64,000 bases of DNA from Bacteroidia bacterium. Lineage in GTDB: Bacteria; Bacteroidota; Bacteroidia; B-17B0; Aurantibacillaceae. The translations under genes were made by a program, and so were the position numbers. Location of the stretch: NCBI GenBank assembly GCA_016787705.1, contig JAEUTP010000015.1:62001-126000 (forward strand), in the 5' to 3' direction. The notes beneath the pieces were generated by a model, which saw nothing but the letters and a program-made list of their open reading frames with translations, did not search any database and was not told the DNA's origin. This document shows, one piece after another, positions 1 through 64,000 of the stretch. Within the stretch, counting starts at the first letter, position 1; the number at the start of each line of letters is the position of its first letter.

Positions 1-241
1 TATAGTTACTTCCAATAATAGAAGTATCTCTTTTTAAACCAACATTTTCTTTTTCGTTTTTTACAGATGCTTCTTTCAGTTCAGCCAGTTTTGTTTCGCA
101 CTCCTGTGCTGATTTTTTTATATTTGCCAATTCTGTTTCGCATTCTTTTTGTTTTGCTTTTGCCTCTTCAGCAATTCTTGCAGGAACACAAGAAGTTAGA
201 GCTGTAATAACGACAGCGAATAAAAGGTGGGTTGTTTTCAT
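1..241 (-). CDS. OmpA/MotB-like lipoprotein, N-terminal part (runs off window)
   Basis: The gene reads leftward and is cut by the window edge, so only about 80 residues are visible. They begin with a lipoprotein signal (hydrophobic stretch ending LTSC, lipidated Cys about residue 18), followed by a Lys/Glu-rich coiled coil with repeated KECETEL / QECETKL segments and then a DTSIIGSNY segment. This layout is familiar from Bacteroidota OmpA-family lipoproteins, in which a coiled-coil stalk leads to a C-terminal peptidoglycan-binding OmpA domain. That domain would lie outside the window, so the family call is inference. A second in-frame ATG lies upstream (position 262); the nearer ATG at 241 gives the more typical signal-peptide length. 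Confidence 0.6.
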   Translation of the reverse strand, partial: MKTTHLLFAVVITALTSCVPARIAEEAKAKQKECETELANIKKSAQECETKLAELKEASVKNEKENVGLKRDTSIIGSNY

Positions 242-308
242 CGTGCTTAAAGATAGCTTCATTTTTGTATATATTTAATTTTAATCCTATACGTTTTTAA
301 CAACCTGA

Positions 309-1838
309 TTGTTTACAAAATACTTATCTTGTGACTACATTTCCTTCCTGAAAAAAGCGCTATACATATTTATTTTACTGCAACAGGCCCTGTTTTCATT
401 TGCACAAAAACCCGCTCTGGATTCTGCTGAATATAAAGCGCTTTTTAAACAGTATGATGCTGTTACGGGTACCGACCGTAACAAGGCTTTTAACATTCTT
501 AACAGAATTGAAAGCAAAAGTACGGCTCAAAATAATTTTTATTACCTGTCGGAAGCATTGGTTTATAAAGCCATCCTTTATTATTACGACAGTAATTACG
601 ATAGCGCAAAGATTTGTATAAACACATCTCTTAATTATTCGAAAAAAGCAAATAATTATAAGGTGGAGATGCGCGCTTATAATTTACTGGGCGCAATTTA
701 TTACAACCAGGGCGACTTTAAAAACACCGAAAAATATTATACGGAAAAAATAAAAGTAGCCGAAAAAAATAACGATACTGCATCTGTTTATAGCACCTAT
801 TATAATATGGGACTTGTTTATTTTCAGCAAGGCAATTATTTAAAATCTGCCGATGTTAATTTTAAAGCTTTACCCTATTTTGAACGCGTAAAAGATACTT
901 TCAATATTATTTCCTCGCTTCAGTCTATTGGTTATACGTATATGAATTTAGAGGACATTCCTTCATCGTTTACTTTTTTTTATAAGGCTATAAAACTAGC
1001 CAAAGGCTATAAAGATAAATACCAATTGGCCGGCATTTATATAGATATGGCCACTGCATATGGCAATTTAAATAAAACAGATTCTGCTTTAAATTATCTG
1101 GATCTTGCGCTTAAACTATCGGCCAAGCACAATGATAATTTTCATTTTACTATCGCTTTAAACAACAAAGCCGATTATTATTTAAAACATAAAAATTACG
1201 AACAGGCCTTAATATTAACCAAAGAAGCGGAAAAGTTAAATTTAAAAGATAATCGCCGTTTGGCATTGTGCGAAGTATACAGTACTATGGCTAACGCTTT
1301 TTATCGCTTAAATAATTTAGATAGTTCATTAAAGTATGCCCGAAAAAGCTTTAGTATTGGTATAGAAACTGAACAGGCAAAAATGTTACGAGAGTGTACC
1401 CGAACACTTTCGTATATTTTTGAAGCAAGAAAAAATTCAGACAGTGCATTAAAATACTATAAGTTGTATACCGTCATTAATGATACTTTAAAACAGGAAA
1501 GTCAGTTACGTGGTATTGCTCAAAAAGAATTCATGTTCGAAAAAAAGAACCAGGAAGACCTTCGTGCTAATGAAAAATTAATTGCTGATGCAAAGCTTGA
1601 AAAACAAAAACAGATAAATTTAATAGTAATAATTGCATCTGTTTTATTAGCCGTATTCTTACTAATTGGTATTGTTAACTACAGGCAAAAACAAAAAGCA
1701 AATGCTTTAGTTCTTTCCCAAAAAAAATTGTTAGAGGATAAACAAAAAGAGATTCTTGACTCCATTAACTACGCCAGTCGTATACAACGAAGTTTATTGC
1801 CGACAGATAAATACATCAATAAAAATTTACCCAAATAA
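309..1838 (+). CDS. TPR membrane sensor protein truncated before its output domain
   Basis: The 509-residue protein has an N-terminal hydrophobic export signal ending near SFAQ, a long array of TPR helices (about 45-400), a coiled coil, one transmembrane segment (about 437-457), a second coiled coil, and then the segment ILDSINYASRIQRSLLP before stopping. In Bacteroidota that last segment is the usual linker between a TPR sensor and a cytoplasmic SpoIIE/PP2C phosphatase. Here the protein ends 15 residues after it and acs follows 10 bp later, so there is no phosphatase. A paralogue at 48175-49752 ends at the same place but is followed by a separate phosphatase gene. The start codon is TTG; there is no ATG in frame ahead of the signal segment. 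It could be a decayed sensor or one that works with a phosphatase encoded elsewhere. Confidence 0.8.
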   Translation: MFTKYLSCDYISFLKKALYIFILLQQALFSFAQKPALDSAEYKALFKQYDAVTGTDRNKAFNILNRIESKSTAQNNFYYLSEALVYKAILYYYDSNYDSAKICINTSLNYSKKANNYKVEMRAYNLLGAIYYNQGDFKNTEKYYTEKIKVAEKNNDTASVYSTYYNMGLVYFQQGNYLKSADVNFKALPYFERVKDTFNIISSLQSIGYTYMNLEDIPSSFTFFYKAIKLAKGYKDKYQLAGIYIDMATAYGNLNKTDSALNYLDLALKLSAKHNDNFHFTIALNNKADYYLKHKNYEQALILTKEAEKLNLKDNRRLALCEVYSTMANAFYRLNNLDSSLKYARKSFSIGIETEQAKMLRECTRTLSYIFEARKNSDSALKYYKLYTVINDTLKQESQLRGIAQKEFMFEKKNQEDLRANEKLIADAKLEKQKQINLIVIIASVLLAVFLLIGIVNYRQKQKANALVLSQKKLLEDKQKEILDSINYASRIQRSLLPTDKYINKNLPK

Positions 1839-1848
1839 AAATGATATT

Positions 1849-3741
1849 ATGCAAATAAAAACATTAGAAGAATATAATACAGCTTATAAAAAAAGTGTGA
1901 CAGACCCTGAGGGTTTTTGGAATGAGATAGCCTCTGAATTTTTATGGCAAAAAAAATGGGATAAGGTTTTAGATTGGAATTTTAAAGAACCGAACATAAA
2001 ATGGTTCGTTAACGGCAAATTAAACATTACGGAAAATTGTATTGACAGGCACTTAGAAAAAAATGCTACTAAAACCGCTTTTATATGGGAGCCAAATGAG
2101 CCGGGAGATAAAAACAGAATTATTACTTATAAAGAGTTATATGAAGAAGTTAACCGTTTAGCTAATGTTTTAAAAACCTTTCATATAAAAAAAGGAGATC
2201 GTGTTTGTATTTATTTACCCATGATACCCGAAGCCGTTTATGCCATGTTGGCCTGCGCCCGAATTGGTGCCGTTCATTCGGTTGTATTTGGAGGTTTTAG
2301 CGCACAATCTATTCAAGACAGGATCAACGATTCGCAATGTAAAGTTGTTTTAACCAGCGATGGTGCTTATCGTGGTAATAAACAATTACCAATGAAAACA
2401 ACTGTTGATGAAGCTTTAAAGAATTGTCCCTCTATTACAAACGTATTGGTTTATAAACGCACTAACGAAAACATTGTTATGCAAGCCGGAAGAGATCTTG
2501 ACTGGCAAACAGAGTGCAAAAAACAAAGCGCAGAATGCAAACCAGAGCAAATGGATAGCGAAGATCCATTATTTATTTTATACACATCGGGCAGTACCGG
2601 CAAGCCCAAAGGCGTTGTGCATACCTGCGGTGGCTACATGGTTTACACTGCATACAGTTTTCAAAATGTTTTTCAGTATAACCAAAATGAAGTGTATTGG
2701 TGTACCGCCGATGTGGGTTGGATAACAGGGCATTCGTATATAACTTACGGTCCGTTGGCCTGTGGTGCAACTTCAGTTATTTTTGAAGGCGTACCAAATT
2801 ATCCTGATAGCGGAAGGTTTTGGCAGATAGTAGATAAATATAAAATAAATATCTTTTATACTGCACCTACGGCCATTCGTGCATTAGAAGCGGCAGGGCT
2901 TGATTTTGTAAAACCATATAAATTAAATTCGTTGCGGGTTTTAGGCAGCGTTGGCGAACCTATTAATGAAGAAGCATGGCAATGGTATCATACAAATATT
3001 GGTAAAGAAAAATGCCCAATAGTTGATACCTGGTGGCAAACAGAAACCGGTGGTATTTTAATTTCTCCTTTGGCAGGTATTACAAAAACAAAGCCAGGCT
3101 TTGCAACATTGCCTTTACCGGGCGTACAACCAATATTGGTTGATGAAAAAGGAAATGAAATTTCAGGAAATGGTGTAGAAGGAAATCTTTGTATTAAATT
3201 TCCATGGCCATCTATAATCCGTACAACTTATGGCGATCATGAACGTTGTCGCACAACCTATTTTGCAACCTATAACAATTTATATTTTACAGGAGACGGT
3301 TGTAAGCGTGATGAGGATGGTTATTACAGGATCACCGGCCGTGTTGATGATGTGATAAATGTGAGTGGCCATAGAATAGGAACAGCTGAAGTAGAAAGCG
3401 CTATTAACGAGCAGGCCGATGTTGTTGAATCGGCAGTTGTTGCTTTTCCTCACGAAATAAAAGGGCAAGGTTTATATGCGTTTTGCATTGTTACAAAAAC
3501 AACAAAAACACAAGAGCAGATAAAAAAAGAAATTAACGGCTGTGTCAATAAAACTATTGGTGCTATTGCCAGACCAGATAAAATTCAAATTGTGAGCGGC
3601 TTGCCAAAAACGCGTAGCGGAAAAATTATGCGCCGTATTCTAAGAAAAGTTGCAGAAGGAGAGCTGTCTAATTTGGGAGATACCTCAACACTTTTAGATC
3701 CTGCTGTGATAGAAGAAATTATTAAAGGCAGAATTGGTTAA
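1849..3741 (+). CDS. acs: acetyl-CoA synthetase (AMP-forming)
   Basis: The product (630 residues) activates acetate with ATP to acetyl-AMP and then acetyl-CoA. The adenylate-forming signature YTSGSTGKPKGVVHT is present about residue 245. The C-terminal hinge and CoA region reads GRVDDVINVSGHRIGT, and the conserved C-terminal lysine motif is KTRSGKIMRRILR, the site usually acetylated in Acs. Length fits the family. I chose ATG 1849 because the protein then begins MQIKTLEEYNTAYKKSV, matching where Acs proteins start. An in-frame ATG at 1756 would add 31 residues overlapping the previous gene and resembles nothing. The gene shares one base of its stop with the next gene, suggesting cotranscription with the methyltransferase and thioredoxin-like genes. 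Confidence 0.95.
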   Translation: MQIKTLEEYNTAYKKSVTDPEGFWNEIASEFLWQKKWDKVLDWNFKEPNIKWFVNGKLNITENCIDRHLEKNATKTAFIWEPNEPGDKNRIITYKELYEEVNRLANVLKTFHIKKGDRVCIYLPMIPEAVYAMLACARIGAVHSVVFGGFSAQSIQDRINDSQCKVVLTSDGAYRGNKQLPMKTTVDEALKNCPSITNVLVYKRTNENIVMQAGRDLDWQTECKKQSAECKPEQMDSEDPLFILYTSGSTGKPKGVVHTCGGYMVYTAYSFQNVFQYNQNEVYWCTADVGWITGHSYITYGPLACGATSVIFEGVPNYPDSGRFWQIVDKYKINIFYTAPTAIRALEAAGLDFVKPYKLNSLRVLGSVGEPINEEAWQWYHTNIGKEKCPIVDTWWQTETGGILISPLAGITKTKPGFATLPLPGVQPILVDEKGNEISGNGVEGNLCIKFPWPSIIRTTYGDHERCRTTYFATYNNLYFTGDGCKRDEDGYYRITGRVDDVINVSGHRIGTAEVESAINEQADVVESAVVAFPHEIKGQGLYAFCIVTKTTKTQEQIKKEINGCVNKTIGAIARPDKIQIVSGLPKTRSGKIMRRILRKVAEGELSNLGDTSTLLDPAVIEEIIKGRIG

Positions 3742-4244
3742 TGGAAAGCATTATTTATAATTATTATAATTCGCCGGTTGGAGAACTGGAATTGGCACAG
3801 GAAGGAGAAGAATTGTTATGGGTAAAATTTTTGGAAACGCAGAAAGAAAAAAGACCAAAACATGAAGCAACAAAATCTGCTTTATTTAAAAAAACAATAG
3901 ATCAGTTAGATCTTTATTTTAAAAATGAATTAGAGGTATTTGATCTTCCCTTATCGCTTCGCGGAACAGATTTTCAAAAAGAGGTTTGGCAAAAATTAAC
4001 ATTGATACCATATGGCAAAACAATAAGCTACTTAACTTTGAGCAAACAAATTGGTGATGTAAAAGCCATACGCGCGGTTGCATCTACCAATGGAAAAAAC
4101 CGTTTTGCTATAATCATTCCTTGTCACCGTGTTATTGGTACGGATGGTTCATTAACAGGTTATGCAGGCGATCTTTGGCGCAAAAAATGGTTGTTGGAAC
4201 ATGAACTAAAAAATATAAATAAACAAATCGATCTTTTTTTATGA
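3741..4244 (+). CDS. ogt: methylated-DNA--protein-cysteine methyltransferase
   Basis: This 167-residue protein belongs to the O6-alkylguanine-DNA alkyltransferase family, which repairs alkylated guanine by suicidal transfer to a cysteine. The active-site motif IIPCHRVIG is present with Cys128, preceded by the helix-turn-helix segment IPYGKTISY and the conserved arginine-finger region AIRAVAST. The N-terminal domain is short, as in Ogt-type enzymes that lack an AraC-like Ada domain. The ATG overlaps the acs stop by one base, and its own stop overlaps the next start by four bases (ATGA), so the three genes look translationally coupled. Confidence 0.93.
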   Translation: MESIIYNYYNSPVGELELAQEGEELLWVKFLETQKEKRPKHEATKSALFKKTIDQLDLYFKNELEVFDLPLSLRGTDFQKEVWQKLTLIPYGKTISYLTLSKQIGDVKAIRAVASTNGKNRFAIIIPCHRVIGTDGSLTGYAGDLWRKKWLLEHELKNINKQIDLFL

Positions 4245-4831
4245 AACTGTATGTGAACAGATCCATGAATTACAAACAATACATGGATCTATTGGATGGC
4301 CTAATGACACAAGGCAAAACAACCGGCCAAAATCAAAGCGCAGATTATTTAAATTATGCCAAGCTGAATTTAGCGCGTATGCACCGCTTAAATAAAACAG
4401 CCACGCTAACTCCCGAATTAAAAACGGTTTTACAAAAAGTAAAATCAAGCTTTATTTTTTTAGTGTTAACAGAAGGATGGTGTGGTGATGCAGCGCAAAA
4501 TACTCCAACCATGCACTTAATTGAACTTGAAAACAAGAATATTGAATTAAAATTAATTTTGCGCGATGAGAATATAGAATTAATGGATAACTATTTAACC
4601 AATGGCGGTAGGTCCATCCCTAAATTAATTTGTTTAGAAAAAGAAAGCTTAAAAGAAGTTTTTACATGGGGTCCAAGACCCGAAGCTATACAGCAAACCG
4701 TGCTTGAATTAAAAGATAAAAAAGCTTCATTAATGGAAAAAGCAGAAATTGTTCATACCTGGTATGCTAAGGATAAAACATTGAGTTTACAGGCCGAGTT
4801 GAAGGAATTAATTGAGAAGCATTTGATTTAA
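4241..4831 (+). CDS. thioredoxin-fold protein with a single-cysteine WCGD motif
   Basis: The 196-residue cytoplasmic protein has a thioredoxin-like core with the motif TEGWCGDAAQNTP at about residues 78-90. The usual second cysteine of CxxC is absent (Cys81 followed by Gly-Asp). This fits the widespread bacterial thioredoxin-family branch with a WCGD or WCxD site rather than classical thioredoxin. A conserved proline in RSIPKL lies where the cis-Pro loop would be. No signal peptide is visible. It overlaps the ogt stop by four bases and is probably the last gene of the acs-ogt operon. A monothiol role such as bacillithiol-type or mixed-disulfide chemistry is only a guess. Confidence 0.82.
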   Translation: MKLYVNRSMNYKQYMDLLDGLMTQGKTTGQNQSADYLNYAKLNLARMHRLNKTATLTPELKTVLQKVKSSFIFLVLTEGWCGDAAQNTPTMHLIELENKNIELKLILRDENIELMDNYLTNGGRSIPKLICLEKESLKEVFTWGPRPEAIQQTVLELKDKKASLMEKAEIVHTWYAKDKTLSLQAELKELIEKHLI

Positions 4832-5937
4832 GCCAACTCATACATTTTTCCAGGTCTTGATTTTATTACATTACTAAACTCTAATTGTAATAATAAAGCC
4901 GAGATTTTACTGACTGTAAATTCTGTGTTCTGACAGATTTCATCAACATGCAAACTGGATTTTTTAGTAAACACATCTATTATCTTTTTTTCTTCTTCAC
5001 TTAAATTTAAAAGCAGTGGTACTTGTTTAGTTTTATTTACTTTTTTCTCCTCTTCATTCCATTGCATGGCATATAAAAGATCGGCTGTGTTTTCTATTAA
5101 CACCGCGCGGTTTTGTTTTATCAATCCGTTACAGCCCTCTGCCAAAACATCGCCAGCCCTTCCCGGAAAAGCAAATACATCTTTATTATAACTGTTTGCA
5201 ATAGTTGCGGTAATTAAACTGCCGCCACCACGTTTACTTTCTATCACTACTAAAGCATCGCACAACCCGGCAACAATCCTGTTTCGTTTTGGAAAATTAA
5301 CTGCATCAGGATTTGTGCCACTCATAAAATCAGTAAGCAAGCCTCCCTGTCCTATCATACGCTTTGCAATCTTATCATGCAACTGCGGATAAATTCTGTC
5401 CAGGCCATGTGCAACAACACCAACAGTATCTAATTCGTTTGCCAAAGCAGTTTTATGTGCCAATACATCTACACCATAAGCAAGGCCACTTAAAATTAAT
5501 ATATTACTTCCTTTTAATTCAGAAACAAACTCTTCTGTTTTTTCTTTTCCGTAATCACTTGGCCGTCGTGTGCCAACTACGCCAATTATTTTTTCCTGGT
5601 TAAGATTGGCGTTGCCTTTGTAATATAATAACACCGGGCTATCACTACAATACTCTAAGCGTGTTGGGTATTTAGCATCTGTAAAAAAGATGGGTTCTAT
5701 TTTATATTTTTGAATAAATTCTATTTCTTCATCGGCTCGCAACAAAACATCCTTGCTTTTAACAATAGATCTGGCCCATGCTGAGCCAATACCGGGAATT
5801 TTTAACAGATGCGCTTCTTTTTGCTTAAACACCTGGCTTGCACTGCCACAATAGGCAAGTAACGCTTTTGCATTAACGTCGCCAATACCTTCAATCAATG
5901 TCAATCCTATCTGGTAAGGCAATTCGTCTAAATTCAT
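4828..5937 (-). CDS. dprA: DNA-processing protein DprA (Smf)
   Basis: The 369-residue protein binds incoming single-stranded DNA and loads RecA during natural transformation. It shows an N-terminal helix-hairpin-helix region (LIEGIGDVNAK and LLKIPGIGSAWA), the Rossmann-like core beginning IIGVVGTRRPSDYG (about 117-130), the segment SGLAYGVDVLAHK, the core end AEGCNGLIKQ, and a C-terminal winged-helix (DML1-like) domain. Length is usual for Bacteroidota DprA. Its stop overlaps the end of the convergent thioredoxin-like gene by four bases. It is divergent from the TonB receptor gene, 72 bp away. Confidence 0.95.
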   Translation of the reverse strand: MNLDELPYQIGLTLIEGIGDVNAKALLAYCGSASQVFKQKEAHLLKIPGIGSAWARSIVKSKDVLLRADEEIEFIQKYKIEPIFFTDAKYPTRLEYCSDSPVLLYYKGNANLNQEKIIGVVGTRRPSDYGKEKTEEFVSELKGSNILILSGLAYGVDVLAHKTALANELDTVGVVAHGLDRIYPQLHDKIAKRMIGQGGLLTDFMSGTNPDAVNFPKRNRIVAGLCDALVVIESKRGGGSLITATIANSYNKDVFAFPGRAGDVLAEGCNGLIKQNRAVLIENTADLLYAMQWNEEEKKVNKTKQVPLLLNLSEEEKKIIDVFTKKSSLHVDEICQNTEFTVSKISALLLQLEFSNVIKSRPGKMYELA

Positions 5938-6009
5938 TTTTTTGATATAAAGTTTGTTTCAAAATAAAAAAACCATTTACTATATTGTAAACTTATTCAT
6001 TACCTAAAC

Positions 6010-8370
6010 ATGAACAAATTTACTGCTAAACTTATTGTAGTTCTTGCTTTATTTTGTAGTATTTTAAGATCGCAGGTAAATATAAACGGTTATGTTACTG
6101 ATGCAAAAACACACGACACATTAATTGGTGCAATTGTAAGTGTTGATCTTAAAAACGTTAGTACTACTAATTTGCAAGGCTTTTACGAATTAAATATTAA
6201 TGCAGGTTCTTATACATTAACCTGCAATATGGTAGGATATAAGATTTTTAAAAAATTTATAAAAGTTGAAGAAAATCAAAACACATCGCTAAACATTGCT
6301 TTGGAAGATGCTAATACTGCATTGGATGAAGTAGTAATAAGTGCCGGCAAATTTGAACAAAAATTAAGCGATGTTACCGTGAGTATGGATGTTATTAAAC
6401 CATCATTAATTGAAAGTAAAAACGTTACTAATTTAGAGGTTATCATTAACCAGGTGCCCGGCGTAACGGTTGCAGACGGGCAGGCAAGTATTCGGGGTGG
6501 CAGTGGGTTTAGTTATGGTGCCGGAAGCCGTGTATTAATGCTGGTTGATGAAATGCCAATGACAAGTGCCGATGCCGGTGATATTAAATGGAATTATTTA
6601 CCGCTAGAAAATATTGAACAGGTGGAAGTGATCAAAGGCGCTTCTTCTGCCTTGTTTGGCTCAAGCGCTTTAAACGGTGTAATTAATTTGCGCACCATCT
6701 ACGCAAAAGATAAACCAATCACCAACATCATTTCTTTTTTTGGAAGTTACGATGCGCCAAGCAAAACATACAAATGGTGGAAAGGCACAACACAGTTTCA
6801 AAAAGGAATAAATTTTTCACACGCTCAAAAAATAAATAATCTTGATTTTGTTGTGGGCGGGCATATTTTTACTGACGATGGTTTTAGAATGTTAGAAACA
6901 GAAGATCGCCAGCGCTTTAATTGTAATCTGCGCTATAATTTTAAAAAAGTGCCAGGACTGGCCGTTGGTGTAAATACAAATATGATGAATACACGGGGGG
7001 GGTTATTTTTCTTATGGCAGAGTTATGATTCGGCTTACATTCCACAAGGTAGAACCATTCAGCGATACAACAACGATCGTTTTAATGTTGATCCGTTTGT
7101 AACTTACTTTTGGCAAAACAATAAATTAAGTTTACGCAACCGTTATTTTAAAACCGTTAATAGAAATGATAAAGGCCAGGGAAGCTATGCCGAATTATAT
7201 TATACCGAACTACAATATCAAAAACATTTTGCAAATAATTTAAATTTAACCTCTGGCGCTGTATATATGGAACAATTGGTGCTTGGTGATTCATTATACG
7301 GCAAGCATAGTGGTAAAAATATGGCTGGTTATATACAGGCAGATAAAAAATTCTTTAACCGGCTTACTATATCGGTTGGTTTAAGAGGTGAATTCTATAA
7401 ATTAGATACCGCAAAAACAAAAGGGTATATAATTCCAAACAAAGGTTCAGTTCCTTTACCTTTTCAGCCGGTTGCAAGGGTTGGTTTAAATTACCAGGCT
7501 TTTGAATTTACTTTTTTTAGAGCTTCTTTTGGGCAGGGCTACAGATTTCCGAGCGTTGCCGAAAAATTTGTGAGCACCGCGGTGAGTGCTTTACAAATTT
7601 ATCCAAACTCATCTTTACAACCTGAACGTGGATACAGTGCTGAAGTTGGTGTAAAGCAAGGTTTTAAAATTGCAGGTTTTAAAGGCTTGTTTGATGCGGC
7701 TGCTTTTTATACAAAATATAACAGTATGGTTGAATTTGTTTTTGATATTTACAGGCCTGGCGGTGCTACCGGAATTTTTTATGAGGATATTAATTATGCA
7801 GGCTTTAAGTCTCAAAACATCGGCGAAGCGCAGATCTCAGGTTATGAAACATCCATTAGCGGAACGGGAAAAATAGGGCCACTTAATATAACTGTATTTT
7901 CAGGTTATACTTATATGAACCCTATAAATCCAAACTTTAATGCAGCTAAAGATACTTTAGGCTTACCCGGAATAAATACTTTAAAATACCGCAGCAAACA
8001 TTTACTAAAAAACGATATACAGTTGGATTATAAATTTATTTCGATTGGTTACAGCACGCGTTTTACAAGCAAGATAGAAAATATTGACAGACGCTTTACA
8101 CAAAGTATTTTACATGAATATAACGATATTGCAAACGGAATAAACTGGGATGAAATAGATGCCACTTATATTTTACCCGGACTGAACAAAAATTTTGGCG
8201 AGTTTCAAAAAAGCGTTTGGGTGCACGATGCGCGTATTTCAATTAATCTAAATAAGTCTATAAGAATATCCTTTATCGTTAATAATTTTACCAATCAGTC
8301 TTACCAGGCCAGGCCGGGCGATATGCGCGCGCCAACACAATATGTGGGACAACTTGCAATAAAGCTTTAA
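6010..8370 (+). CDS. TonB-dependent outer-membrane receptor
   Basis: The 786-residue protein has a signal peptide (cleavage near ILRSQ), a carboxypeptidase-regulatory-like beta-sandwich (about 24-103, INGYVTDAKTHDTLIGAIV), a plug domain (about 120-230, with SIRGGSGFSYGAGSRV and QVEVIKGASSALFGSSAL), and a long beta-barrel ending in a hydrophobic strand (QYVGQLAIKL). This is the standard architecture for TonB-dependent uptake of siderophores, cobalamin or sugars in Bacteroidota. No SusD-like partner follows, so a polysaccharide role is not indicated and the substrate is unknown. A run of eight G residues lies inside the coding sequence at 6995-7002. The next gene begins 5 bp downstream. Confidence 0.93.
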   Translation: MNKFTAKLIVVLALFCSILRSQVNINGYVTDAKTHDTLIGAIVSVDLKNVSTTNLQGFYELNINAGSYTLTCNMVGYKIFKKFIKVEENQNTSLNIALEDANTALDEVVISAGKFEQKLSDVTVSMDVIKPSLIESKNVTNLEVIINQVPGVTVADGQASIRGGSGFSYGAGSRVLMLVDEMPMTSADAGDIKWNYLPLENIEQVEVIKGASSALFGSSALNGVINLRTIYAKDKPITNIISFFGSYDAPSKTYKWWKGTTQFQKGINFSHAQKINNLDFVVGGHIFTDDGFRMLETEDRQRFNCNLRYNFKKVPGLAVGVNTNMMNTRGGLFFLWQSYDSAYIPQGRTIQRYNNDRFNVDPFVTYFWQNNKLSLRNRYFKTVNRNDKGQGSYAELYYTELQYQKHFANNLNLTSGAVYMEQLVLGDSLYGKHSGKNMAGYIQADKKFFNRLTISVGLRGEFYKLDTAKTKGYIIPNKGSVPLPFQPVARVGLNYQAFEFTFFRASFGQGYRFPSVAEKFVSTAVSALQIYPNSSLQPERGYSAEVGVKQGFKIAGFKGLFDAAAFYTKYNSMVEFVFDIYRPGGATGIFYEDINYAGFKSQNIGEAQISGYETSISGTGKIGPLNITVFSGYTYMNPINPNFNAAKDTLGLPGINTLKYRSKHLLKNDIQLDYKFISIGYSTRFTSKIENIDRRFTQSILHEYNDIANGINWDEIDATYILPGLNKNFGEFQKSVWVHDARISINLNKSIRISFIVNNFTNQSYQARPGDMRAPTQYVGQLAIKL

Positions 8371-8375
8371 TTTTT

Positions 8376-9329
8376 ATGACACAAATAACAGTAGCTTTTT
8401 ACAACGTTGAGAATTTTTTTGATACAATAGATGATCCCGAAACACAGGATGAAGAATTTCTTCCCACATCCCTATCACAATGGGATGATAAAAAATATCA
8501 GAACAAAATAAACAATATAGCAAAAGTAATTTCGGCAACTGTTGAAGATGGAACTTTACCTGTTGCTGTTGGTTTTTGCGAAATAGAAAATGAAACCGTA
8601 ATAAAAGATCTTGTTTCAAAAAGCAATCTTAAAAAAATAACTTATCAATGCCTTTGTTCAACAGGACAAGATACAAGAGGTATTAATGTTGGCTTTATTT
8701 ATGACTCCTCTATTTTTGATTTTGTAGATTCTGAAGAATTGGACGTTGTAAATAATAATTTGCCATATTACCGTACAAGAAATGTTTTGTTTGTTACACT
8801 AAAGCATAAAGCTACAGCCGAAACGGTTTATTTTTTTATTAATCATTGGCCCAGCCGACGTGATGGCGAAGATGTAACAGAACCAAAACGTATTTACACA
8901 GCACAAATACTTCGCAAAAAAATTGATGAACTCTTAGCAAAACAAAAAGAAGCTAAAATTATTGTTATGGGTGATCTTAATGATAGTCCACGAAACACCT
9001 CTGTTTTAAAAATACTAAAAGCAAACAGTAAGCCGGTAAATAACGAATTATTAAACCCTTTTTTAAAACTATATGATAACAAACAGGGCTCTCATATACG
9101 CGAAGGAAATTGGGAATTGTTTGACAACATTATTTTATCACAAGGTTTTTTAGCCGGAAAAGGTCTATGTTTCAAAATAAATAACGCAGCTATTCTAGAT
9201 AAAGATTTTGTGCTTTTTAAGAATTACATTACCGGCGATCAAAAACCCAACCGCACTTACGGGCCAAATAATAAATACTTTAACGGTTTTAGTGATCATT
9301 TAGCGGTGTACGTGAAATTGGGATACTAA
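8376..9329 (+). CDS. endonuclease/exonuclease/phosphatase family protein
   Basis: The 317-residue product has the metal-dependent EEP fold. Visible motifs are the N-terminal NVENFFDT, the metal-binding Glu in GFCEIENE, the catalytic GDLNDSPRN, and the C-terminal SDHLAVYVKLGY. No signal peptide is apparent. It starts 5 bp after the TonB receptor and is likely cotranscribed. Family members include DNA-repair nucleases and phosphodiesterases; this branch, common in Bacteroidota, has no established substrate. Confidence 0.88.
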   Translation: MTQITVAFYNVENFFDTIDDPETQDEEFLPTSLSQWDDKKYQNKINNIAKVISATVEDGTLPVAVGFCEIENETVIKDLVSKSNLKKITYQCLCSTGQDTRGINVGFIYDSSIFDFVDSEELDVVNNNLPYYRTRNVLFVTLKHKATAETVYFFINHWPSRRDGEDVTEPKRIYTAQILRKKIDELLAKQKEAKIIVMGDLNDSPRNTSVLKILKANSKPVNNELLNPFLKLYDNKQGSHIREGNWELFDNIILSQGFLAGKGLCFKINNAAILDKDFVLFKNYITGDQKPNRTYGPNNKYFNGFSDHLAVYVKLGY

Positions 9330-9332
9330 CGC

Positions 9333-9372
9333 TTCTACAAGCTCAGCGTTCAAGAACATTGAGCTTCTCGAA
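9333..9372. repeat. palindromic intergenic repeat, copy 1 (AAGCTCA...TGAGCTT)
   Basis: Between two convergent genes an inverted repeat reads TTCTACAAGCTCAG (9333-9346) and TTGAGCTTCTCGAA (9359-9372) around a 12-base loop. A related copy occurs at 54323-54370. Both lie in convergent intergenic spaces, so the hairpin may serve as a bidirectional terminator. Sequences with AGCTCA/TGAGCT arms are familiar as dispersed extragenic palindromes in Bacteroidota. Confidence 0.55.
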
Positions 9373-9384
9373 ATGTTTTTCTGT

Positions 9385-12207
9385 TTATTTACTCAACATC
9401 ACAAAAGCGCTCCAGTAAAAAGGTTCCTTGTATTTTACTTTTAATTGTTTAATGGCATCAGAAAAAGCCTGTTGTTTATTTCCACTTTTAGCATAGTTGT
9501 TATAGAATAAGGTCATTAGCTCCATTGTAGCCGCATCACTTACGCTCCATAAACTCATAATAATACTTTTTGCGCCTGCAATTAAAAACGCACGTTGCAA
9601 ACCGTACACTCCTTCACCCTGCTTTACACTACCCAGGCCGGTTTCACAAGCACTTAATACAACAAGATCTGTTTTGTCTAAATTTAAACTCATAGCTTCA
9701 TAGGCAGTTAAAATCCCATTCTCGCTGTTTGGTGATGGATGAAAATTTTCATCAAACACATTTTCGCAATTTGCTAAAAGAACTCCGCTTCTTAATAAGG
9801 GATTTTCTTTCGCCGCTGAAACATCAACCCCCAAAACTTTGGAGGTTTCAACCTGGCTAAGATCGGCCAAAAAATAGCCGTGCGTGGCTATATGCAAAAT
9901 ACTTGGTGAATTAATGTCTTTTACTTTTGCCTCGGTAGCGTTTGTACCAAATAAAGCAGTAGCTTTTACTTTATAAGTAGTTAATAGTTTTGTAATGTTC
10001 TTTACTTCTACCTCTGTTCCTGGCAATTGATCAACAACACCATTTGTGCCGTATTTTGGATTACCGATTAAAAATGCAGTTGTTGGTTTTTTCGAAGCGC
10101 TTTCGGTTTGTTTTACATCCAAAAGATCTTTTGTGTTGCCAGTAAATTGTAAAGAATATTTATCTACTAAATATTTTCCCGTTCCATCTTTTAAAGCATT
10201 AATACTTAATTGATGGTAAGCTCCGTCTAATGAAAGATAAAGCTTTGTAATCCCATTTAATTGTTCATCCAATGTTTTCCAGGTAATAGCATAGGCCTCG
10301 TTCTCAGGTTTTTGATCAATTGTTTTTTCTCTGAAAGCGGCAATAGCATCATTAATCGTTTTTACGTTGCCAAGTTCGATCAACTTTAAATCTGTTGCTG
10401 TTAAAAGCAAAGCCAAATAATTTCCATTGGCTGTAAAACCATTCTTGTATTCATTCAGCTCTACAATTTCAACCGCAGCTTCACCCGGCTTTAATTGTTT
10501 TTGAATGCTTTCATAGGTAACGGTTTGCGCGGTGTTGCTTTCTTTAAACAAAGAACTTTTTTGCGATAATTCACGCTCCAATTCATTTACCCTGTTCTTT
10601 AAACTATCTATGTTTACCTTTTCTTTTTCCAATTCTTCTTTACTTAACTGGTAGGCCTGGTTCAAATTCTCTTTTGTCTCTAGCCAGTGCTTATAAGCCA
10701 GCTTTAATGATTGATCATCGCTGGCCGCAATTATATTTCGGATCTTGGAAGAGTTGCTCAATAAAAAACCTTTTGTATTGATAAGTGTATTGTACAATTG
10801 TTTGGATAGGCTGGTATCTGCAGATGAGTTTATATAAGCAAAAGAATAAAAACGCTGCAAGCGGTTATTTGTTTTTTCCCAATACAGGGTTTTTTCATTA
10901 TCATTTAAAGAACTAAAAAAAGTAGTTATATAATTTAATGTATTATCAATAACTGTTTTATAATTATCTTTTGCTTCGGCAATTTTATTGTTCTGCCATT
11001 GTGCTAAAGCAAGATCTTCAAGTGCCTGCGTATAGTTTGGATGCGTTTCGCCATACATCACTTTTTTCTGCTCTACAACTTTTATCATTAAATCAAGTGC
11101 TTTCCCAGGGTTACCATTAAAGCGATAAAAATTGGCCAGCTCCTGCTGTGTTGAAACCGTTGCCGGATTATTACTTCCCAGCTTGCGTTTGTAAATATCT
11201 ACAGCGCTTAATAATAATTGTTCTACTTTACTATTACGCCCGCCCATTTCCATATACAATTGGGCCAAGCCACTTTTTAAATGCGCCAGATCGGGATGCG
11301 CCCCTAATTTTTTTTCTTTTATCTCTATTGCTTTAAGATATAATTTTTCAGACTCATCATATTTTTTTTCAAAGCGATAAACGTTTGCAAGATTGATCTG
11401 CAATTTTATATAGTTGCTGTAATAATCTTTTAAAACGGTGGCCGCCTCGACAAGACTCGTATTCATTTGGCTTTCGGCATCTTTTAATTTATTCATATCA
11501 AGATATGCCATGGCAAGATTGTTACAAATAAGCGCTTTGGCCAATGCATCGTTTTGCGTTTTAGCTATTTCCAATGCTTTTTTAAGATCCGATTCTGCTT
11601 CTGTATAAAAACCTGTTTCTTTTTTTAAAACCGCATTATTGTTTATAGATACTATAAGCTTTCCTGCGTTTGAACGTTTTTCACGCAGGGCAATAGCTTC
11701 TTCACTATAAGGTTTAGCCTTTATAAAGCGCCCACCGGCCTGGTAAACCAAAGCAAGATTACTAATGGTTTGCGCGTAATTCTCAGACGTATCCATGCCA
11801 GCTTTTGTATACAGATCTTTAGCTTGCAAAAAACATTGTTCGGCAAGATTTAATTTGTTGCTTGCCATTAATATTTCACCGTTCTTTAAATTAGTATAGG
11901 CTCTTTCTTCTTTGCTTACTTCACCCGCCTTTGCAATTTTAGCTGCACTTAATAAATTTCCGGTAAAAGTTCCCCCTTTTTCATCTGCTTCAAACAGGCC
12001 GCTGTTATCTAAAAATGAAATAGCATAATTAAAATTACTGGCATCATATTCCTGCTGTTGTTTTTCCCAGACATCGGTTGTTTTTTCTCTTGTCTTTTCT
12101 TTTAGCTTATCTGTTTTTCTTTTTATAAATCCTTCTACATCTACTTGCGCAGAAGTATAAATACTAAATAAAAACAATGCTGGGATCAAAAAAAAGCTCT
12201 TTTTCAT
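9385..12207 (-). CDS. exported TPR-CHAT domain protein
   Basis: The 940-residue protein has a signal peptide (MKKSFFLIPALFLFSIYTSAQ), many TPR units (about 80-430), a long coiled coil (about 500-570), and a C-terminal CHAT domain of the caspase/separase-like clan. The catalytic dyad is visible as His in ILHIATHGYF (about residue 776) and Cys in LVVLSACETGLG (about 854), with the downstream GAKSIIMSLWSV block typical of CHAT. I use ATG 12207 rather than an ATG 12 bp upstream because the signal peptide then begins correctly. It is divergent from a TPR gene and the PorE-like gene. The substrate is unknown; the enzyme would act in the periplasm or outside the cell. Confidence 0.9.
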   Translation of the reverse strand: MKKSFFLIPALFLFSIYTSAQVDVEGFIKRKTDKLKEKTREKTTDVWEKQQQEYDASNFNYAISFLDNSGLFEADEKGGTFTGNLLSAAKIAKAGEVSKEERAYTNLKNGEILMASNKLNLAEQCFLQAKDLYTKAGMDTSENYAQTISNLALVYQAGGRFIKAKPYSEEAIALREKRSNAGKLIVSINNNAVLKKETGFYTEAESDLKKALEIAKTQNDALAKALICNNLAMAYLDMNKLKDAESQMNTSLVEAATVLKDYYSNYIKLQINLANVYRFEKKYDESEKLYLKAIEIKEKKLGAHPDLAHLKSGLAQLYMEMGGRNSKVEQLLLSAVDIYKRKLGSNNPATVSTQQELANFYRFNGNPGKALDLMIKVVEQKKVMYGETHPNYTQALEDLALAQWQNNKIAEAKDNYKTVIDNTLNYITTFFSSLNDNEKTLYWEKTNNRLQRFYSFAYINSSADTSLSKQLYNTLINTKGFLLSNSSKIRNIIAASDDQSLKLAYKHWLETKENLNQAYQLSKEELEKEKVNIDSLKNRVNELERELSQKSSLFKESNTAQTVTYESIQKQLKPGEAAVEIVELNEYKNGFTANGNYLALLLTATDLKLIELGNVKTINDAIAAFREKTIDQKPENEAYAITWKTLDEQLNGITKLYLSLDGAYHQLSINALKDGTGKYLVDKYSLQFTGNTKDLLDVKQTESASKKPTTAFLIGNPKYGTNGVVDQLPGTEVEVKNITKLLTTYKVKATALFGTNATEAKVKDINSPSILHIATHGYFLADLSQVETSKVLGVDVSAAKENPLLRSGVLLANCENVFDENFHPSPNSENGILTAYEAMSLNLDKTDLVVLSACETGLGSVKQGEGVYGLQRAFLIAGAKSIIMSLWSVSDAATMELMTLFYNNYAKSGNKQQAFSDAIKQLKVKYKEPFYWSAFVMLSK

Positions 12208-12330
12208 TTCTAAAAACATTTAGACTTTAAAATTAGAAAATATCTCCATAATCAAGACTATTTTAGCTTTAGAACTTATTTTTTAATATTTCAAATAATA
12301 ATTTATATTTAGTGTTTAAATATCTAAAGC

Positions 12331-13386
12331 ATGAAACATAACTATTTACTGATCTTATTAGTTTTTTTTATGGTAAACGCCCACTCACAGGATACGGTGA
12401 AAGTGGCAACCAATTTAACACCTGAACAGCTGGCAGAACAAGATTATAATAGCGGACTTGCGGCCCTTAAAAAAAACGAATGTGCTGCGGCAGTTGAATT
12501 GTTTAATAAATCATTAACTACAAAACCTAATTTTGACAAAGCGCTTGCCAACCGTGCCATTGCGTATATACATTTAAAAAAGCATAACGAGGCTTTGGCA
12601 GATATAAATAGCGCTATTTTATTAAATGCACAAAATCCTGAATTTTATTTTAATAAAAGTCTCATCTTTTATGATATCAACCAAAAAGACAGCCAGGCTG
12701 TTGCATTGGATAATTGTTTACGAATAAATCCGGCACATGCCGAAGGTTGTTATTACAAAGGCATTTCGCTTTACGATTCACGAGATTATGATAAATCAAT
12801 CGAATTTTTTTCAAAAGCAATTACCACAAATCCAAATTATGCTTACGCCTATAACGACAGGGCAAGTGCCAAGCGTGCCAAAGCAGATTATGCAGGTGCT
12901 ATTGCCGATTATGAAAAAGCAGTTAGTATAGATGGATCTTTGGTTTTTATTCATAACAATTTAGGTTCGGCTTACCGTTTAAATAAACAATATCAACAAG
13001 CTATTGATGCATATACAAAAGCATTGCAGGCAAACCCTTCTTACCTTGTAGCGTTAAACAACCGCGGCTCTGCTAATTTTGAGAACAATAATCTTAAAGC
13101 TGCCCAGGCTGATTTTGAAGAGGTATTAAAAAAAGATCCGAAAAATTCTTTCGCTTACAACAACCTTTCTTCAATTGCCATAAAAAATAAAGATTATAAA
13201 AAAGCAAAAGATATGGCCTCACAATCCATTATTAACGATCCAAAAAACGGTGCCGCTTATTACAACCGCGGCATTGCCCGCCAAATGCTGCGTGAAGAAG
13301 CGGATTGCTGCGCCGATTGGAAAAAAGCCTATGAGCTTGGCGTTGATAACGCAAAAACTTTTATTAACGCATCTTGCTTAGATTAA
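12331..13386 (+). CDS. exported TPR-repeat protein
   Basis: The 351-residue protein has a signal peptide (LLILLVFFMVNAHSQ) followed by about eight consecutive TPR units, several in the canonical form (for example ALANRAIAYIHLKKHNEAL and AYNDRASAKRAKADYAGAI). A cysteine pair occurs near the C-terminus (ADCCADW). No catalytic domain is visible. The gene lies 12 bp before the PorE-like OmpA gene, so the two are likely cotranscribed and the TPR protein may be a periplasmic partner of the envelope complex. Confidence 0.85.
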   Translation: MKHNYLLILLVFFMVNAHSQDTVKVATNLTPEQLAEQDYNSGLAALKKNECAAAVELFNKSLTTKPNFDKALANRAIAYIHLKKHNEALADINSAILLNAQNPEFYFNKSLIFYDINQKDSQAVALDNCLRINPAHAEGCYYKGISLYDSRDYDKSIEFFSKAITTNPNYAYAYNDRASAKRAKADYAGAIADYEKAVSIDGSLVFIHNNLGSAYRLNKQYQQAIDAYTKALQANPSYLVALNNRGSANFENNNLKAAQADFEEVLKKDPKNSFAYNNLSSIAIKNKDYKKAKDMASQSIINDPKNGAAYYNRGIARQMLREEADCCADWKKAYELGVDNAKTFINASCLD

Positions 13387-13398
13387 TTTTTTAAGACT

Positions 13399-15537
13399 AT
13401 GAAAAAAATATTATTCGTTATTACATTTACTTCTTTTTCTCTTTTATCGTATTCTCAATCTGTAGAATTTGAAAAGGATAATTTTCCCGGTAAAAAAGAC
13501 GAAATGAAAGCTGCCCGCAAACAGTTAGATATTGGAACTGAATTTTATATGCAAGGCCGTAAAGAATTTGAAGATTTTAAAAAATCGTACGCCGCCGAAC
13601 ATCGCTACTATCCTGTAAGTCATTACGATTACCAAAAAGCAGGGTATCAAAATTTCAGAGATGCGCTTGCGCCGTTATCAACTGCACAGGCCTTTAATCC
13701 AAAAAATGCTCGCTTAAATTATATGTTGGGTTTCGTATCTTTTATTACAGATCCAACAACGCCACAAACCTTAACTTATTTTGAAACTGCATTTAAATTA
13801 GATCCTTTAGCAGAGGAAGATATGGCGTTTTGGTTGGCATGGAGTTACCATTTAAACAGCCGTTGGGATGATGCCATTAAACACTACCAGATCTTTCTTC
13901 AACAAGGTAAAAAAAATGCCATGGAAACTGAAGACATCAATAAAAAAATTACAGAATGTAACAATGGCAAAAAATTTAGCGCAAATCCTGAGCGGGTTTT
14001 TGTAGATAACCTTGGAAGCAACATCAATACTGCTTTTCCGGAGTATGGCCCTTCTATTTCTGCAGATGAGGAAACCGTAATTTTTACAGCGAGAAGAGAT
14101 AATTCTACCGGTGGTAAACGCGATGAAAATGACAATGGCTATTACGAAGATGTTTATATATCTACAAAACTAAACGGCAAATGGCAGGCCTCAAAACTTT
14201 TAAGTAAGAATGTAAATACCGAGAACCACGATGCGGCAGCTGGGCTTTCTTCTGATGGCACCAAGTTGTACGTTTACAGGCATTCAGGAAAAGATGGTGG
14301 CGATCTTTATGAAAGTGTTTTGTTTGGTGCAGATTGGGAAGAGCCGGTTCATATGAATAAATACATTAACACAAAATATCATGAATCAAGTGTGAGCTTA
14401 AGTTTTGATGGTAAGCGTTTATATTTTGTAAGTGATAAAGAGTCGGGCATTGGCGACAGGGATATTTATTACAGCGATATGGATGTAAAGGGAGAGTGGG
14501 GCCCTTCAAAAAACATTGGCCCCGTAATAAATACCAAATATGGCGATGAAGCTGTATTTATGCATCCTGACGGTGTTACATTATATTTTAGCAGTAAAGG
14601 CCACAACTCAATGGGCGGTTATGATATTTTTAAATCTACTTTAGTAAATGGCGTTTGGGGAACGCCCGAAAATTTAGGTTACCCCATCAACGGACCTGAT
14701 GATGACGTGTTTTTTGTTGTGAGTGGCAGCGGAAGCCGTGCGTATTTTGCATCTTCTAAAACCGGAGGCTTTGGCGAAAAGGATCTATATAAAATTACTT
14801 TTTTAGGTCCTGAAAAAATGCCGTTATTAAATACACAAGACCAACTAATGGCAATGGCCGCTAACCCTGTAAGTAACTTAAAAGTAGAGAATGCTGTAGA
14901 AGTTGCCTCTGCAAAATTAACCATTTTAAAAGGTGTGGTTACCGATGCAAAAACAACACAACCTTTAGAGTCTTCTATTGATCTTATTGATAATGATAAG
15001 AACGTTGTATTGGCAACTTTTAAATCTAACAGCAGCACCGGTAAATATTTAGTAACCTTACCAAGCGGTAAAAATTATGGTATTGCCGTAAAACGAGATG
15101 GATACTTATTTCATTCAGAGAATTTCAACATTCCAGACAATGCAGCTTTTCAGGAGTTTACTAAAGATGTGGCATTAAAGAAAATAGAAATTGGCAGCAC
15201 TATTGTTTTACGTAATATCTTTTTTGATTTTGATAAAGCAACCATTCGCCCTGAATCTGCGAATGAGTTAGAGCGTTTAATTAAATTATTGAACGATAAT
15301 CCAACATTAAAAATAGAGTTAGGTAGTCATACCGATAGCAAAGGCACAGATGATTATAACTGGAAGTTAAGTGACAGTCGTTCAAAATCAGTTGTTGATT
15401 ATTTAATTGGCAAAGGAATTAGTAATACAAGATTAGTAGCAAAAGGTTATGGCGAAACAAAACCAATTGATGCCAACGAAACGGATGATGGGCGCCAGAA
15501 CAACAGAAGAACAGAGTTTAAGATCTTAGAAAAATAA
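13399..15537 (+). CDS. PorE-like OmpA-family protein (TPR, propeller, CRD, OmpA)
   Basis: The 712-residue protein has a signal peptide (ending LLSYSQ), an N-terminal TPR-like helical region, a PD40/WD40-like beta-propeller with repeated blades such as SLSFDGKRLYFVSDKE and HPDGVTLYFSSKG, a carboxypeptidase-regulatory-like domain (GVVTDAKTTQPLESSI), and a C-terminal OmpA domain (FFDFDKATIRPES, ELGSHTDSKGTDDYN, NNRRTEF) that should bind peptidoglycan. This domain order matches PorE, a T9SS component anchored to the cell wall. The signal lacks a lipobox. Two other OmpA/PD40 proteins in the window (28324-30354 and 45920-47371) lack the regulatory domain or the full TPR region, so this is the best PorE candidate, but orthology is not proven. 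Confidence 0.83.
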   Translation: MKKILFVITFTSFSLLSYSQSVEFEKDNFPGKKDEMKAARKQLDIGTEFYMQGRKEFEDFKKSYAAEHRYYPVSHYDYQKAGYQNFRDALAPLSTAQAFNPKNARLNYMLGFVSFITDPTTPQTLTYFETAFKLDPLAEEDMAFWLAWSYHLNSRWDDAIKHYQIFLQQGKKNAMETEDINKKITECNNGKKFSANPERVFVDNLGSNINTAFPEYGPSISADEETVIFTARRDNSTGGKRDENDNGYYEDVYISTKLNGKWQASKLLSKNVNTENHDAAAGLSSDGTKLYVYRHSGKDGGDLYESVLFGADWEEPVHMNKYINTKYHESSVSLSFDGKRLYFVSDKESGIGDRDIYYSDMDVKGEWGPSKNIGPVINTKYGDEAVFMHPDGVTLYFSSKGHNSMGGYDIFKSTLVNGVWGTPENLGYPINGPDDDVFFVVSGSGSRAYFASSKTGGFGEKDLYKITFLGPEKMPLLNTQDQLMAMAANPVSNLKVENAVEVASAKLTILKGVVTDAKTTQPLESSIDLIDNDKNVVLATFKSNSSTGKYLVTLPSGKNYGIAVKRDGYLFHSENFNIPDNAAFQEFTKDVALKKIEIGSTIVLRNIFFDFDKATIRPESANELERLIKLLNDNPTLKIELGSHTDSKGTDDYNWKLSDSRSKSVVDYLIGKGISNTRLVAKGYGETKPIDANETDDGRQNNRRTEFKILEK

Positions 15538-15549
15538 TTTTATATACTG

Positions 15550-15557
15550 TATCTTTG
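15550..15557 (+). promoter_or_regulatory. possible promoter -7 element TATCTTTG
   Basis: TATCTTTG matches the Bacteroidota -7 consensus TAnnTTTG and lies 20 bp before the GTG start of the DUF2079 gene. No good TTG-type -33 element is seen at the expected spacing. Confidence 0.3.
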
Positions 15558-15577
15558 GCTTTTGAAGAAAATCTATT

Positions 15578-17089
15578 GTGAACTTTTTTAAGCCTGTATC
15601 CATACAAAAAAAATCTACCGATAAAACCAAAGTGCTCTTGTTTTTAGTTTTATTCGGATTTTCTTTCCTCAATCTTTATATTGTTTTTAGAAACCATTAT
15701 TCATTTAACACCTTTGCTTATGATTATGGTGTTTATAATTTTGCTTTTTACGATTTTGCACATTTTCGTGTAAGTCAATGTCCTGTTTATTTGTTTCCTT
15801 TTCCAATAACTTTTTTACAGGATCATTTTTCGTTTGCATTAATTATTCTGTCTCCTTTATACTGGTTGCTTTCACCAATATTTGGCACGTATACGCTTCT
15901 ATTTATTCAAACATGCATAATTGCGTTTGGGGGCTGGGCAACATACAAACTAATTTTTTTTAAAAGCAACAATTATATATTGGCTTTATTGGCCCTGTTG
16001 TTTTACTTTGTTTTATTGGGTCGCTTTACTGCTGCTACCGCCGATTGTAACCTGGCCATTATCGGTTCTGCAATGATCCCTGTTTTTGTATATTATTTCG
16101 AAAGAAAAAATGTAACCGCTACGCTTTTGTGTTTTTTATTTCTACTTATCACGCGTGAAGATTATCCCCTTTGGTTATTTTTTATTTCCGGATTTTTAAT
16201 GATCGTGCATCGCAAAGAAAAATTTAAATTAAAGCTTTCTGCTTTGTTATTTGTTCTATCAATAATTTTCTTTATCATCATTTTTAAATTCATTATTCCT
16301 GGCTTTGAAGATGAAAATAAAAAATACAACCTGTTTGCGTTTACCGCACTGGGAGCAACACCTTTAGAAGCTCTTCGTTATTTTTTTCATGATCCCTTAA
16401 GATGTATTGAGCTACTTTTTATAAACCATTCCAAGAACAATTATTTTGATGGCATTAAACTGGATTTTTATATCATCTATCTTTTTTCAGGAGGTTTTTT
16501 ATTATTAATACGTCCTGTGTATCTGATTCCTTTTATTCCTTTGATCGCCAAAAAAATGTATGCTGACGATCCTATCCGTTGGAGTTCGGAATCTTATTAT
16601 AGTGTTGAATTTGCTTCTACTTTACCTCTAATGCTCTTTTTAATTATTGCGGGTTTAAAAAAGGATGACACTAAACTTCCTGTTGCAATACTTGTTTGCT
16701 GCTTGACAATGATAATGACCTGTAAGGAAATATACAGGCCCGCAGAATTTCATAGGGCGCGTTTAGGAAGTCCTGCAAAATATGACCTGTTAAACAAAGA
16801 TTTTTATTTGATCGATCCAAACGTTAAAGAAATACACCAAGCTCTAAAATTAATTCCCGGTAACGCAAAAGTTTCTGCTTCCAGTAAATTGTTGCCGCAC
16901 CTTGCTTACAGAGAAAAGATCTATTATTATCCAAGGGTAGACGATGCAGAATATATTTGCTTATTTAAAAAAGATACCTGGCCTGCATCACAGGAAGAAT
17001 CGGATAAAAAACTGGCACAATTGGTTGCTGAAAAAGGTTGGAAGATCTTAATAGAAAAACACAACTTTTTACTCTTGTCAAATAAATGA
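15578..17089 (+). CDS. DUF2079-type polytopic membrane protein
   Basis: The 503-residue protein has about ten hydrophobic segments over residues 18-380 and a soluble C-terminal region. The early motif YDYGVYNFAFYDFAHF followed by FLQDHFSFALIILSPLYWL resembles the conserved N-terminal region of DUF2079, which is distantly related to GT-C fold glycosyltransferases. The acidic residues in that first loop (Asp-Tyr-Gly and Asp-His) are the expected conserved ones. It starts with GTG, 40 bp after the PorE-like gene. A lipid-linked sugar transferase role is possible but unproven. Confidence 0.72.
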   Translation: MNFFKPVSIQKKSTDKTKVLLFLVLFGFSFLNLYIVFRNHYSFNTFAYDYGVYNFAFYDFAHFRVSQCPVYLFPFPITFLQDHFSFALIILSPLYWLLSPIFGTYTLLFIQTCIIAFGGWATYKLIFFKSNNYILALLALLFYFVLLGRFTAATADCNLAIIGSAMIPVFVYYFERKNVTATLLCFLFLLITREDYPLWLFFISGFLMIVHRKEKFKLKLSALLFVLSIIFFIIIFKFIIPGFEDENKKYNLFAFTALGATPLEALRYFFHDPLRCIELLFINHSKNNYFDGIKLDFYIIYLFSGGFLLLIRPVYLIPFIPLIAKKMYADDPIRWSSESYYSVEFASTLPLMLFLIIAGLKKDDTKLPVAILVCCLTMIMTCKEIYRPAEFHRARLGSPAKYDLLNKDFYLIDPNVKEIHQALKLIPGNAKVSASSKLLPHLAYREKIYYYPRVDDAEYICLFKKDTWPASQEESDKKLAQLVAEKGWKILIEKHNFLLLSNK

Positions 17090-17092
17090 TCT

Positions 17093-17926
17093 TTAAAGTG
17101 ACAGGTGTTTTGATCTTACCTGCTTACCGTAAAACAAAGTAGCTGCCTTATCAAATGTTTCAGGAAGATCCGTAGTATAAAAACTAACGGTTTGTGACTT
17201 GCTGCACTTTGTTTCCATTTCAGGGTGGCGTTGTAAATAATCTTTCAAGCCTTTTGCAACGATGGTTCCCTGCGATAATAATTGAACATTAGCGGGTAAA
17301 TAACTTTGAATTTTTTCTTTTATTAACGGATAATGCGTACAGCCTAAGATAATGGCATCAATATCTTTTTGCTGTTGCATTAAATTCCTTACGTGTTTTT
17401 TAATAAAAAAGTCAGCTCCTTCATTATTATACTCATTGTTTTCTATCAACGGCACCCACATAGGGCAGGCTTCCTGGTAAACTTTTAATTCAGGAAAGAA
17501 TTTTTCTATTTCAACCAGGTAAGAACCTGAACTAACGGTTCCCGCTGTACCGAGTACACCAACGTGTCCTGTTTTGCTATAATTACCAATAATTTCGGTT
17601 GTGGGTCTTATAACTCCCAGTACTCTTTTTGAAGAATCGACCTTTGGAAGATCTTTTTGCTGGATCGTTCTTAAAGCTTTTGCCGATGCTGTATTACAAG
17701 CCAATACAATTAACTCGCAACCCATGGCAAATAAGTGGTTAACGCACTCTAAAGTATATTCGTAAACGGTTTCAAAACTTCTTGAGCCATAAGGCGCGCG
17801 CGCATTATCCCCCAAATACAAGTAATCGTATTGCGGCATTTCGCTTACAATTTCTTTTAAAACTGTTAAACCACCAAAACCGCTATCAAAAACGCCAATC
17901 GGTTTATATGAAGGTTTTTGTTTCAT
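17093..17926 (-). CDS. murI: glutamate racemase
   Basis: The 277-residue enzyme interconverts L- and D-glutamate for peptidoglycan. It has the N-terminal IGVFDSGFGGLTVLKEI, the first catalytic cysteine in LACNTASAKAL, and the second in LGCTHYPLIKEKI. Length is slightly above average for MurI. I chose ATG 17926 because the conserved IGVFDSG block then starts about ten residues in; an upstream in-frame start at 17950 adds eight residues without similarity. It is convergent with the DUF2079 gene, with only 3 bp between them. Confidence 0.95.
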   Translation of the reverse strand: MKQKPSYKPIGVFDSGFGGLTVLKEIVSEMPQYDYLYLGDNARAPYGSRSFETVYEYTLECVNHLFAMGCELIVLACNTASAKALRTIQQKDLPKVDSSKRVLGVIRPTTEIIGNYSKTGHVGVLGTAGTVSSGSYLVEIEKFFPELKVYQEACPMWVPLIENNEYNNEGADFFIKKHVRNLMQQQKDIDAIILGCTHYPLIKEKIQSYLPANVQLLSQGTIVAKGLKDYLQRHPEMETKCSKSQTVSFYTTDLPETFDKAATLFYGKQVRSKHLSL

Positions 17927-18120
17927 GCGCGAAACAACAAATCTAAGCAAAAATGATACAAATTGCCGTTTTTAACGAAAAATGCGCTTTATTTGTTTCA
18001 AAATGATAGAAAAACGCTTAAAAACAACAAAAATTTAAACGCTTATAGTTTAACAAATTTGTTGTTTTTAGTAATAAAAAAAGACAATAAATCATCTATT
18101 TTTACGTTCTACAATTTGAT

Positions 18121-18855
18121 TTGCAAAAAAGAGTTTTTACATACTTATTGTGCTTACTGGTTTTAAGCGGTTTCTCTCAACGAAGCAAACGTAATTTTCG
18201 TCAAAGCGAAATAGGTTTATTTGGGGGGGCTTCTTATTATTTGGGCGACCTTAATCCGCGGGGGCATTTTTTATTCTCGAAACCGGCTGTTGGCCTTTTT
18301 TATAGGTATTCATTTCACTATCGTTATGCTTTTCGATTCGGATTCAATTATGGGTCTGTAATGGGTGATGATTCTAAATCAAAAGAGTTTGATCAATTGG
18401 AAAGAAATGTAGCATTTAAATCAAAAATTTATGACCTCCACGCTGTAGCAGAATTTAATTTTGTGGATTATCGAATTGGTGTTGATAAACACCGCTTTAC
18501 CATGTTTCTTTTTGCCGGCCTTGGTGCTTTTTATTTTAATCCTGAAAGTAGTTATGGTGCCGGCCCTGCAACCGATCTTTTGCATGGTGGTGTTGTTACA
18601 CCAGGTTATCCAAAACTCCAGATAAATATGCCTTATGGTATTGGTTTTAAAATGAATGCAGGACGGGTTTTTTGCTTTGGCATTGAGTGGGGGCCACGAA
18701 AATTATTTACAGATCATTTGGATAATGTGAGCGGCGAATATGCTGATGGTTATATGCGCGGCAATACTCGCACCAAAGACTGGTACTTTTTTTATGGTGC
18801 CACATTAAGTATAAAATTACCAAAAATCAACGAACCTTGTTTTAAAAGTTTATAG
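18121..18855 (+). CDS. DUF6089-type outer-membrane beta-barrel protein
   Basis: The 244-residue protein begins with a signal peptide (YLLCLLVLSGFSQ), then FGGASYYLGDLNPRGHF, a segment characteristic of DUF6089 proteins, followed by alternating amphipathic strands suggesting an 8-stranded barrel (PAVGLFYRYSFHYRYAFRFG; AEFNFVDYRIG). The start is TTG; no ATG is available upstream in this frame before a stop. A strong hairpin terminator follows. Its function is unknown. A G7 run occurs at 18223-18229. Confidence 0.8.
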   Translation: MQKRVFTYLLCLLVLSGFSQRSKRNFRQSEIGLFGGASYYLGDLNPRGHFLFSKPAVGLFYRYSFHYRYAFRFGFNYGSVMGDDSKSKEFDQLERNVAFKSKIYDLHAVAEFNFVDYRIGVDKHRFTMFLFAGLGAFYFNPESSYGAGPATDLLHGGVVTPGYPKLQINMPYGIGFKMNAGRVFCFGIEWGPRKLFTDHLDNVSGEYADGYMRGNTRTKDWYFFYGATLSIKLPKINEPCFKSL

Positions 18856-18875
18856 TTCTGTTTAAAATAAAAACA

Positions 18876-18913
18876 AAAAAGCCGGATCAAATAATCTTGA
18901 TTCGGCTTTTTAA
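18876..18913. terminator. bidirectional rho-independent-type terminator
   Basis: The arms AAAAAGCCGGATCAA (18876-18890) and TTGATTCGGCTTTTT (18897-18911) pair in 14 of 15 positions with a 6-base loop and A/T runs on both sides. It sits between the convergent DUF6089 gene and sdhB and can serve both. Confidence 0.85.
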
Positions 18914-18920
18914 TTTGTTT

Positions 18921-18978
18921 TTGTCATCCCGAGGTACGATGGATCTAATGCACAGAGCTTCCTTCGTAAGCATGACAA
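18921..18978. repeat. extragenic palindrome (TTGTCAT...ATGACAA)
   Basis: The outer arms TTGTCAT (18921-18927) and ATGACAA (18972-18978) enclose TCCCGAGGTACGATGGATCT-type sequence. This resembles dispersed TGTCATCCCGAG repeats of Bacteroidota. A related element with TGTCA arms is at 43947-44002. Confidence 0.45.
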
Positions 18979-18987
18979 TGAGAAAAA

Positions 18988-19755
18988 TTATTTTTTGTTT
19001 TGTGTAAAGCTTGCGCCTAAATATTCGCGATTCATGCGTGCTATGTTTTCAAGCGAGATACTTTTCGGGCACTCTGCTTCGCATGCGCCTGTGTTGGTAC
19101 AATTTCCAAAACCTTCTTCGTCCATCTGTTTAACCATGTTTAGTACACGATCTTGTTTCTCAACTTTACCTTGTGGTAATAAAGATAACTGAGAAACTTT
19201 TGCGCTTACGAATAACATAGCACTTGAATTTTTACACGCTGCAACGCAAGCGCCACAGCCAATACAAGCCGCAGCATCAAAAGCAGTGTCTGCATCATCT
19301 TTAGGAATTAAAATATTATTGGCGTCTTTTGCATTACCTGTATTTACAGAAACGAAACCGCCGGCAGACATAATTCTGTCAAATGATGAACGATCTACTG
19401 CCAGATCCTTAATTACAGGAAATGCAGCGCCTCTCCATGGCTCCACAACAATTGTATCGCCATTATTAAAACTACGCATGTGTAACTGGCAGGTAGTGAT
19501 ACCGCCTTTTGGCCCGTGTGGGCGGCCATTGATGTACATACTGCACATACCACAAATACCTTCGCGACAATCATGATCAAAAGCGATTGGCTCTTTACCG
19601 CTGCTTATCAATTGTTCGTTAACAACATCAAACATCTCTAAAAAGCTCATGTCGGGCGAAATGCCTTTAGCATCATAAGTTTCAAAGCGTCCTTTGCTAT
19701 CTTTGTTTTTTTGTTTCCAGACCTTTAAGGTCAGATTCATATTTCCGTGACTCAT
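18988..19755 (-). CDS. sdhB: succinate dehydrogenase/fumarate reductase iron-sulfur subunit
   Basis: The 255-residue subunit carries electrons from the flavoprotein to quinone. The [2Fe-2S] ligands are in [14 protein letters not shown], and the two ferredoxin-like cluster motifs are [14 protein letters not shown] and [15 protein letters not shown]. It is the last gene of sdhCAB, 13 bp after sdhA, and ends near a bidirectional terminator. The large set of cysteines and the single membrane anchor fit the B-type complex II of menaquinone-using Bacteroidota. Confidence 0.96.
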
Positions 19756-19768
19756 AATTCTTTTTGTT

Positions 19769-21757
19769 TTAAGCGTAATTACGTTGTGCTAACTTAATGT
19801 TCTCGAATTTCAATTCTTCTTTATGTAATTCAAAATTGCTTTCGCCTTTATATTCCCATGCAGCAACATAAGCAAAGTTTGCATCATCGCGCAATGCCTC
19901 ACCGTCCGGTGTTTGATATTCTTCACGGAAGTGACCGCCGCAGCTTTCGTTACGATTCAATGCATCTTTACACATTAATTCACCAAGTTCGATGAAGTCG
20001 GCAACGCGGTGTGCTTTTTCTAATTCGGTATTAAACTCGTTTTGTTCTCCGGGTACGCGAACATCGCTCCAGAAATCTTTTTTCAGCTGTTGAATTTCTG
20101 CAATGGCCTCTGTTAAACCTTTTGCATTACGCGCCATACCGCATTTTTCCCACATAATACGGCCCAATGCTTTATGAAAATAATCAACCGATTTTGTTCC
20201 TTTTATTGAAAATAATTTATTGATACGTTCCTGAACCTCAGCTTCTGCTTTTACAAAAGCTTCGTGATCCGTTGGAATTGCTTTTGTGCGAATTTCTTCA
20301 GATAAATAATCGCCAATAGTGTATGGAATTACAAAATATCCATCGGCCAAGCCCTGCATTAAAGCAGAAGCTCCTAAACGGTTAGCACCGTGATCAGAGA
20401 AGTTTGCTTCACCTAAAGCATACAAGCCCGGAACCGTTGTCATTAAATTATAATCTACCCAAAGGCCGCCCATTGTGTAGTGAACCGCAGGATAAATACG
20501 CATTGGCATTTCATATGGATCTTCGTCGGTAATTTGTTTGTACATATCAAACAGGTTACCGTATTTTTCTTTCACCACCTCTTTTCCTAAAGCACGAATA
20601 GTTTCTTTTGTTGGATTGTGTAAATTCTTTTTGTTAGCTTCGATCTGACCATAACGCATCATGTTAGCTTCAAAATCAAGATACACCGCCATTTTAGAAG
20701 CTCCTACGCCATAACCCGCATCGCAACGCTCTTTAGCGGCACGGCTGGCAACGTCGCGCGGTACTAAGTTACCAAAGGCAGGATAACGACGTTCTAAATA
20801 ATAATCTCTTTCCTCTTCAGGAATATCTTTTGGCTTGCGCTTATCGTCTTTTTGTTTTGGAACCCAGATCCTTCCATCATTACGCAACGACTCTGACATC
20901 AATGTTAATTTTGATTGATGATCTCCCGAAACAGGAATACAGGTTGGGTGAATTTGCGTATAACAAGGGTTTCCGAAGAAAGCGCCTTTTTTATGTGCTT
21001 TCCATGCGGCTGTAACATTACAGCCCATAGCGTTTGTAGATAGATAAAATACGTTACCATAACCACCTGTGCATAAAAGCACAGCGTGACCAAAATGTCT
21101 CTCCAGTTTTCCGGTAACAAGGTTGCGTGCAATAATACCTCGGGCTTTACCATCAATGGTTACAACATCCATCATTTCGTGACGTGCCAATAATGTAACC
21201 GCTCCCATACCAACCTGGCGTTGTAATGCGCTATATGCTCCTAATAATAACTGTTGTCCTGTTTGACCCGCAGCGTAAAATGTACGCTGTACCTGTGTTC
21301 CACCGAAACTACGGTTACTTAAAGTTCCGCCATATTCACGTGCAAAAGGTACACCTTGCGCAACGCATTGGTCAATAATATTTCCTGACACTTCCGCTAA
21401 ACGGTGCACGTTAGCTTCGCGAGCACGGTAATCACCACCTTTAATGGTGTCGTAAAACAAACGGTAAACACTGTCACCATCATTTTGATAATTCTTTGCA
21501 GCATTAACACCACCTTGTGCAGCAATACTGTGCGCGCGGCGAGGTGAATCCTGAAAACAAAATACTTTTACTTTATATCCCATTTCGGCTAAAGATGCTG
21601 CCGCTGAAGAGCCTGCAAGCCCAGAGCCTACAACAATAACCTCAAGACTGCGCTTGTTGGCAGGATTAACTAAGTGCACAGTAGAGCGGTATTTTGTCCA
21701 CTTGTTCTCTAAAGTTCCTTCAGGGATTTTTGAATTTAATTTTGATGAAGTAGCCAT
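19769..21757 (-). CDS. sdhA: succinate dehydrogenase/fumarate reductase flavoprotein subunit
   Basis: The 662-residue catalytic subunit shows the FAD dinucleotide fold [20 protein letters not shown], the covalent-FAD histidine region [14 protein letters not shown], the substrate-site segment [12 protein letters not shown], and [19 protein letters not shown]. The long form (about 660 residues) is typical of the B-type enzymes of Bacteroidota. It acts at the cytoplasmic face of the inner membrane with SdhB and SdhC, encoded 13 bp downstream and 30 bp upstream. Confidence 0.97.
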
Positions 21758-21787
21758 AGTTTGTATTTACAATTTTTTAATTGACAT

Positions 21788-22456
21788 TTATTTTATAATT
21801 CCTAAGAACATGGTAACCGGCATTGCTGCAAATAAAAGGCAAACAATAATAGAGAACCACATGCCTAATGCTTTAATAAGCGGTGTGTATTTTTTATGAT
21901 TTAAGCCTAATGATTGAAAGCTTGATTGAAAGCCATGTAACAAGTGATACAAAAGACTGATAACGCCTACTAAATAAATAGCAACAAAATACCATTGAGA
22001 AAAAACCGCCTTCATTCCTGCAAATGTATCGTGTGCAGTATGATTGAACACCGCTACTTTAGTTGGTACCCAAAAGTTGCTTAAGTGAACCACTAAGAAT
22101 AATAACAATAAAGATCCTAAAATACCCATTGAGCGTGAATACCAGCTACTGTTAGCGCTTCCTTTTACAACAGCATAGCCAATTGGACGAGCCTTACGAT
22201 TCTCTAAAGTTAAAACTAAAGCCTGGAAAATGTGCAACAACAGCCCGGCAAACAAACCTATCTCTAAAATTCTAATGATGGGATTGTGTGCCATAAAATC
22301 AGCGCCGGCATTAAAAGTTGCGCCACCATCATTAAAGAAAATAAAACTGTTTAAGGTTACATGTATCACTAAAAATGAAATAAGGAATAAACCTGTTAAT
22401 CCCATTAAAAATTTTTTTCCTATAGAGGAAGATAAAAAGCCTGATTTTTTACTCAT
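21788..22456 (-). CDS. sdhC: succinate dehydrogenase cytochrome b558 subunit
   Basis: The 222-residue protein has five hydrophobic segments and histidines placed for two hemes (FLVIHVTLNSF, LLLHIFQALVL, LFLVVHLSNFW, LYHLLHGFQSSFQ). It is a single-subunit di-heme anchor, so no SdhD is expected. It is the first gene of sdhCAB. Confidence 0.93.
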   Translation of the reverse strand: MSKKSGFLSSSIGKKFLMGLTGLFLISFLVIHVTLNSFIFFNDGGATFNAGADFMAHNPIIRILEIGLFAGLLLHIFQALVLTLENRKARPIGYAVVKGSANSSWYSRSMGILGSLLLLFLVVHLSNFWVPTKVAVFNHTAHDTFAGMKAVFSQWYFVAIYLVGVISLLYHLLHGFQSSFQSLGLNHKKYTPLIKALGMWFSIIVCLLFAAMPVTMFLGIIK

Positions 22457-22489
22457 AATGGTATAAAATAAATACTTGAAATTGTGCGC

Positions 22490-22521
22490 TAAAGGTATTA
22501 AGCAAAACGTTTAGAATCAAA
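22490..22521 (-). promoter_or_regulatory. candidate sdhCAB promoter
   Basis: Read on the reverse strand, TTTG (22521-22518) is followed by 20 bases and then TACCTTTA (22497-22490). This fits the Bacteroidota -33 TTTG and -7 TAnnTTTG elements with one mismatch, and lies 34 bp before the sdhC start. Confidence 0.45.
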
Positions 22522-22631
22522 TTTTAAGTTAATTGTTTTTTTATTTTATATTAATTCCTCAATCTCTCAAGTCGCTCATTTGTAGTACCAAGCGGCCAAA
22601 AGCTTATTTAGAATAGTTTTAAATATTAAAG

Positions 22632-23168
22632 TTAAAAACTAAACTCTTTTAATATCTCCCACTTTTTATCGAGTTTTAATAAACTAAAGCTCCCACAGTT
22701 AAACGCTCCGTTTAGTTTTTTATCTATAAATTGTGCCTGTAATTCGTAAAACTTTGCTTTTTTAAGATCTCGTGATGCAACGGTTACATGAGGGAGAAAC
22801 CCGCGCAGATCATCAGCTTCGTTAAACAATTGTATCTCTTTTTTTGCAAACTTCTTTAGCTGATCGTGTAACAAAACCAAAGCTGCATTTGGTAAAACAT
22901 CAACATAAATTACACGAGGTTCAAAAACCGAAAAATTGTTAAGTTCTATTTTCAATTCTTTGTCAAACTTAAATGTTTTAAGCTTTTCAATAAGCACATT
23001 TTCTTTTTCTTCTTTCCACTCAAAAGGCCTGTGCAATGTAATGTGGGCCGGGCTTCTGAGCGCACCTTTTAATTCATGCTCTTCAAATAATTGTTGTTTA
23101 ACTGCTTCTACTTTTTCAAACAAAGGCGAAGGAATTACAATAGCCAAAAAGTACTTTTTAACGGTCAT
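22632..23168 (-). CDS. 2'-5' RNA ligase / phosphoesterase family protein
   Basis: The 178-residue protein has the two HxT/S motifs of the 2H phosphoesterase superfamily: HITLHRPFEW near residue 43 and HVTVASRDL near residue 127. Length and spacing agree with LigT/ThpR-type proteins. The substrate in the cell is uncertain; family members hydrolyse 2',3'-cyclic phosphates. It is divergent from the nucleotidyltransferase gene with 53 bp between them. Confidence 0.85.
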   Translation of the reverse strand: MTVKKYFLAIVIPSPLFEKVEAVKQQLFEEHELKGALRSPAHITLHRPFEWKEEKENVLIEKLKTFKFDKELKIELNNFSVFEPRVIYVDVLPNAALVLLHDQLKKFAKKEIQLFNEADDLRGFLPHVTVASRDLKKAKFYELQAQFIDKKLNGAFNCGSFSLLKLDKKWEILKEFSF

Positions 23169-23196
23169 TTTACCTTTTTACATCGGTAAATTATGC

Positions 23197-23204
23197 TATT
23201 TTTG
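23197..23204 (+). promoter_or_regulatory. candidate promoter -7 element TATTTTTG
   Basis: TATTTTTG matches TAnnTTTG and lies 17 bp before the nucleotidyltransferase start, in the divergent spacer with the RNA ligase gene. No convincing -33 TTTG at the normal distance was found. Confidence 0.35.
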
Positions 23205-23221
23205 TGGGATTATAAAATTAT

Positions 23222-24232
23222 ATGCAAATTATTATTCCTATGGCCGGCAAGGGCAAACGTATGCGCCCGCACACACTTACAACTGCAAAACCGTTGATAC
23301 CTGTGGCCGGAAAACCAATTGTACAACGCCTTGTAGAAGATATTACCAAAGTTTGCGGGCAAAAAGTTAATGAAATTGCCTTTGTTATTGGCCCCGATTT
23401 TGGTGCCGAAGTAGAACAAAACCTTATTAAAGTTGCCGAAAGCCAAGGGGCTAAAGGCACTATATTTTATCAGGATGTTGCCCTGGGAACGGCTCATGCC
23501 ATAATGTGCGCCAAAGATGCTATTAAAGGTAAAACCGTTGTGGCCTTTGCAGATACCTTGTTTAAAGCCGATTTTGTAATGGATACCGAGCAGGAAGGTG
23601 TTATCTGGGTTCAAAAAATTGATGACCCAAGCCAGTTTGGTGTTGTAAAATTAGACAGCAAAGGAGCTATTACTGATTTTGTAGAAAAGCCTCAAACCTT
23701 TGTAAGTGATCTTGCCATTATTGGTATTTATTATTTTAAAGATGGTGATTATTTAAAAAGTGAACTGCAATATTTATTGGATAACAAGATCACCGAAAAA
23801 GGCGAATACCAGTTAACCAATGCCTTGGAGAATATGAAGCAAAAAGGCACTAAATTTATGCCCGGCCAGGTTACTGAATGGTTAGATTGCGGTAATAAAA
23901 ACGCAACGGTTTATACCAACCAACGCGTGTTGGAATTTGATAAAGGCAACGCGCAATTAAAAGAAAAAAACATTAAAAACAATAACAGTATTATTATTGA
24001 GCCTTGTTACATTGGCGAAAACGTAGAATTAACAGATAGCATTGTTGGTCCACACGCAAGCATTGGCGCGAATTCAAAGATCAAGAATAGTATTTTGCAA
24101 AATTCTATTGTTCAAAAAGATTCTAAAATAAACAACGCTAATATTGCTAACAGCATGTTGGGCATTGGCGCAGAAGTTAGCGGCAAAGCCTTAGACCTAA
24201 GCGTTAGCGATTATACACAATTATTTGTTTAA
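23222..24232 (+). CDS. sugar-phosphate nucleotidyltransferase
   Basis: The 336-residue protein has an NTP-transferase domain with the signature MAGKGKRMRPHTLTTAKPL and the nucleotide/metal-binding segment VVAFADTLFKADF. It ends in a left-handed beta-helix-like tail (SIIIEPCYIGENVELTDSIV, then ASIGANSKIKNSIL). It is of the glucose-1-phosphate thymidylyl/uridylyl type, but the sugar and nucleotide cannot be fixed from sequence. It opens a five-gene forward cluster, overlapping the next gene by 8 bp, that encodes envelope proteins. Confidence 0.88.
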   Translation: MQIIIPMAGKGKRMRPHTLTTAKPLIPVAGKPIVQRLVEDITKVCGQKVNEIAFVIGPDFGAEVEQNLIKVAESQGAKGTIFYQDVALGTAHAIMCAKDAIKGKTVVAFADTLFKADFVMDTEQEGVIWVQKIDDPSQFGVVKLDSKGAITDFVEKPQTFVSDLAIIGIYYFKDGDYLKSELQYLLDNKITEKGEYQLTNALENMKQKGTKFMPGQVTEWLDCGNKNATVYTNQRVLEFDKGNAQLKEKNIKNNNSIIIEPCYIGENVELTDSIVGPHASIGANSKIKNSILQNSIVQKDSKINNANIANSMLGIGAEVSGKALDLSVSDYTQLFV

Positions 24233-25997
24233 AGAGGCTAAATATTTTTTTATTGCACTAACGGTTACCGGCTTGGTTGTTTTTTTTACGTCTTGCAAAA
24301 GTAAAAAAGAAACTCCGGCAAGAACCGGCATTAAAGTAGTTGCTGATGAAAAACCAAGTGCGCAAGTTAACGAAGCAAAATTTACAAGTTACTTTATTGA
24401 AGGATGTGCGGCTTTACAACCTCAAAAACAAAATCTGCCCGAAGCATTACGCTTATTTACCGAATGTAAAAAAATAGCTCCGAACAGCGCGGCGTTAAAA
24501 TATGAACTCGGAAAGACCTACAAATTAATGGGCGCCTATGAATTGGCCATTCAAAACGCAAAGGCCAGTGCAGAGGCCGATCCAAAAAATGAATGGTATC
24601 AGTTATTACTTATTGACTGTTACGTTTCTTTAAAGCAATACAACCAATCTATTAAATTAAGAGAGCTGTTGGTAAAAAATTTTCCTGGCAAAACCGAATT
24701 TCAGGAAGATCTTGCCATTGAATATTCTATTATTGGAGAATATGATAAGTCTTACAAAATTTATAATGAGCTTGAAAAGACCTACGGCATTAACGAACAA
24801 ATTACTTTAAACAAAATAAAACTTTTAAAGAGTCAAAAAAAATTCAAAGAAACCGAAGAGGAATTATTACGCCTGGCAAATTACAACAAAACCGAACCCA
24901 GGTACCTTGCTTACCTTGCCGATTTTTATATTGAACAGCGCCAAATGGATAAAGCAAAAGAAATGTATGATAAGATATTGCTTGTAGATCCGAACAACCC
25001 TTCTATCAACCTTGCATTACATGATTATTATAGTGCACAGGGAAAAGACAATGAGGCTTATGATTGCTTAAAAAAAGCATTTCAAAACCCCGATCTTGAA
25101 GTGGATTATAAAATAGATGCGGCAAGATATTATTTAGCGCGCGCCGAAAAACAATCTGAGTCTGACTTTTATCCACGCGGAATTGAATTATGTGAACTAC
25201 TTGTTAAAGTGCACCCTAAAGAAGCAAGAGGTAACGAAGTTTATGCCGATTTTTTATTACTTGGCGGAAAAACAAAAGAGGCGGCAAAATATTATTACTT
25301 GGCTGCTGCCGGCGAAACTGTTGATTACAGGGTTTGGAGCCAGTTGTTATTTACAGATAGTGAATTAAAGCAATACGATTCTTTAGAGCATCATAGCGCA
25401 AAGGCTATGGATCTTTTTCCGAGCCAGGCGGTACCTTACTTTTTTAATGGCGTAGCTAACATGCAATTAAAAAATCACAAAAAAGCAGCGCAATCTTTAA
25501 AGGATGGTTTAGAATTTGTAAGCGATAATAAATCGCTGATGATGGATTTTTACACCAACTTAGGCGATGCTTACAATTACGGTAAAGAATATACAAAATC
25601 AGATAAGGCCTTTGATGATGCGCTAAAGATAGATGCAGATAATACTTACGTGCTAAACAATTATGCCTATTATCTGTCATTAAGAAATGAGAGTTTAGAG
25701 AAGGCCGAAAAGCTGTCACGCAAAGCAAATGAACTGGTACACGATAACCGTAATTATATGGACACTTACGGCTGGATCTTATATCAGCAAAAAAAATATA
25801 AAGAGGCCGAAGAATGGTTGGCGCGTGCTGCAAAAATGGGTCCTGCAAAAGCAGATATTTTAGAACATTACGGCGATGTTCTGTATAAGCTTAACAAACC
25901 CGATGAAGCCTATTCACAATGGATCCAGGCAAAACAAGCTGGAGGCTACTCTGAAGCGTTGAACAATAAAATTAAATTAAAAAAACTGAATGATTAA
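24225..25997 (+). CDS. TPR lipoprotein
   Basis: The 590-residue protein starts with TTG and has a lipoprotein signal (GLVVFFTSCKSKK, Cys about 24). At least ten TPR units follow (for example PNSAALKYELGKTYKLMGAY and ADNTYVLNNYAYYLSLRNE). The start overlaps the nucleotidyltransferase by 8 bp and the end overlaps the DUF4292 gene by 8 bp. It is probably anchored in the outer membrane facing the periplasm. The TPR-DUF4292-LytM gene order is familiar in Bacteroidota. Confidence 0.87.
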   Translation: MFKEAKYFFIALTVTGLVVFFTSCKSKKETPARTGIKVVADEKPSAQVNEAKFTSYFIEGCAALQPQKQNLPEALRLFTECKKIAPNSAALKYELGKTYKLMGAYELAIQNAKASAEADPKNEWYQLLLIDCYVSLKQYNQSIKLRELLVKNFPGKTEFQEDLAIEYSIIGEYDKSYKIYNELEKTYGINEQITLNKIKLLKSQKKFKETEEELLRLANYNKTEPRYLAYLADFYIEQRQMDKAKEMYDKILLVDPNNPSINLALHDYYSAQGKDNEAYDCLKKAFQNPDLEVDYKIDAARYYLARAEKQSESDFYPRGIELCELLVKVHPKEARGNEVYADFLLLGGKTKEAAKYYYLAAAGETVDYRVWSQLLFTDSELKQYDSLEHHSAKAMDLFPSQAVPYFFNGVANMQLKNHKKAAQSLKDGLEFVSDNKSLMMDFYTNLGDAYNYGKEYTKSDKAFDDALKIDADNTYVLNNYAYYLSLRNESLEKAEKLSRKANELVHDNRNYMDTYGWILYQQKKYKEAEEWLARAAKMGPAKADILEHYGDVLYKLNKPDEAYSQWIQAKQAGGYSEALNNKIKLKKLND

Positions 25998-26883
25998 TTC
26001 ATTCCTTACCATAAAGCATTTTTCTGTTGCACTGCTATTGCTTTGTTTTTTTGCGCCTTCCTGTAAGCACAAACAAAAAACACAGCGCACACAAACAGCA
26101 GTAATTGTAGCCGATACTTTAAATTTAAGCCGCTGCAGGCTGGATTTTAAAAGCGCAAAAACATTGAGCAAACATGTAAAAGAAAACGAATTTAATTTTA
26201 ATTGGGTAACTGCTAAAGCAAATGTAGAAACACTTATTGATGGTAAAGAAGAAAGCTTTGATATACGCGTGGCCATTCGCAAAGACAGCGCCATGCTTAT
26301 TACCATACAATACCTATTAGGTATACAGGTAGCCAAGATCCTAATTACACGCGATTCGGTTAAAGTGCGGGTAGACATAAAAAAGCAATACTTTAAAGGC
26401 GATTTTAATTACATTAACGAAATGTTAAATGCTGATCTGGATTATGATGTTTTACAGGCTGTTTTGTTTGGAAACAGCGCCGAGTTTTATGAAGATGACG
26501 ATTTAAAGTTAAAACCTGTAACCGATCGCGAAAATTGCCATTATTTACTTAGTACCGAACGTAAAAGACGTTTAAGAAAGATGCAGCAGGCAGAAACAGG
26601 TCTTAAAAAAGCTTTGCAAATACTTACTTTAAACCCCGAAAACTACAAGATAATTAAGAATGAATTCTCCGATCCTGCAACCAACCGCACATTTACGGCA
26701 AATTATACGGATTTTGCGCAAAAAGACAGTGTTTATGCACCATACCATGTTGATATTGATATAGTGGCAGAGAAAAAAGCGAATATAAAAATTGACTATG
26801 TTCGCATAGAGAAAAATAAGCCGCAAAATTTAGGCTTAAATATACCGGCCAAATATGATCCAATTGAAATACAAAAAAAATAA
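25990..26883 (+). CDS. DUF4292 lipoprotein
   Basis: The 297-residue protein has a lipoprotein signal (LLLLCFFAPSCKHK, Cys about 25) and a beta-rich body (FNFNWVTAKANVETLIDGKE; VAIRKDSAMLITIQYLLGI) resembling DUF4292, whose LolA/LolB-like fold suggests a periplasmic lipid- or lipoprotein-handling role. It overlaps both neighbouring genes (8 bp and 29 bp), so it is tightly coupled to the TPR lipoprotein and the EnvC-like protein. Confidence 0.82.
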   Translation: MINSFLTIKHFSVALLLLCFFAPSCKHKQKTQRTQTAVIVADTLNLSRCRLDFKSAKTLSKHVKENEFNFNWVTAKANVETLIDGKEESFDIRVAIRKDSAMLITIQYLLGIQVAKILITRDSVKVRVDIKKQYFKGDFNYINEMLNADLDYDVLQAVLFGNSAEFYEDDDLKLKPVTDRENCHYLLSTERKRRLRKMQQAETGLKKALQILTLNPENYKIIKNEFSDPATNRTFTANYTDFAQKDSVYAPYHVDIDIVAEKKANIKIDYVRIEKNKPQNLGLNIPAKYDPIEIQKK

Positions 26884-28255
26884 ATTAACACTCGTTTTTG
26901 CGTTATTGTTTTTTCTTGTATTAATTCCTTCTTTCCAGGCGCAAACCGGTTCAAAGAATTCAAAAAAAGATCTTGAGAATAAAAAGAAAAAGATCAACGA
27001 TGAGATCAATGAAATCAACACCATGTTGAGCGAAACAAAAGCCAACAAAAAAAATTCAATAGGCGCCTTGGTTAATATTAACATGAAACTGGAAAAACGC
27101 CAGGATCTTATCAATACAATTAACGCAGAGATACATGAATTAAATAAAGATATTAAGAAGAATGAAAGTCAAGCCGAGCAGCTTAAACTTAGTTTAGAGA
27201 AATTAAAAGGTGAGTATGCCCGCATGATAGTTTTTGCGCAACGTAACCAGGATGCATACAGCAAAATAATGTTTGTGTTTGCATCTGATAATTTTAACCA
27301 GGCTTATGCGCGCTTAAAATACATGCAGCAATATTCTGAGTTCAGAAAAAAACAAGCAACCGAAATTATTACAACACAAACCGAACTCATTGCAAAACTA
27401 AAAGAATTAAAAGAACAACGCCACGAAAAAAATGTATTATTAGGAAACGAAGAAGTAGAGAAAGAAAACCTCAGCAGTGAGAAACAAGAACAGGAACAGG
27501 TTTTAACCGAGTTACAGAAAAAAGAGAAAGAACTAAAATCAGAATTAGATAAAAAGAAACAGGACGCTGTTGAATTACAATTGGCTATTAAACGTTTAAT
27601 TGAAGCAGAAATAAAACGTAAACTGGAAGAAGCAAGAAAAGCAGAAGAAGCTGCCCTTGCCGCCAAAAAAGCCAGAGAAGAAAAAGAGGCTAAAGAAAAT
27701 AAAACCAAAGTTACTGCCAAAGACAATAAAAATCCGAAAAACCCAAAAGACAAAATTGTTATTGATGTAAAGCCTGAAAAAGAAAAAAAAGAAAATTTAT
27801 TTATGCCAGCATTAACAGAAGAAACTGAAGCACTGAGCGCCGATTTTTCTAACAACCGCGGTAAATTGCCTTGGCCTGTTGGTAAAGGCGTAATTTGCGA
27901 AACCTATGGCGAACACGAACATCCTGCTATTAAAGGCTTTATGATGTTTAACAATGGTGTTGAAATATGCGCTACCAAGGGTACCCAGGCACGCGCTGTT
28001 TTTGATGGTGAAGTAACTGGTATTGCCGTTTCGCCAACAGGCGGAAAATTAGTGATCATTCGCCATGGAGAATATTTAAGTGTATACAGTAATCTTACAG
28101 ATGTAACCGTAAAAACAGGACAAAAGATAACTGTAAAACAAATTATTGGTACAGTTGCAACAGATGATGAAGAGGGCAAAACATCTATGAACCTTCAAAT
28201 ATGGAAAGGTCAGAAAACAATGGACCCAAGCGGCTGGTTATTTAACGCGCGTTAG
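26855..28255 (+). CDS. EnvC-like LytM (M23) protein without catalytic residues
   Basis: The 466-residue protein has a signal peptide (ending LIPSFQAQ), a long coiled coil (about 35-250), a Lys/Ala/Glu-rich spacer, and a C-terminal LytM fold (about 330-466). The zinc ligands of active M23 peptidases are missing: the HxxxD site reads FNNGVEICA and the HxH site reads SMNLQIW. This matches EnvC-type murein hydrolase activators rather than enzymes. It starts inside the DUF4292 gene with a 29-bp overlap. It probably activates an amidase during cell separation. Confidence 0.87.
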   Translation: MIQLKYKKNKLTLVFALLFFLVLIPSFQAQTGSKNSKKDLENKKKKINDEINEINTMLSETKANKKNSIGALVNINMKLEKRQDLINTINAEIHELNKDIKKNESQAEQLKLSLEKLKGEYARMIVFAQRNQDAYSKIMFVFASDNFNQAYARLKYMQQYSEFRKKQATEIITTQTELIAKLKELKEQRHEKNVLLGNEEVEKENLSSEKQEQEQVLTELQKKEKELKSELDKKKQDAVELQLAIKRLIEAEIKRKLEEARKAEEAALAAKKAREEKEAKENKTKVTAKDNKNPKNPKDKIVIDVKPEKEKKENLFMPALTEETEALSADFSNNRGKLPWPVGKGVICETYGEHEHPAIKGFMMFNNGVEICATKGTQARAVFDGEVTGIAVSPTGGKLVIIRHGEYLSVYSNLTDVTVKTGQKITVKQIIGTVATDDEEGKTSMNLQIWKGQKTMDPSGWLFNAR

Positions 28256-28323
28256 TTTTTGTGTCAAAAAACAGTGCCGTATTTTGTCTTTTGCTTAATA
28301 ACATTGTAACTTTATTTATACGA

Positions 28324-30354
28324 ATGCACTATATAAAACATATACTTTTTTTATTTATTGTTTTTTCTTTTACGCCCCAAAACAAGTATGTACGCCAGGC
28401 TTTAAAACAAATAGAAAAAGGAAATCTTCACGAAGCAAAAAATCTTTATTTAAAAGCAATCGAGCAAAATCCCGAAAGTTTTGATGCGAACGTGGGCATG
28501 GGTCTTTTGTTATCCGAGTTTTTAGATAACCACGCAGATGCCCTCCCCTATCTTGAAAAAGCGTATAAGATCACAAAAAAAGATACGCTAGGACAATTGC
28601 TTTATTCACTCGCAAAATGTTACCAGTACAATGGTGAGTTTGAAAAAGCCATTACTATGTTTGATCGTTTAAATAATTATGAAGATTACGAAGAAGAAAT
28701 AGATCTGGCGAGAGACATTAAAAAAAGAAAGGAAGATTGTAATTATGCCTTACAACACCGCTATTACAGGCCGCCGGCTAATTGGTACATTGTAAACGCA
28801 GGAAAAGCAATAAATACAGATATGCCTGAATATGTACCTGTGCTAACGCCACAAAACGAGCTAATATTTACATCGCGCAGGCAAGATGATAAAAAAGAAG
28901 AACTAAGCTATTTGGATGGAAAATATTTTGAAAGCATGTACATTACAAAAATTGGCGTTAATGGTTTTAAAGACCTTCGTCGTTATACTTTGCCGGATGA
29001 GTTTGTCAACTCCAAATATCTAAAAAAACACGAGTCGGTTGTATCCATGAGTCAGGATGGAAAAACCCTTTTTTCGTTTCGTGATAATAAGATCTACGAA
29101 ATAAAAATAGAAGAAAGTAAAACACAAAAACCAAAAAAATTATTAAAGACCATTAATTTTGATTTCTATCAAAGCCACGCTTTCTTAACCAAAGACGGCA
29201 ACACGCTTTACTTTACAAGTGAGGCAGAAGGCGGCCTTGGAGGAATTGATATTTATCGCGCCACAAAAATTAAAGAAGGAGAATGGAGCAAACCCGAAAA
29301 TGTTGGCGCCCCAATAAACACTTCTTTTGATGAAGACGCGCCCTTTATTACAGATGACGGAAGGACCTTGTACTTTGCAAGTACCGGCCATGAAGGTTAT
29401 GGTAATTATGATATTTATAAAAGCGAATTAGTTGATGGAAAATGGAGCGCACCTGAAAATCTTGGCCAACCCATTAATTCGCCGGGACATGATATTTTTA
29501 TGGTGAAAGAAAGTAACGGTAATTCCGCATACTTTTCATCGTCACGCCCAGGTGGTTTTGGCGATATGGATATTTATAAAATAAATTATTTAGATAATTT
29601 AAATAAAGATTGTCCAACAGAAAAAACATTACAGTTTGCTTTGAATAGCGTGGATGAAGATATAAATGATTTTAAAAATAAAATAGAAGTAAAAGTGCCG
29701 GATAACTATAAAGCCCTTTTATATGAGTGGAAAGTGAATGAAACTATTATTACAGATCAAACTGCTATTTTAGATTATGATTATAAACAAAGCGGTAATT
29801 ATACCGTAACATCTAAAGTAATTGTTTATTGCGATACTTGTTTATCGCCACTTATTGTTTGTAACAGCATTGAAAACAGATTTGAAAAAACAAAAGTAGA
29901 CACCTCAGCAATTGTTACAAATACAACAGCTGTTCTAAAAACAATTGATCTATCAAAAATAAAAGGAGAATTAAGTAAAGAACAATTGCAATCTCTTGGT
30001 TTTAACACCAACCCTATTCTTTTTGCGTTTGATAAAAGCAATTTAAGCGCAGATGCTGAAGAAATTTTAAAGACCAATAACGATGTATTAAAAAAATATG
30101 CAAGCCTGGCTGTCGAAATTATTGGTTATACCGATTCGCGTGGTACAGAAGGTCATAACAAACGGCTTTCGTCACAGCGTGCCAGTGCGGTAAAAAACTA
30201 TCTCGCAAAAGCAGATGTAAAACGGTCACAACTAAAGTTCTCAAAAGGCCGGGGCGCCAACAATTTAGTTAACGATTGTGGAAAAGGAAAGGATTGCGAT
30301 AATTATATGCACCTACAAAACCGCAGGGTTATTTTTAAAGTGTATAACAGATAA
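28324..30354 (+). CDS. OmpA-family protein with TPR and PD40 propeller
   Basis: The 676-residue protein has a signal-like N-terminus (MHYIKHILFLFIVFSF), TPR units (about 25-110), PD40 propeller blades (LTKDGNTLYFTSEAEGGLGG; ITDDGRTLYFASTGHEGYG), a PKD-like stretch, and a C-terminal OmpA domain (LFAFDKSNLSADAEEIL; IIGYTDSRGTEGHN; LQNRRVIFKVY). I use ATG 28324 rather than the GTG at 28261, which would place 21 residues before the export signal. It is the last gene of the envelope cluster and is followed by a terminator. The domain set overlaps PorE but lacks the regulatory domain seen at 13399-15537. Confidence 0.85.
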   Translation: MHYIKHILFLFIVFSFTPQNKYVRQALKQIEKGNLHEAKNLYLKAIEQNPESFDANVGMGLLLSEFLDNHADALPYLEKAYKITKKDTLGQLLYSLAKCYQYNGEFEKAITMFDRLNNYEDYEEEIDLARDIKKRKEDCNYALQHRYYRPPANWYIVNAGKAINTDMPEYVPVLTPQNELIFTSRRQDDKKEELSYLDGKYFESMYITKIGVNGFKDLRRYTLPDEFVNSKYLKKHESVVSMSQDGKTLFSFRDNKIYEIKIEESKTQKPKKLLKTINFDFYQSHAFLTKDGNTLYFTSEAEGGLGGIDIYRATKIKEGEWSKPENVGAPINTSFDEDAPFITDDGRTLYFASTGHEGYGNYDIYKSELVDGKWSAPENLGQPINSPGHDIFMVKESNGNSAYFSSSRPGGFGDMDIYKINYLDNLNKDCPTEKTLQFALNSVDEDINDFKNKIEVKVPDNYKALLYEWKVNETIITDQTAILDYDYKQSGNYTVTSKVIVYCDTCLSPLIVCNSIENRFEKTKVDTSAIVTNTTAVLKTIDLSKIKGELSKEQLQSLGFNTNPILFAFDKSNLSADAEEILKTNNDVLKKYASLAVEIIGYTDSRGTEGHNKRLSSQRASAVKNYLAKADVKRSQLKFSKGRGANNLVNDCGKGKDCDNYMHLQNRRVIFKVYNR

Positions 30355-30370
30355 CTATTTATTAAAACAA

Positions 30371-30401
30371 AAAAGCCGCCTCATTTTGAGAGCGGCTTTT
30401 T
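30371..30401. terminator. bidirectional rho-independent-type terminator
   Basis: The arms AAAAGCCGC (30371-30379) and GCGGCTTTT (30392-30400), extended by CTC/GAG, form a stable hairpin with A and T tracts on the two sides. It lies between the convergent OmpA/PD40 gene and tig. Confidence 0.85.
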
Positions 30402-30417
30402 AAATTTTAAGTATTAA

Positions 30418-31752
30418 TTACGCTTTAAAGAAATCTTCGTAACTAACTTCTTTTGTTTTTAAAGTACATTTTTCTTTAATAAGATCTAATACTTTTTTGC
30501 TGTAAAGATTTTCAAAAATACGTTGCGCTTCTTTTTCTTTACTTAAAATATCTTTAGAGATCTTTTCTAAATCATCTTCTGTAGGTACTTGTCCGTAACG
30601 AGAGTATTCACTTTTAATGAATGCTTTTGCCTCATCTTTTGCTTCGTCAGCGTCAACCTTAATTTCGTTATCCTTAATTATCTTGTTTTCAATTAAACGC
30701 CATTTCATAGACTTAGAATAGTTTGGATAATCTTTTTCTAATTCTTCCTGCGTAATCGGTTTTTCGTTAACTGCCAATAACCAGCGTTTTAAAAATGTAT
30801 CGGGTAATTGAATGTTTGTTTTTTCAACCAAGCTGTTTTCAACTTCTGTTCTTAAAAATTTATCGGCATCAGCATTAAACATTAATCCTAATTCTTCGCG
30901 AATTTTATTTCTGAATTCTTCTTCGCTTGTAATTTTTCCTTCGCCATAAACTTTGTCAAACAACTCCTGGTCCAGGTCTGCATCTTCTAAGCGCGCGATG
31001 TTTTTTACTGTTAATTGTAAATTACAGTCTAGCGTTTCTGCCACTTCTTTATCTACACCTAACGATACGCTTTTATCTATAGCGGTATCATAAAGTTCAT
31101 TTACATTTAACGTAATTTTATCTTCTTTTTTAACACCTAAAATTTTTGATTTAGCAGTTTCGTTCTTTAAACGCTCATAGCTAATGCTTGTGCTTTTAAA
31201 GATGCCGCCCGGTTTAATATTTCCGGTCTCATCTAATTCATTGATGTCAACAAAAACAACATCTTTCTCTCCCGCAACTTCCGGGTTTTGAGGCTTACCA
31301 AAATTACGGCGAACATCTTTCACGTACTTCTCTACCAATTCATCATCTATTTTTACAGTTTTATAAGTGAACGTTTGCTTATCGTTAAGATCGATATTGA
31401 ATTGAGGCGCTAGACCTACCTGGTAAATAAATTCAAAATCTTTTTGATTTTCAAAATCAACCGCGGCCTGTTCCTTTGGTAAAGGATTACCTAATATCTC
31501 CAATTTGTTTTCCTGAATATAATTGTAAATAGTAGAATCTAACAATTTGTTTAACTCATCTACTAAAATTTGCGTACCATATTGTTTTTTTACCAAACCC
31601 GCAGGTACTTTACCCGGCCTGAAACCCGGCATAGAAATTTGTTTTTGCGCTTTTTTCAAAGCATCATTCACTTTTCCTTCATAATCTGTTGGAGTAACAG
31701 AAATTGCGATCTCTGCGTTCAAACTATCAATATCTTTCTTGGTAATATTCAT
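30418..31752 (-). CDS. tig: trigger factor
   Basis: The 444-residue ribosome-associated chaperone has the N-terminal ribosome-binding domain with the signature MPGFRPGKVPAGLVKKQYG, a degenerate FKBP-like middle domain (about 150-240), and a helical C-terminal domain. I chose ATG 31752 because the protein then begins MNITKKDIDSLNAEI, as trigger factors do; an upstream in-frame start at 31839 adds 29 residues of no similarity. It lies 87 bp downstream of the mutarotase gene on the same strand. Confidence 0.95.
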   Translation of the reverse strand: MNITKKDIDSLNAEIAISVTPTDYEGKVNDALKKAQKQISMPGFRPGKVPAGLVKKQYGTQILVDELNKLLDSTIYNYIQENKLEILGNPLPKEQAAVDFENQKDFEFIYQVGLAPQFNIDLNDKQTFTYKTVKIDDELVEKYVKDVRRNFGKPQNPEVAGEKDVVFVDINELDETGNIKPGGIFKSTSISYERLKNETAKSKILGVKKEDKITLNVNELYDTAIDKSVSLGVDKEVAETLDCNLQLTVKNIARLEDADLDQELFDKVYGEGKITSEEEFRNKIREELGLMFNADADKFLRTEVENSLVEKTNIQLPDTFLKRWLLAVNEKPITQEELEKDYPNYSKSMKWRLIENKIIKDNEIKVDADEAKDEAKAFIKSEYSRYGQVPTEDDLEKISKDILSKEKEAQRIFENLYSKKVLDLIKEKCTLKTKEVSYEDFFKA

Positions 31753-31839
31753 TTCTTTAAAATTTTGGAATGCGAAAATAGGGATTTTTCTTTGTTTTTC
31801 ATAGAAAATCCAGTCAAAAATAGCCTTAAAAACAGGCAA

Positions 31840-32706
31840 TTAACTAAAAATAAGAGAAAATTGGGCATTAAAGTCTTTGCCCGCATCAATTTGAATTATC
31901 CCGTCTTTTTTGGATAATTCATTTTTTGTTGCTTCGTGATCTGCAATACCACACCATGGCTCAAGACAAACAAACTTGTCGTTCCCTTTTTTTGTCCATA
32001 AACCAAAATATGGCCAGTTTTTACATTTAAGTGTGATCTTATGGCTTGATCTGGAAGAACACAAACTAACGCTATTTATTTGACTATTCTCAAACACAAG
32101 TGCGTCATTATCAAACATCTCTGTTTTCAGGAATAGTTTTTTATTATTTAATTGGAGGTTGGAGGTTGCGTCAGTCCTCAAACCGTTGTTTAGTTTGGTG
32201 ATAGCAAAATTATCTTTTTCAAACTCTAAATAATAATCTTCAAACTCTTCTTTTGGCAATATGGGGCAGTTAAAACCAGGGTGTGCGCCTAAACTAGCAA
32301 ACAAAATTTCATCTGACGTATTTAAAATCCTGTATTCTGTTATAAGTTCTGTTCCACTTAAAATATATTTGATTTGAAATACAAAATCAAAAGGGAAGTT
32401 AAGTTTTGTTTCGTTATTGGACTGAAGCTGAAATGTAATAGCGTTTGGGGTTTTCTCAAAAGCCTCAAACTCCATGTCTCTTGCAAAACCGTGTTGAGGT
32501 AATTCATACCTTTTGTTTTCGTAAACAAAAAAATTATCTTTTAATTTACCAACTATTGGAAACAGAACCGGCGCATGCCTTGCCCAAACATCTTTTTGAG
32601 CCTGCCAGATAAATTCGATACCATTGTTGTTTTTAACACTGCATAACTCTGCGCCATAATGGTTAAGGGTAATTGTAAGATCGTTTGATATTAATTTGCT
32701 TTGCAT
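31840..32706 (-). CDS. aldose 1-epimerase family protein (mutarotase-like)
   Basis: The 288-residue cytoplasmic protein has the galactose-mutarotase fold. Conserved-looking segments are HGFARDMEFEAF (catalytic-type His), SLGAHPGFNCPI, and the C-terminal LEPWCGIADHEA. It is of the YeaD/LacX-like branch that acts on hexoses or hexose phosphates; the exact sugar is unknown. It begins 2 bp after the DUF493 gene and lies in a reverse-strand group with lysE-like and GH3 genes. Confidence 0.85.
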   Translation of the reverse strand: MQSKLISNDLTITLNHYGAELCSVKNNNGIEFIWQAQKDVWARHAPVLFPIVGKLKDNFFVYENKRYELPQHGFARDMEFEAFEKTPNAITFQLQSNNETKLNFPFDFVFQIKYILSGTELITEYRILNTSDEILFASLGAHPGFNCPILPKEEFEDYYLEFEKDNFAITKLNNGLRTDATSNLQLNNKKLFLKTEMFDNDALVFENSQINSVSLCSSRSSHKITLKCKNWPYFGLWTKKGNDKFVCLEPWCGIADHEATKNELSKKDGIIQIDAGKDFNAQFSLIFS

Positions 32707-32708
32707 GT

Positions 32709-32981
32709 TTACAAAAACATAATGCCTTTTATTTGCGCTGCTTTTTTATAAACAGAGATTATTTCTTCCACATTCATGGCAACTTGTGTAGCTGTTATGC
32801 TGGTATATTTGCCACTGCCGCTTTCTTTTGTATGGATGTCTGCTTCGGGTTCAAATAGATTTTCAACCAGAGCAATGCTCCTGTGTTCGCTCGGAACAAT
32901 AAATTTAAACATGTAAACACTGGGAAAAGTAGTTGTTTCTACCAGCTTATCTTTAAATTTTTTCAGTTCTTCTTCAGTCAT
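32709..32981 (-). CDS. DUF493 (YbeD-like) protein
   Basis: The 90-residue protein fits DUF493, a small ACT-like fold (FPSVYMFKFIVPSE; KYTSITATQVAMNVEEIISVYKKA). The E. coli member YbeD is linked to lipoyl metabolism by gene neighbourhood only. It overlaps the stop of the LysE-family gene by one base and is followed by the mutarotase gene after 2 bp. Confidence 0.8.
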   Translation of the reverse strand: MTEEELKKFKDKLVETTTFPSVYMFKFIVPSEHRSIALVENLFEPEADIHTKESGSGKYTSITATQVAMNVEEIISVYKKAAQIKGIMFL

Positions 32982-33622
32982 TATGCGTGATCAAAAAAAT
33001 GATTGTAAATAAGTACAACGCCAAAAATAACAAGCAGCGAACCCGTAATTATATTTACAGCACGCATGGTTTTTGCCGTTAAAATTTGTTTTAATTTGTT
33101 TGCTGCTGATACTTTACCAAGCTCTACCATTAATACAAGACCAAGTGTAATGCTAAAATACAACAACATGTATGGAATTGAATAGGATAACGTTTTACTT
33201 ACTGCCGTTACATTGCCTAACCATAAAAGCCAAACCGCCGGGTTTAAACAGTTAAGAAAAAAGCCTTTAAGTATCATGGTTTGCGCCGATGGAACTTTTA
33301 TCTCAATGGTTGCATCTTTTCCATTTTCAACAGGTTCACGAAAATGGAGTGCGCCAAAAATTATTAAAATAATTCCGGCTACTATTCCCATAAAGCGCTG
33401 ACTCTTCTCGTCCTGTATAAAATTGGTAGCACCATAATGCACTAAAAAAATAATGAGAACGCAAACTAAAAAATCACTTAGTACTACGCCAATGGCCAAT
33501 AATGACCCGGGTTTATAACCATGACGGATGCCCGTGTTTATTAATGCAAAAAAAGCCGGCCCAAACGAAAAGGTCAGTAATAAAACAATAATAAAGGTTT
33601 GATATATTAAACTAAGTATCAA
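32981..33622 (-). CDS. LysE-family transporter
   Basis: The 213-residue protein has about six hydrophobic segments and the LysE/RhtB-type beginning FSFGPAFFALINTGIRHG followed by GSLLAIGVVLSDFLVC. A central hydrophilic loop and NPAVWLLWLGNV complete the pattern. Family members export amino acids, but the substrate here is unknown. It overlaps the GH3 stop by four bases (ATGA). Confidence 0.85.
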   Translation of the reverse strand: MILSLIYQTFIIVLLLTFSFGPAFFALINTGIRHGYKPGSLLAIGVVLSDFLVCVLIIFLVHYGATNFIQDEKSQRFMGIVAGIILIIFGALHFREPVENGKDATIEIKVPSAQTMILKGFFLNCLNPAVWLLWLGNVTAVSKTLSYSIPYMLLYFSITLGLVLMVELGKVSAANKLKQILTAKTMRAVNIITGSLLVIFGVVLIYNHFFDHA

Positions 33623-35154
33623 AAATTATTTTTTTGGTTGTCTAAAAAAGCCAGCCATTCATTTAATTGCTTGCCTTTTAAAACACGTGGAAATTTACTT
33701 TGACCGCCAAGTTTATTCTTACTTGCTAAAAAGTCAATAAATGTTTGGTTTGGTAAAAGAGTTATTATTACATCGTTTAAAGCATGTTTACGTTCAGTGG
33801 CGTAATCGTCATTTAATTGTTTTAAATAATCGTCCAGCTTTTCTTTTAGTGCAACGGCATCGGTTTGCTTATCTGTGCCAATATACCAGTGGTGCGCAAA
33901 CAAGCCTTTATTCGGCTTTCCAACCACACAATATTCATTTATATTAACATTAAGATCATTAGCAGTAAGCTTAATAGCCTTATTCATATTATCAACGCTT
34001 AAGTGCTCGCCACATAAACTTAAAAAATGTTTTGTGCGGCCGGTAATAATAATCTCGCAGCGTTTAAGATCGGTGAACTTTATGGTATCGCCAATTAAGT
34101 ATCGCCAGGCGCCGGCGCAGTTGGTGATCAGTAAAGCGTACTCTTGATTTAATTTAACTTCTGTAATGTCAAGCGCTTTAGCATTTGGCTTTACGTTACC
34201 GTCGTTATCAAAGTTTTCTTCATTGAAAGGAATGAATTCGAAGAACATAAAATTATCTGTCATTAATTTCATGCTTTGCTGTTCGTTAGGTCTTTCCTGG
34301 TAAGCAATAAACCCTTCAGAAGCCATATAGGTATCAAGAAAGATTAGTTCTTTGGCGCAAAGGGCGTTAATGCTGTTCTTATACGGCTGTACGGAAACAC
34401 CACCATGTACAAATACCGAAAGGTTTGGCCACACATCATGAATTGTTTTTACATTATAATGTTTGATGATGCGCTCAAATAAGATCTGAATCCATGCAGG
34501 CACACCACAAATAAAACCAACGTTCCAGTTTTTTGCATTCGTAACAAGGTCTTCCAGTTTTTGTTCCCAATTGGTTTGCGAACGGATCTCGGGGCCTGGC
34601 AATGTAAAATTCTGAAACCAACGTGGCTGTGTGCCGGTTGTAATGCCGCTTAAGTCGCCACTAAAAAAAGTACCGTTATAATTTAAGTTCGTGCTTCCAC
34701 CAACAAACAAAACTTCTGTTTCATATTGCTCTTTGGTAAAATCAAAATGTTTGGTAGATAAAATTTGTTTCATCGTACCTTTATGTATTGTTTTTATAAG
34801 GTCTTTTGTAACAGGAATATGTTTGCTGGCAGCATCAGATGTACCAGAGCTTAAAGCAAAATAATTTATTTTGCCGGGCCAGCATACATCTTTTTCGCCC
34901 TGTAAAGCCCGATACCACCACAACTCAAAAATAGATTGATAGTCGTTAATAGGCACTTTAGATTTAAATGCATTTATGGGATCTTCGCTTAATAATATTT
35001 CGCTAAAATCATATTGTGTGCCAAAAGAGGTGAATTGTGCTTTGCTTAGAAGTTTATTAAGCTGTTTTATTTGTTGCTTGTAAACGTTTTTTCGCGCAGG
35101 AATTCTTCCGCGAATAGTAATTGCCTGTTTTATTATAGAGCCGAGTATGGCCAT
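33619..35154 (-). CDS. GH3-family acyl-acid amido synthetase
   Basis: The 511-residue protein belongs to the GH3 branch of the adenylate-forming superfamily. Visible motifs are the P-loop-like YFALSSGTSDAASKHIPVT, the adenine-binding DTYMASEGFIAYQ, and WRYLIGDTIKFTD. Plant GH3 enzymes conjugate amino acids to jasmonate or auxin; bacterial members are common in Bacteroidota but their substrates are mostly unknown. It overlaps the LysE-family transporter gene, which hints that an amino-acid conjugate could be made and exported, but this is inference. Confidence 0.85.
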   Translation of the reverse strand: MAILGSIIKQAITIRGRIPARKNVYKQQIKQLNKLLSKAQFTSFGTQYDFSEILLSEDPINAFKSKVPINDYQSIFELWWYRALQGEKDVCWPGKINYFALSSGTSDAASKHIPVTKDLIKTIHKGTMKQILSTKHFDFTKEQYETEVLFVGGSTNLNYNGTFFSGDLSGITTGTQPRWFQNFTLPGPEIRSQTNWEQKLEDLVTNAKNWNVGFICGVPAWIQILFERIIKHYNVKTIHDVWPNLSVFVHGGVSVQPYKNSINALCAKELIFLDTYMASEGFIAYQERPNEQQSMKLMTDNFMFFEFIPFNEENFDNDGNVKPNAKALDITEVKLNQEYALLITNCAGAWRYLIGDTIKFTDLKRCEIIITGRTKHFLSLCGEHLSVDNMNKAIKLTANDLNVNINEYCVVGKPNKGLFAHHWYIGTDKQTDAVALKEKLDDYLKQLNDDYATERKHALNDVIITLLPNQTFIDFLASKNKLGGQSKFPRVLKGKQLNEWLAFLDNQKNNF

Positions 35155-35218
35155 TGTGTTTCTGTGATTAAAAATGTATGGTTAATGATAAAAGACAAGT
35201 CTTAAATCATCTGTCTTT

Positions 35219-36310
35219 TTATTTTATATACCTAAAGTCGTGATTGTTCTTAATTGCTTTTATGCTGTGGTAAATTAATTTAATAACTTCTTCCACATCT
35301 TGTTTATGAACGCTTTCAACCGTTGTATGCATGTAACGTAAAGGTAACGAAATTAAAGCAGAGGCAATACCATCGGTTGCATAAGCAAAAGCATCGGTAT
35401 CCGTTCCGGTAGCGCGTGATGCTGCCTGGCGCTGGAATGTAATTTTATTTTTCTTCGCGGTATCAATAATTAGTTTTAATAAATTGTTTTGTACAGCCGG
35501 TGCATAACTTAAAACCGGGCCGCCTCCGCATGAAAGATCACCACTCACCACTTTGCTCATCATTGGCGTTTGTGTATCATGACAAACATCAGTAACAATA
35601 GCAACATTTGGATTAATTTTTCGTGCTATCATCGTTGCGCCGTTCAATCCAACTTCTTCCTGCACCGCATTTACAATATATAAACCAAAAGGTAATTTGT
35701 CTTTATTTTCTTTCAGCATACGTGCTACTTCGGCAATCATAAAACCACCAATTCTGTTATCGAGCGCACGACCAACATAATATCGGTTGTTCAATTCCAT
35801 TAAATCATCTTCATACGTAATTACGCAGCCAACATGCACGCCAAGCGCTTCAACTTCTTTATCTGATTTACATCCAAGATCTAAAAAAATGTTTTTTAAA
35901 TTTGGCGTTTCTTCTTTAGCCGCATCACGCACATGTATTGCCGGCCAGCCAAACACAGCTTTTACAATTCCCTTTTCGGTATGAATATTAACGCGTTTAG
36001 ATGGGGCAATTTGATGATCGCTTCCACCATTGCGGCGAAGATAAATAAAACCGTCTTTTGTAATATAATGAACGAACCAGCTTATCTCATCAGCGTGCGC
36101 TTCAATAACTACTTTATATTGTGCTTTTGGATTAATAACGCCAACCGCGGTGCCGTAAGTATCTATAAAATATTCATCAATGTACGGCTTTAAATATTCT
36201 AACCAGATTTTTTGACCCGAGCTTTCAAAACCGGTTGGCGATGCGTTGTTTAAGTATTCATATAAAAAATCGGTGGACTTTTTGTTTAATATAGATTTGG
36301 TTTTAGCCAT
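35219..36310 (-). CDS. M42-family zinc aminopeptidase
   Basis: The 363-residue cytoplasmic enzyme is of the M42 glutamyl aminopeptidase/FrvX type. The dinuclear metal ligands are recognisable: His in VIEAHADEISW, Asp in GRALDNRIGG, Glu-Glu in AVQEEVGLNGA, Asp in VTDVCHDTQ, and His in LRYMHTTVESVHK. Length is normal. Two 18-bp direct repeats with a 23-bp period lie just upstream of its start (36338-36378). Confidence 0.92.
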   Translation of the reverse strand: MAKTKSILNKKSTDFLYEYLNNASPTGFESSGQKIWLEYLKPYIDEYFIDTYGTAVGVINPKAQYKVVIEAHADEISWFVHYITKDGFIYLRRNGGSDHQIAPSKRVNIHTEKGIVKAVFGWPAIHVRDAAKEETPNLKNIFLDLGCKSDKEVEALGVHVGCVITYEDDLMELNNRYYVGRALDNRIGGFMIAEVARMLKENKDKLPFGLYIVNAVQEEVGLNGATMIARKINPNVAIVTDVCHDTQTPMMSKVVSGDLSCGGGPVLSYAPAVQNNLLKLIIDTAKKNKITFQRQAASRATGTDTDAFAYATDGIASALISLPLRYMHTTVESVHKQDVEEVIKLIYHSIKAIKNNHDFRYIK

Positions 36311-36337
36311 AATGTTGTGATTATATCAACCTTAAAA

Positions 36338-36378
36338 CTACAAATTTTTACGAATAATTGCTACGTATTTTTACGAAT
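36338..36378. promoter_or_regulatory. tandem operator-like direct repeat
   Basis: CTACAAATTTTTACGAAT (36338-36355) and CTACGTATTTTTACGAAT (36361-36378) are 16/18 identical with a 23-bp period, close to two helical turns. They lie 28-68 bp upstream of the M42 peptidase start, so a repressor or activator site is plausible. Confidence 0.4.
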
Positions 36379-36442
36379 GGCTTCGAATTAAAATACAAAT
36401 AGGCAAACGTTATAAAAATGTACCGGGTTTAATAACAAAAAA

Positions 36443-37054
36443 CTATTTCGTTTTTTTTGTTTTTTCTTTTTGCCAGGTCTTGTATTCGTCCTGTTGTTGA
36501 GGACGGAAGGCAGGAATGCGCGTTAAGGGCTCACATGCTTTTAATGTTGCATGACAATCTGAAGGCAGTTGCTGATATAATTTGGTGCCTTTGGTTTTCC
36601 AGGCAATCATTTCTTCACTAACATCTTTAATAGGTTTTGCAGGATTACCAACAACAACTTTTCTTTTTTCAATAATTGTTTCTGCCGGCACAAAAGATAA
36701 TGCGCCAACAATACACTCATCACCAATTACAACATTATCCATAATAACACTGTTCATGCCTATCATGGCATTTTTTCCAATTGTAGCGCCATGTATAATC
36801 GCACCATGCCCGATATGCGCGCTTTCTTTTAAAAGCACTGTTGTGCCCGGAAACATATGAATGGTGCAGTTTTCCTGCACGTTGCACCCATCTTCAATAA
36901 TTATTTGTCCCCAATCTCCACGTATAGCTGCGCCCGGACCAACATATACATCTTTACCAATAATTACATTACCGGTAACGGTTGCGTTTGGGTGTATAAA
37001 AGCGCTACGGTCAACAACCGGTTTGTATCCATTAAATTCAAATATATTGGCCAT
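36443..37054 (-). CDS. gamma-carbonic-anhydrase-like hexapeptide protein (PaaY type)
   Basis: The 203-residue protein is a left-handed beta-helix made of hexapeptide repeats (NATVTGNVIIGKDVYVGPGA). The three histidines expected for the metal site are in CTIHMFPGT and ESAHIGHGAIIHGATIG. The C-terminal helix includes TKLYQQLPSDCHATLKACEPL, as in PaaY/YrdA-like proteins. No phenylacetate genes are nearby, so a general thioesterase/carbonic-anhydrase role is as likely. Confidence 0.85.
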   Translation of the reverse strand: MANIFEFNGYKPVVDRSAFIHPNATVTGNVIIGKDVYVGPGAAIRGDWGQIIIEDGCNVQENCTIHMFPGTTVLLKESAHIGHGAIIHGATIGKNAMIGMNSVIMDNVVIGDECIVGALSFVPAETIIEKRKVVVGNPAKPIKDVSEEMIAWKTKGTKLYQQLPSDCHATLKACEPLTRIPAFRPQQQDEYKTWQKEKTKKTK

Positions 37055-37261
37055 GTGTTGTATTTTTTGTAAAATTAATTTTTTTGCTCTAAAAACAGCT
37101 ATTTAATTGGCTTTTATGCATTTGACAGAAGTTATTTTGACTTATGCTTTTCGACGAATAAAAAATTACTAAAAAATAGGAGATTTTATTGTTAATATAA
37201 TTTTTTGATTAATAACCAATTAGAAAAAAAGATTATCTTTAATGCCTGTTTCAAAATTTAT

Positions 37262-39358
37262 ATGTCTTCGATGAATTTAGTTCTTAACAGGACTAGTTAT
37301 TGTTTTTTATTTTTTTTCGCCACGCTTCTTTTTGTACCTGCGCAGGAAGACAATAAAGACGAGCTGGTATCGGGCTACATAAAAGTTTTAACCTCGCTTT
37401 GGGAAACATCTAACACAAAAACATTTGATACTTATATTGTAGATTCTACATTAACGCTGAAAACTGAACCGTTTAAAGTAATTAGTGACTCTGGTATTTA
37501 TCTTCAAAAAGAATTATTGCTTAAGCAAAATCATTTGCAACAACGCATCAACAAAAAAGATTTTGGATTGAAATATACATTAAACTATCAGGAAAATTTT
37601 AATTCACCCGTTGCTGATCCTTTAGAAATTGTTGTGTTTAAACGCCGAGCTGTTACAGGCTTTGAGTGGGACATTTTAAAAAGCGGTTTTTATGAAAGCA
37701 GAACAAAAAATAAAATTTTAAAATTGGAAGCCGAGGCGCTTGTAAAAAAACAATACACAAGCAACTTAAATGCTTTTACGGCGAAAAACACAGAACAAAT
37801 AATTCGCCATTTTAATGAAAAGAAAATTGACATTTTAAATGCAAGAAAAAAATTGAACGATGAGCAAACGGTAACCGTTGAAAAACTCTGGTCAATTAAG
37901 CATATTACAAAAGATGATTATTTAAAAGCTATTCAAAACACTACAGATATTAATGCTCAATATAACTTGTATAGAAATTACAACGAGGTTCAATTACCAA
38001 ACAGATCAAATTTTGATTTTGATCTTCCCATCTTGGATCTTGACCTTGCCAAACTTTTTCAAAGCGCCAATGTAACCCCGGTTGATACTTCGGCGCTTGT
38101 TCCAAATAGTCAAATTGCAAAACTTAAGTCGTCATTTATAAACGATATAAGTCTTAGCACTTATGCACGTTATAGTTACTACGATGTTTATAACGCCGGC
38201 TCTCCAAACCGTTCATTTCTATCGCTAGGCATGAATCTATCTGTGCCATTAACGTTTAATCAAAAAGAAAAAAGAGAATACTACACCATACAAGGACAGA
38301 TAGTAAACCAAAAAGAAGAAGTGGTTAATCATGACATACAGATAAACCTTTTAAACTATTATTACGAATACCAATATAAATTAAAACAATTTAAAAACTT
38401 ATATCATAAACGATTGGTGTTTTTAGAATTGCTGCGTACCGAGCGCGTAAAGAATGATCTGCATGATATGGAATTTAACCCAAACACCGCGCTTTTTATT
38501 TTGGACGATTACTGGAGCAATGCTATTGAGTTATTGGATCTTAAACAGGACATGTATAAAATTTTGTTGACGCTAAAAACAAAACTACCAAACGTTAGTA
38601 CAACCGATTATACAAAACCGCTTAACTTAAACAACCTCAACATTGCCTGGTCAAACCCTCCGTTTAAAGCTGTGTATGTTTGGAGCGATGCCTTTAAAAA
38701 TCATTCACAAACTGTAATTAATGAATACTGCAAAGTAAATGAGTTTAACCCGATCATACTTTCATACAACACATCTAAAGTTTATTTACAGGATGTTTCT
38801 GAATTTATTTCTAAAAATTATACTTCCAACATTCATTTAATGCTTGGCAGTAACAAATTATTGAACACAGGTGTTATTGGTTATTTAGATACTTTAAAAA
38901 GCAATGTTAAGCTTTCGTTTGTAAAAGGCATTCATTTAGACCTTGAGCCACACACTTTAAAGGATTTTAAAGAAAACAAAGAAAAAGCCTTTGAAAATTA
39001 TATTGCCATTGTTAAGCAGGCCAAAAAATTTGCAAATGATAACAAATTAGAACTGTCAGTATCCATCCCTTTAAGTTATCCTGAAAGTGTATTGGAAGAA
39101 TTAAACAAAACCTGTAACACCATTTATTTAATGGCCTACGAAAATGTTGATGTAGATTTTATCATCAAAAAATCTGCCGAAGAAAAAACCATCTTAAAAA
39201 CAAAATGTGTTTTAGCTTTGCGCACAAAAGATTTTGATAACAGAACAGATATGGATCAGCTCTTTAAAAAATTAGGTTTTGAAAAAACGGCATATCACGA
39301 TTTGGATGACCTTATCAAATTTGATAACACAAGTATTAACGTGAAGGAAGAAAAGTAA
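37262..39358 (+). CDS. outer-membrane TolC-like protein fused to a glycoside-hydrolase-like barrel
   Basis: The protein (about 698 residues) has a signal peptide (SYCFLFFFATLLFVPAQ), a TolC-like region (about 30-450) with long amphipathic helices and beta segments (DISLSTYARYSYYD; FLSLGMNLSVPLTF), and a C-terminal TIM-barrel-like domain (about 470-698). The C-terminal domain contains VKGIHLDLEPHTLKDF, with the acidic pair Asp560/Glu562 as in GH18- or GHL-type barrels, and TIYLMAYENVDVDF near a later strand. I use ATG 37262 (or 37271); the longer TTG-started frame from 37205 would put 19 residues before the signal. It opens a four-gene operon with a HlyD-like adaptor 1 bp downstream. Both domain calls rest on pattern, not on a database match. 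Confidence 0.65.
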   Translation: MSSMNLVLNRTSYCFLFFFATLLFVPAQEDNKDELVSGYIKVLTSLWETSNTKTFDTYIVDSTLTLKTEPFKVISDSGIYLQKELLLKQNHLQQRINKKDFGLKYTLNYQENFNSPVADPLEIVVFKRRAVTGFEWDILKSGFYESRTKNKILKLEAEALVKKQYTSNLNAFTAKNTEQIIRHFNEKKIDILNARKKLNDEQTVTVEKLWSIKHITKDDYLKAIQNTTDINAQYNLYRNYNEVQLPNRSNFDFDLPILDLDLAKLFQSANVTPVDTSALVPNSQIAKLKSSFINDISLSTYARYSYYDVYNAGSPNRSFLSLGMNLSVPLTFNQKEKREYYTIQGQIVNQKEEVVNHDIQINLLNYYYEYQYKLKQFKNLYHKRLVFLELLRTERVKNDLHDMEFNPNTALFILDDYWSNAIELLDLKQDMYKILLTLKTKLPNVSTTDYTKPLNLNNLNIAWSNPPFKAVYVWSDAFKNHSQTVINEYCKVNEFNPIILSYNTSKVYLQDVSEFISKNYTSNIHLMLGSNKLLNTGVIGYLDTLKSNVKLSFVKGIHLDLEPHTLKDFKENKEKAFENYIAIVKQAKKFANDNKLELSVSIPLSYPESVLEELNKTCNTIYLMAYENVDVDFIIKKSAEEKTILKTKCVLALRTKDFDNRTDMDQLFKKLGFEKTAYHDLDDLIKFDNTSINVKEEK

Positions 39359-39359
39359 A

Positions 39360-40487
39360 ATGAAAAGTGTAAACTTTCAAAGGAACAAAGCATTAATAAG
39401 AGTTGTTAATGAACAAAAAGTAAAAAAACAACGCAACTGGGATAGGATTCTGTATTTAGGCCTTCTTGGTCTGTTTCTTGTATTTGTAATTTATTATTTG
39501 GTAACAAAATATTTATTTATTCATGCTTACGGCCATGTTATTATCGAAAGCACACGTATTCGTTTAACCGACGACGCGCGCATTATTGAGTTTTATGTAA
39601 AAGAAGGAGACAGAATAGAGCAAAACGACACACTTTTTTCTTACGCTTTAGATAGAGATGATGACATCAGCGGCAACTCATCCTATGCGCAATCGGTTAA
39701 TATTGGCTCAATAGAAGGTGGCTCGCGTGATGATTGGTGGGTAAAAGAAATTTATGCTTTAAAGAAAAAAATAGCTTTAAATAATATTGAGATCTCAGAG
39801 AACGAGAATTTAATTTCAGGTTATAAGAAAGAAATAAAACGCATTTCAAACGAAGTTATTTTAGATGTATTACCAAAAACACGTTTAGAATATATTCAAA
39901 ACGAAATGGTAAACCTTCACGTTCAAAACAAAAAACTCGAAAAAGAAAATAAAGAACTTAACAGCTTAATGAAAAGTCTTGGCCCTTCTAAAAAAACAAG
40001 AAAAATTAACGGCGTTAATATCCGTACCAAAAAAGGCGGTGGCGGCGCAGGCGACAAACAAGGGGTACAAAGATTAGATTTTAGCGAAGAGCTGTTAACG
40101 CAGGCAAAATATTTTAGATCGCCGGTTAACGGTATTGCCACGCGTATTTATATTCATACTTATGAAACCGCTTTAAAAAGCGAAGAAATAATGGCCGTTC
40201 ATGAAGGAGAGCCCGCTTACATTAAAGCTTATTTTGAACAGGAGGATCTTCGTCATTTTAAAGAAGGTGATCTTTTTTCAATCGAGTTTCCAGATGGAAC
40301 AGTAAGCAAAGGCATTTTAAAGCGTTTTTATATTGCCACCTATACTTTACCTGAAGAATTTCAGAAAAAATATGAACCAACAACCCGTAGTATTGCCGCG
40401 GATATTTATCCGATAGATTCTTTGGAAATAAAGAAATGGAAAACCTTCTACAAAATGAGTGTAGATATTTCTAAACTAAAATTGTAA
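39360..40487 (+). CDS. HlyD/Alg44-like membrane-fusion (adaptor) protein
   Basis: The 375-residue protein has a short cytoplasmic N-terminus, one transmembrane helix (about 30-50), a lipoyl/barrel-sandwich half (IRLTDDARIIEFYVKEGDRI), a coiled-coil hairpin (about 125-215), the returning half (FRSPVNGIATRIYIHTYETA) and a beta-barrel region (AYIKAYFEQEDLRHFKEGD). This is the layout of the periplasmic adaptor of tripartite export systems and of the Alg44 HlyD part. There is no PilZ domain. It is 1 bp after the TolC-like gene and 5 bp before the regulator gene, and no ABC or RND pump is encoded, so the glycosyltransferase is the likely inner-membrane partner. Confidence 0.83.
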   Translation: MKSVNFQRNKALIRVVNEQKVKKQRNWDRILYLGLLGLFLVFVIYYLVTKYLFIHAYGHVIIESTRIRLTDDARIIEFYVKEGDRIEQNDTLFSYALDRDDDISGNSSYAQSVNIGSIEGGSRDDWWVKEIYALKKKIALNNIEISENENLISGYKKEIKRISNEVILDVLPKTRLEYIQNEMVNLHVQNKKLEKENKELNSLMKSLGPSKKTRKINGVNIRTKKGGGGAGDKQGVQRLDFSEELLTQAKYFRSPVNGIATRIYIHTYETALKSEEIMAVHEGEPAYIKAYFEQEDLRHFKEGDLFSIEFPDGTVSKGILKRFYIATYTLPEEFQKKYEPTTRSIAADIYPIDSLEIKKWKTFYKMSVDISKLKL

Positions 40488-40492
40488 TTGTG

Positions 40493-41932
40493 ATGGAGAC
40501 ATTAGTAAAAAACAAGTTTGAGTTCCACAACAACGTTCTAAATTTTTCGAATAAGGTATTTTATTATATCGAAAGTTTTAGTTCATTAAAAATAGACGCG
40601 CTCGGAAAATACGATGCCATTATTTTAGATGCGCGCGACATTGAATTTGCGCGCATTATTCTGAAAAAATTCAGAAGCCATTCTAACATTGAATTTTATT
40701 TAAAACCCATTTTTTTAATTAACAGCAAAAGTAACGAAGACCCTTTATTAAAAGAGTTGATTGATGGCATTATTGTATCGTTTGATCAGATCCCGGAAAC
40801 AATAAACGACATTAACCAGATAAATTTAAAGACCGCTCAGCTGGAAAGCTCCACATCCAATTCTTTTGAGATACAGTTATTTAAAAAGGTGTTAAACTTT
40901 ATGTTTACCCGCGAAACAAATACGTTTACGCCTCACACAGACATTAATTCGGCAATGGGTTACTGTTATCCTACAGTATCTGTAAATTTTGAAACCTTCG
41001 AAGAAGTAAAAGTATTGGAGCTATTAGAATGGGCAGAAAAAGAAAATTTGATCTGGCCTGATTTTTTTGATCGTGTTTATTTATGTAATAACTGTAAAGG
41101 TGGCCATTTATCTTATCGCGAGATCTGTCCCCATTGCGACTCTGCGAACATGCGCTCTGAAGATCTTGTACATCATTTTCCTTGCGGTTATATTGGTGCT
41201 ATAAGCGATTTTAAGAATAATGTAGATACGGTTTTAAACTGCCCAAAATGCACAAAAAATTTAAGGCATATCGGCGTTGATTATGATAAGCCTTCTATTA
41301 TCAATCATTGTCAAAATTGTAATGAGGTTTTCCAGGATTATTTGGTAAAGGCCAAATGTACACATTGCAAAACAGATAGTGATGTTCAGTTCTTACTTTC
41401 TAAAAATATAAACGTTTACAAGCTTACTAAAAAAGGAAGAACAGCCGCCGTGGGTGGAATTTCCGCATCTGATTTTACTTTAAGTGATGAGGTTTTTGGA
41501 ACGGTGAATTTAAAAACATTTGCCACCATGATGCATTACGAACAAGAGCGTATAAAAAATAACACTTTGTTAAATGCCAATGTAGTAATTATTTATATTG
41601 AAAATATTTTTGATCTCTATCGAAAAATTGGTAAATCGAAAGAGCGTGAATTACTTGCAGAATTCGTGAACATTGTACGTGATAATATTACCCCTGCCGA
41701 TTTTATTTGTATTAATAACCCATCAGTACTAAGTGTTTGTATTAATGATGCGCCTTTGGCAAATGCCGAGTTAATGGTTTCAAAAATCAGTAATAAACTA
41801 AAAGAACTGGTTGCAAATAATTTTGATGGATTTGAATTGAATATATTAACACAAACCGAAATATTAAGTAAAGAACAATCTTTCGATAAACAATTGCATC
41901 ATTTAATTAAAGATATTGTTGAGAAGGGATGA
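40493..41932 (+). CDS. TackOD1-type zinc-ribbon regulator with degenerate GGDEF-like domain
   Basis: The 479-residue cytosolic protein has a receiver-like N-terminus (KYDAIILDARDIEFARIIL), a helical linker, then a cysteine-rich region (about 198-292). This region has CxxC pairs at about 198/201, 212/215, 250/253, 273/276 and 289/292, and the segments LSYREICPHCDSANMRSED and LRHIGVDYDKPSI. That matches what I know of the TackOD1 (thaumarchaeal output domain 1) zinc domain. The C-terminal part (about 360-479) has GGDEF-like secondary structure, but the active-site loop reads PADFICINNPSVLSVCI with no GGDEF motif, so cyclase activity is unlikely. GTG 40490 is an alternative start. The stop overlaps the glycosyltransferase start by four bases. 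Confidence 0.78.
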   Translation: METLVKNKFEFHNNVLNFSNKVFYYIESFSSLKIDALGKYDAIILDARDIEFARIILKKFRSHSNIEFYLKPIFLINSKSNEDPLLKELIDGIIVSFDQIPETINDINQINLKTAQLESSTSNSFEIQLFKKVLNFMFTRETNTFTPHTDINSAMGYCYPTVSVNFETFEEVKVLELLEWAEKENLIWPDFFDRVYLCNNCKGGHLSYREICPHCDSANMRSEDLVHHFPCGYIGAISDFKNNVDTVLNCPKCTKNLRHIGVDYDKPSIINHCQNCNEVFQDYLVKAKCTHCKTDSDVQFLLSKNINVYKLTKKGRTAAVGGISASDFTLSDEVFGTVNLKTFATMMHYEQERIKNNTLLNANVVIIYIENIFDLYRKIGKSKERELLAEFVNIVRDNITPADFICINNPSVLSVCINDAPLANAELMVSKISNKLKELVANNFDGFELNILTQTEILSKEQSFDKQLHHLIKDIVEKG

Positions 41933-43239
41933 TAGACGCTTTTGACGAATTTATAAACTACATTACTACGGTTGGTCCGCTAAAATTATTGCGCATCTTC
42001 TGGTTCTTTGTTTTTTTTGAGTTCGCGCGTTTCTTTTTGTTTGAATTATTTGTTGTTATTGTATGGAAAATAAGAGAGCCGGTTCGTAAAAAATTGTATG
42101 CCAACGCGCGCAGAAGATTGTTTATTGAGCGGCCTTTGGTATCTGTTATTGTGCCAGGAAAAAACGAGGGACTGCATATTTATAAATTAGCCAACTCCCT
42201 TAAAGAACAAACTTATAAAAATTTTGAATTTATTGTTATTGACGACGGATCTGATGATGATACGGAGCGCATTTGTAAAAGCCTGCAAAAAAACGGGTTC
42301 ATAGATTTGTTTTTAAGAAATGAAGTGCGCGGTGGAAAAGCCTCTGCCGCCAATTTAGGTTACCGCTTTTCAAAAGGCACCATTATCGTTCATTTAGATG
42401 CCGATTGCAGTTATGATAACGATGCGCTCGAAAAAATTATTATTCCGTTTTATTTGGATGATAATGTTGGCTCGGTAGGCGGAAATATTTTAGTGAGAAA
42501 CTATCGCGAAAATTTATGTACCACATTACAAGCAATTGAATATTCTGATACCATTTCTGTTGGCCGCATCACCTCCAGCGCTTTAGGCATTTACCGTGTT
42601 GTATCAGGCGCTTTTGGTGCCTTTAAGCGCGAGGCATTAGACCGCGTGGGCGGCTGGGATATAGGACCCGGGTTGGACGGAGACATTACCGTTAAATTAA
42701 GAAAGTTGGGTTATAGAATTGTGTTTGAGCCGGAAGCCATTTGCCAGACAAGCGTACCAAATTCATTTCGTAAATTGGTAAAACAACGTTTACGCTGGGA
42801 TAAATCTATTATTCGTTTCCGAGTAAGAAAACACCGCGATGTGTTTTATCCTAATGCAACCTTTAGTTTTTCTAATTTTGTGTCTAGTGCCGAGAATATT
42901 ACTTATAACTTGTTGCTAAATATCAAATGGTGGTTCTATTTAATTGATATGGTTATGCATTACACATCTTTATTGTGGTTCATTTTTCCATTTAACATTT
43001 TATTGTATACCATAAATAATTTCTTAAAATTTCTTATCTTTTCTTTATTCCGTAATAGAAAAAATGCGCCTGTTATTTATTTTATTCCTTACCTACCTTT
43101 AATGGTTATTTACTTTGGTTATTATTTACGTTTGGTAAGATCGGTAGCCTATATACAGGAGTTTTTCTTTAAACGCTCTTATAAAGACGCGTGGAATCCT
43201 CAAAAATCTTCATCACACGCTAAAGAGTTAGGCATTTAA
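41929..43239 (+). CDS. processive family-2 glycosyltransferase (exopolysaccharide synthase-like)
   Basis: The 436-residue membrane protein has an N-terminal transmembrane segment (about 18-46), a cytosolic GT2 domain (about 70-300) and three or so C-terminal membrane segments. The processive-synthase motifs are all visible: DDGSDDD, HLDADCS (DxD at 157-159), GLDGDITVKL (TED-like acid), and QRLRW (286-290). It belongs with the Alg8/PgaC/HasA/BcsA type rather than with transferases that add a single sugar. It ends the four-gene operon and overlaps the regulator by four bases. The polymer is unknown. Confidence 0.88.
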   Translation: MIDAFDEFINYITTVGPLKLLRIFWFFVFFEFARFFLFELFVVIVWKIREPVRKKLYANARRRLFIERPLVSVIVPGKNEGLHIYKLANSLKEQTYKNFEFIVIDDGSDDDTERICKSLQKNGFIDLFLRNEVRGGKASAANLGYRFSKGTIIVHLDADCSYDNDALEKIIIPFYLDDNVGSVGGNILVRNYRENLCTTLQAIEYSDTISVGRITSSALGIYRVVSGAFGAFKREALDRVGGWDIGPGLDGDITVKLRKLGYRIVFEPEAICQTSVPNSFRKLVKQRLRWDKSIIRFRVRKHRDVFYPNATFSFSNFVSSAENITYNLLLNIKWWFYLIDMVMHYTSLLWFIFPFNILLYTINNFLKFLIFSLFRNRKNAPVIYFIPYLPLMVIYFGYYLRLVRSVAYIQEFFFKRSYKDAWNPQKSSSHAKELGI

Positions 43240-43438
43240 TTTTACTGCCCGCTCTCAGAAAGCAGCACTTTACCGACTAAAAGCGCAGGCTTACGTAAAA
43301 CCAGTTTATTTACACTTTTAGTTACTGTAATTTTACATTGTTATTAATAACTCAAACTAAAAAAATGGAGTGGATCATAGATCACTTCACTATTAATTTA
43401 AAAACTAAAAAATGATAAAATAACTTTTAAAAACAGTA

Positions 43439-43717
43439 TTGGCGGGCGTTTTAGCCGGAGTAGCCTTATTTATGATGCCCTTTTTATTAATTAAAGTGCT
43501 CATCTTTTTCTTATTAATTAAAGCAATTTTTCGCTTAATGGGCGGACGCAGGCGCCATCACCACTGGCAATATGCTTATGCTCATAAATATAAGAACATG
43601 AGCGAGGAAGAGCGTGCGGCTTTTATGCTAAAGTATAATAATCGCTGCGGATGGAATTCAAAATGGGAACATTGCGAACCGGAAAGCGAAGGCAAAAACA
43701 AAACAACAAACATTTAA
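43439..43717 (+). CDS. small membrane protein, 5' end interrupted by a stop
   Basis: The 92-residue frame begins with TTG and has one or two hydrophobic segments (LAGVLAGVALFMMPFLLI; LIFFLLIKAIFRLM), then a basic/His-rich stretch (GGRRRHHHWQYAYAHKYK) and an acidic tail (MSEEERAAFMLKYNNRCGW). In the same frame upstream, ATG at 43412 reads ATG ATA AAA TAA, followed by CTT TTA AAA ACA GTA. The natural start would thus give MIK-stop-LLKTVLAG, suggesting a nonsense change at codon 4 and a restart at TTG 43439. I do not recognise a family. Confidence 0.5.
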   Translation: MAGVLAGVALFMMPFLLIKVLIFFLLIKAIFRLMGGRRRHHHWQYAYAHKYKNMSEEERAAFMLKYNNRCGWNSKWEHCEPESEGKNKTTNI

Positions 43718-43733
43718 TGTAAAAAAATTACTT

Positions 43734-43937
43734 ATGAAAAAAGGAACAAAAATAACAGTGTTTATAGCCAGCATGGCATTAACTGTAGGAAGCTTATTTG
43801 CATTTGTTGGTCCGCGCCATTGCGGACAACATGGCGTTTACAGGCATTGTAATAAAGCGAACGGTTATACTGATCATCATGGGAATTGTGTAAATTGGAA
43901 CGATCGCTCTGATGTCGACGGCGCAAGGGTAAATTAG
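43734..43937 (+). CDS. small secreted His/Cys-rich protein
   Basis: The 67-residue protein has a signal peptide (VFIASMALTVGSLFAF) and a short mature part rich in His and Cys (RHCGQHGVYRHCN and DHHGNCVNW), which could bind metal. It begins 17 bp after the preceding small membrane protein gene, and the two may form a unit downstream of the polysaccharide operon. No family is recognised. A TGTCA-armed hairpin follows. Confidence 0.55.
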   Translation: MKKGTKITVFIASMALTVGSLFAFVGPRHCGQHGVYRHCNKANGYTDHHGNCVNWNDRSDVDGARVN

Positions 43938-43946
43938 AAAAATGTT

Positions 43947-44002
43947 TGTCAGTTTGAGCGGAGCCGGAATCTGTCTGCTTCTCGACTCCGCCCGAAGTGA
44001 CA
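43947..44002. repeat. extragenic palindrome with TGTCA arms; possible terminator
   Basis: TGTCAGTTTGAGCGGAG (43947-43963) pairs with CTCCGCCCGAAGTGACA (43986-44002) in 13 of 17 positions, followed by GTTTTTT. It lies between convergent genes. The sequence resembles the dispersed element at 18921-18978. Confidence 0.55.
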
Positions 44003-44017
44003 GTTTTTTAAAATCAT

Positions 44018-45658
44018 TTAAACGATCTCTGCTTTACTTGTACCGTTGTATTGAATAACAAGATGATGATCTTCCTTCCTGATCTTATTTTCGTTTGAGA
44101 AAGCTTTATAATCAAAATTAAGAGGCAAAATAACGTAACGGTATTTATGGTGATTTAATTTTCGTTGTTCTATTACTTTAAACTTCTCGGTATGCTCCAA
44201 CTCTTCCAAAAACAATTCTTTTGGTTTTACTTTAAAGTGTAAATAGTAATCTACGGCAATTAACTGTTTTATTACAGGGTCGGCATTGTATTCATTATTT
44301 ACAAATTGGGTAATAATATCAAACACATCGGTTAATGAGTATTTATGATAATCGCGTTGGGTACCAAAATGTTTTCCAAGACCCAATAAAAAATTAAAAA
44401 TGCTGTAATGTGCGGCAACGTATTTTAAAGTATTAATTGCTTTTTTACCGTTCCAGTAAATTTCCAAAGCGTGCTCTAACTTTACTATATCTGCCAGCTG
44501 TTGCTTTGATAAATAATTACTTTCTATTATCTGATAAGGTGGCATGGGATCAAACACAAAACCATGTTCTTTATACTTGGTTCGTACAGGTGTTCCTTTT
44601 AAGAATTTTAAAAAACCCAATTGCATTTCCGGTGCAAATAATTTAAAAACTTCTTCAATACTGTATTTAATATCTTCCCACTCATCTAAAGCCAAACCAA
44701 CAATAAGATCCAGATGCATTTCTATCTTGTAATCTAATTGCTTAATAATGCTTTTTGTTTTCTCAAAACTCTGTTTACGACTTACCTGTAAATTTGCTTT
44801 TTGATTTACAGTTTGTATTCCAATCTCGAAACGAAACAATCCTTTAGGAACATGCTCGTGAATAAAATTAATAATATCAGGATGTAAAATATCAGCTGTT
44901 ATCTCAAACTGAAAAACATTTTGCGGACGATAATTCTCTAAAATAAATTTAAAAATATCAATTGTAAAATCACGCTTTATATTAAAAGTACGATCTAAGA
45001 ACTTAACTACTTTACCGTGCTGCATCATAAACAACAAGGTTGCTTTAATGCTTTCGTTAGGCAAATAACGCACCTTATTATCAAGGCTAGCTAAACAAAA
45101 CTCGCATTTATAAGGGCAGCCACGCGATGTTTCTATGTATAATACTTTATTGCCCAAACTTTCCACATCGTCAAACTTATAGGGCATACTATTCTCAAAC
45201 TGTTTAAGATCGAACACGGGTGCTTGTGGGTTTACCAAAACCTTTCCGTCCTTTTTTCTTACAAGGTTAGGCACATGATCTACATTAGGAAACGAATTAA
45301 TAAATTCTTTAAACGGCGTTTCGCCCTCGCCCACTATAATATAATCTATGTAAGATAATGCAATTACTTCTTCGTATTCGTAACTTACTTCGGGGCCGCC
45401 TAATAAAATTTTTATTTCCGGATTTATCGCTTTAATTCTTTTTATTACATCCAGGGTTTGTGTAATATTCCATATATAACAACTAAAAGCAACAACATCA
45501 TAAGTGGCGCATTCAACAGCAACTTCATCTTTAGGTTCTTTAATGGTAAATTCTTTCCACTCAAGGCCATCATGCTCGCAGTTTAATTCGTACAACAATC
45601 TTATTGCAAGATTTGTATGAATGTATTTAGCGTTAAGTGTTGTAAGTAATATGCGCAT
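44018..45658 (-). CDS. B12-binding-domain radical SAM protein
   Basis: The 546-residue protein starts with a cobalamin-binding-like Rossmann domain (RILLTTLNAKYIHTNLAIR; IKILLGGPEVSYEYEEV), then a radical SAM core with the [4Fe-4S] motif SRGCPYKCEFCLAS, then a C-terminal extension resembling DUF4080. I use ATG 45658, where the family N-terminus begins (MRILLTTLNAKY); an ORF extension up to 45787 has no similarity. The substrate is unknown; radical SAM proteins of this kind often act as methylases or in anaerobic metabolism. Confidence 0.88.
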   Translation of the reverse strand: MRILLTTLNAKYIHTNLAIRLLYELNCEHDGLEWKEFTIKEPKDEVAVECATYDVVAFSCYIWNITQTLDVIKRIKAINPEIKILLGGPEVSYEYEEVIALSYIDYIIVGEGETPFKEFINSFPNVDHVPNLVRKKDGKVLVNPQAPVFDLKQFENSMPYKFDDVESLGNKVLYIETSRGCPYKCEFCLASLDNKVRYLPNESIKATLLFMMQHGKVVKFLDRTFNIKRDFTIDIFKFILENYRPQNVFQFEITADILHPDIINFIHEHVPKGLFRFEIGIQTVNQKANLQVSRKQSFEKTKSIIKQLDYKIEMHLDLIVGLALDEWEDIKYSIEEVFKLFAPEMQLGFLKFLKGTPVRTKYKEHGFVFDPMPPYQIIESNYLSKQQLADIVKLEHALEIYWNGKKAINTLKYVAAHYSIFNFLLGLGKHFGTQRDYHKYSLTDVFDIITQFVNNEYNADPVIKQLIAVDYYLHFKVKPKELFLEELEHTEKFKVIEQRKLNHHKYRYVILPLNFDYKAFSNENKIRKEDHHLVIQYNGTSKAEIV

Positions 45659-45832
45659 GGCGTGTAAAGATACAATTTTATACAGTTTTTTAAGACTAAA
45701 AGATTTAGAATAGTTTTGTTTTCTTCTATTATTTGGAAATGCCTCAAAAGTATTTAGAACAATGTGTTCGAATGATCGTCTTAACACAAAACGTTTTTTT
45801 GTTCTACAAATTATTTAAAAATCTTACATGTG

Positions 45833-45840
45833 TAGTTTTG
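45833..45840 (+). promoter_or_regulatory. possible promoter -7 element TAGTTTTG
   Basis: TAGTTTTG matches TAnnTTTG and lies 80 bp upstream of the OmpA/PD40 gene in a 261-bp divergent spacer. No well-spaced -33 element is seen. Confidence 0.25.
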
Positions 45841-45919
45841 ATTTTGAAGCGGGATTTTAATTTGTTTTTGTTCGCCATAATTTTACATCAACAAACACTA
45901 ATAAATTAAAAACAATTTT

Positions 45920-47371
45920 ATGAAAACAAACCTTACACTAGTAAGCTTACTTCTTATACCGGTATTTAATTTTGCACAGTTTGCTTCTAATATAGAAATA
46001 GACTTTGATTCGGAATACAGCACATCTGCCTTTGCAACAACAGTTAATTATTCTGAGTTATTTAATAACTCTACATTTATTAAATCCTACATGAAACCTA
46101 CTAAATTAGAAGGTGGTGTAAACAGCCAGTATCCTGAGTTAGGCGCCTTAGTTTCGCCTGATGGTAAAATGCTTTACTTTAGCCGTTACCAGGACCCTAA
46201 CAATATTGGGGGCAAAAAAGATGAAGAAGATATTTGGTATGCAGAATGGGATGAAACTACCAACTCGTGGGGCGAAGCAAAAAACATTGGCGCGCCCTTA
46301 AACAATAAATACCCAAACTATATTAACTCCATTTCACCCGATGGAAATACTTTACTATTAGGTAATGCTTATTTAACTAATGGCAAAATGGCAAACGGAC
46401 TTTCGCTAAGCCATAAAACTGCACAAGGCTGGAGCTTTCCTACAGAAATTAAAATTGATGGTACTAACAAAAACACAAACTGGGCGGGATCATTTTTATC
46501 GGCCAGCCAAAAGGTTTTATTATTAGCATACGAACAAAACAAAAATACTTTTGGCGAACGCGATCTATATGTTAGCTTTATAAAATCAGATAACACATGG
46601 AGTAAACCTGTTAATCTTGGCGCTACAATAAACACAAAGGGAATGGAATCTTCGCCATTTTTAGCGGCAGACGACAGCACTCTTTATTTTACAACAGATG
46701 GTATGGCGGGTTATGGCGGAAATGATATTTATGTGACCCGTCGTTTAGATGACACCTGGCAAAAATGGACAAGTCCAAAAAATTTAGGCCCGGTTGTAAA
46801 TACAGATAGTCACCAGTCTTTTTTTTCGGTTAGTAATGGTAATATTTATTTTTCTTCCGAAGCAGAAGGTGATGGTAGTTTAGATCTATTTATGCTTACC
46901 CTTTCCGATAATTTTAAAAACACAAATGATGTAAAAGTTCCTACAACTATTTTTGCCGGAATTGATGAAAATGCCGGAATTAATAATACAAGCGTTTTAG
47001 AGTCTATTTTAAACTCTGAAATGTCGTTAAGCGTTGTGTTTTTTGATTTTGATAAAGCAGATTTAAAAAAATCTACGATTTACGAATTAAACCGTTTAAC
47101 AAAGATCATGAACGAATACCCTGAACTGGTTATAGAAATTGTTGGACATACTGATAGTTATGGTACAAGCAGGTACAATAGTTTTTTATCTCAAAAAAGA
47201 ACAGGTGCAATTGCTTATTATTTAAAAAACCAATCTGATATCAGCGAGGCGCGATTGATTATACGAAACCTTGGCGAAACTATGCCTGTAGCAGATAACA
47301 ATACTGAGACCAGTCGTAAATTAAACCGCAGGGTAGAGATGAAATTAAAAATAAAATCGCTATTGGATTAA
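45920..47371 (+). CDS. OmpA-family protein with PD40 propeller
   Basis: The 483-residue protein has a signal peptide (VSLLLIPVFNFAQ), a PD40/WD40-like propeller (LVSPDGKMLYFSRYQDP; SISPDGNTLLLGNAYLTN; LAADDSTLYFTTDGMAGYGG), and a C-terminal OmpA domain (VFFDFDKADLKKSTIYEL; IVGHTDSYGTSRYN; LNRRVEMKLKI). It is the shortest of the window's three OmpA/PD40 proteins and lacks TPRs and the carboxypeptidase-like domain. It probably anchors an envelope complex to peptidoglycan. A strong terminator follows. Confidence 0.85.
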   Translation: MKTNLTLVSLLLIPVFNFAQFASNIEIDFDSEYSTSAFATTVNYSELFNNSTFIKSYMKPTKLEGGVNSQYPELGALVSPDGKMLYFSRYQDPNNIGGKKDEEDIWYAEWDETTNSWGEAKNIGAPLNNKYPNYINSISPDGNTLLLGNAYLTNGKMANGLSLSHKTAQGWSFPTEIKIDGTNKNTNWAGSFLSASQKVLLLAYEQNKNTFGERDLYVSFIKSDNTWSKPVNLGATINTKGMESSPFLAADDSTLYFTTDGMAGYGGNDIYVTRRLDDTWQKWTSPKNLGPVVNTDSHQSFFSVSNGNIYFSSEAEGDGSLDLFMLTLSDNFKNTNDVKVPTTIFAGIDENAGINNTSVLESILNSEMSLSVVFFDFDKADLKKSTIYELNRLTKIMNEYPELVIEIVGHTDSYGTSRYNSFLSQKRTGAIAYYLKNQSDISEARLIIRNLGETMPVADNNTETSRKLNRRVEMKLKIKSLLD

Positions 47372-47392
47372 TAAAATTTGTGTGTGTAAGAA

Positions 47393-47426
47393 AAAAGCCG
47401 GCCTGTTTTTATAGCAGCCGGCTTTT
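47393..47426. terminator. bidirectional rho-independent-type terminator
   Basis: AAAAGCCGGC (47393-47402) and GCCGGCTTTT (47417-47426) form a perfect 10-bp stem with a 14-base loop, between the convergent OmpA/PD40 and SpoIIE-phosphatase genes. Confidence 0.88.
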
Positions 47427-47448
47427 GTTTTTTGAGTGGTTTTTAGTC

Positions 47449-48165
47449 TTATATTTTTACTCCTATGATGCAAACATCGTCTACCTGCTCTAACTGGCCT
47501 CTCCAGTTCTCAAACGCATCATGAAGTTTTTGTTTTTGTTTTTCCATTGGATCATCAACGTTTGCCAATAAAAACTCGCCTAATTGTTTGTATTTGAATT
47601 TTTTTCCTTTAGCCCCGCCAAACTGATCTGCAAAACCGTCGGTAAACGTATAAATAACATCTCCTTTCTGAAGATCTATTTTTTGTAATGTAAACGGTTT
47701 TGTTTCATCGTGATATTTCCCTACCGGCATTTTATCCGGTTTGTATTCAATAATTTTTTTGTCGCGCACTAGCCAAAGTGGATTGTTGGCCGCAGCAAAC
47801 TCCATGGTCATATTTTTAAAATCGTAAGCGCATAAAACGCAATCCATACCATCTTTACTTTCCTCTTCGCTACCCTCGGGGTTTAAAGATGCAATAATAC
47901 CTTTACGCATATTGTCAAGAATCTCGTTTGGATGAATAAGATTTTTTTCGATGATAGATTCATTCAATCTTGAAATACCCACCATGCTCATTAAGGCTCC
48001 GGGTACACCGTGGCCAGTGCAATCTGCAGTACATAAATAAAAAATTTCGTTTTGGCTGCCAGCGGGTTTATGCGATTGTGCATAATAAAAATCTCCGCTC
48101 ACAATATCCTTTGGTTTGTAAAGAATAAAAAAGTTTTTTGTTTCAGATGCCGTTGCTGTTTCCAT
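47449..48165 (-). CDS. SpoIIE-type PP2C serine phosphatase (stand-alone)
   Basis: The 238-residue protein is a complete SpoIIE domain with metal-binding aspartates in VSGDFYYAQ, CTADCTGHGVPGALMS, KDGMDCVLCAYD, FTDGFADQFGG and EQVDDVCIIGV. In relatives this domain is fused to the TPR-transmembrane sensor upstream. Here it starts with its own ATG, 9 bp after the sensor's TAA and in the same reading frame, so a single stop codon divides one ancestral protein. It would dephosphorylate an anti-sigma-antagonist or similar phosphoprotein in the cytoplasm. Confidence 0.9.
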   Translation of the reverse strand: METATASETKNFFILYKPKDIVSGDFYYAQSHKPAGSQNEIFYLCTADCTGHGVPGALMSMVGISRLNESIIEKNLIHPNEILDNMRKGIIASLNPEGSEEESKDGMDCVLCAYDFKNMTMEFAAANNPLWLVRDKKIIEYKPDKMPVGKYHDETKPFTLQKIDLQKGDVIYTFTDGFADQFGGAKGKKFKYKQLGEFLLANVDDPMEKQKQKLHDAFENWRGQLEQVDDVCIIGVKI

Positions 48166-48174
48166 GATTCTAAA

Positions 48175-49752
48175 TTAAGGTTTTTTATTTAAATCCGTCA
48201 AATTTCTGGCGATATATTTTTCAGTAGGCAATAATGACTGTTGAATACGCTTGGCGTAGCGTATACTGTCCATTACCTCCTTTTGCTTTTCTTCAATAAT
48301 TTCTTTTTGTAAATTAATTTCGGCATTTTTTTCGGCCAGGGCTTTATTTGCTCTTTGTTTATTTCGCCAGCTAATAACAACAAAGATAAGCAAGATCAAA
48401 ACTAAACCTCCTGCCCCTAAAGCATATTTTATTTCGTTTTGTTTTCTTTTTATCTCTTCGCTTTGCAATTGTTGATTCTTTGTAAGCAATTGTATCTCGG
48501 CCTCTTTTTTATCGCTTTGATATTTTGTTTGCAGCTCACTAATGATCTTATTGTTTGATTCTTTTAGCAAAGTATCGTTTAGTTTTACAAATGCATCGAG
48601 ATTCGAATACGCATCTTTATAATTTCCTGATTTTTCATAAGCAAGAGCTAAGCCTTCCAGTCCTATTTTTTGATATTGAAGGTGGCCCGCGTCTTTAACC
48701 TTGGCAAGCCCGCTGCTAAAGGCTGCGGTAGCCTGCGTGTATTTTTTGGTGTTTACCAATGCCTGACCCAGGCATATTTCGGTAATACCAAGGCTAACCG
48801 GGTTGTTCAATTTCTTTTTTAGTTCAACACATTCTAATAACAGGTTTTCTGCTTCGTCGTATTTTTTCATAAGCATGGTATTCTCTCCTAAATTATTTAA
48901 TACCGTGGCGCTTAAAGCTTCGTCTTTTTCATCTCTGGCTAAAGCAAGCGCTTTTTTAAACAATACGTTTGCTTCGCCTGGTTTTCCAAGGTCATCTAGG
49001 GCCGATCCCATGCTGTTATAGATCTGGATAAGGGTTTTGTTGTCCTTATACTTTATGGCTATTTTTTTTGCCGCTTCTAAGTTTTTTAATGCTTCGGAAT
49101 GTTGTTTGTTGTTTATATAAACCAGTGCAATGTTTTGAAAAGGACCAATGCAAAGATCTTCGCGCTTATTATCTTCATAAATTTTAACGGCTTTAATATA
49201 GCTTTGTACCGATTTTACCACTTCACCTTTAATATCGTACATAACACCAATATTATTATAGCAACGCGCTACCGATAACGAATCTTTATCCTGCAAAGCA
49301 TAATCAGCGGCCTGGTTGTAATACACAATGGCACTGTCATATTTTCCTTCATAGTAATAAGTAACACCAATAGAGTTATATACATCATCTAATTTTGAAA
49401 TACGGTTTGCTTTTTTAAAAACGGACACCGACTGCTTTAGATAAAAACGACCAATGGCTTCTTTGCCGGCACCTGAATAGGCCCGCCCCATGTAGTAATA
49501 CACGCTTCCCAGAAATTTTTTGTTACTTATTTTTTGTGCTTTTGAAACAGCTGCATTATAATAACCAAAAGAAGTATCGGCCAAACCTTTATTGCTATAA
49601 TGCTCGGCAATATTTAAAAGTATAAATACACTTTCGGTGTCTGCTTTTTGTGTTCGTAGTTCACGCTTTAGCGAATCTATATTCTGAGCCGGTGAAACAA
49701 AGCGCGTAATTAAAAATAAAAAAAGTAACAAAATTTTAATAAGGCGTTTCAT
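48175..49752 (-). CDS. TPR membrane sensor paired with SpoIIE phosphatase
   Basis: The 525-residue protein has a signal/hydrophobic N-terminus (LLLFLFLITRFVSPAQ), about seven TPR units (60-370), a coiled coil, a transmembrane helix (about 441-461, ALGAGGLVLILLIFVVIS), a second coiled coil and the linker MDSIRYAKRIQQSLLPTEKY before stopping. The linker is the usual entry to a SpoIIE domain, which is encoded immediately downstream in the same frame. The protein is a paralogue of 309-1838. It probably senses something in the periplasm and signals to the neighbouring phosphatase. Confidence 0.88.
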   Translation of the reverse strand: MKRLIKILLLFLFLITRFVSPAQNIDSLKRELRTQKADTESVFILLNIAEHYSNKGLADTSFGYYNAAVSKAQKISNKKFLGSVYYYMGRAYSGAGKEAIGRFYLKQSVSVFKKANRISKLDDVYNSIGVTYYYEGKYDSAIVYYNQAADYALQDKDSLSVARCYNNIGVMYDIKGEVVKSVQSYIKAVKIYEDNKREDLCIGPFQNIALVYINNKQHSEALKNLEAAKKIAIKYKDNKTLIQIYNSMGSALDDLGKPGEANVLFKKALALARDEKDEALSATVLNNLGENTMLMKKYDEAENLLLECVELKKKLNNPVSLGITEICLGQALVNTKKYTQATAAFSSGLAKVKDAGHLQYQKIGLEGLALAYEKSGNYKDAYSNLDAFVKLNDTLLKESNNKIISELQTKYQSDKKEAEIQLLTKNQQLQSEEIKRKQNEIKYALGAGGLVLILLIFVVISWRNKQRANKALAEKNAEINLQKEIIEEKQKEVMDSIRYAKRIQQSLLPTEKYIARNLTDLNKKP

Positions 49753-49876
49753 TGTATCTAAATTAACAACAGCTCAAATATAAAGAAAAGCCTATACAAC
49801 AACCACGTTTTTTAGGCAAAATAAAATACTACAAATTATAGCAATAATTAGCTACCTTATGTAGTAATTTTACACT

Positions 49877-51076
49877 ATGCAAAGGCAAATAGCACATTTA
49901 GACCTGGATAGTTTTTTTGTATCGGTAGAACGCTTACGTAATAGCGCTTATATTGGTAAACCGCTCATTATTGGCGGTACCAGTAATCGTGGTGTTATTT
50001 CTTCCTGCAGTTACGAAGCAAGAAAATACGGTTTGCGATCGGCCATGCCTATTAAGCAGGCAAAAATGCTTTGTCCCGACACAGTAGGTATTTACATTAC
50101 ACCAGATATGGATGTATATTCTAAATACTCACAAATAGTAACCGAAATAATAGAAACTAAATCGCCACTATATGAAAAATCAAGTATCGACGAACACTAC
50201 ATCGACCTTACAGGAATGGACAAGTTTTTTAACTGTCTTAAATGGACCAAAGAGCTCAGACAAACCATTATTAAAGAAAGCGGATTACCCATCTCGTTTG
50301 GTTTGTCGGTTAACAAAACAGTTTCAAAAATAGCAACTGATCACAGCAAGCCCGATGGTGAAAAATACGTGCCGCAGGAAGAGGTGTTGCCTTTTTTGTC
50401 GCCATTGGCCGTTGGTAAAATACCCATGGTAGGTGCCAAAACTGACGAGCGGTTAAAGCAACTGGGTATTACAACTATACAAGGCTTGCGCGAAGTGCCT
50501 TTGGAGTTACTGCAAAAAGTATTTGGCAAAAGCGGTATTTCTTTATGGGAAAAAGCCAGGGGCATTGATCTTTCGCCGGTGGAACCTTATAGTGAAAGAA
50601 AATCCATAAGCAGCGAAATGACCTTTGGTAAAGATACCATTGATGTGAAGATGCTAGACGAGCTTATTGCTGGCATGGTTGAAGAAGTGTGTTTTCAATT
50701 ACGTAAAGAAGGAAAGGTGGCGGGCTGTGTTTGCATCAAATTGCGTTATTCTAATTTTGATACGCACACCATCCAGCAAAAAATTTCTCTCACCGCTTTC
50801 GATCATCAAATTGTTACTATTGCAAAAGAGTTATTTAAAAAGCTTTACGAAAAACGAATGTTAATTCGTTTAATTGGTGTAAAGCTAACCGATCTTTGCC
50901 AGGGTAACCAGCAAATAAAATTGTTTGATAATACAACAAGCCAAATAAGTTTATATCAAACATTAGATAAAATAAAAAAGCGTTTTGGCGATAATTCTGT
51001 AATGCATTGCCCGGGTTTATTATTGCATCAAAAAGAAAATCCTAAAAACCCAACAGCTAAAACCTCATTACGCTAA
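49877..51076 (+). CDS. dinB: DNA polymerase IV (Y-family)
   Basis: The 399-residue translesion polymerase has the catalytic acids Asp9 (HLDLDSFFVSVE) and Asp105/Glu106 (KSSIDEHYIDLTG), the fingers segment SSCSYEARKYGLRSAMP, a helix-hairpin-helix thumb (VGKIPMVGAKTDERLKQLGI) and a C-terminal beta-clamp-binding-like motif QIKLFD. The usual aromatic after the catalytic DE is His here. It is followed by a palindromic spacer and a DnaE-type polymerase gene, a pairing reminiscent of mutagenesis cassettes. Confidence 0.93.
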   Translation: MQRQIAHLDLDSFFVSVERLRNSAYIGKPLIIGGTSNRGVISSCSYEARKYGLRSAMPIKQAKMLCPDTVGIYITPDMDVYSKYSQIVTEIIETKSPLYEKSSIDEHYIDLTGMDKFFNCLKWTKELRQTIIKESGLPISFGLSVNKTVSKIATDHSKPDGEKYVPQEEVLPFLSPLAVGKIPMVGAKTDERLKQLGITTIQGLREVPLELLQKVFGKSGISLWEKARGIDLSPVEPYSERKSISSEMTFGKDTIDVKMLDELIAGMVEEVCFQLRKEGKVAGCVCIKLRYSNFDTHTIQQKISLTAFDHQIVTIAKELFKKLYEKRMLIRLIGVKLTDLCQGNQQIKLFDNTTSQISLYQTLDKIKKRFGDNSVMHCPGLLLHQKENPKNPTAKTSLR

Positions 51077-51243
51077 ACCCGGATTATACGTTATGATTCG
51101 TTATGAGTATAAAAAGCCCAATAAAATATGAACTTTTACGAATGAAGCATAGTTGCTTCTATGGTAAAAGAGTAAAAGTTGCAAAGCTCCATATTTTGAA
51201 GGGCTTTTGGTACGAAATAGAATTTCTAATGTTTAATCTGGGT
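51077..51243. repeat. large imperfect palindrome between dinB and dnaE
   Basis: The 167-bp spacer folds on itself. Outer arms ACCCGGATTATACGTTA (51077-51093) and TAATGTTTAATCTGGGT (51227-51243) match in 14 of 17 positions. Inner arms are AAAAGCCC (51112-51119) with GGGCTTTT (51201-51208), AAAATATG (51123-51130) with CATATTTT (51190-51197), and AACTTTTAC (51131-51139) with GTAAAAGTT (51172-51180), with a 9-base bulge on one side. A small hairpin GAAGC/GCTTC (51144-51159) sits at the tip. The bases TAA flank both ends. It could be a structured RNA, an attenuator or a small mobile element. Confidence 0.7.
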
Positions 51244-51252
51244 TAAAATGCC

Positions 51253-54200
51253 ATGTGGCTTAATTGTCATACTTTTTACAGCCTTAAATACGGCACATTA
51301 TCTGTTGAGCGGTTAATACAACAGGCATTAGAAAACAATGCAGAAACACTTGTTATTACAGATATAAATAATTCTTCTGCTGTTTTAGAATCTGTAAAGT
51401 ATTGCCAGGAACATAAACTTTCACTTAACATCCTTGCCGGCATTGAGTTTCGGGATAAAACCAACTTTAATTATTTATATACCGGTATTGCAAAGAACAA
51501 TCACGGTTTTTCTTTTTTAAATGAATTTTTAACGGATCATAATTTGTCGGGCAAACCCCTACCCGCTCAGCCGCCGCAAAACGAAGATGTTTACTGGATC
51601 TATCGTTTAAAGAATTTTCCTGCTGTTTTACAATGGAATGAATTTATCGGTGTTGGTCTGAACGATATGCTGCGGGTGTTTCGCTACAAAGGTTTAGAAG
51701 ATAAACTACTTTTCTTCCACCCTGTTTCATTTGAAAGCGAAGAACATTTTGAAGTTCACAAACACCTTCGGGCAATTTCTTTGAATACACTTATTTCAAA
51801 ATTAACACCTGATCAACACGCTTTTAATAACGAGTTTTTTATTGATAAAACAGCTTTGCAAAAACGTCTGGAAGGTTATGAGTTTTTATTAGAGAACTCA
51901 AAAAAGTTACTGTCTAACTGCAGTTTTGAATTTAATTTTAAAGAGAGCAAGAATAAAAAGGTTTTTTCAGGGTCAATAGAAGAAGACAAAGAACTTCTTA
52001 AAAAATTGGCTTACGAAGGATTGCAAGATCGGTTTGGAACAATCGTTCCAAATGCAAAAAAAAGAGTTGATCATGAGCTGGATATCATAAATAAGATGGG
52101 TTTTGCGTCTTACTTTTTAATTACCTGGGACATTGTAAGGTTTAGCAGAAGTAAAGATATTTATCATGTAGGAAGAGGTTCTGGTGCTAATAGTGTTGTT
52201 GCTTATTGTTTAAGAATAACAGATGTTGATCCGATTACATTAGATCTTTACTTTGAGCGTTTTTTAAATCCCGAGCGCTCTGTTCCTCCCGATTTTGATA
52301 TTGATTATTGTTGGAAAGACCGTGATGTTGTGTTGGATTATGTTTTTGAAAAATACGGAAATAAACATACCGCTCTTTTAGGCACCGTTACCAATTTTAA
52401 AGACCGAAGCATGATCCGCGAACTGGGGAAGGTTTTTGGTTTACCAAAACAGCAAATAGAAAACATTATAAATATTCCTGAAGAAAAAGTAAAAGAAGCG
52501 CTTGATAAAAACGAATTTGATGAACTCACAACAATGATCTTTAAAATCGGTGCAAGCTTGCAACACACTCCAAATTACAGATCCATTCACGCCGGCGGCG
52601 TTTTAATTTCTGAGCTTCCTCTCTCCTATTATACCGCTTTAGATCTTCCTCCAAAAGGATATCCAACCGTACAATGGGATATGCACACGGCAGAAGAAAT
52701 TGGTTTTGAAAAGCTGGATATATTATCGCAACGTGGAATAGGGCACATTAACGATGCTGTAAAACTGATAAAGAAAAACAAGGGAATAGAAATAGATATC
52801 CATAAAGTAAAAGACTTTATAAACGACGAAAAAATAAAAGAGCATTTGCGTAACGGCGATTCTATTGGCTGCTTTTATGTAGAGAGTCCGGCCATGAGAG
52901 GTTTGCTGCGTAAATTAAGATGCGACACGTATTTAATGTTAACGGCGGCAAGCTCTATTATTCGTCCGGGCGTTGCAAGCAGCGGCATGATGAAAGAGTT
53001 TATACGGCGCTTTCATAACCAAGATGATATTCCTTATGCGCATCCAATTATGGAAGAGCAATTACACGAAACATTTGGGGTTATGATCTACCAGGAAGAT
53101 GTTTTAAAGATTGGTCATCATTATGGTGGATTAAATTTGGCGGAAGCAGATATGCTTCGCCGTTTAATGAGTGGCAAGAAACGAGGTGCGCAACACCTCA
53201 TCAATATCAAAAAGAAATTCTTTGATAATTGTAAAGCAAAAGGATATGATGAAGAAACAAGTAAAACTATTTGGTATCAAATGGAGAGCTTTGCGGGCTT
53301 TAGTTTTAGCAAGGCACACTCAGCAAGTTATGCCGTTGAAAGCTATCAGAGTTTGTTTTTAAAGGCTTATTATCCCCTTGAGTTTATAGTTGGTGTCATA
53401 AACAACTTTGGAGGCTTCTATCGCACCTGGGTTTACATTTATGAGGCAAAGAAACTGGGCGGCAATGTTCATTTACCCTGCGTAAATAACAGCGAGAATT
53501 TAACTACGCTTTATGGTTCGGATATTTACTTGGGTTTTATACATGTAAAAAGCCTGGAGAAAAACATTATACAAACCATAATTAAGGAAAGAGAAGAGGG
53601 GGGAATTTATCAGGATTTTGCTGATCTGGTTTCAAGGACAAAGATCAAATTAGAGCAATTATTGATATTAATTAAATGCGGAGCATGCAGCATTTTTGAT
53701 ACCAACAAAAAAAGTTTATACTGGAATGCATACTATATTTTGGGGAAAGAAGTTGGCAAGCCCGAGGCAAGCTTAAAGATGTTTGCCGAACCCGCAAAGC
53801 AATTTTTCCTCCCTAAATTACCCGTATCGTTTGTGGAATATTTGTTTGATGAATTGGCCTTATATAACTTCCCCATTACAAAAGATTTTTACAGCTTAAT
53901 TAAAACCCATTACAGAGGAGATATTCTAACAAAAGACTTATTATGCCATGTAGGTAAAACAGTAAAGCTAATGGGTAACTTTGTAAACGAGCGGGTGGTT
54001 TATACAAAGCAAGGATACAGAATGGCATTTGGTACTTTTATAGATTCAGCAGGAGACTTTTTTGATTCGGTACATTTTCCGGATGTATATGCTCAATATC
54101 GTTTTGAGGGGATAGGAATCTATTTAATTGAGGGAATAATAACAGAAGAATTTGGCTTCCCAATGTTGGAAGCCAAACGTATGGGTAAGGTTAAGATCAT

Positions 54201-54285
54201 GAACCAGGATGATGCTGTGGCGTTACTAAACCAATCTCCTAATAAAGGATCCATGGGGCCGTATCTTCCGGCATATAGCATTTAA
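51253..54285 (+). CDS. dnaE: DNA polymerase III alpha subunit, DnaE-type
   Basis: The 1010-residue C-family polymerase has a degenerate PHP domain (NCHTFYSLKYGTLS), the palm motifs GRGSGANSVVAYCL (about 307-320) and the catalytic aspartates PDFDID (346-351), the fingers segment FAGFSFSKAHSASYAVESY, and a C-terminal OB-like region (VKLMGNFVNERVVYTKQGY). It is shorter than replicative DnaE (about 1150 or more) and follows dinB, which fits a second, error-prone-type alpha subunit. The PHP metal ligands look mostly lost. ATG 51253 follows the palindromic spacer; a second ATG at 51248 is in another frame. Confidence 0.9.
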   Translation: MWLNCHTFYSLKYGTLSVERLIQQALENNAETLVITDINNSSAVLESVKYCQEHKLSLNILAGIEFRDKTNFNYLYTGIAKNNHGFSFLNEFLTDHNLSGKPLPAQPPQNEDVYWIYRLKNFPAVLQWNEFIGVGLNDMLRVFRYKGLEDKLLFFHPVSFESEEHFEVHKHLRAISLNTLISKLTPDQHAFNNEFFIDKTALQKRLEGYEFLLENSKKLLSNCSFEFNFKESKNKKVFSGSIEEDKELLKKLAYEGLQDRFGTIVPNAKKRVDHELDIINKMGFASYFLITWDIVRFSRSKDIYHVGRGSGANSVVAYCLRITDVDPITLDLYFERFLNPERSVPPDFDIDYCWKDRDVVLDYVFEKYGNKHTALLGTVTNFKDRSMIRELGKVFGLPKQQIENIINIPEEKVKEALDKNEFDELTTMIFKIGASLQHTPNYRSIHAGGVLISELPLSYYTALDLPPKGYPTVQWDMHTAEEIGFEKLDILSQRGIGHINDAVKLIKKNKGIEIDIHKVKDFINDEKIKEHLRNGDSIGCFYVESPAMRGLLRKLRCDTYLMLTAASSIIRPGVASSGMMKEFIRRFHNQDDIPYAHPIMEEQLHETFGVMIYQEDVLKIGHHYGGLNLAEADMLRRLMSGKKRGAQHLINIKKKFFDNCKAKGYDEETSKTIWYQMESFAGFSFSKAHSASYAVESYQSLFLKAYYPLEFIVGVINNFGGFYRTWVYIYEAKKLGGNVHLPCVNNSENLTTLYGSDIYLGFIHVKSLEKNIIQTIIKEREEGGIYQDFADLVSRTKIKLEQLLILIKCGACSIFDTNKKSLYWNAYYILGKEVGKPEASLKMFAEPAKQFFLPKLPVSFVEYLFDELALYNFPITKDFYSLIKTHYRGDILTKDLLCHVGKTVKLMGNFVNERVVYTKQGYRMAFGTFIDSAGDFFDSVHFPDVYAQYRFEGIGIYLIEGIITEEFGFPMLEAKRMGKVKIMNQDDAVALLNQSPNKGSMGPYLPAYSI

Positions 54286-54300
54286 GTTCCACGTGAAACA
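54285..54300. promoter_or_regulatory. parS site 1 (15/16 match)
   Basis: AGTTCCACGTGAAACA matches the parS sequence TGTTCCACGTGAAACA at all but the first base. It overlaps the last base of the dnaE stop codon. Confidence 0.85.
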
Positions 54301-54322
54301 TTTCTATAATATTTGCTTCGCA

Positions 54323-54370
54323 AAGCTCAGAGCCCTAAAACAATCAACATAACTAAGGGTAACTGAGCTT
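54323..54370. repeat. palindromic intergenic repeat, copy 2 (AAGCTCAG...CTGAGCTT)
   Basis: AAGCTCAG (54323-54330) and CTGAGCTT (54363-54370) are perfect inverted arms 32 bases apart. The sequence resembles 9333-9372, and both lie between convergent genes. Confidence 0.5.
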
Positions 54371-54430
54371 GTAGAAATGATAACCTAATAGAACCAATCC
54401 CCAAACAAACATCAAGCTATCAAACAAAAA

Positions 54431-54455
54431 AAAGCGGCCGATTCTCAGCCGCTTT
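54431..54455. terminator. bidirectional rho-independent-type terminator
   Basis: AAAGCGGC (54431-54438) and GCCGCTTT (54448-54455) form an 8-bp stem, flanked by A and T runs, between the convergent dnaE and methyltransferase genes. Confidence 0.8.
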
Positions 54456-54460
54456 CTTTT

Positions 54461-54476
54461 TGTTCCACGTGAAACA
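54461..54476. promoter_or_regulatory. parS site 2 (perfect)
   Basis: TGTTCCACGTGAAACA is a perfect parS 16-mer, directly after the terminator and just before the methyltransferase stop. Confidence 0.93.
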
Positions 54477-54477
54477 A

Positions 54478-55362
54478 TCACTTCTTTTTAAACACGTAAA
54501 TAACGCTTGAATACTCGCCGGCATTCTTTGCTTTAAGGTTAGACTTTAATCCGCTTATAAAAGCCTTTGGATATTTAATAGTTCCTGTTTTATACTTCTC
54601 ACTTAACATACTTACATAAAAGCTATCAAACTTCATAGGTAACATCTCGGTTAACTTAAAATCAAAACGGGCAAGGAGCTTCTCAATAGTTTGTGGATGG
54701 AAATGATAAAGGTGACGAGGAACATCATAGGCGGCCCAAAATTCTTTGTAGTATTGTGCATCAAAACTGGTATGATTAGGTACGGCAATTATTAAAACAC
54801 CTTTATCATTTAGCCTTGCTTTAAAGAAGTTTAAGGTATCATCAAGATCCGTTACATGTTCTAAAACATGCCATAAAGTTATAGCATCAAACTTTTGGCT
54901 ATTTGTATATTCGTTCAGCTTTACCTTGTTCTCAAATACAGTCAAGCTCATCTCTGAACCAATCTTTCTTGCCCCTTCATCAGGTTCCATTCCAAAAGAT
55001 TTCCATCCGGCATCCTGACATACTTTTAAAAACATCCCCGTGCCGCACCCATAATCTAATATTGTTCCACGTGAAACATGTTTAGAAACCAACTGGATCT
55101 TCTTCTTTAAAGTATAATTTCTAACGGCATGATAAAGCCTTGAGATAATCCCCTTTTTTGTATTGGAGTGGGAGATGTAGTCTTCGGATTTGTAATAGTC
55201 TCCTAAGATCTCATTTTCCGGTCGGGGGTTTGTAAATTTAAAACCACAACTCTCGCAAACAACGACCTTAAAATCCTCTTTACTTACGGTGTAATCTTTA
55301 CAGGTTAAACTTACTTTAAAGTTTGTTGTATTACAAACAGGGCAATTACTTAAATTTATCAT
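54478..55362 (-). CDS. class I SAM-dependent methyltransferase with N-terminal zinc ribbon
   Basis: The 294-residue protein begins with a zinc-ribbon-like module (CPVCNTTNF and VVCESCGFKFTNPRP), then a Rossmann methyltransferase domain with motif I ILDYGCGTGMFLKVC and the later ITLWHVLEHVTDLDDTL typical of Methyltransf_11/23-type enzymes. Such proteins often modify sugars or lipids, but no biosynthetic cluster is adjacent. A perfect parS site lies within its coding sequence at 55063-55078, and others flank both ends. Confidence 0.87.
   Translation of the reverse strand: MINLSNCPVCNTTNFKVSLTCKDYTVSKEDFKVVVCESCGFKFTNPRPENEILGDYYKSEDYISHSNTKKGIISRLYHAVRNYTLKKKIQLVSKHVSRGTILDYGCGTGMFLKVCQDAGWKSFGMEPDEGARKIGSEMSLTVFENKVKLNEYTNSQKFDAITLWHVLEHVTDLDDTLNFFKARLNDKGVLIIAVPNHTSFDAQYYKEFWAAYDVPRHLYHFHPQTIEKLLARFDFKLTEMLPMKFDSFYVSMLSEKYKTGTIKYPKAFISGLKSNLKAKNAGEYSSVIYVFKKK
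55063..55078. promoter_or_regulatory. parS site 3 (perfect, inside a gene)
   Basis: TGTTCCACGTGAAACA occurs inside the methyltransferase coding sequence, where it encodes part of the Rossmann region just before ILDYGCG. Confidence 0.93.
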
Positions 55363-55369
55363 AATTCAG

Positions 55370-55385
55370 TGTTCCACGTGAAACA
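55370..55385. promoter_or_regulatory. parS site 4 (perfect)
   Basis: TGTTCCACGTGAAACA lies in the short spacer between the methyltransferase start and the end of the TPR gene. Confidence 0.93.
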
Positions 55386-55386
55386 A

Positions 55387-56730
55387 TTATACTTTTAGTT
55401 TATTCTTCTTTCTGATTTGCGACCTGAATAACCAAATTGTTAAAGCGCAAACAAAGGCAATAAAGGCAATTAAAAAAGCGCTCGTCTTACTTTTCTCTTC
55501 TTCTAAAAGAATAGAATTAGAAGCCATAAGTGCAACCAGCTTTTCTTTTAAAATTAATGTATTTAAGCTGTCGGCAGAAAGACGACTAAAATAATTTCTA
55601 GCCGCAGCCTTATTGCGCACAAATTCATTGGCTATTGTGATGTTAAGACTGTCTTCCATCTTAACATACAACTCAAACATTTCTAACGCCTTTAAACTGT
55701 TGCCTGAATTTTTATGAATAAGATAAAGGGCTTTTGCCGGCCCTTTTATGTCGCCAGGAAAACCCAATTCTCTTGCCAACTTTAAACTTCTCTCAAAACA
55801 TTCCTTTGCTTTAGGCAAATCGTTCTTTTTTAAATAAGCAAGGCCAAGGTTATGCAAAGCAAAAGCAATAGTTTGTTTATCGCCAATCTGCTCACCTAAA
55901 AATAACCCTTTGCTTAAATTCTCGATAGCCATAGCATAATCGCCATTATTATAATACATGCCCCCCAAACTATTATAGGAGGTTGCCCCACCTTCTTTAT
56001 CGTCAATATCTAAACGGATCTTTAAAGAGGCTTCCAAACATTTTAAAGCTTCGTTAAAATTACCCGCAAAATAATATCCCGTAGCAAGAGCATTATAACA
56101 GTTTGCTTCTCCGCGTCTATCCCCAATCTCCTTTCTGATGGCCAAACTTTTGAAAATATACTTCCTTGCACTAGTTGTATCACCCTTGTCTCTATAAATA
56201 CTAGACATGTTACTAAGTGTGGCAGCCATACCCGCTTTATCACCAATCTCTTGATGCACTTTTATGCCTTTAGCGTAATACTCAAGCGCCCGGTTATAAT
56301 CTAATTGCTGATAATAAACAAAGCCAATATTATTTAGCGAGTTGGCAATTCCCTTTTTATCTTTTATATCAAAACGAATATCCAACGCGTCTCGATAAAG
56401 CTGCAAAGCTTTTAATACATGGCCGGTTCTTTCTTCTAAAAAGCCTTCGTTATTAATAGCTGCTGCCAGGTATTTTAAATAGGTTTGTTTTATTTTGCCT
56501 TCAGAAAGGGCAATACGCTTTTTAGCAATAACCTTAAGTTCATTATTATACTTTGGCCAAACAGAATTATCTGTTTCACTATCTATCAACTCAACATAAA
56601 TTTCGCATTTAACAGAATCTGAAAAGGTCTTGCTTAAGAGTGACAATAGAGAATCTTTTGTCTTTTGCTGTGAAAACATGCCCGTAAAAAGCAGAAGCAT
56701 TGCAAAAGTTAAGCTTTCTTTTTTTATCAT
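55387..56730 (-). CDS. exported TPR protein with C-terminal membrane anchor
   Basis: The 447-residue protein has a signal-like N-terminus (LTFAMLLLFTGMFSQQ), about seven regular 40-residue TPR units of the 7-TPR/sensor kind (GIANSLNNIGFVYYQQLDYN; GMAATLSNMSSIYRDKGD), and a C-terminal transmembrane helix (about 419-437) with a short basic tail (SQIRKKNKLKV). Relatives carry a kinase, LuxR-type or SpoIIE output after the helix; none is present here. It is 2 bp after mnmG on the same strand, so the two are probably cotranscribed. Confidence 0.83.
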   Translation of the reverse strand: MIKKESLTFAMLLLFTGMFSQQKTKDSLLSLLSKTFSDSVKCEIYVELIDSETDNSVWPKYNNELKVIAKKRIALSEGKIKQTYLKYLAAAINNEGFLEERTGHVLKALQLYRDALDIRFDIKDKKGIANSLNNIGFVYYQQLDYNRALEYYAKGIKVHQEIGDKAGMAATLSNMSSIYRDKGDTTSARKYIFKSLAIRKEIGDRRGEANCYNALATGYYFAGNFNEALKCLEASLKIRLDIDDKEGGATSYNSLGGMYYNNGDYAMAIENLSKGLFLGEQIGDKQTIAFALHNLGLAYLKKNDLPKAKECFERSLKLARELGFPGDIKGPAKALYLIHKNSGNSLKALEMFELYVKMEDSLNITIANEFVRNKAAARNYFSRLSADSLNTLILKEKLVALMASNSILLEEEKSKTSAFLIAFIAFVCALTIWLFRSQIRKKNKLKV

Positions 56731-56732
56731 TC

Positions 56733-58619
56733 TTATCTTCCTAGGTGAACTAATAAAACAGAAATATCGGCAGGATTGATGCCGGAAATTCTACTGGCCT
56801 GGCCGATGGTGTGCGGTTTAAACTTTTTGAACTTTTCTATTGCTTCGGCGCCTAAGCTTTTAATACTATCGTAATTAAAGTCTGCATGGATCACATAGTC
56901 TTCCAAACGTTTATGCTTATCTGCATTTTCCTTTTCTCGTTCAATATAACCTTCGTACTTCATTAATATTTCAGCTTGTTCAATAGTTTCGGCATCATAA
57001 CCTTCGAGTACATTTGCTAATAACTGATCGTGAATGGCCATGTCTTTAATAGAAACATTTGGCCTTGAGAGCACATTAAAATACCGTATTTTTTGAGTGA
57101 TAGGAGCAGAGCTAACTGATTCAAGGAAACCATTAATAACACCCGGCTCTGCGCTTGTGTTCTTAAAATGATCAATGATCTTATTGTAGGCGCTTATCTT
57201 TTCAGTAACACGTTTCATTCTGGCATCTGCGGCAAGTCCCAAAGCGCTAGATATTGGCGTTAGCCTTATATCCGCGTTGTCCTGACGTAATAATAACCTG
57301 TATTCGGCACGTGAAGTAAACATCCGATATGGTTCATCTGTTCCTTTAGTAACAAGGTCATCAATTAAAACACCTATGTAAGCTTCATAACGATTCAATA
57401 TTAACGGCGCTTTATGGTTCACTTTTAAGTGCGCATTAATGCCGGCCATCATACCTTGACAAGCGGCTTCTTCGTATCCGGTAGTACCATTAATTTGACC
57501 GGCAAAATATAAATTGTCTACCAATTTTGTTTCAAGAGTTAGCTTTAATTGTGTTGGTGGAAAATAATCGTATTCGATGGCATAGCCAGGCCTAAACATT
57601 CGTGCCCTTTCAAAGCCCGGAATTAAAGCCAATGCCTTTTGCTGAACATCTATTGGTAAAGAAGTAGAAAATCCATTTACATAGATTTCCACCGTGTTCC
57701 AGCCTTCAGGTTCTACAAACAACTGGTGTCTTTCTCTCTCGCTAAATCTTGTAATTTTATCCTCAATGCTTGGGCAATATCTTGGGCCAAGACCTTGAAT
57801 TCTCCCTTGAAACATGGGCGATTTTTCAAACCCTGTCTTTAAAATATCGTGTACATCCTGGTTAGTATAGGTAACATGACAAGGAATTTGTTTTACTCTA
57901 TTTGGGCCAATAAAAGGAGAAGTATTATCGAGATAAGAGAATTTATCTACTGCTTCATCTCCGCCCTGAACCTCCATTTTAGAATAATCCAAAGATCTGC
58001 CATCTATCCTAGGGGGTGTGCCGGTTTTCATACGACCGCTTTCAAATCCTATTTGGACCAATTGTTCCGTTATTCCATAACTGGCAGATTCGCCCGTGCG
58101 GCCGCCACCCAACTGTTTCTCGCCAATATGAATGATTCCGTTTAAAAATGTTCCGTTTGTTAATACAACTGCTTTTGCTTTAAACTCAATGCCCATGCCT
58201 GTTACAACACCTTCTACGCGTTTACCGTCTCTAGAAATGATAAGTGATCTTACCATATCCTGCCAGAAATCAACATTTGGGCTTTGTTCAAGCATTTCGC
58301 GCCAAACGGCAGCAAATAGCATACGATCGTTTTGTGTGCGCGGGCTCCACATGGCAGGGCCTTTGCTACGATTCAACATTCTGAATTGTATAGCAGATTT
58401 ATCAGATACTATACCGCTGTAACCACCCATGGCATCTATTTCGCGCACAATTTGTCCTTTGGCAATGCCACCCATTGCAGGATTACAACTCATTTGAGCA
58501 ATGGTTTGCATATTCATCGTTACCAACAATACTTTGGAACCCATGTTGGCGGCAGCCGCTGCGGCCTCACAGCCTGCATGGCCTGCCCCCACTACAATTA
58601 TATCGTATTCTGATCTCAA
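56733..58619 (-). CDS. mnmG: tRNA uridine 5-carboxymethylaminomethyl modification enzyme MnmG
   Basis: The 628-residue FAD enzyme works with MnmE to modify U34 of tRNAs. It has the FAD fold [19 protein letters not shown], the conserved [20 protein letters not shown], the GiDA signature [16 protein letters not shown], and [19 protein letters not shown]. Length is normal. The start codon is TTG, giving [13 protein letters not shown]. In many bacteria mnmG (gidA) lies near the replication origin, which agrees with the parS sites 1.3-4.3 kb away. Confidence 0.97.
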
Positions 58620-58627
58620 TTAAAATG

Positions 58628-58635
58628 CAAAGATA
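58628..58635 (-). promoter_or_regulatory. candidate mnmG promoter -7 element
   Basis: On the reverse strand TATCTTTG matches TAnnTTTG and ends 8 bp before the mnmG TTG start, implying a very short or absent 5' leader. A -33 TTTG at the proper spacing was not found. Confidence 0.3.
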
Positions 58636-58641
58636 CAGAAT

Positions 58642-58649
58642 TATTTTTG
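58642..58649 (+). promoter_or_regulatory. possible promoter -7 element TATTTTTG
   Basis: TATTTTTG lies 62 bp upstream of the T9SS cargo gene, in the divergent spacer with mnmG, and matches TAnnTTTG; no good -33 was seen. Confidence 0.25.
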
Positions 58650-58711
58650 CTCTTACTTTTAGATAAGAAAAGGAATTAACAGTAATTTAGAGATAACTAA
58701 AGATAAATAAC

Positions 58712-60106
58712 ATGAAATACTTTATTACATCACTACTAATATTGTTATTAGCAACCCATACCAGGGCTGTGGTTTGGTACGTTGGCGCAACGCAAACCTA
58801 CACTATGCCCAGCCAGGTGGCTGCATTGGTAAACCATGGCGATACGGTAAACATTGACGCGGGTACATACAACTCAAATGTATGTGCGTGGAATAAAAAT
58901 AATTTGTTGATACGTTGTATTAACGGTATGGCACATTTAAAATCAAATGGCTTAAGTTACGGAGACAAGGCTATTTGGGTTATACAGGGCAATAACACCA
59001 TTATTGATCATATCGAATTCTCATTATGTACTTCGACTTCGCAAAACGGTGCGGGTATAAGGCAAGAAGGAATAAATCTAACAGTACGCAATTGTTACTT
59101 TCATGATAATGAAAATGGCATTTTAGCCGGAGCATTAACAGGTTGCAAAATTACGATCGAGTATTGCGAGTTTAATTTAAATGGGGCGGGTGATGGTTTT
59201 TCGCACAATTTATATATTGGTCATATTGATACTTTAGTATTCAGATACAACTACTCGCACCATTGCAAAATAGGGCACGAATTAAAAAGCCGCGCTAATT
59301 ACAACTACATTTTATATAACCGCCTGGGTAACGAAGCCAGTGGCACTGCAAGCCGTGAGATAGATCTTCCAAACGGTGGCATCTCAATAATAATGGGTAA
59401 CATTATTCAGCAAGGCATAAACGGAACAAACTCCGGCATTATTGGCTACGGTCTTGAGGGCCTGACCAATAGCGGATGGCATAATTTGTACGTAATTAAT
59501 AATACCATTGTTAACGAAAAAACAGCGGGCACTTTTATTAGCGTACCAAATAACGCTAATTTATTAAAGGTCTATAATAATATTTTTGCAGGACAAGGTG
59601 CTGTATTAAGCGGAACGGCAATAGTAACTGATACACTGGCAAATAAAAAATATACAAGCGCAGCAGCTAATTTTGTAAATAGCACAACTTATGATTATCA
59701 TTTAGTATCGACCTGTTCAGCCATTAACTCTGCAAGCCCTGCGGGTACAACTACTACAGGATTTAATTTAATTCCTAATAAAGAATATTTACATCCGGCA
59801 TCACAAACAAATAAAAGCATACAAAGTGTTTTAGACATTGGTGCTTATGAATTTATTTCGCCTACATTTATTTCTGTATTCTCTTCACAAAATGAACTTT
59901 TTGTGTTTGTTGAAAATGATTTTCTTAAAATAAAAACAACAGAAACCGTTTCTTCAATTAAGGTATTTGATATAAATGGAAAATTACTTCTTGATAAAAA
60001 ATCAAATGAAATAATTTCTGTTACTTCTTTCATAAAAGGTGTTTATATAGTTTCTGTTACAACAGAACAAGGAGATAAAATGAATAAAAAAGTTGTTATT
60101 GACTAA
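58712..60106 (+). CDS. T9SS cargo: right-handed beta-helix protein with sorting domain
   Basis: The 464-residue protein has a signal peptide (LLILLLATHTRAVVWY), a right-handed parallel beta-helix (about 40-300; many segments such as NNTIIDHIEFSLC, LTVRNCYFHDNENGI, TLVFRYNYSHH), and a C-terminal type A T9SS sorting domain (IKVFDINGKLLLDKKSN, then SFIKGVYIVSVTTE, ending MNKKVVID). It should be exported by T9SS and attached to the cell surface. A polysaccharide lyase or binding role is possible from the fold, but no catalytic residues can be assigned. Confidence 0.88.
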   Translation: MKYFITSLLILLLATHTRAVVWYVGATQTYTMPSQVAALVNHGDTVNIDAGTYNSNVCAWNKNNLLIRCINGMAHLKSNGLSYGDKAIWVIQGNNTIIDHIEFSLCTSTSQNGAGIRQEGINLTVRNCYFHDNENGILAGALTGCKITIEYCEFNLNGAGDGFSHNLYIGHIDTLVFRYNYSHHCKIGHELKSRANYNYILYNRLGNEASGTASREIDLPNGGISIIMGNIIQQGINGTNSGIIGYGLEGLTNSGWHNLYVINNTIVNEKTAGTFISVPNNANLLKVYNNIFAGQGAVLSGTAIVTDTLANKKYTSAAANFVNSTTYDYHLVSTCSAINSASPAGTTTTGFNLIPNKEYLHPASQTNKSIQSVLDIGAYEFISPTFISVFSSQNELFVFVENDFLKIKTTETVSSIKVFDINGKLLLDKKSNEIISVTSFIKGVYIVSVTTEQGDKMNKKVVID

Positions 60107-60110
60107 AAAC

Positions 60111-60142
60111 AAAAAAGCGCAAAATCTTTTTTGCGCTTTTTT
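60111..60142. terminator. bidirectional rho-independent-type terminator
   Basis: AAAAAAGCGCAAAA (60111-60124) pairs with TTTTTTGCGCTTTTTT (60127-60142) around a 2-3 base loop. It lies between the convergent T9SS cargo and thioredoxin-like genes. Confidence 0.85.
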
Positions 60143-60162
60143 GATAACCGTAAATAATCGGT

Positions 60163-60687
60163 CTATTCAATGGCTTCTTCTAAAGCATCTATTTTTGCTT
60201 CGTTAAATTCGCCTGTTTGATATTCAAGTACAATACCATTTTTATCTAGTACAAAAACGTAAGGTATCTTACGATCTTTTACATCTAATATCAGTTCAGT
60301 GTCTTTCATATCTGTTTTTTCAGTATCCATTACATATGGCCAAAAAGCTTTATCTGTAGTGGTTTTAAACTCTTCCATAATTTTTTTTACACCACCAATA
60401 ACCGGTACAAAAGTAAAATTAACATCGTAGTTATTAGCTAATTCTGCACCCTTGCCGGTTGCTTTAACCATAAATGTATTATATAATGGGTTTAACCATT
60501 TTTTCAGATCAGCTTCAGCGGCTTTACTAAATGCAACTGCAACAATTGAGTATTTACCATTTTTTTGAGGTAAGCTGGTTCCCTTATTCTCTAAAGTAGC
60601 ACCAACGGTAAGCGGAAATGTTTTTCCTTTTTGTGCTGCACCTGTTAAAGCTACTGCAACTAATACTAGTGTAAATAATTTTTTCAT
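60163..60687 (-). CDS. exported thioredoxin-fold-like protein without cysteines
   Basis: The 174-residue protein has a signal peptide (LFTLVLVAVALTGAAQ) and a body that looks redoxin-like: a strand-helix start (YSIVAVAFSKAAEADLKKW) and the later RKIPYVFVLDKNGIVLEYQT, with a conserved-type proline before a strand. There is no cysteine, so it cannot do thiol chemistry. It lies 18 bp after rpiB on the same strand. The family is not securely recognised. Confidence 0.6.
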   Translation of the reverse strand: MKKLFTLVLVAVALTGAAQKGKTFPLTVGATLENKGTSLPQKNGKYSIVAVAFSKAAEADLKKWLNPLYNTFMVKATGKGAELANNYDVNFTFVPVIGGVKKIMEEFKTTTDKAFWPYVMDTEKTDMKDTELILDVKDRKIPYVFVLDKNGIVLEYQTGEFNEAKIDALEEAIE

Positions 60688-60705
60688 AGGTTTTGGTTTT
60701 TAAGT

Positions 60706-61140
60706 TTAAATATCAATTTTAGCCACTCGGTCCTGGTGGCGACCACCTTCAAATTTCTCTGTTAAAAATACATCAATACATTTATACGCTTCTTCAACAC
60801 TCATAAATCTTGCAGGTAATACCAATATATTAGCATCATTATGCTGGCGTGCCAAAGCAGCAATTTCACTATTCCAGCATAAAGCAGCACGAATACCTTT
60901 ATGTTTATTCGCAGTTATATTAATACCATTTCCACTACCGCACATTAAAATACCAAGTTCAGCTTCTTTATTAAGTATAGCCATTGCAACTGCATGTCCA
61001 TAATCCGGGTAATCTGCCCTTTCTGCACTATAACATCCTTTATCAATTACAATATTATTTTTTACTTTTAAATAAGCAATTAATTGTTCTTTGAGTTCAA
61101 AACCGGCGTGATCACTACCTATGGCAACTTTTATACTCAT
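60706..61140 (-). CDS. rpiB: ribose-5-phosphate isomerase B
   Basis: The 144-residue enzyme isomerises ribose 5-phosphate and ribulose 5-phosphate. It shows the N-terminal IGSDHAGFELKEQL, the catalytic Cys segment GILMCGSGNGINITANK and ARQHNDANILVLPARFM. Length is typical for RpiB. It is followed by the thioredoxin-like gene after 18 bp and is divergent from nadA across a 483-bp AT-rich spacer. Confidence 0.94.
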   Translation of the reverse strand: MSIKVAIGSDHAGFELKEQLIAYLKVKNNIVIDKGCYSAERADYPDYGHAVAMAILNKEAELGILMCGSGNGINITANKHKGIRAALCWNSEIAALARQHNDANILVLPARFMSVEEAYKCIDVFLTEKFEGGRHQDRVAKIDI

Positions 61141-61623
61141 AATTTTTTAGTATAGCATTATAAAACATAATAATACTCAAAAATACTAATCAACGTTAAT
61201 TAACACTAATAAATTAACTAACTGATAATGAACCGTACGTTAATAAACAAATTAACACATTTAATGTTAACTACGCTAATTGAACGTTAATAAGTATCAA
61301 AAGAATATTAGTACAATATTAAATAAAAGTATGGTATGTAAATTTTTTTAGTAAATCCTAGCAGAGTTATAATTTTCAGTCAGAATTTATTAGAGTCATT
61401 TTTACCTTACTAACACTTTTAAATCACCCAAAGTTATTAAGACTAATAAGTACTAACTATTGTTAATAGTAGTTACTATATTTGAATTCAGCACTTTAAA
61501 CTCTTAACTTTGTTAATTAGCTGTTAACTAGTATTAATAAACCTAAATACCAAAAAAAAAAAAAAAACTAACTAACAGTATTAACAGCTTATATATACAA
61601 TACATAATTTAAATTTTAAAAAA
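61141..61623. other. AT-rich spacer with clustered GTTAAT/ATTAAC words
   Basis: This is the only gene-free stretch above 300 bp. It is extremely AT-rich and carries an A16 run (61552-61567). Short words GTTAAT or ATTAAC occur nine times (61195, 61199, 61213, 61239, 61251, 61286, 61462, 61512, 61580) and GTTAAC twice (61266, 61523), including a palindrome GTTAATTAAC at 61195. No open frame is convincing. It may hold the nadA promoter with operators, or an origin or DNA-unwinding element; clear TTATnCACA DnaA boxes were not seen. Confidence 0.5.
61481..61512 (+). promoter_or_regulatory. candidate nadA promoter
   Basis: TTTG (61481-61484), then 20 bases, then TAACTTTG (61505-61512) fit the Bacteroidota -33/-7 pattern. 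It lies 112 bp before nadA. GTTAAT/GTTAAC words at 61462, 61512 and 61523 surround it. Confidence 0.45.
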
Positions 61624-62610
61624 ATGAAAGATATTATATTAAATAAAGGTTGGTTAAATATTAAGGTTGATCCTGCACTTGATTTGATCAAAGAAATAAA
61701 TTATCTTAAAAAGGAAAAGAATGCCGTGATCCTTGCGCACTACTATCAAAATGCTGACATACAGGATATTGCCGATTATATTGGCGATTCTTTAGGTCTT
61801 GCCCAAGAGGCTCAAAAAACTAAATCAGATATTATTTTGTTTGCCGGTGTACATTTTATGGCTGAAACAGCTAAAATTTTAAATCCAAATAAAAAAGTTT
61901 TGATCCCCGATCTTAAAGCTGGTTGTTCGTTAGCGGATTCTTGCCCTCCAAACGAATTTGCGGCTTTTAATGCCAAACATCCTGATCATATTGTTATTAC
62001 TTACATTAACTGTACTGCAGATATTAAAGCCCTTTCAGATATAATTTGCACCAGTTCTAATGCGGTTCAAATTATTGAGAGCTTACCTGCAAATCAAAAA
62101 ATAATATTTGCGCCGGATAAAAATTTAGGTGCTTATATTAATAAAAAAACCGGTCGTAATATGGTATTATGGGATGGTGCCTGTATGGTTCACGAAATAT
62201 TTAGTTTAGAAAAATTAATTAAATTAAAGATTCAACATCCAAAAGCATTGGTATTAGCGCATCCTGAATGTGAAGCGCCAATTTTAGAACATGCAGATTT
62301 TATTGGAAGCACAACAGCCATTCTTAATTATTCTAAAAAATCAGAAAAAAAAGAATTTATTGTTGTAACCGAAACAGGTATACTTCATCAAATGCAAAAA
62401 AATAGTCCGGATAAAACTTTTATACCTGCACCGCCAAATAATAATTGTGCCTGTAACGATTGTCCGTACATGAAGTTAAATACTTTAGAAAAAATTTATG
62501 TGGCTTTAAAACACGAGCAGCCCGAATTATTAATGAGTAACGAATTAATTGAAAAAGCAAAAAAACCTATTTTAAAAATGCTTGAATTATCGGCAAAATT
62601 TGGATTATAA
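61624..62610 (+). CDS. nadA: quinolinate synthase A
   Basis: The 328-residue [4Fe-4S] enzyme condenses iminoaspartate with dihydroxyacetone phosphate in NAD synthesis. Motifs are [35 protein letters not shown], the conserved [12 protein letters not shown] region with the upstream Cys in [14 protein letters not shown], and the C-terminal cluster-site segment [19 protein letters not shown]. nadB and nadC are not adjacent. It follows a long AT-rich leader region. Confidence 0.95.
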
Positions 62611-62635
62611 TTTGTATATTTAAAGTGCTTCTGTA

Positions 62636-64000
62636 ATGAATAAAATAGTTTTTAAAATATTTCTTTTTTCTGTTTTTCTTTTTTTGAATAAGTTTATTTC
62701 TTTTTCACAAAATACAACTGCAAATAATCCAAATGGTTATAACAAATTTTATTACGATAATGGCGCATTAAGTAGTGAAGGAAAAATGAAAGATGGTAAG
62801 CCCGAAGGTTACTGGAAGAATTATCACAAGAACGGAAAAGTAAAAATAGAAGGTAATCGTAAGAATTTTCAATTAGATAGTATTTGGAAATTTTATGATG
62901 AAAAAGGAAGAATTACAAAATCAATAAATTATAAAGAAGGAAAAAAGAATGGCCTTTCGGCTAATTATGATACACTGCAACGAATTGTAAATTCAGAAAA
63001 TTATGTGAACGATGTTAAACAAGGTGCTTTACGCACGTTTTATAAATCGGGAAAAACAAAAACCATTGTACCTTACGAAAAAGGTAAACCCGAGGGTACA
63101 GCTTATGAATATAGCGAAGATTCTTTAATTACAGCAATAAGTGTTTATAAAGGAGGTATTTTACAAAGCTTTGAAAAAATAAATCAGCGTGATCCAAATA
63201 ATAAAAAGCAAGGTATCTGGAAAGATTTTTATGAGAATTTGGAAGTAAAAAAAGAAATGAAATTTAATGATGATTCATTAGATGGTTATGTGAAAGAATA
63301 TGATAAAAAAGGTAATCTACTTTCTACAAAAAAATTTAATAATGGTAAACAAATATTTAACGCGCCTGAAATTGCCAATGTAGAAGTGTATACCGAACAA
63401 TACCAGGACGGTACTTTAAAATATGAAGGTGTGTATAGTGATGGGGTTGCCATTGGAACGCATTTTAAATACAAACAAAAATACCAGTGCGATAGTAGTT
63501 TGATTTTAAAGGACGACTCAATTTCTTTATTAAGTAAAGAACCTATCTATATTAATAAGTTAGTTTGTAGAAATGTACCTGTGCCCGATAGTGCAATTGA
63601 GTATTTTGATGGTACTGTTGTAGCAAGAGGCGCTGTTGATAGTGTAAGGAATAGAATAGGTGTGTGGTCTGAGTTTCACAACACAGGTGAGTTTAAAGGT
63701 AAAGGTGTTTACAAGGAAGGCAACCGCACAGGTGACTGGGAATTTTATTATGCTTCTGGTAAATTGGAACAAAAAGGAAAATATGATAAAAAAGGAAGAA
63801 CACAAGGCGTTTGGAAATGGTATTACGAAAGCGGACAGGTGTGGCGTGAAGAATTATATGTAAACGGCAGACGCGAAGGAGAAATTAAAGATTACGATCA
63901 GCAGGGTAAAATTATTTTGCGGGGTACTTATGCCGAAAACAGAAAAGAAGGATTGTGGACGTATGAAACACCTGATTATAAAGAAATAGGCAACTATGTA
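62636..64000 (+). CDS. MORN-like repeat (YwqK-type) exported protein, cut by window end
   Basis: The frame runs open from ATG 62636 to the window edge (455 residues visible). It has a signal peptide (IFLFSVFLFLNKFISFSQ) and many repeats of about 23 residues built on EGxxKxGKPEGxWKxYYxxG (for example GKMKDGKPEGYWKNYHKNG and KGRTQGVWKWYYESGQVW), the MORN-variant found in the widespread YwqK-like proteins of Bacteroidota. A non-repeat insert occurs around residues 280-330. Function is unknown. The gene starts 26 bp after nadA. Confidence 0.82.
   Translation, partial: MNKIVFKIFLFSVFLFLNKFISFSQNTTANNPNGYNKFYYDNGALSSEGKMKDGKPEGYWKNYHKNGKVKIEGNRKNFQLDSIWKFYDEKGRITKSINYKEGKKNGLSANYDTLQRIVNSENYVNDVKQGALRTFYKSGKTKTIVPYEKGKPEGTAYEYSEDSLITAISVYKGGILQSFEKINQRDPNNKKQGIWKDFYENLEVKKEMKFNDDSLDGYVKEYDKKGNLLSTKKFNNGKQIFNAPEIANVEVYTEQYQDGTLKYEGVYSDGVAIGTHFKYKQKYQCDSSLILKDDSISLLSKEPIYINKLVCRNVPVPDSAIEYFDGTVVARGAVDSVRNRIGVWSEFHNTGEFKGKGVYKEGNRTGDWEFYYASGKLEQKGKYDKKGRTQGVWKWYYESGQVWREELYVNGRREGEIKDYDQQGKIILRGTYAENRKEGLWTYETPDYKEIGNYV

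Follow-up and report, generated by a model that had tools for sequence, protein, structure and literature searches.

Synthase-dependent exopolysaccharide systems have been described with a β-barrel porin and an outer-membrane TPR/Sel1 scaffold (PMC9384988). A different route was proposed for Thermosynechococcus, in which XcsA, XcsB and TolC form a tripartite system for cellulose secretion (Maeda 2018, as told in PMC12430437), and a 2025 review asks whether the TolC route also applies to operon-organised clusters (PMC12430437). XcsAB-TolC is the only precedent for such a route that was found in our literature search. Sinorhizobium BgsBA was considered as a further parallel; its paper is silent on an outer-membrane partner.

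The locus described here lies in a window, i.e., the whole stretch of 64,000 nucleotides that was analysed, corresponding to C21:62001-126000 of a 4.5 Mb Bacteroidota genome. Four intact open reading frames on the + strand (37262-43239) encode a TolC-like protein with a GH18-like tail, a HlyD/EmrA-type adaptor, a cytosolic protein composed of a degenerate REC, a TackOD1 and a degenerate GGDEF domain, and a PgaC-like GT2 synthase. The genes are separated by 1, 2 and -4 bp, as tightly packed as the preliminary description had stated. The upstream intergenic region of 207 bp (37055-37261, + strand), bounded by a divergent gene starting at 37054, is presumed to contain the promoter of the operon. 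The closest longer neighbours on either side of the quartet, as read from the sequence, have the opposite orientation and do not resemble polymer genes.

Like XcsAB-TolC, the quartet combines a processive GT2 synthase with an adaptor of HlyD type, and in both the proposed route leads through a TolC-like channel. However, the Xcs genes are scattered, the cellulose synthase carries a PilZ domain, the endoglucanase XcsC is a separate protein and the model is unproven, whereas the quartet forms one operon with a PgaC-like synthase and a TackOD1 regulator, and its channel carries a fused GH18-like tail. The PNAG system PgaABCD is related in that PgaC is the nearest named synthase family and the C-terminal hydrolase domain of PgaB has the same fold as the tail, but the TPR and β-barrel porin PgaA, the PgaB deacetylase and the c-di-GMP partner PgaD have no counterpart found in the quartet. 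The alginate system Alg8-Alg44-AlgK-AlgE likewise joins a synthase to a HlyD-type periplasmic partner (Alg44), but the PilZ domain of Alg44, the β-barrel porin AlgE and the TPR-type AlgK are missing from the quartet. The combination of porin and TPR scaffold known from synthase-dependent systems is absent, the operon's only outer-membrane protein having the TolC fold. In line with what had been claimed before, a Pfam search of the four proteins revealed no ABC, RND, PilZ, deacetylase or Wza/Wzc genes; it also gave no TPR match in any of them and no inner-membrane pump (RND/ABC/MFS) encoded in the operon together with the adaptor and the TolC-like protein. No published operon of the same four-part composition was found in a literature search that was thin on subscription papers, and within this limit the locus may still be called uncharacterised.

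The first gene (37262-39358, + strand) encodes a protein of 698 amino acids, for which an AlphaFold model of the monomer was built with 52 sequences (pLDDT 86). Residues 70-448 (37469-38605) form two repeats, each consisting of a β-strand pair followed by long helices. The top Foldseek matches of the model are TolC, CusC and OprM-type channels with E values down to 2e-12, and the superposition on TolC (7ng9) by VIA-align yields a Z score of 18.6 with an rmsd of 4.9 over 364 aligned residues. Fold lists of this type fill with one domain at a time, and the absence of a family from them was given no weight. At the sequence level the OEP/TolC Pfam match is marginal (E 3e-4, 21 bits at a cut-off of 22; 24.3 in the genome search and 24.7 for the outer-membrane protein of a relative, L099). 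Moreover, hhalign of the protein family against one Methylocystis TolC gave no match and a family profile searched against the PDB sequences did not find TolC, so that the kinship to TolC rests on the fold. The protein is therefore TolC-like according to its predicted structure, as proposed earlier, with marginal support from its sequence. It shares with the TolC/OEP factors the two-repeat strand-helix fold and the signal peptide, but differs from them by its C-terminal GH18-like barrel and by the lack of a pump partner in the operon.

This TIM barrel, which had been announced as a glycoside-hydrolase-like tail, comprises the C-terminal 230 residues (residues 466-694; 38657-39343, + strand) and is matched, at Z scores of 17-19, by GH18 proteins and by the C-terminal, GH153-type hydrolase domain of PgaB. 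GH18 enzymes carry a catalytic DxE on strand 4 and an MxY on strand 6. In the model of the tail D560 and E562 directly follow strand 4 and M624-x-Y626 is located at the end of strand 6; equating these residues with the GH18 catalytic sites is an inference from the strand order in a predicted structure. Together with W474, D657 and D680 they are identical in 49/49 tail-bearing relatives. The full DxxDxDxE motif is absent from the tail, the first Asp of DxDxE being replaced by His558, and no Pfam glycoside hydrolase family matches it. The fold alone is no proof of activity, because the best single match of the barrel is IDGF-2, which we take to be non-catalytic. The invariant acidic pair argues for a hydrolase activity of the barrel, while hydrolysis itself is inferred. 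Across 247 Bacteroidota genomes the barrel was detected in no protein other than the outer-membrane protein of the quartet, apart from one weak match.

The second gene (39360-40487, + strand) encodes a protein of 375 amino acids with a single N-terminal transmembrane helix (residues 30-48). No HlyD Pfam family matches it and the type_I_hlyD match (9e-6) lies below the cut-off, but a profile built from the protein and 13 relatives, searched against the PDB, picks out the EmrA/MacA adaptors (E 2e-6). By this profile kinship it resembles the EmrA, MacA and HlyD adaptors, which bears out the earlier assignment. For the first two genes the proposed search of profile databases was thus only partly sufficient: Pfam gave a marginal OEP match and no HlyD match, and it was the structural model in the one case and the family profile in the other that settled the identity.

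The fourth gene (41929-43239, + strand) encodes a GT2 synthase of 436 amino acids (Glycos_transf_2, 4e-27) with an estimated five or so transmembrane segments. D105/D106, D157/D159, D252 and Q286xxRW are invariant in 14 relatives, and the D,D,D,QxxRW signature of the membrane GT2 enzymes in synthase-dependent systems is thus present. The closest named family is PgaC_IcaA (2e-48), with 165 bits at an equivalog cut-off of 422, and the PDB profile matches include chondroitin, hyaluronan and cellulose synthases. The family score and these matches agree with the processive synthase type assumed before. An assignment as the PNAG synthase PgaC of a pga operon was rejected given the score of 165 versus 422 bits and the lack of a deacetylase domain in the operon. 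Membership in the bcs/XcsA group was rejected as well because of the low CelA score (24 bits, cut-off 699) and the absence of PilZ.

The third gene (40490-41932, + strand) encodes 480 amino acids and was described before as a zinc-ribbon regulator. The zinc domain stood the test, since residues 131-312 (40880-41425) are a TackOD1 domain (PF18551, 6e-51; 173 bits at a cut-off of 32); the flanking receiver-like and GGDEF-like parts had been overlooked. A profile of 14 relatives matches the GGDEF domain of DgcR at residues 333-440 (1e-10) and receiver domains at the N-terminus, and in the structural model (pLDDT 89) the degenerate GGDEF domain (residues 333-480; 41486-41929, + strand) superimposes on the GGDEF domain of DosC with a Z score of 18.6 and an rmsd of 2.3 over 146 aligned residues, some of the matches spanning the receiver too. 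The GG(D/E)EF motif is absent in 50/50 aligned relatives, and an active diguanylate cyclase was rejected for this reason. Of the I-site, 46 of these 50 proteins retain the Asp and 22 the Arg at the third position ahead of it; in the protein of the window the Arg position is occupied by Thr. No canonical GGDEF protein was detected in 14/14 carrier genomes, the sole match being the third gene itself in one genome. Since such proteins are missing there, GGDEF-made c-di-GMP is an unlikely signal in these hosts, and canonical c-di-GMP control is unlikely in the Bacteroidota hosts that were checked. Degenerate REC/GGDEF regulators are also known from the cellulose (BcsE) and Pel (PelD) systems. BcsE and PelD are named in PMC5567048. 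The third gene resembles them in being a degenerate GGDEF regulator encoded beside a polysaccharide synthase, but differs in that TackOD1 is placed between receiver and GGDEF domain and in that its hosts lack canonical GGDEF proteins. In archaeal response regulators TackOD1 was described as an output domain, and its function was called obscure (PMC5847659). The one archaeal TackOD1 gene that was inspected is distant from GT2 genes.

The quartet is conserved as a unit. Among 247 Bacteroidota genomes 10 contain TackOD1 loci over the cut-off, 11 in total including that of the window, and the quartet is present in 11/11. The adaptor occurs in 12 of the 37 genomes of the window's genus, accompanied by its partners wherever the contigs permit. 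When 84,980 species genomes were scanned, 316 relatives of the third gene emerged; the best 80 of them, ranked by similarity to the protein of the window, were kept and the 236 more distant ones left out. In 72 of these 80 loci the genes for outer-membrane protein, HlyD-type adaptor, TackOD1 protein and GT2 synthase follow each other in this order, all on the same strand; contig ends cut the remaining 8. The median gaps are 2, 3 and -1 bp and in nearly all loci the genes are separated by no more than 30 bp. This conserved order is far beyond chance. Moreover, the TackOD1 and GT2 genes overlap or abut in 64/78 loci, which suggests that they are translationally coupled.

Conservation of gene order in relatives had been named as a check, and it holds in Bacteroidota, while in Pseudomonadota the genes are rearranged. 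Phyla beyond Bacteroidota were seen through plasmid records only. On such plasmids of Plesiomonas, Photobacterium, Aminobacter, Phyllobacterium, Roseibium and Rhodobacteraceae M382 the order is TackOD1-GT2-HlyD. A plasmid of Methylocystis iwaonis (L149) continues this order with a secreted homologue of the barrel and then a true TolC (OEP 8e-47). The separate barrel protein aligns with the tail of the first gene (hhalign E 1.4e-8, 225 columns) and retains HFDVEP, MSY and HDYDSL. The strongest evidence that a single system comprises the synthase, the TackOD1 protein, the adaptor, TolC and the hydrolase comes from this arrangement, in which both halves of the first gene are found as adjoining separate genes. 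Most of the Pseudomonadota clusters examined encode no TolC nearby and may borrow the housekeeping TolC. In the GT2 tree the TackOD1-linked synthases of Bacteroidota and Pseudomonadota join only at 84/70, so that a single origin of the TackOD1-GT2 pairing is not proven.

Taken together, the quartet probably encodes a synthase-dependent exopolysaccharide machine that exports its product via a HlyD-TolC duct, a reading for which we have good though not full confidence; its assembly, polymer, hydrolysis and regulation are inferred. The gene identities, the predicted folds of two proteins, the conserved order, the overlapping or abutting TackOD1 and GT2 genes and the conserved active-site residues are established. 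The physical contacts, the identity of the polymer and the function remain inferences; the fold and the gene order support the polymer pathway with a TolC-style conduit suggested in the preliminary description, whereas the direct contact between synthase and duct is deduced from gene linkage. At the inner membrane the GT2 synthase would build the chain from a nucleotide sugar and translocate it through a pore of its own. The HlyD-type adaptor would span the periplasm and dock on the trimeric TolC-like protein, and the chain would leave the cell by this channel, although passage of a polysaccharide through a TolC pore is unproven. The GH18-like hydrolase at the C-terminus of each TolC-like subunit may trim the chain or clear escaped polymer, comparable to PgaB, PelA, BcsZ and AlgL. 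In TolC the C-termini are periplasmic and lie close to the equatorial domain, outside the duct; hence the barrels would ring its exterior, and by this analogy clean-up or length control would fit better than threading. The protein of the third gene may be the cytosolic regulatory partner or input module of the synthase, with a role like that of BcsE or PelD, its own input possibly coming from a phosphorelay in some lineages (family f24 and Roseibium L147) and perhaps from c-di-GMP in Pseudomonadota.

The HlyD-TolC pair could alternatively export a small molecule or protein by efflux or type I secretion with the help of an unlinked pump, the GT2 enzyme only glycosylating this cargo or a lipid. 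To our knowledge, every proven HlyD/TolC case involves an ABC, RND or MFS pump (see also PMC8277102), and the host genome encodes many other TolC-family proteins. However, the quartet of the window comes without a pump and is packed within 30 bp in nearly all loci, the GT2 enzyme belongs to the processive synthases and a glycoside hydrolase is fused to the channel or encoded next to it, which makes an efflux duct improbable. The proposal that the third gene is a transcription or general signalling protein merely sharing the operon, not a partner of the synthase, can draw on TackOD1 being named as an archaeal response-regulator output domain of unknown function (PMC5847659) and on the remoteness of the archaeal gene from GT2 genes. 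Yet the gene occurs with GT2 and HlyD genes in two phyla and in two gene orders, it overlaps or abuts the GT2 gene in most loci, and no DNA-binding domain was found in it by Pfam, leaving a bystander role rather improbable.

The polymer most probably contains N-acetylhexosamine, although this is a guess, because the PgaC-like synthase, the GH18-like barrel and a TviB-like gene each point there. The last is a UDP-GlcNAc dehydrogenase homologue (470 bits at a cut-off of 592) found inside the cluster of one clade (L021-L024) between the HlyD and TackOD1 genes. A cellulose-like or other glucan is the less likely product but has to be kept in mind, since the precedent XcsAB-TolC makes cellulose (PMC12430437) and the substrate of a GT2 enzyme is unreadable from its sequence; against it stand the CelA score, far below both its cut-off and the PgaC_IcaA score, the GH18/PgaB type of the barrel and the dehydrogenase of this subclade.

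In a more far-reaching reading we lean, with some reserve, towards a dedicated class of operon-encoded polysaccharide secretion in Bacteroidota and, rearranged, in Pseudomonadota, in which the GT2 synthase feeds the HlyD-TolC duct directly, the hydrolase is fused to the channel and the TackOD1 regulator is independent of c-di-GMP in Bacteroidota. Organised as one transcription unit and present in the cultured hosts Crocinitomix catalasitica (L118) and Brumimicrobium glaciale (L129), the operon makes the question of the TolC route testable. Moreover, it gives TackOD1 a first functional setting and shows that degenerate GGDEF domains are retained in genomes without canonical GGDEF proteins.

The clusters vary in composition. 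In L022-L024 a large lipoprotein is also encoded between the HlyD and TackOD1 genes and the outer-membrane proteins lack the tail, of which L021 and L028 keep only remnants; this loss or decay in one clade indicates that hydrolysis is not essential everywhere. In family f24 the REC-like part is additionally a separate gene product of about 110 amino acids and the receiver of the third gene retains the phosphorylation residues. The receiver is also intact in Roseibium L147, where Hpt genes then follow. The cluster of Rhodobacteraceae M382 also contains galE, and in 19 loci a CotH-LTD protein is added downstream.

The region 3′ of the GT2 gene, which encodes the PgaC-like synthase of the four-gene operon, is occupied in 19 of the loci compared by a same-strand gene for a protein with CotH-kinase and lamin-tail parts lying immediately next to it (e.g., locus L114, 11724–14735 in locus coordinates, as for the loci below), and this adjoining protein carries a T9SS sorting domain. 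In the window, two small ORFs are found 3′ of the operon within 43439–43936. The product of one is a His-rich membrane protein (92 aa), whereas the other codes for a short protein that is secreted; no family match was obtained for either of them, a Pfam search being cited for the His-rich protein only.

On the 5′ side, in L024 of the clade with an inserted TviB-like gene, the gene for the TolC-fold outer-membrane protein is immediately preceded by two genes (1736–3093), one of the receiver-HPt type and the other coding for a LytTR response regulator. A HisKA_2 histidine kinase is encoded near the operon in L117 (11697–12887) and in about 24 further loci, on mixed strands. Moreover, the 880-aa homologues of the outer-membrane protein in L099 (805–3450) and L100 (5177–7837) have an N-terminal YCF48/BNR propeller ahead of the TolC part.

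Outside Bacteroidota, TackOD1, GT2 and the HlyD adaptor are encoded in this order on a small, 29 kb mobilizable plasmid of Aeromonas caviae (L146, NZ_AP024951.1), implying that the synthesis module is transferable between strains. Sinorhizobium medicae (L150, 6863–9454) has a reduced form of the cluster, in which TackOD1 is encoded as a short stand-alone protein in a row with GT2 and HlyD. Very large GT2 proteins (>1100 aa) are present on plasmids of Prevotella nigrescens and Deinococcus (L185, 730–4137; L187, 191–3640); in the GT2 tree, the GT2 domain of the L185 and L187 proteins is related to the GT2 group of the operon, yet falls outside of it. Finally, a Bacteroidota-type operon occurs on a contig labelled Candidatus Kuenenia (L138), which looks like a wrong bin label or a misbinned contig.

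Follow-up and report, generated by a model that had tools for sequence, protein, structure and literature searches.

A cluster of four parS sites beside mnmG in a Bacteroidia genome, very probably a chromosomal centromere next to the replication origin

The parS sites and neighbouring genes

The window, a stretch of 64,000 nucleotides from contig JAEUTP010000015.1 of a Bacteroidia bacterium (GCA_016787705.1), carries a group of short repeated sites between a polymerase gene and mnmG. The features of this part of the window are as follows.

51253..54285, plus strand: DnaE-like gene for DNA polymerase III alpha, ending right at the parS cluster
54285..54300, plus strand: parS site 1, AGTTCCACGTGAAACA, one mismatch
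54461..54476, plus strand: parS site 2, exact TGTTCCACGTGAAACA, in the intergenic space where the DnaE-like and methyltransferase genes converge
54478..55362, minus strand: SAM-dependent methyltransferase gene (Pfam Methyltransf_23), host of the intragenic parS
55063..55078, plus strand: parS site 3, exact TGTTCCACGTGAAACA, within the methyltransferase gene
55370..55385, plus strand: parS site 4, exact TGTTCCACGTGAAACA, directly upstream of the methyltransferase start
55387..56730, minus strand: TPR-repeat protein gene, between the parS cluster and mnmG
56733..58619, minus strand: mnmG (gidA), flanked by parS across the class

All four sites lie inside 1.1 kb. The sequence-only reading had listed three exact 16-mers (54461, 55063 and 55370) and one with a single mismatch (54285), had placed one copy in the methyltransferase gene and had put mnmG about 1.3 kb away. 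All four sites were re-found, the copy at 55063 falls in the minus-strand reading frame 54478-55362, and the distance to mnmG is 1.35 kb. The sites sit tightly against the genes: site 1 begins on the final A of the DnaE-like gene's stop codon, and site 2 lies directly past the methyltransferase stop codon. The 16-bp parS consensus is matched here above chance; shuffles of the window, with as many as three mismatches allowed and both strands counted, gave 0.54 matches on average. The 14-base core GTTNCACGTGNAAC was found four times in the genome of 4,515,664 bases, every time in this cluster, while its reversed control pattern gave no match in the same genome. The next best matches on the 298-kb contig have three mismatches. 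Dense parS clusters elsewhere, which would have spoken against an origin-marking role, were thus absent from the genome.

Searches for Rfam families and tRNAs gave no matches. As a separate observation, the DnaE-like polymerase gene comes immediately after a DNA polymerase IV gene (49877-54285 of the window), an arrangement resembling a mutagenesis cassette, which ends at the parS cluster.

Conservation of the locus and type of ParB

The parS motif was present in 33 of 37 genomes of the same genus; among genomes of the class that belong to other families, 22 of 23 had it. In nearly all loci examined it adjoins mnmG or the same methyltransferase gene. In the four same-genus assemblies where a parS site was not found, a close methyltransferase was not found either, so part of this absence may be assembly loss; true loss of parS in these four genomes was considered and set aside, since assembly gaps are likely for some of them. 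As a check free of selection for parS, the methyltransferase protein alone was used to collect 80 loci; in 75 of them parS was no more than about 8 kb away, typically flanking mnmG on one side or on both. The five loci lacking it include Xanthocytophaga, with two two-mismatch sites, and Tenacibaculum adriaticum, with eight one-mismatch variants. The eight near-parS sites of T. adriaticum are packed into 2.3 kb (5696-7998 of its locus) in the mnmG-methyltransferase region, and six of them are the variant TGTTTCACGAGGAACA, possibly reflecting a shifted parS specificity. We also noted that CP034120.1, titled as the gammaproteobacterium Glaciecola amylolytica, contains a Bacteroidota mnmG-methyltransferase-parS locus together with the origin pattern described below; the title may be wrong.

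The window was said to lack parA and parB, and indeed the only ParB above the curated cut-off in the genome is encoded on another contig, C7. A ParA gene, its product bearing a KGGVGKT motif, stands directly before it. The N-terminal and DNA-binding domains of this ParB align with solved chromosomal ParB and Noc proteins, and in the helix-turn-helix VGKQRSTV and MGHAKA align with chromosomal ParB structures. At the two positions that set ParB apart from Noc it has Arg and Gly, the ParB type; according to PMC7383237 every ParB retains these residues, whereas Noc has others. The genome hence encodes both ParA and a ParB with specificity residues of the parS type. No protein passes the NCBIfam family cut-off for Smc in this genome, so that ParB may act without its usual condensin partner.

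The palindromes could instead bind another factor: a nucleoid occlusion protein resembling Noc, or a transcription regulator acting locally on the methyltransferase and polymerase genes. Such a role would fit the confinement of all four sites to gene borders or one gene within 1.1 kb, and the ParB scores 234 bits with the Noc model, a value below the cut-off of 315. Against it, the Gln and Arg expected of Noc at the specificity positions are absent from this ParB, the 16-mer is the parS consensus itself, and the array persists where neighbouring genes change, tracking mnmG and the switch in GC skew. We therefore regard binding by such a factor as very unlikely.

Placement of the replication origin

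On the window's own contig the GC skew is weak and insufficient alone to place the origin. In four single-contig relatives, GC skew at fourfold-degenerate positions was corrected for gene strand and fitted over sampled stretches, with denser sampling near parS in all four. The fitted origins lay at 0.96-0.97 Mb in relative G001 (parS at 0.953 Mb), 2.33-2.36 Mb in relative G030 (parS at 2.32 Mb), 4.12-4.14 Mb in CP034120.1 (parS at about 4.12 Mb) and 3.03-3.09 Mb in Flavobacterium akiainvivens (parS at about 3.15 Mb), that is, within about 40 kb of parS in three relatives and 60-120 kb from it in one scaffold. Permutation gave p <= 0.003 in three relatives and 0.056 in G030, where the free fit also put the terminus implausibly close. 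Forcing the origin to dnaA or parB gave a much lower skew amplitude and a much worse fit. By these fits the parS sites of all four relatives are clustered near the origin; a position near the terminus, which would have contradicted the proposed role, was not what the skew indicated. The same genomes answered where dnaA and parAB lie: both are far from parS, dnaA by 0.95-1.84 Mb and parB by 1.08-2.50 Mb, and the position of dnaA would consequently have misled us about the origin. In the genome under study the DnaA gene is on contig C1.

We conclude with high confidence that the cluster is the parS array, or centromere, of a chromosomal ParABS system beside the replication origin. The sequence-only reading of these sites as canonical, origin-proximal parS was borne out in both respects, by consensus 16-mers unique to the locus and by a skew switch at or near parS in relatives. 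It does count against a ParABS system at the origin that parAB unlinked from parS is a less usual arrangement than that of model species.

It is also conceivable that the sites are chromosomal parS away from the origin, kept together merely as a conserved gene neighbourhood, and that replication starts near dnaA. The weak skew of the window's contig and the lack of a canonical DnaA-box cluster on it are in line with this, whereas in the four relatives the skew fits rejected dnaA as the origin and pointed to parS or its vicinity. Further, two Cytophagales relatives have nine sites resembling DnaA boxes, mostly TTATCCACA, within 480 bp on the downstream side of the same methyltransferase gene, at a distance of about 6 kb in Xanthocytophaga and about 3 kb in a Cytophagales MAG. 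An origin elsewhere is accordingly improbable, to a degree similar to binding by a Noc-like factor. The Cytophagales clusters, of textbook type, are at 14619-14906 (locus L199) and 5088-5439 (locus L212), in relatives without exact parS nearby.

One interval of the window is a candidate for the origin element itself.

61141..61623, no strand assigned: candidate oriC, divergent intergenic region between rpiB and nadA, 21% GC, nine GTTAAT/ATTAAC boxes

This interval is AT-rich, intergenic, conserved and located at the skew switch, since the skew minimum of G001, at about 957-963 kb, is beside the divergent intergenic gap that is its counterpart. Of 25 same-genus genomes tested, 21 have similar DNA, usually on the contig that carries parS, and the best conserved positions are the repeated GTTAAT/ATTAAC boxes. 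It is the densest 480-bp window for such boxes on the contig (nine, against five in the next). Canonical DnaA boxes TTATCCACA were not found in the interval, nor clustered near parS on the window's contig. The region upstream of dnaA has one GTTAAT and no canonical DnaA box, and so gives no help in identifying the box of the initiator. As a mark of origins throughout the class the GTTAAT array was rejected, being present in close relatives and inconsistent elsewhere. We consider 61141-61623 the best oriC candidate, from its composition, conservation and position. A fuller proposal, that it is a lineage-specific oriC beside mnmG which has lost its canonical DnaA boxes and whose GTTAAT-type array would be bound by a DnaA of shifted specificity or by another initiator, with a centromere lying partly in codons, is put forward tentatively and is rather doubtful as a whole.

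The intragenic site and the biology of the locus

On the coding strand of the methyltransferase gene parS site 3 reads GTTTCACGTGGAAC and encodes Val-Ser-Arg-Gly-Thr at about codons 96-100. Among 28 same-genus methyltransferases, 20 retain the exact parS core. In these 28 genes the fraction of identical codons peaks in the windows of five codons that start at codon 94 and codon 95, where it reaches 0.91; over the gene its median is 0.46 and its 95th percentile 0.63. Amino-acid identity along the stretch is only moderate. Some ascertainment remains in these values, as the same-genus loci were mostly fetched via parS, at any site of the cluster. Methyltransferase homologues from other families have no site at this position, and the residues there are unrelated. 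In other families parS is found instead at codon 28 of the same gene, as Val-Ser-Arg-Glu-Thr in the same frame, and at codon 268, in a different frame; two mnmG genes have a looser match at codon 539. Many relatives without parS at codon 28 already encode VSxE, so few substitutions would presumably create the site.

The intragenic site is under selection at the DNA level, and the earlier suggestion that parS constrains this segment of the gene as DNA agrees with the peak of synonymous conservation. That the codons are conserved for methyltransferase function, the parS match being incidental, is suggested by the location of site 3 directly before the ILDYGCGTG motif (SAM motif I), and is scarcely credible given the gene's highest identical-codon fraction at only moderate amino-acid identity, the unrelated residues in homologues lacking the site, and the presence, in other families, of two further in-gene positions, of which one is read in a different frame.

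In general plan this is an ordinary ParABS centromere, and four clustered parS sites beside an origin are the expected arrangement. The systems of Bacillus subtilis, Caulobacter and Pseudomonas aeruginosa have the same 16-bp parS, clustered at the origin, and the same ParA and ParB families. They differ from the present case, in which all sites are within 1.1 kb, no Smc passes the cut-off, and, in complete relatives, about 1-2.5 Mb separates parS from parAB and dnaA. P. aeruginosa, too, has a four-site cluster, the one nearest oriC, and intragenic parS is already known in that species, nine of its ten sites being predicted to fall within genes (PMC4368675). In gut bacteria, Bacteroides caecimuris among them, the origin is marked by parS clusters and not always by dnaA, and a condensin homologue was not found in B. 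caecimuris (PMC10197239), all of which matches the present locus; the passages of that paper covered here do not describe an anchoring to mnmG and the methyltransferase gene, codon-embedded sites or an oriC element. Within the literature covered, nothing specific was found on parS in Bacteroidota, parS with mnmG, or a Bacteroidetes DnaA-trio.

At this locus ParB, produced from the distant parAB pair, would load at the four parS sites and spread over the mnmG region, and ParA would move newly copied origins apart. The array is anchored to mnmG and the neighbouring methyltransferase gene, with one site held within codons by selection on the DNA.

What the locus adds to this familiar system is the class-wide anchoring to mnmG, the codon constraint at the DNA level, an origin without dnaA or parAB and an unusual oriC candidate. 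For Bacteroidia a practical marker of the origin would be parS flanking mnmG and not dnaA, which lies 1-2 Mb off in complete relatives. The methyltransferase gene is a clean natural example of a DNA-binding site dictating part of a protein sequence, with several in-gene positions to compare. Finally, the conserved GTTAAT array makes the location of oriC and its boxes testable in a group known mostly from metagenomes.
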